Assembly: GCA_031285645.1 (NCBI GenBank)
Contig: JAITVU010000042.1
Coordinates: 1-13,158, forward strand
Reading direction: 5' to 3'
DNA: 13,158 bases
DNA from: Oscillospiraceae bacterium
GTDB taxonomy: Bacteria; Bacillota; Clostridia; Oscillospirales; Ruminococcaceae
Program-made: the position numbers and the translations under genes
The notes under the pieces: generated by a model
Databases searched by the model: none
Told to the model about the DNA's origin: nothing
The model's input: the letters and a program-made list of their open reading frames with translations, nothing else
Shown: piece after piece, positions 1 to 13,158 of the stretch
Layout: each line of letters opens with the position of its first letter
Position numbering within the stretch: position 1 is the stretch's first letter

Positions 1-1
1 T

Positions 2-1306
2 CAACACAATCTACCGGCACTGAACTCTCATCGTCAGCTGGGTATCAACAACTCAGCGACAAGCAAAAACCTCGAGAAGCTCTCATCCGGCTTTAAGATC
101 AACCGCGCCGGTGACGACGCGGCGGGCCTCGCGATTTCAGAGAAAATGCGCGGCCAGATCCGGGGCCTCGGCATGGCTGAGCAGAACGCCAGCAACGGCG
201 TCAGCCTGATCCAGACGGCAGAGGGCGGCCTCAACGAGACACACGCGATCCTGCAGCGTATGCGTGAACTCTCTGTACAGAGCGCGAACGGTACATACCA
301 GGACGAAGACAGGCTGCAGATCGACAAAGAGATGCAGGCGCTCAAGTCTGAGATTGATCGCATCGCGACTTCCACACACTACAATGGCATCAAGGTGTTG
401 GATGGTACGACGGGAGGAAAATATACACGTAATACAGCTACGGGAGCTTTGGATGTTACCAATACAATTAGAAGCGCTACGAATGGTTTTGGTACAGGAT
501 TCGATATTGAAATTAAATCCGGCAGTGCATACACGGGAGAAGGACCAGGTACAGTTTCAGTAGTCAAGCGTGCAGACAATGAATATGTTGTGAGTGTTCA
601 AGTTGGAGATAAGAGCTATACAGGGGTTACAGATACCGCTAATAGTATTATTCTGACTGACGGAACGCTCACACTTAAGAGAAATGGTGATGGCGCAGGA
701 TTTGATGCCAATGATATTCTTTCAAATGTTAAGATTGCTGTTGATGCAGCAGGAGATTCGTTCACTGTGAGCGGTTTTGTTATGGGGGCACAAGGGGCCG
801 CAACAAAAGTTAGTGGTACTGGTGCAGCTGCAGCGATGACATCAGATTCAATGTATGCAAACGCGAAAAGTAAATTAATGTTCCAGATTGGTGCTAATGG
901 CCATGCTGATCAGCGCGTAGGTACACATGTTGATAACATGTCTTCTGGTATGATTGGTAGTTTTTCAAACACACTTAAGACCAACGCCTCCGGCACAATC
1001 AACGGCATGAACATCAAGACGCAGGAAGGCGGCCGTGACGCGATTGACGTCATCGACAAAGCCATCGTTCAGGTCGCCGGCCAGCGCGCCGAACTCGGCG
1101 CCCTCCAGAACCGCCTTGAGCACACACTGAACAACCTCGGTGTCACAAAAGAAAACCTGACAGCGGCTGAATCCAGCATCCGCGACGTCGACATGGCGAA
1201 AGAGATGATGGAATTCCAGAAGAACAACATCCTTGTTCAGGCTTCTCAGGCGATGCTCGCGCAGGCGAATTCACTGCCTCAGGGCGTTCTGCAGCTGCTC
1301 CGCTAA
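2..1306 (+). CDS. flagellin, 5'-truncated by window edge
   Basis: This is the flagellar filament subunit, exported by the flagellar type III system and polymerised outside the cell. The frame is open from base 2, and the first residues (QHNLPALNSHRQLG) are the usual flagellin N-terminal helix, so only about three codons including the start are missing. The 434 visible residues have the standard order. The D0/D1 N-terminal helices include KLSSGFKINRAGDDAAGLAI and LQRMRELSVQSANGT, the latter overlapping the segment that TLR5 recognises in other flagellins. A variable centre covers roughly nt 410-975. The D1/D0 C-terminal helices end in QANSLPQGVLQLLR. The conserved ends use GC-ending codons (GGC, CGC, AAC, ATC). 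The centre switches to AT-rich codons (GGT, AAT, GAT, GTT, AGA), which suggests a recombined surface domain. A stem-loop follows the stop. Identification is certain; the paralogue name (fliC/hag/fla) is not. Confidence 0.97.
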   Translation, partial: QHNLPALNSHRQLGINNSATSKNLEKLSSGFKINRAGDDAAGLAISEKMRGQIRGLGMAEQNASNGVSLIQTAEGGLNETHAILQRMRELSVQSANGTYQDEDRLQIDKEMQALKSEIDRIATSTHYNGIKVLDGTTGGKYTRNTATGALDVTNTIRSATNGFGTGFDIEIKSGSAYTGEGPGTVSVVKRADNEYVVSVQVGDKSYTGVTDTANSIILTDGTLTLKRNGDGAGFDANDILSNVKIAVDAAGDSFTVSGFVMGAQGAATKVSGTGAAAAMTSDSMYANAKSKLMFQIGANGHADQRVGTHVDNMSSGMIGSFSNTLKTNASGTINGMNIKTQEGGRDAIDVIDKAIVQVAGQRAELGALQNRLEHTLNNLGVTKENLTAAESSIRDVDMAKEMMEFQKNNILVQASQAMLAQANSLPQGVLQLLR

Positions 1307-1351
1307 GTAAAAAGCTATATCTTTTGCATTATAGTGTATTATAGTAGTGCT

Positions 1352-1382
1352 GTAACAGGCGGGCCTATGGTCCGCCTGTTAC
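1352..1382 (+). terminator. stem-loop after flagellin
   Basis: GTAACAGGCGGGCC pairs with GGTCCGCCTGTTAC around a three-base TAT loop, giving a 14-bp stem with one G-T pair. It lies 45 bases after the flagellin stop. A U-run is not immediate (GTAACAAAGGCGATTTTT follows), so it may terminate weakly or protect the abundant flagellin mRNA at its 3' end. Confidence 0.6.
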
Positions 1383-1470
1383 GTAACAAAGGCGATTTTT
1401 GAGGCAAGGCGGCTTTACCGCAGCAAACCGTTTTGCCATTACATTGCATGCTGTGGAGAATAGGACTCCC

Positions 1471-1848
1471 ATGGATGATTATGCCCGGGGGTGCGTGATA
1501 TATTATCTGGACGGCAGCGTTTTTTCCGCGGGCCGTATCCGCAAAAAAATTGACAAAATTGACGAGCAGATACATAATACCCGCGAAGATATCATGCTCC
1601 TCAAGACAACGCAGGATGCGCTGAGAAAAGTTGAGGTTCTGCTTAAGAAAATGCGGTTTTTAGCCCAAATGGCCGCGGATAAGGGCAGGACGACCGACCG
1701 GAATATGCTTGATCGCGAGTTCCAGCGGTTAAAAAAAGAAATAGACGCCGTTATTGTGTCGGCCGGCTACAAGGGAGCCAATCTTCTGGATGGCAGCTTT
1801 GGCGATATAAACGGCATTATCACCGCTTTAAGCGATGCGATTCCATAA
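1471..1848 (+). CDS. small flagellin-D1-like protein (mini-flagellin or remnant)
   Basis: A 125-residue protein read from ATG 1471, preceded by AGGA five bases upstream. An in-frame TTG at 1399 would add 24 unconvincing residues. I recognise no named family, but residues about 50-108 align with the D1 N-terminal helices of the neighbouring flagellin. LLKKMRFLAQMAAD matches ILQRMRELSVQSAN, and LDREFQRLKKEIDAVIVSAG followed by YKGANLLDGS matches IDKEMQALKSEIDRIATSTH followed by YNGIKVLDGT; roughly half the residues are identical in the second block. It lacks the D0 N-terminal helix (ALNSHR...), the GDDAAGLAIS segment and the entire C-terminal D1/D0, so it could not polymerise like a flagellin. 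Residues 1-45 are charged and probably helical. No signal peptide is evident. A strong terminator follows. It could be a decayed flagellin paralogue or a small filament-associated or regulatory protein. Confidence 0.7.
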   Translation: MDDYARGCVIYYLDGSVFSAGRIRKKIDKIDEQIHNTREDIMLLKTTQDALRKVEVLLKKMRFLAQMAADKGRTTDRNMLDREFQRLKKEIDAVIVSAGYKGANLLDGSFGDINGIITALSDAIP

Positions 1849-1867
1849 GCGTTCCACGCGTTTTAAC

Positions 1868-1901
1868 CCCTCCGGATGAATGAGTCCGGAGGGCGTTTTT
1901 T
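1868..1901 (+). terminator. Rho-independent terminator
   Basis: CCCTCCGGA pairs perfectly with TCCGGAGGG (9 bp, eight-base loop) and is followed by CG and six T. It closes the flagellar pair and separates it from the rplU operon. Confidence 0.93.
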
Positions 1902-1913
1902 ATCGTGCCGATG

Positions 1914-1954
1914 TTGATATTTAAATACAGATAGGGTATTATAGTGCGACTATA
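1914..1954 (+). promoter_or_regulatory. candidate sigma-A promoter P1 with palindrome over the -10
   Basis: TTGATA (1914-1919) and TATTAT (1937-1942) are separated by 17 bases. A perfect inverted repeat TATAGT-GCG-ACTATA (1940-1954) overlaps the -10 and the expected start site, an operator-like position. It would give a leader of about 230 nt before rplU. No ORF of substance lies between P1 and P2. Confidence 0.45.
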
Positions 1955-2027
1955 AATGAACAAGGCCGACGGGAATGGGTGAACATCAACAGTTCATTTT
2001 CAGCATCGTTATCCCGGGGGCATGACC

Positions 2028-2056
2028 TTGACAAAAATAGCCGCTTGTGGTAATAT
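2028..2056 (+). promoter_or_regulatory. sigma-A promoter P2 of the rplU operon
   Basis: A consensus TTGACA (2028-2033) and TAATAT (2051-2056) are separated by exactly 17 bases. Transcription should start near 2063. This is the best housekeeping promoter in the window and sits about 120 bases before the L21 start codon. Confidence 0.8.
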
Positions 2057-2062
2057 TATCAC

Positions 2063-2178
2063 TGCCGCATGTTCCGGGCCAAAGTGCGCAAAAATGCTTG
2101 GAGTAATAGTTTTTGACCGATCTTTTCCGGCATGGCGACGCCTGGTTGAACAGCGAGACTTATTGAAAGAGGTTCCAT
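2063..2178 (+). promoter_or_regulatory. rplU 5' leader (position of the L21 leader RNA)
   Basis: About 116 nt of untranslated leader lies between P2 and the L21 start codon. Firmicutes commonly carry a structured L21 leader here, thought to mediate autoregulation of the operon. I see short possible stems (CCAA around 2080 with TTGG around 2098; GGCG/CGCC-type pairing near 2133-2142) but cannot match the known consensus by eye. The leader ends in GAAAGAGG, the Shine-Dalgarno of rplU. Confidence 0.4.
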
Positions 2179-2490
2179 ATGTACGCAATTATTGAGACCG
2201 GCGGCAAGCAGTACAGGGTGCAGGAAGGCGATATCCTTTTTGTGGAGAAGCTTGACGCAAAAGAAGATGAAAACATAACATTTGATAAAGTGTTGGCGCT
2301 GGGCGGCGATAAGGGCGCCCAGGTCGGATCCCCCACAGTCAGTGGCGCCAAGGTAACGGCCAAAGTGCTTAAAAACGGCAAAGCTAAGAAGATTACGGTC
2401 TTCACATACCGCCCCAAAAAAGGGTCAAAGCGTAAATTGGGCCACAGGCAGCCTTATACCAAGGTTCAAATCGCGGCCATTACCGCTTGA
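2179..2490 (+). CDS. rplU: 50S ribosomal protein L21
   Basis: A large-subunit ribosomal protein that binds 23S rRNA. The 103-residue length is normal. The start [18 protein letters not shown] is the classic L21 N-terminus, and the C-terminal [20 protein letters not shown] is the conserved rRNA-binding tail. The start ATG has GAAAGAGG upstream. It is the first gene of the L21-Prp-L27 block typical of Firmicutes. The 135-base gap to prp is unusually long and structured. Confidence 0.98.
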
Positions 2491-2520
2491 TTATTAATGA
2501 AATAAAGGGATTTAATTCTT

Positions 2521-2585
2521 CGTCCATCGGGACGGTATCATGATATCCTTTCCGGCCCGCGGGCCGGTATCATCAGCTCGATACC
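2521..2585 (+). repeat. stem-loop cluster between rplU and prp
   Basis: Several inverted repeats are packed here. CGTCC/GGACG (2521-2534) forms a hairpin with a four-base loop. CCGGCCCGCGGGCCGG (2552-2567) is a perfect 16-bp palindrome. ATGATA (2540-2545) and TATCAT (2568-2573) flank that palindrome. GGTATC (2566-2571) pairs with GATACC (2580-2585). Some stems compete with each other. There is no U-run. The cluster may attenuate, process or stabilise the operon mRNA between L21 and prp. Confidence 0.55.
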
Positions 2586-2625
2586 AAATGCCGGCAAAAT
2601 TGGCTTTGCGGCGGGGAGTTTTATT

Positions 2626-2946
2626 TTGATCAGGGCTGTGTTTCATAAGGCGCGAGGGCGCTATACAGGCGCAGCGGTTTCAGGGCATGCGTGTTATGAC
2701 GATGCGGGCCGGGATATCGTATGTGCCGCTGTAACATCGGCCGTGCAGCTCACCTGCAACGGTGTAACCGAAGTGTTGAAATGCGGGGCCGACGTAGAAG
2801 CCACCGCTGATACGGTGCGCATAACACTGCCGCCAAAGGCGGATGACAGTGCGTCTCGCTTCATCGAAGCGCTTCATGTGCATCTGGATATATTGGCGCA
2901 TGATTACGCGGATTTTATTGAGGTATCCGTGCATAAAAACGGATAG
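2626..2946 (+). CDS. prp: Prp (YsxB) cysteine protease that processes L27
   Basis: Prp is a cytoplasmic cysteine protease found in Firmicutes and some related lineages. It removes the N-terminal extension of ribosomal protein L27, a step essential in Staphylococcus aureus. The 106 residues carry the family signature: SGHACYDDAGRDIVCAAV places the catalytic pair at His21 and Cys33, one residue from the S. aureus positions (22 and 34). The C-terminal HLDILAHDYADFIEV is also typical. The start is TTG 2626, preceded by GGGGAG at a 7-base spacing. The substrate gene rpmA lies 64 bases downstream and encodes the matching cleavage sequence. Confidence 0.95.
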   Translation: MIRAVFHKARGRYTGAAVSGHACYDDAGRDIVCAAVTSAVQLTCNGVTEVLKCGADVEATADTVRITLPPKADDSASRFIEALHVHLDILAHDYADFIEVSVHKNG

Positions 2947-3010
2947 CGGACTGACGATTATAAGGGGCGGGGATGTATTTTCCTGCATATGAGAGAAAGG
3001 GAGATTTTTT

Positions 3011-3292
3011 ATGCTGAAGCTGAGCATGCAGTTCTTTGCACATAAAAAGGGAATGGGTTCCACCAAAAACGGACGGGACTCCGAGTCCAAACGCCTTGGC
3101 GCAAAACGCGCGGACGGCCAGTTTGTTCTGGCAGGCAATATTCTTGTCCGCCAGAGGGGAACAAAAATTCACCCGGGTACCAATGTCGGGAAGGGTTCGG
3201 ACGATACCCTTTTCGCGCTTGTTGACGGTAAAGTCCGCTTTGAGCGCCTTGGACGTGACCGCAAAAAGGTGTCTGTTTACGCCGAGCAGTAA
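3011..3292 (+). CDS. rpmA: 50S ribosomal protein L27 with N-terminal prosequence
   Basis: L27 lies near the peptidyl-transferase centre of the 50S subunit. The 93 residues begin [14 protein letters not shown]. This is the extended Firmicutes form, which Prp cuts after the FF pair (residues 8-9) to expose the functional tail [15 protein letters not shown]. The body has the canonical [20 protein letters not shown] and [20 protein letters not shown] motifs. ATG 3011 has AAAGGGAG at a good spacing. It is co-directional with prp and obgE. Confidence 0.98.
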
Positions 3293-3533
3293 TGTTGGCA
3301 CGCTCTTGTGAATGACATACAGGCTGTTGCCATATACAGGGCACGGAGGGTTATACGCTTAGGGCGCATAATACCGCTGTTCTTTGTATATTGCGGCGGC
3401 TTTTTTCTTGCTTGGAGGCGAATGGTCCGGTACGGTGTGCGTTGAACATGAAACACTCAAAAACGGACTGATATGGCATCGGGAGATTGAATATATTTAT
3501 GCGGGGTCAAGCCCTGGAAAGTGTTTGGTGGCT

Positions 3534-4808
3534 ATGTTTGTAGATTTGGCAAAAATAAAGATAAAGGCCGGTGACGGCGGGGCCGGAGCCGTATCTTTTC
3601 ACCGTGAAAAGTATGTCGCGGCCGGGGGGCCCGACGGGGGCGACGGGGGCGATGGCGGCGATGTCATTTTTGTCGCGGACCGCAATCTCTCCACCCTCGC
3701 CGATTTCCGCTATAAAAGAAAATACGCAGCCGCCAACGGTGAGCCGGGCCGCGGCAATAAATGCTATGGGAAGGGCGCGCCGGACCTTGTCATCAAGGTG
3801 CCGCAGGGGACGCTTATTAAGGAAGAAGAGACGGGGCGTATCCTGGCCGACGTGTCGGGTGATACGCCTGTCGTGGTGGCCAAAGGCGGGCGCGGCGGAT
3901 GGGGCAACGCGCACTTCGCGACGCCGACGCGCCAGATTCCGCGCTTTGCAAAGCCCGGCCTTCCGGGAGAGAGCTATGATGTAACCCTCGAGCTTAAGCT
4001 CCTTGCCGACGTGGGCCTCGTGGGGTTCCCCAATGTCGGCAAATCGACGCTGATCAATGCGGTGAGCGAGGCGAAATCGAAGATCGCGAACTATCATTTC
4101 ACCACGCTGTCCCCTGTTTTGGGCGTCGTGCGTGTGAATGAGGAGAAATCGTTTGTCATGGCCGATATTCCCGGCCTGATTGAAGGCGCGAGCGAGGGCG
4201 TCGGGTTGGGACATGAGTTCCTGCGCCATGTGGACCGATGCCGCCTTCTCGTGCATATCGTGGATGTGTCCGGTATCGAGGGGCGCGATCCCGGTGAGGA
4301 TTTTGAGAAGATCAACGAGGAGCTGGCGCGTTTTAACGCCGATTTGGCCACGCGACCTCAGATTGTGGCCGCCAATAAATGCGATATGGCCGATGAGGCG
4401 CATATAGAGGCTTTCCGCCATTATGTCGAGACGCGCGGTTATGCTTTTTTCCCTGTTTCGGCGGCGACGAAGCAGGGTGTGCAGCCGCTTCTGTACGCGG
4501 TTTCGGCCCTGTTGGACACATTGCCGCCCATAAAAGAATACGCGCGTGAAGAACTGACGCCGGAACAGGCGCAGCAGCGTGCCGGCCGGCAGACGTTTAC
4601 AATCGACGTTGTGGACGGCGTTTACATGGTTGAGGCGGACTGGCTGGGCGCGTCTCTGGGCGGCGTCAATATGGAGGACTATGAAAGCCTTCAGTATTTT
4701 CAACGGGTGCTGCGCAGTTCCGGCATTATAGATAAGCTGGAAGAGATGGGGATCGGCGAGGGGGACACAGTCAATATCCTGGGTTATGAATTTGATTATA
4801 TGCCGTGA
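3534..4808 (+). CDS. obgE: GTPase ObgE/CgtA
   Basis: An essential P-loop GTPase associated with 50S subunit assembly, stress signalling and, in Bacillus, sporulation. From ATG 3534 it has 424 residues, the usual length. The N-terminal Obg fold (about 1-158) is glycine-rich, with GGPDGGDGGDGGD at 31-43. The G domain has GFPNVGKST (164-172), DIPGLIEG (211-218), NKCD (281-284) and VSAAT (308-312). The C-terminal OCT domain occupies roughly 350-424. I chose this start because MFVDLAKIKIKAGDGG is the standard Obg N-terminus. The frame stays open 50 codons upstream to TTG 3384, but that stretch is not Obg-like. The ribosome-binding site is weak (GGAAAG, 12 bases upstream). The 241-base gap after rpmA holds no supportable gene; spo0B, which sits here in B. 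subtilis, is absent. Confidence 0.97.
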   Translation: MFVDLAKIKIKAGDGGAGAVSFHREKYVAAGGPDGGDGGDGGDVIFVADRNLSTLADFRYKRKYAAANGEPGRGNKCYGKGAPDLVIKVPQGTLIKEEETGRILADVSGDTPVVVAKGGRGGWGNAHFATPTRQIPRFAKPGLPGESYDVTLELKLLADVGLVGFPNVGKSTLINAVSEAKSKIANYHFTTLSPVLGVVRVNEEKSFVMADIPGLIEGASEGVGLGHEFLRHVDRCRLLVHIVDVSGIEGRDPGEDFEKINEELARFNADLATRPQIVAANKCDMADEAHIEAFRHYVETRGYAFFPVSAATKQGVQPLLYAVSALLDTLPPIKEYAREELTPEQAQQRAGRQTFTIDVVDGVYMVEADWLGASLGGVNMEDYESLQYFQRVLRSSGIIDKLEEMGIGEGDTVNILGYEFDYMP

Positions 4809-4897
4809 TTATTTCGGTGTCATGAGATTAAAGCAAAGGGGCGCTATCAACGAAGGACATCAATTTATATAAAGGGGATCCGCGCCAGCTCAGTCCC

Positions 4898-5248
4898 GTG
4901 ACGCTGGCGTTTATCGGGGACGGCGTTTACGAACTGCTTGTGCGGGAGAGGCTGCTTGGATCGGGCTCTATGCCCGCGAACAAGTTGCATGCTTTGTCTG
5001 TCAGGCGGGTATGCGCGTCGGCGCAGGCAAAGGCGTATACGGGCCTTGAGGAGGTATTAACCGGGGAGGAAGCGGACATACTAAGGCGTGGACGAAATGC
5101 CAATACAACCAAGGTTCCCAAAAGCTGCACGCCGGATGAATACAGGAAAGCGACGGCGCTGGAAGCCCTTTTCGGCTATTTATACCTGTGCGGGCGCGTC
5201 GAGCGGATCACCGAACTGTATGGCATGATATCGGATCAGGCGGATTAG
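4898..5248 (+). CDS. mrnC: Mini-III ribonuclease (23S rRNA maturation), 5' end unresolved
   Basis: Mini-III is an RNase III-type enzyme lacking the dsRNA-binding domain; in B. subtilis it matures the ends of 23S rRNA. LAFIGDGVYELLVRERLL carries the first acidic motif. LRRGRNANTTKVPKS and ALEALFGYLYL are the later family motifs. GTG 4898 is the first legal start in frame, but it has no ribosome-binding site. In-frame codons just upstream read KGDPRQLSP, which resembles the residues before LALAYIGD in B. subtilis MrnC. No ATG, GTG or TTG exists between TAA 4829 and 4898. Removing one G from the AAAGGGG run (4835-4841) would join ATG 4822 (MRLKQR...) to this frame. The true product is therefore probably about 25 residues longer, by a frameshift, a sequence error or a non-standard start. 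Confidence 0.85.
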   Translation: MTLAFIGDGVYELLVRERLLGSGSMPANKLHALSVRRVCASAQAKAYTGLEEVLTGEEADILRRGRNANTTKVPKSCTPDEYRKATALEALFGYLYLCGRVERITELYGMISDQAD

Positions 5249-5279
5249 CGCGAGCTTACCCGCCATACAGGGAGGCGCT

Positions 5280-6161
5280 ATGAGCCGCGTTGACAATACA
5301 GCTGTTAAATCCCGATCCCTTTTTGGCGATGTGGTCACCGATATTGTGGGGTGCTTTGTTTTTTCTGTCGGCGTACAGTGCTTCAGCGCGCCCAACAATA
5401 TCGCCCCGGGCGGCGTGTCGGGTATTGCCATCCTGATCAATTATATGTTCGGGCTGCCCATTTCTTTTTTGTCGCTGGCGCTGAACATCCCGTTGCTTGT
5501 GATGGCCTGGTTTTTTTTGGGGCATGTTTTCACACTGCGTACGCTTAAAACCGTTATTATTCTCACGGCGACGCTCTGGATATGCGAGCAGTTCCTGCCC
5601 GTTTTCAGGGGCGAGATGATCTTGGCCGCGCTGTGCAGCGGCGTGCTCGAGGGTATTGGGCTCGGCCTTGTTTTCGCGCGGGGGTCAACGACAGGCGGGA
5701 CCGATGTGGCGTCCAGGCTTATCCAGATCAAGCTGCCCAATGTTTCGGTCGGTCGGCTGATGCTGATGGTCGACGGCCTTGTCTTGCTGAGTTCGGCGAT
5801 CGTATATGGGCATATTGAAAACCCGCTTTACGGCTTAATCGCGATCTTCACCTCAACGCGCATTATTGACAGTATTTTATACGGCCTTGACACGGGTAAG
5901 GTTATGATGGTTGTGACAAAAGCGCACGCGGACATATCCAGGGCGATCAATGAGGAGCTCGGGCGCGGCTGCACCATACTGCCCGCGAAGGGATCATATA
6001 CGGGTGAAGACCGCAGTGTTTTGTTCTGCGCCGTTCGAAAAACACAGTTTCACGCGATCAAGCAGCTTATCTACAGGATAGATGCGGGCGCGTTTGTTGT
6101 GGCGCTTGAGGCCAATGAAGTCATTGGCGAGGGTTTCAAGCCGCCGAAAGAACAGAAATAG
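5280..6161 (+). CDS. YitT family membrane protein (DUF161/DUF2179)
   Basis: A 293-residue integral membrane protein of unknown molecular function, from a family abundant in Firmicutes. About five or six hydrophobic segments span residues 15-200: FVFSVGVQCF, the loop PNNIAPGGVSGIAILINYMF, SFLSLALNIPLLVMAWFFLG, TVIILTATLWI, then VLEGIGLGLVFARGSTTGGT and LMLMVDGLVLLSSAIVYG. The motifs APGGVSGIA and FARGSTTGGTDV are typical of the family. The soluble C-terminal domain (about 205-285) with GRGCTILPAKGSYTGEDRSV matches DUF2179. ATG 5280 follows AGGGAGG closely. It starts 31 bases after mrnC with no terminator between them, so it is probably the last gene of the rplU operon. Confidence 0.93.
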   Translation: MSRVDNTAVKSRSLFGDVVTDIVGCFVFSVGVQCFSAPNNIAPGGVSGIAILINYMFGLPISFLSLALNIPLLVMAWFFLGHVFTLRTLKTVIILTATLWICEQFLPVFRGEMILAALCSGVLEGIGLGLVFARGSTTGGTDVASRLIQIKLPNVSVGRLMLMVDGLVLLSSAIVYGHIENPLYGLIAIFTSTRIIDSILYGLDTGKVMMVVTKAHADISRAINEELGRGCTILPAKGSYTGEDRSVLFCAVRKTQFHAIKQLIYRIDAGAFVVALEANEVIGEGFKPPKEQK

Positions 6162-6163
6162 GA

Positions 6164-6192
6164 GCGCGGTTCAAAACCGCGCCCCTGTTTTT
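6164..6192 (+). terminator. Rho-independent terminator after yitT
   Basis: GCGCGGTT and AACCGCGC form a perfect 8-bp stem with a CAA loop, followed by CCCTGTTTTT. It starts two bases after the yitT stop. Confidence 0.88.
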
Positions 6193-6210
6193 CAATCCGG
6201 ATTTTTGCTC

Positions 6211-6313
6211 ATACCAATATCCAATTAAAAAGCAGATAAAAGCGAGCGATGCGTTTTAGGTAAAACGCGTTCTGATCGACGTTTTTATCGCTCTTTTTAA
6301 CGGATTTTGGTAT
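6211..6313. repeat. 103-bp palindromic repeat (R103), copy 1
   Basis: This imperfect palindrome runs from ATACCAATATCC to GGATTTTGGTAT. Nested arms are ATTAAAAAG/CTTTTTAA, GATAAAAGCG/CGTTTTTATC, CGAT/ATCG and a terminal hairpin GCGTTTT-AGGT-AAAACGC. A second copy of identical length lies at 12839-12941, with about 85 of 103 positions matching by hand count. It begins 18 bases after the yitT terminator. Its right end touches the stop codon of the minus-strand Asn-rich ORF, for which it could form the 3' stem-loop. It has no coding capacity and looks like a MITE-like or REP-like element. Confidence 0.85.
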
Positions 6314-6480
6314 TATTTGTAGTCCTGCATGTCGTTTTTATTCTGGGCGTTGCCGCCCTTTTTGTTGTTCGCCTTGTTGTTTTGCGTGTTGGTGTTATTG
6401 GTGTTGTTTGCCTGATTAGCGGTGTTATTTGTCTGGTTATTCATGTTGCTGCCACCATTGTTATTTTTGTTCTTAGCCAT
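6313..6480 (-). CDS. Asn-rich 55-residue protein, possibly spore-associated
   Basis: ATG at 6480-6478 reads MAKNKNNNGGSNMNNQTNNT and ends ...KGGNAQNKNDMQDYK with TAA at 6315-6313. The ribosome-binding site AGAGGTGA lies about five bases upstream of the start. Asn makes up well over a third of the residues; the rest are mainly Lys, Thr, Gln, Gly and Ala, with one aromatic and no Cys. The chain is low-complexity, basic, very hydrophilic and probably disordered. I recognise no exact family. The composition is reminiscent of small acid-soluble or minor spore proteins, and gpr occurs in the same window, but the acidic Gpr cleavage motif of SASPs is absent. The strong Shine-Dalgarno and clean frame argue for a real gene. 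Its stop overlaps the end of the R103 repeat by one base. Confidence 0.7.
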   Translation of the reverse strand: MAKNKNNNGGSNMNNQTNNTANQANNTNNTNTQNNKANNKKGGNAQNKNDMQDYK

Positions 6481-6592
6481 CCATTTCACCTCTTTTCATG
6501 GTATCTTTATTATTTTCCATCCGGAATTGATATATACACATGGAGCGCGAAAACGCATAAAGATTTTGACATTCACAGTTGTCGGGGGCGGC

Positions 6593-6607
6593 ATATTGTA
6601 ACAATAT
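6593..6607. promoter_or_regulatory. 7-1-7 palindrome, candidate operator
   Basis: ATATTGT-A-ACAATAT is a perfect 7-1-7 inverted repeat in the divergent region between the Asn-rich ORF and reverse rubrerythrin. The architecture resembles Fur/PerR-family boxes, though the bases do not match the standard PerR consensus. Confidence 0.4.
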
Positions 6608-6620
6608 CACTGAACTCTAA

Positions 6621-6641
6621 TTTATACTAATATAGTATAAA
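6621..6641. promoter_or_regulatory. 21-bp palindrome, candidate operator
   Basis: TTTATACTA-ATA-TAGTATAAA is a perfect inverted repeat with 9-bp arms, ending 35 bases before the rubrerythrin -10 element. The bases ATACTAATAT inside it are identical to the terminal ten bases of R103 copy 2. Confidence 0.4.
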
Positions 6642-6675
6642 TTAATCATTTGTTCATAAAGATACGCAATTTTTA

Positions 6676-6684
6676 TGTTATAAT
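6676..6684 (+). promoter_or_regulatory. extended -10 promoter of reverse rubrerythrin
   Basis: TG-T-TATAAT is an extended -10 element with a consensus hexamer at 6679-6684. No good -35 lies at 17 bases, as is common for extended -10 promoters. The leader to the start codon is about 50 nt. Confidence 0.6.
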
Positions 6685-6741
6685 GAATCCAAACATCAGC
6701 ATACTAAGGAAAGAATCATTTTCTGAAAGGATGTGACTATT

Positions 6742-7290
6742 GTGGTAAAGTATATTTGCACAGTCTGTGGGTATGTTCATGAGGGGGACAGCGCACCTGA
6801 ATTTTGTCCGCAGTGTAAGGCGCCGCAGAATAAATTTAAATTGATGGATCAGGAAAGCGGCATGGCTTGGGCGGACGAACACCGCATCGGCGTGGCCGAG
6901 GGCGTTGACCCTGAGATCCTCGAAGGATTGCGCCAGAATTTTATGGGCGAGTGTACGGAAGTGGGGATGTATCTGGCTATGAGCCGTCAGGCGGACCGTG
7001 AAGGTTTCCCGGAAATTGCCGAGGCCTACAAACGCATCGCTTTTGAGGAAGCCGAGCATGCGGCCAAGTTCGCCGAACTTCTGGGCGATGTTGTGGCGGC
7101 CGATACGAAGAAAAACCTTGAGTTGCGCGTGGAAGCCGAGTACGGCGCCTGCGAGGGCAAAAAGAAAATCGCCACGAAGGCCAAACAGCTCAATCTCGAT
7201 GCCATACATGACACCGTGCATGAAATGTGCAAGGACGAGGCCAGGCATGGATGTGCCTTTAAGGGCCTTTTGGATCGGTATTTCAAGTAA
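6742..7290 (+). CDS. reverse rubrerythrin (N-terminal rubredoxin + diiron ferritin-like domain)
   Basis: A cytoplasmic non-haem iron peroxidase that, in anaerobes such as Clostridium acetobutylicum, reduces hydrogen peroxide with electrons passed through the rubredoxin site. The domain order is reversed relative to classical rubrerythrin. A rubredoxin-type knuckle comes first, with Cys6-x2-Cys9 and Cys22-x2-Cys25 ([16 protein letters not shown]). A four-helix ferritin-like domain follows from about residue 55, with Glu/His ligands in [30 protein letters not shown] and [11 protein letters not shown] 6742 is chosen (182 residues) because GGATGTGA lies five bases upstream. GTG 6733 would sit on top of that site. 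It is a single gene with its own promoter and terminator. Upstream palindromes suggest redox control. Confidence 0.93.
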
Positions 7291-7341
7291 ATCGCCCCTT
7301 TCCCTTTGCTTTGAACCGATTTCCATGATAAGAAATAACAA

Positions 7342-7375
7342 AAGCAGGCCGGACCTTATTGGGTCCGGCCTGCTT
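7342..7375. terminator. terminator hairpin after reverse rubrerythrin
   Basis: AAGCAGGCCGGACC and GGTCCGGCCTGCTT form a perfect 14-bp stem with a six-base loop, 51 bases after the stop. The T tract is short (CTTCAT), but the stem is very stable. It could act on both strands. Confidence 0.75.
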
Positions 7376-7421
7376 CATATCAGCGGCATAGTTGACACTG
7401 CCTGCGGCGGGCAAAGAGATC

Positions 7422-7464
7422 GTCATTGCGGTTTGAAATGATCGTTGTTTTAAACCGCAATGAC
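7422..7464. repeat. 17-bp stem inverted repeat without U-run
   Basis: GTCATTGCGGTTTGAAA (7422-7438) pairs with TTTTAAACCGCAATGAC (7448-7464) with one G-T pair and a nine-base loop. The outer 13 bp are perfect. It lies between the convergent rubrerythrin and Gfo/Idh genes, but neither strand has a T tract after the stem. It is therefore either an unusual terminator for the minus-strand gene or a small palindromic repeat element. Confidence 0.7.
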
Positions 7465-7556
7465 CCAATAGGAATTCGCTATATTTAGCCAATTTCCCGC
7501 CTGATATGGCCTTTCTATTTTAAAGCTTGTAATCCTTTGTGTTGCCCGGCAATGTA

Positions 7557-8717
7557 TTATGTACCGAAGCTGTTCGTCGCGTCAAAAACCCGGGCCGCGG
7601 CGACGTCTTTTTTCTTTGAGGTGGCGCGGCGCTTGTTGAGCTCGACCAGGAAAAGTTCTTCATCAAAGGGTATATCAACCGTGGCGTCGAGCCAGCTGGA
7701 TAAATGGATCGCGTTTGAAAGCATAAGGCCGTTGATGCCCTCCTGGCCGTCGGCGATAAGCGGCGTCCCGCGCAGAATATTGCCGGCAAAGGCGTTGAGG
7801 ACGCCCACATGCTGCGGGTTTTCACCGTCCAACTCAACGTCGGTGATTTCAACGGGTTGCTTGTCAAAGCCGCCTGCGGCCGTGAGGCAGAAGTCACGCT
7901 CATTCTGTTCAAGTTTGTGCATTGTCACCTTGCCGCCCTCACAGATGAGCTTGCCCATTTCAAGGGTGATTTCAAGCCGGTTTGTTCCGGGCAGGTCGCC
8001 CGTTGTGGTGATGAAGACGCCTGTCGCGCCGTTTTCAAACTCGAGGTAGGCGGTAACATCGTCCTCTACCTCGATGTCATGCCATTTGCCGTTGTGGCAA
8101 AAACTCCTCACGCGCGTCGGCAGGCCGCATATCCACTGGAGCAGGTCGAGATTATGCGGACACTGGTTGAGCAGGACGCCGCCGCCCTCGCCGTCCCAGG
8201 TGGCGCGCCAGCTGCCGGAATCGTAGTAAGCCCTGGTGCGGTACCAATCCGTTATAATCCAGTTGACGCGCTTTATGGCGCCCATGTCGCCGCTCGATAT
8301 GATCTCCTTCATCTTTCTGTAAACGCAGTCAGTGCGCTGGTTAAACATCATGCCGAATGTTTTGCCGCTCTTTTTGGCGGCGGCGTTCATCTCGCGCACC
8401 TGAAGCGTGTAAACGCCGGCCGGTTTTTCACACAGGACATGCAGCCCCTTTTCAAAAGCCCGTATGGCCAGTTCCGTATGCTGATAGTGCGGTACGGCGA
8501 TAAGGATGCTGTCGCAGACGCCGCTTGTGATCATCGCGTCGCCTTCCTCGAACAGAGGAATTCCGGGGAAGTTTTTCTGAGCGAATTCCCGGCGTTCCGG
8601 GCTCCTGTCCGCGATGGCCGACAGTGTGATGTCGGGCGTTTTGCCGGCGAGGATATTTTGGACATGGTTGGTTCCCATATTGCCGATCCCGATAATACCG
8701 AGCTTGATTTTGGACAT
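7557..8717 (-). CDS. Gfo/Idh/MocA family NAD(P)-dependent oxidoreductase
   Basis: A cytosolic dehydrogenase of the glucose-fructose oxidoreductase/inositol dehydrogenase family, acting on a sugar, cyclitol or related polyol; the substrate cannot be read from the sequence. The 386 residues contain the N-terminal Rossmann motif GIIGIGNMG (7-15) and CEKPAG with the family EKP at 97-99. The GGGVLLNQCPHNLDLLQW stretch (178-195) carries the catalytic-region His188. The C-terminal alpha/beta domain is complete. ATG 8717 is preceded by AAAGGGAG at a good spacing. It stands alone, with no transporter or isomerase beside it, so the pathway is open. Its mRNA would carry a leader of about 210 nt with tandem hairpins if the -10 at 8936-8941 is used. 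Confidence 0.92.
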   Translation of the reverse strand: MSKIKLGIIGIGNMGTNHVQNILAGKTPDITLSAIADRSPERREFAQKNFPGIPLFEEGDAMITSGVCDSILIAVPHYQHTELAIRAFEKGLHVLCEKPAGVYTLQVREMNAAAKKSGKTFGMMFNQRTDCVYRKMKEIISSGDMGAIKRVNWIITDWYRTRAYYDSGSWRATWDGEGGGVLLNQCPHNLDLLQWICGLPTRVRSFCHNGKWHDIEVEDDVTAYLEFENGATGVFITTTGDLPGTNRLEITLEMGKLICEGGKVTMHKLEQNERDFCLTAAGGFDKQPVEITDVELDGENPQHVGVLNAFAGNILRGTPLIADGQEGINGLMLSNAIHLSSWLDATVDIPFDEELFLVELNKRRATSKKKDVAAARVFDATNSFGT

Positions 8718-8767
8718 GTAATCTCCCTTTCGTGATAAAATTGACCTGCCGTATGCGGAGGGATTTT

Positions 8768-8881
8768 AATGACACGGCGGGTCTGATTCCCCGCGGCTTG
8801 CCGCGCCACATCTGAATCCCCGCCGCCCCGCAGGGCGGTATCCTTCGGATACACCGTCTGCTTGCAGCGGTGAGTGTCATT
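8768..8881 (-). repeat. tandem hairpin array in the Gfo/Idh leader
   Basis: Outer arms AATGACAC (8768-8775) and GTGTCATT (8874-8881) enclose a row of stems: CGCGGC/GCCGCG (8792-8805), CCGCCC/GGGCGG (8823-8838), GTATCC/GGATAC (8838-8852) and ACCG-T-CTGC/GCAGCGGT (8853-8871). A near direct repeat, TCTGATTCCCCGC and TCTGAATCCCCGC, starts at 8782 and 8811. The whole is a multi-branch structure closed by an 8-bp stem. It lies between a candidate promoter and the start codon of the minus-strand gene. It may be a cis-regulatory RNA or a repeat-type element. The rest of the 539-base gap (8718-9256) holds only the hairpins and terminator listed separately. Confidence 0.6.
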
Positions 8882-8935
8882 TATTCTTTACTCCGGCTGC
8901 CATAAATCAACAGATTTTGAAATGACGATAAGTCT

Positions 8936-8941
8936 ATTATA
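8936..8941 (-). promoter_or_regulatory. candidate -10 of the Gfo/Idh gene
   Basis: The minus strand reads TATAAT here, a consensus -10 hexamer, after GTGTTAATTCATG. No convincing -35 is seen at 16-18 bases. It is the best promoter candidate upstream of the gene. Confidence 0.4.
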
Positions 8942-9012
8942 CATGAATTAACACAAAAGGAAATGCCCGATCCGGCCCGTCGGCGAAAAAAAGGTGAAAG
9001 ATCGTGAACGGA

Positions 9013-9072
9013 CTTTAAAACCTTCCGGTTTTGAAGCGTCAGGCAGTGTCTGGCGGCACGCCGGAGGCGTGC
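9013..9072. repeat. paired hairpins between gpr and Gfo/Idh
   Basis: CTTTAAAACC-TTCC-GGTTTTGAAG (9013-9036) is a 10-bp stem with one G-T pair. GCACGCC-GGA-GGCGTGC (9056-9072) is a perfect 7-bp stem. The arrangement TTTGAAGCG, hairpin, GCGCTCAC resembles that at 10265-10316. Confidence 0.5.
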
Positions 9073-9210
9073 GCGCTCACTCTGTACGGTGGAAAGGCCG
9101 CTGAGTATAAAATGCCGATTATTTATGGTGAAAATTAAGAATAGCAGCAATGTTATTTTATTGCTTTCGGCGGGGCCAGAGGGAATTTGGCTTTTTATGC
9201 TTACCGATAT

Positions 9211-9240
9211 AAAACCCTCGAAACACGAGTGTTTCGGGGG
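9211..9240 (-). terminator. Rho-independent terminator of gpr
   Basis: CCCTCGAAACAC and GTGTTTCGGGGG (plus-strand reading) form a 12-base stem with one mismatch or wobble. On the minus strand it is followed by TTTTATATC. It lies 17 bases beyond the gpr stop. Confidence 0.8.
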
Positions 9241-9256
9241 TTCATAAACCGCACTA

Positions 9257-10135
9257 TCAGCTGACGAGATAACTGATTTCTTCAAGTGTCATTTCGCTGT
9301 GCAAGGCCTTGTTGATGGCCAGCGCGAGCGTTTTGCACGCGTGGCCGATCAAAACGTCAATTTCGCGCGGCGTAATCATCATTGTGTCCGGATTGCCGTT
9401 GAGCGGCGCGCCGGTGTCCTGTCCTTTGCCGCTCATGATATCGTTGGCAAAGGTTGTGGCGTCCACGACGGTAGGGATGCCGATCGACACGACCGGAATG
9501 CCCAATGTCTCGGTGCTCAGCTCTTTTCGGCTGTTTTGGACGCCTGATCCGGGGGAGATACCGGAGTCGGCGATTTGAATTGTGTTGCCGAGCCGGGATG
9601 TGTCCCTGGCCGCCAGCGCGTCTATAACAATAACGACCGAAGGCTTAATATCGTTGACGATCGACTTGATGATTTCCGAGGTTTCGATGCCCGTCTGCCC
9701 CAATACGCCCGGCGCGATGGCGGCCGTCGGCCTTAAATCGCCGAGTCCGGCCTGTTTGGCCGCTTCGGCGTTAAAATGGCGCGTGGCCAGAACCTGGTGT
9801 ACGGTCCTGGGGCCGATGGCGTCCGGCGTTATATCGTTGTTGCCGAGACCCACGACAAGCGCAAGCCCGTCCTTCGGCAGAAAAGAGGAGATCTCATCCG
9901 CAATTTTGATGATCTCTTCCTCATCCACATCAACAGCGCTGTGAAACGGCGGCGTAATAACGGTGACATACTTTCCCTGGGGCTTTCCGATCAGTTGGGC
10001 GGCTTCCTGATCAGTCACTTCAACAGTATTAATCTTAAGGTTGCCAAAGCTGCGCTCATCCTGTGTGATACCATTGGGCAGATTGCCGCTGTGCGGCTGC
10101 GCGCCCTCCATGGCAAGATCTGTACGGAACGGCAT
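9257..10135 (-). CDS. gpr: germination protease Gpr (peptidase A25)
   Basis: Gpr is made as an inactive zymogen in the forespore. After autoprocessing it degrades small acid-soluble spore proteins during germination. Family motifs are present in order: an N-terminal FRTDLAMEG (the conserved R-T-D-L-A near the maturation site), VVGLGNNDITPDAIGP with an active-site-region Asp, VIDALAARDTSRLGNTIQIA, DSGISPGSGVQNSRKELS and GIPTVVDATTF. I chose ATG 10135 (292 residues) because AGGA lies about eight bases upstream. ATG 10144 (METMPF...) and TTG 10168 are in-frame alternatives that lengthen the propeptide. The gene is divergent from rpsT, an adjacency also known in Bacillus. spoIIP, often downstream of gpr, is absent here. 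It is probably under forespore sigma factors, but I see no convincing sigma-G site. Confidence 0.95.
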   Translation of the reverse strand: MPFRTDLAMEGAQPHSGNLPNGITQDERSFGNLKINTVEVTDQEAAQLIGKPQGKYVTVITPPFHSAVDVDEEEIIKIADEISSFLPKDGLALVVGLGNNDITPDAIGPRTVHQVLATRHFNAEAAKQAGLGDLRPTAAIAPGVLGQTGIETSEIIKSIVNDIKPSVVIVIDALAARDTSRLGNTIQIADSGISPGSGVQNSRKELSTETLGIPVVSIGIPTVVDATTFANDIMSGKGQDTGAPLNGNPDTMMITPREIDVLIGHACKTLALAINKALHSEMTLEEISYLVS

Positions 10136-10264
10136 AGTTTCCATCCTTCCCTTTGCTCTTGATACCAAAAACCGATTAAGACGCAGACTGTAACAGGATT
10201 TTTGCTTAAATGAGCCTTGAGTTGCTTCATCTGCGCCTGGTGCCGGTATGGTTTATGTTTTATT

Positions 10265-10311
10265 GCGTGTCAGATCAGATTTGAAGCGGCGCGTGAAACG
10301 CGCCGACACGC
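10265..10311. repeat. 14-bp bulged hairpin upstream of gpr
   Basis: GCGTGTC (10265-10271) pairs with GACACGC (10305-10311). Directly inside the right arm, GGCGCGT-GAA-ACGCGCC (10288-10304) forms a perfect stem with a three-base loop. The 16 bases 10272-10287 bulge out on one side. It lies in the long gpr-rpsT divergent region. Confidence 0.6.
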
Positions 10312-10408
10312 TCACAGCGTATTGGCGATGCAATCAATTAAGGCTCGTACGCGGCCCTGCGGCAATTGCCCCGGCTTAAATGCTGATGCATTGTAAAGTT
10401 AACTGATT

Positions 10409-10548
10409 ATATAGTCATATAGGTTTAAAACTGATACAGTTTTAAACCACAGCGGGATTTGCCCGCTGTCACGCTTAGGTGGATATGACTATATTGGCTG
10501 CTTCGCGTCGCGCGTCATTTTAAAACTGCGTCACATTTTAAACCTATA
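10409..10548. repeat. nested inverted-repeat element with alternative folds
   Basis: Fold A is a three-way junction. ATATAGTCATAT (10409-10420) pairs with ATATGACTATAT (10483-10494), closing two perfect hairpins: GGTTTAAAACTG-ATA-CAGTTTTAAACC (10422-10448) and ACAGCGGG-ATTTG-CCCGCTGT (10449-10469). Fold B is incompatible with it: TATAGGTTTAAAA (10418-10430) pairs with TTTTAAACCTATA (10536-10548), and CAGTTTTAAA (10437-10446) pairs with TTTAAAACTG (10519-10528). The element contains no ORF and ends about 60 bases before the rpsT promoter. Apart from this and the 10265-10311 hairpin, I see nothing else in 10136-10610. Confidence 0.7.
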
Positions 10549-10610
10549 CAGCTATAGTATCCGCACATTTTTTCTGTTCTTGCACGATACAGGCATATTT
10601 TAAAAAAGTA

Positions 10611-10639
10611 TTGCAATTAAACACAAAAAATGGTATGAT
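10611..10639 (+). promoter_or_regulatory. sigma-A promoter of rpsT
   Basis: TTGCAA (10611-10616) and TATGAT (10634-10639) are separated by 17 bases, and TGG just before the -10 makes it an extended element. The leader to rpsT is about 98 nt. Confidence 0.75.
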
Positions 10640-10743
10640 TACTTCTAGTCTGTGAAAGTTTGCGCTGTATTATGTGTGCATGAATGAGACATATATAAGA
10701 TGCGTAAAATACTGGTATTGTTGTTTTATGAGGAGGTGAAAGA

Positions 10744-11004
10744 ATGCCGAACATTAAATCCGCCAAAAAAAGGGTCAAGGTTATAGCGGCCAAAAGCGCC
10801 CGCAACAAGGCAACGCGCTCCGAATTGAGGACGTCGATTAAGAAAGCCGAACTCGCATTGGCCGGCGACGGCGCTGATAAAACCCAGTTGGTTCGCCAGG
10901 CAATGAAAAAAATAGATTGTGCCGTTACCAAAGGGATTTTGCACAAAAACTGTGCCGCCAGAAAAAAATCCGGTCTTGCCGTGAAGCTCAACCATGCCGG
11001 TTAA
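10744..11004 (+). CDS. rpsT: 30S ribosomal protein S20
   Basis: A primary 16S rRNA-binding protein of the small subunit. The 86 residues are normal in length and strongly basic and helical. The N-terminal MPNIKSAKKRVKV, the central RNKATRSELRTSIKKAE and the C-terminal GILHKNCAARKKSGL are diagnostic. A perfect AGGAGGTGA lies five bases before ATG 10744. It is a single-gene unit with its own promoter, divergent from gpr. Confidence 0.98.
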   Translation: MPNIKSAKKRVKVIAAKSARNKATRSELRTSIKKAELALAGDGADKTQLVRQAMKKIDCAVTKGILHKNCAARKKSGLAVKLNHAG

Positions 11005-11040
11005 GCTTTAATATGGTAACTGTATAGACGCGCTTTTCAC

Positions 11041-11082
11041 AGGCCTGTTTTCCCTTTTTTGGGAGCGGGTCTGCTTCTTTTT
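11041..11082 (+). terminator. probable terminator of rpsT
   Basis: AGGCCTG and CGGGTCT pair with two G-T pairs, continuing after a small bulge into TTCCC/GGGAG around a six-T loop. GCTTCTTTTT follows. It lies 37 bases after the rpsT stop. The stem is imperfect. Confidence 0.5.
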
Positions 11083-11183
11083 CGGTATGCGCCGACAGAT
11101 CAAAAAATTATATTGGATGTTAGCAGTAGAAAAAGCCACACGTCAAAAAATCAAATGCCTTGCCGGGTAAAGGGGATGGGTCC

Positions 11184-11399
11184 ATGACCATAAAGATTCC
11201 GAAATTGACCAAAAACAAAGCGGCGCAAAATGCGCAGGGCGAGAAAAAAAGCCGGCGCCGCGACCTCAGCGTGGCGATCGCGTTTGTTTCCGCCATATCC
11301 ATTCTGCTTTTAGTCGCGGGCTATGTGATCAGCCGTCTGGCAAGTGACCGCGCGAACAGGGAAAAGTGGAAAGATTACAACGATTGCGGCTGGGCCTGA
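11184..11399 (+). CDS. small single-span membrane protein, function unknown
   Basis: A 71-residue protein from ATG 11184, with AGGGG eight bases upstream; an in-frame TTG at 11160 is less likely. It has a Lys/Arg-rich cytoplasmic N-terminus (MTIKIPKLTKNKAAQNAQGE and KKSRRRD). One hydrophobic helix follows at about 37-58 (SVAIAFVSAISILLLVAGYV). The short outer tail DRANREKWKDYNDCGWA ends in an acidic/aromatic segment with a single Cys. The positive-inside rule puts the C-terminus outside. I recognise no family. It is a monocistronic gene lying between the rpsT terminator and a strong terminator at 11551. Confidence 0.7.
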   Translation: MTIKIPKLTKNKAAQNAQGEKKSRRRDLSVAIAFVSAISILLLVAGYVISRLASDRANREKWKDYNDCGWA

Positions 11400-11547
11400 T
11401 AGCAGGCGCGGTATAGTTCAAACGGCCGCACTACAAAGAACGTACAAGCCTGTCGCAAGCTACAGGGCGACTTTTAATGAAACGATGGGCTTTATTCCCG
11501 CCCTTTTCGCTTCCGCTTGCGGCGGAGAGTTTTGTTTTGATGTGCTG

Positions 11548-11589
11548 AAAGGCCCGTATCCCGAGTCATCGGGATACGGGCCTTTTTTT
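11548..11589. terminator. strong terminator shared by convergent genes
   Basis: GGCCCGTATCCCGA and TCGGGATACGGGCC form a perfect 14-bp stem with a four-base loop, extended by AAA/TTT and followed by seven T on the plus strand. It overlaps the last base pairs of the minus-strand MFS gene and serves the plus strand best. The 150 bases between the small membrane gene and this stem hold no supportable gene. Confidence 0.93.
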
Positions 11590-12790
11590 ATGATACACGG
11601 TTTTTAGCCCGCTTTTTTATGATAATCATGAACAGAATCACAAGCGTGCTGACGACGGTAACGGACAGCACAAGGGTACCGTAGATCATGTATGTGGATT
11701 TCATCCCGATCCGGTCCGCTATGTAGCCGCCCAGAATATTGCCTAAGATGCTGCCGACGCCGCCCTGGAAAAATACAAGCAGGCTTTGTCCTGTGGACTT
11801 GAGGTCGTCCTCCATCTGATTGTTGATAAAGGTGACGCAACTGTAGTAGACGGCCATATAGCTCATACCATGAAATATCTGGGCGATGAGGACTGAGGGA
11901 AGGTTATCGGCGCCGGCCATTAAAAAAGTGCGCAGGGCGGTGACGAAACCGCTGAAAAGCAGAACGGGGGCCGCGCCGACGCGCGCCAAGATTCTGTCGA
12001 GGATTAAAAGGACGGGTATTTCGCTCATGGAGCCCACAATCATCGTCATGCCGATTTCCTTGCTGCCGTATCCCATTTCACGCAGAAAAACGCCGATAAA
12101 CCCGCCGCAGCAGCTCAATGCAATCTGTGTGACACAGGCCATAAACAGAATAAAGATCAACGTTTTATTTTTAAAGACGCGTTTAAAATCAATCTTGACC
12201 TTTTCCCTGTTTTTTACTTCGGTTTTTGGCATTTTGAAAATAAGGATCAGTAAAATAGCCAGGAAAAACGAGGCCATCAGAAAAGCGAAATTGCCGTCGA
12301 GCGCCACAATACGGCCGGAGAAAAACGAGAAGACGCAAAACCCCACCGTGCCGCCCATACGCACAAAAGAGAATTTAAAATCCGTTTTTTCAAGATGGGA
12401 TACGGTAATAGCGTCGCTGAGCGGAATGAGGGCGGTGTAAAACGCGAGGAAAAGAAGGGCGACAAAAAAAAGTGTCCAGAAGGATTTGAAAAACAAAAAA
12501 AGCAAAACAGTAACCATGGACCCGGCGGTGGCAATTTTAAGGACGCCGGTCCGGTTGCCGGATTTGTCACTGAGCATGGACCAGATAGGGACGATAAAAA
12601 GAGAACACAGCGGGCCGAGCGATATGAGAATACCGATCCTGAATGTATTGATACCCAGTGAAGCATAGTGTGCCGACAGGAAGGGATTGTACGCCGCGCT
12701 GGATAAATAGAATACCGTATTGAAGCATAAAAACAGCATAATAGTACGGCCATCCGGCCCAAAGTTTGGCCAACGCAGGCGAAATCTCAA
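11588..12790 (-). CDS. MFS transporter, 12 transmembrane segments
   Basis: A 400-residue major facilitator superfamily permease in the cytoplasmic membrane. About twelve hydrophobic helices are visible in two six-helix halves, separated by a charged loop near 190-208 (KMPKTEVKNREKVKIDFKRV). The loop motif after helix 2 is MLSDKSGNRTGVL, the MFS motif-A region in a weakened form. GGYIADRIGMKS is the equivalent in the C-terminal half. The overall look fits the LacY-like MFS_1 group of sugar or nucleoside symporters, but the substrate is unknown. The start is TTG 12790 with GGGGGAG six bases upstream; no ATG occurs earlier than residue 18. R103 copy 2 lies 49 bases upstream, so the promoter may be in or near the repeat. 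Confidence 0.9.
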   Translation of the reverse strand: MRFRLRWPNFGPDGRTIMLFLCFNTVFYLSSAAYNPFLSAHYASLGINTFRIGILISLGPLCSLFIVPIWSMLSDKSGNRTGVLKIATAGSMVTVLLFLFFKSFWTLFFVALLFLAFYTALIPLSDAITVSHLEKTDFKFSFVRMGGTVGFCVFSFFSGRIVALDGNFAFLMASFFLAILLILIFKMPKTEVKNREKVKIDFKRVFKNKTLIFILFMACVTQIALSCCGGFIGVFLREMGYGSKEIGMTMIVGSMSEIPVLLILDRILARVGAAPVLLFSGFVTALRTFLMAGADNLPSVLIAQIFHGMSYMAVYYSCVTFINNQMEDDLKSTGQSLLVFFQGGVGSILGNILGGYIADRIGMKSTYMIYGTLVLSVTVVSTLVILFMIIIKKRAKNRVS

Positions 12791-12838
12791 TCAAAACTCC
12801 CCCAACACCGCAACAGGGCTGCGGCGCAAAATATGGTT

Positions 12839-12941
12839 ATACTAATATCCCATTAAAAAGCAGATAAAATGGCGCGATGCGTTTTGGAAAATAGGCGTTT
12901 TGCGCGATAATTTTATCGCTCTTTTTAACGGATATTAGTAT
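12839..12941. repeat. 103-bp palindromic repeat (R103), copy 2
   Basis: It runs from ATACTAATATCC to GGATATTAGTAT, which are perfectly complementary ends. Inner arms are ATTAAAAAG/CTTTTTAA, GATAAAAT/ATTTTATC and CGCG/CGCG. It has the same length as copy 1 at 6211-6313. Position 5 and its partner position 99 have changed together (C-G in copy 1, T-A here). It is located upstream of the MFS gene. Confidence 0.85.
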
Positions 12942-12963
12942 TATTCACGCTTGGGCATGCACA

Positions 12964-12981
12964 GCCGGACAACAGTCCGGC
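12964..12981. repeat. 7-bp inverted repeat at right end
   Basis: GCCGGAC-AACA-GTCCGGC is a perfect hairpin 22 bases after R103 copy 2. No T tract follows. The remaining bases to 13158 hold no ORF I can support. Confidence 0.5.
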
Positions 12982-13158
12982 ACAAATTAACCAGTGGATC
13001 TTGTTGCTTTTGAGATTCTACAGGGCGGTGCTGACTGAAAATTGAGAGAGGCGACCGCTATTAGTATATAGTGCGCCAAGATAAAATTCAATGGTTTGCG
13101 AACAAAGACGCGATAAAATTTTATGCATAATTTTTCCGGCAAAGTATCAAACACCCTG

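Follow-up and report, generated by a model that had tools for sequence, protein, structure and literature searches.

A mobile family of short palindromic elements in Oscillospiraceae with an IS630-type element as its probable partner

The target duplication of the IS630 family (IS630-Tc1-mariner group) is the 2-bp TA, and some members of this family have two ORFs that are joined by a −1 frameshift. Among dispersed palindromes, REP/BIME elements are built from short REP units and associated with a tyrosine transposase (RAYT). The described system closest to the elements reported here is RUP (repeat unit of pneumococcus), described as an intergenic, base-paired element of about 107 bp that has no ORF, is present in about 108–110 copies, has ends resembling those of the IS630 family and is proposed to be moved by IS630-Spn1 (PMC3049150, PMC2229807). 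The classical target duplication of Tc1/mariner elements is given as TA, and three-base TAA duplications are reported for the eukaryotic Fot (pogo) elements (PMC7386202, PMC3852290).

The two elements in the window and their family

The window, that is, the whole stretch of 13,158 nucleotides that was analysed, is the entire contig C147 of an Oscillospiraceae MAG (2.24 Mb in 428 contigs, 70.6% complete). An earlier note made from its sequence had described two palindromic copies of equal length (103 bp) and about 83% identity, and both the positions and the likeness hold, as 85 of the 103 bases are identical (82% in an alignment over 112 bp). The length of 103 bp is as it was given, but comparison with related copies trims the element itself to 101 bp, reading TACYAATATCC...GGATATTRGTA and lying between TTA triplets. 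Both copies were delimited by BLAST, by a covariance model and by the sequence itself: copy 1 (6212..6312, plus strand) belongs to subfamily A and has the ends TACCAATATCC...GGATTTTGGTA, and copy 2 (12840..12940, plus strand) belongs to subfamily B and has the ends TACTAATATCC...GGATATTAGTA. TTA stands on both sides of copy 2 (12837..12839 and 12941..12943, plus strand) and on the right of copy 1 (6313..6315, plus strand), the left flank of which is TCA (6209..6211, plus strand), a degenerate target duplicate. Read on the minus strand, the right triplet of copy 1 forms the TAA stop that ends a small Asn-rich ORF of 55 codons (6313..6480, minus strand, 55 aa, predicted by translation), which agrees with the earlier observation that one copy adjoins a stop codon, and copy 2 does lie upstream of an MFS transporter ORF (11588..12790, minus strand; PF12832 and PF07690), the start of which is 49 bp away. 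A YitT/DUF2179 membrane protein gene, assigned by domain match, is located upstream of copy 1 (5280..6161, plus strand).

Each copy is short (101 bp), has terminal inverted repeats that pair with each other and is without a transposase gene, as are MITEs, and no ORF of at least 80 aa spans either of them. Their GC contents of 0.36 and 0.34, compared to 0.51 for the whole window, make them A+T-rich relative to the host, as is the case for bacterial MITEs. The end-to-end folding put forward in the earlier note was reproduced, with energies of −36.5 kcal/mol (z −5.8) for copy 1 and −40.1 kcal/mol (z −7.2) for copy 2 that were equalled by none of 200 shuffled sequences.

A BLAST search of the own genome using copy 1 gave 49 matches, and a covariance model built from 20 copies (A1, R1) gave 55, corresponding to 47 distinct places once eight opposite-strand duplicates are removed, with two of the sites being nested pairs that are each counted twice. 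The possibility that the window holds the only two copies is thereby excluded. In 60 other genomes BLAST found no match except one of 32 bp in G048, within sequence read as uvrB coding and hence taken as chance. The covariance model matched six of these 60 genomes at E 0.01, namely G012, a 99% complete genome of a different genus (50 matches), G004 of the same genus (22 matches, or 14 places without opposite-strand duplicates), and G002, G025, G031, and G033 (one to four matches each). The match in G033 (L060) forms a shorter hairpin, lacks TACTAA ends and probably has no relation to the family. Within the family of the host the distribution at E 1e-4 is patchy, covering 10 of 197 genomes (own included) and 7 of 125 genera, and copy counts from these 197 genomes are lower bounds because 19 candidates were scored per genome. 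The flanking sequence differs among most of the loci viewed.

Evidence of movement and the choice of target

These palindromic elements are a mobile family, and their movement is shown by empty sites. A common flank was found around the element at several loci in the own genome, and when its two parts are joined they form a palindromic repeat of 120 bp. This repeat is uninterrupted in eight places, seven with 97–99% identity and one with 89% (a ninth full-length match with 75% identity was left out), and in six places its two halves surround an element, one of which is shortened. The empty site reads GGC-TTA-TATGG and the filled site GGC-TTA-element-TTA-TATGG, with small variants, such that the single TTA of the repeat becomes two. 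Subfamilies A and B are both found at the same TTA of the 120-bp repeat, which implies two insertions or a later conversion. Nested insertion is seen in contigs C331 and C417, where a sister element that has the ends TACTAATCC...GGATTAGTA interrupts an element at TTA, and the TTA is again doubled. The target site duplication that characterizes bacterial MITEs is seen both in the empty and filled forms of the 120-bp repeat and in matched TNA triplets. For the two insertions in the window, no same-genus relative covers either junction where an empty site might be read. The proposal that the palindromes are a non-autonomous mobile family not bound to a single gene is supported by the many copies, the paralogous empty sites, the target duplication and, as described below, transposase-bearing elements with similar ends in relatives.

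In five genomes the small elements enter TTA in one direction, although exceptions occur. In the orientation of the element, the flanks are TTA/TTA at 58 of 64 copies in G012 (40 stretches; TAA/TAA at one, mixed or mutated at five), at 17 of the 23 copies in the own genome for which the two flanks were read (no TAA/TAA, six others), at 13 of 15 in G151 (the remaining two being TGA/TGA and TAA/TAT), at five of five in G226 and at six of seven in G125 (the other is TCA/TCA), where the copies from the last three genomes represent 15 of 16, five of six (the sixth being the opposite strand of one) and seven of seven matches fetched, respectively. The ratios of TTA/TTA to TAA/TAA are 58:1, 17:0, 13:0, 5:0, and 6:0 in these five genomes, and the plainest explanation of such one-way insertion would be an asymmetric pair of ends. 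There is no direction lock in G177 (3:3), where all 13 matches were fetched and the flanks are TGA/TGA at four, TTA/TTA at three, TAA/TAA at three, mixed at one and unplaced at two; these copies are almost identical and hence probably young. By eye, L174 in G144 reads TAA/TAA and two of three copies in G025 have TAA on the left. The TGA/TGA and TCA/TCA copies argue against the notion that TTA is carried by the element rather than duplicated.

With respect to genes, 3 of 64 copies in G012 are located inside ORFs, compared to 2022 of 3100 control TTA/TAA sites, and gaps between convergent genes are enriched (23 of 59 copies versus 195 of 962 control sites), in both cases using ORFs called by a simple script and stretches that were mostly picked around known copies. 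Insertion to form a stop codon is not the rule, since in G012 an open frame of at least 150 codons is ended by 2 of 61 copies, a count in which some elements appear on both strands, versus 1.9% of the control TTA sites.

The probable IS630-type partner and alternative routes

The elements in the window have no transposase gene, and we are confident that an IS630-family transposase recognises their ends and moves them with duplication of a TNA triplet. In G012 the end TTATACTAAACACC is matched 257 times with at most one mismatch, approximately two per element. A longer end pattern is matched in 7 of the 197 family genomes, and in none by the reversed control, and two loci with this pattern contain IS630-type transposase genes. 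The cleanest copy, L185 of G144, is 1129 bp long, is flanked by TAA triplets and carries two ORFs, one for the HTH part (165 aa) and one for the DDE part (169 aa), while L168 of G222 is similar and lies between TTA triplets. The encoded partner has HTH and DDE_3 domains (Pfam PF13358, E 9.5e-22), and the DDE ORFs pass the cut-off of 100 bits for the NCBIfam IS630 model NF033545 with 132.4 and 130.1 bits, while the HTH ORFs alone, at 68 and 54 bits, are below it. A run of A closes the first of the two open frames, and the two ORFs may be joined by a frameshift. A search of solved structures gave no sequence match to the DDE domain.

In G144 and G222 the ends of the intact IS and of the small elements share TACTAA and much of ...TATAGACAAA and differ in between. 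The IS copies found in G012 are two in number and both incomplete, one having a partial DDE stretch and the other lacking a visible left end. Comparison of their ends with those of the small elements of this genome gives agreement at 29 and 26 of 30 positions. Two candidates for an autonomous copy among the long inverted pairs of this genome, L125 (1615 bp) and L144 (934 bp), were rejected, as their interiors read as an MFS gene and host genes that separate small elements happen to flank. When the four ends in the window are compared to 76 IS ends of other genomes, the best match for each has 16–18 of 20 bases in common. We infer that an IS630-type transposase acts on the small elements, which are very probably moved by the enzyme of a larger element.

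The DDE ORF is present in 4 of 12 genomes searched, and was not found in the own genome, and an alignment search places the transposase group in 9 of 197 family genomes. It is present in three of ten genomes with the small element and in 6 of 187 without it (Fisher p 0.007, with two of the three positive genomes representing one genus and the two draws of 197 genomes taken as identical), and was not found in the other seven genomes with the small element. In the own genome there was no match using one ORF, the alignment or PF13358, and this is weak counter-evidence as the MAG is 70% complete. A transposase with ends of this kind, a search for which the earlier note had suggested, occurs in related genomes and was not found among the contigs of the host itself, the lineage of which presumably had such a partner. 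In the same genus PF13358 matches 3 of 11 genomes (G001, G004, and G010). G001 has, at a contig edge, a fragment of the partner transposase group (60–64% identity over 73 residues) followed by the group-like end TTTGGTA-TAA, and no small elements by the covariance model; this genome lay outside the 12-genome DDE ORF search and is absent among the matches of the 197-genome alignment search. The main DDE_3 gene of G004 belongs to a different group without these ends, and the PF13358 pieces of G010 to another, distant group (about 25–36% identity).

The target triplets of the larger elements were read from the best 80 of 280 transposase relatives (one genome per species), which are mostly titled Oscillospiraceae or other Clostridia. 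Both ends could be placed in 38 of these 80, 18 being without a right end and 24 without a left end by pattern. All of the 38 have TNA at the right flank and 36 have it at the left flank, and the left and right triplets are identical in 25, compared to 10.5 expected and with no scoring bonus for equal triplets, with the same middle base in 26. This agreement indicates that this IS630 group duplicates three bases. The agreeing triplets are TAA (nine), TTA (eight), TGA (six), and TCA (two), and so the ratio of TTA/TTA to TAA/TAA is 8:9 and, as in G177, there is no direction lock. We propose a mechanism in which the IS630-family transposase would recognise the ends TACYAAT... of a small element and move it to a TNA site, nearly always TTA for this type, with duplication of the triplet. 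The hairpin would simply represent the inverted ends joined through a symmetric interior, and the spread of the family would require no host function.

The lopsided ratios in five genomes, as opposed to 8:9 in the IS copies, are what would be expected if the 100–101-bp type moved asymmetrically, by means of a circle with a TTA junction or a folded single strand, rather than by a two-ended IS630 insertion. Yet the matched TGA/TGA and TCA/TCA flanks and the single TAA/TAA fit an ordinary duplication by an asymmetric pair of ends, and G177, L174 of G144 and the left TAA of two of the three G025 copies all depart from a lock, which is why we find this route unlikely. Similarly doubtful is the wider view of an old, multi-genus palindromic family that enters TTA one way, unlike autonomous IS630-type elements whose ends are of a similar kind, by an asymmetric route with the whole hairpin as substrate.

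The earlier note had proposed selection for the hairpin. The two pairs it cited are as described, copy 1 having C-G at pair 5-99 and T-T at pair 8-96 and copy 2 having T-A at both. The compensatory change at pair 5-99 (UA in 10 and CG in 7 of 20 own-genome copies) is a subfamily difference and is little proof by itself. In 20 chosen own-genome copies 95.5% of the cells pair, and changes on both sides are found in 22 cells versus 8.7 when shuffled and in 6 of 38 pairs versus 3.4 (16 of 500 shuffles as high). In 18 hand-chosen copies from several genera, using a structure predicted from the same alignment, both partners are changed with pairing retained at 24 of 37 pairs, compared to 12.1 in shuffles with none of 500 as high. 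Such a pattern would be expected if the palindrome were either under selection or copied. Covariation of the ends is expected in any case if they are bound by one protein, while that of the apical helix, where seven of eight pairs changed on both sides in the cross-genus alignment, would call for use of the palindrome itself or for arm-to-arm copying.

A structured RNA or a bidirectional terminator under selection, with mobility being incidental, would account for covariation of the whole palindrome between genera and for the enrichment between convergent genes in G012. We judge this to be quite improbable, as there is no Rfam match within the window at the gathering score, the distribution is patchy, the flanks differ at most of the loci viewed and one protein binding both ends would also give the end covariation. 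The REP-like alternative of the earlier note is not supported, and we regard it as highly improbable that another enzyme, such as a REP-associated tyrosine transposase, has spread these elements as REP/BIME-type or ERIC-like repeats. The many copies are palindromic and mostly intergenic, but they measure about 101 bp, terminate in true inverted repeats, duplicate 3 bp of the target and have IS630-like ends, the likely partner being a DDE transposase of the IS630 type.

Comparison with known systems

Among the matches listed in the open-licence literature we recognised no report of this palindromic family or of TNA duplications by bacterial IS630 elements, and as far as that literature reaches the triplet duplication and the one-way use of the target are new. 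For a gene-less family in mostly uncultured Clostridia there is thereby a likely partner, together with a rule for the target and empty sites within one genome, such that its movement becomes testable. One-way insertion into TTA, absent in G177 and in the IS copies, presents a puzzle of target orientation for IS630/mariner-type elements, and the full-length covariation raises the question of whether it is the enzyme, an RNA or arm-to-arm copying that maintains such palindromes.

The elements are, like REP/BIME and ERIC repeats, palindromic, dispersed and intergenic, and differ from them in size, ends and likely partner enzyme. With the IS630 family they share a partner with HTH and DDE_3 domains, the DDE ORF of which is above the NCBIfam IS630 cut-off, while the partner group has TNA rather than TA duplications, with identical triplets in 25 of 38 copies. 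Compared to RUP as described above, the elements have another host group, insert at TNA with a 3-bp duplication rather than at TA sites, as the duplicated triplets include TGA and TCA, which have no TA, and enter TTA one way. The size, the intergenic sites, the lack of an ORF, the base-pairing, the copy number and the IS630-like ends are all similar. By analogy with the description of RUP rather than with its sequence, the small elements are MITEs that belong to an IS630-type element and appear to work as RUP does.

Landing sites and neighboring repeats of the small element

A second dispersed palindromic repeat, 120 bp long (TGAACC...GGTTCATAAT), is present in the window's own genome (loci L306-L313 and L314-L335), with at least eight intact copies. 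This repeat has the look of a further mobile element and serves the 101-bp small element as a landing site. At four loci (L011, L019, L028, and L029) small elements adjoin a further repeated sequence, about GGCGGGAATAAATA, and the outer ends at L028 differ, being GCTATAATATCC on both sides. Within the window, the target triplet of copy 1 is the TAA stop codon of a small Asn-rich ORF of 55 amino acids (6313-6480, minus strand).

Related ends and a transposase fragment

The other-genus genome G012 harbors a longer subfamily of about 210-290 bp with ends TTATACTAAT.....ATCGTTCTATAGACAAA (L124:4531-4822, L127:4587-4826, and L137:14043-14256), and two of these three copies contain short tandem units mid-element. 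Elements of about 400 bp in G222 (L158) and G144 (L159) have, by eye, ends of the same kind, and no transposase was evident in them on the same inspection. In the window's genus, a fragment of the same IS630-type transposase group lies at a contig edge in G001 (L338, C10, 2-257), a genome in which the covariance-model search found no small elements.

Nested small and sister elements

A sister element is nested within the small element at L040 (C331:2536-2743) and L034 (C417:1247-1420), occupying the identical position in both places, and because this arrangement recurs the composite may itself have moved.
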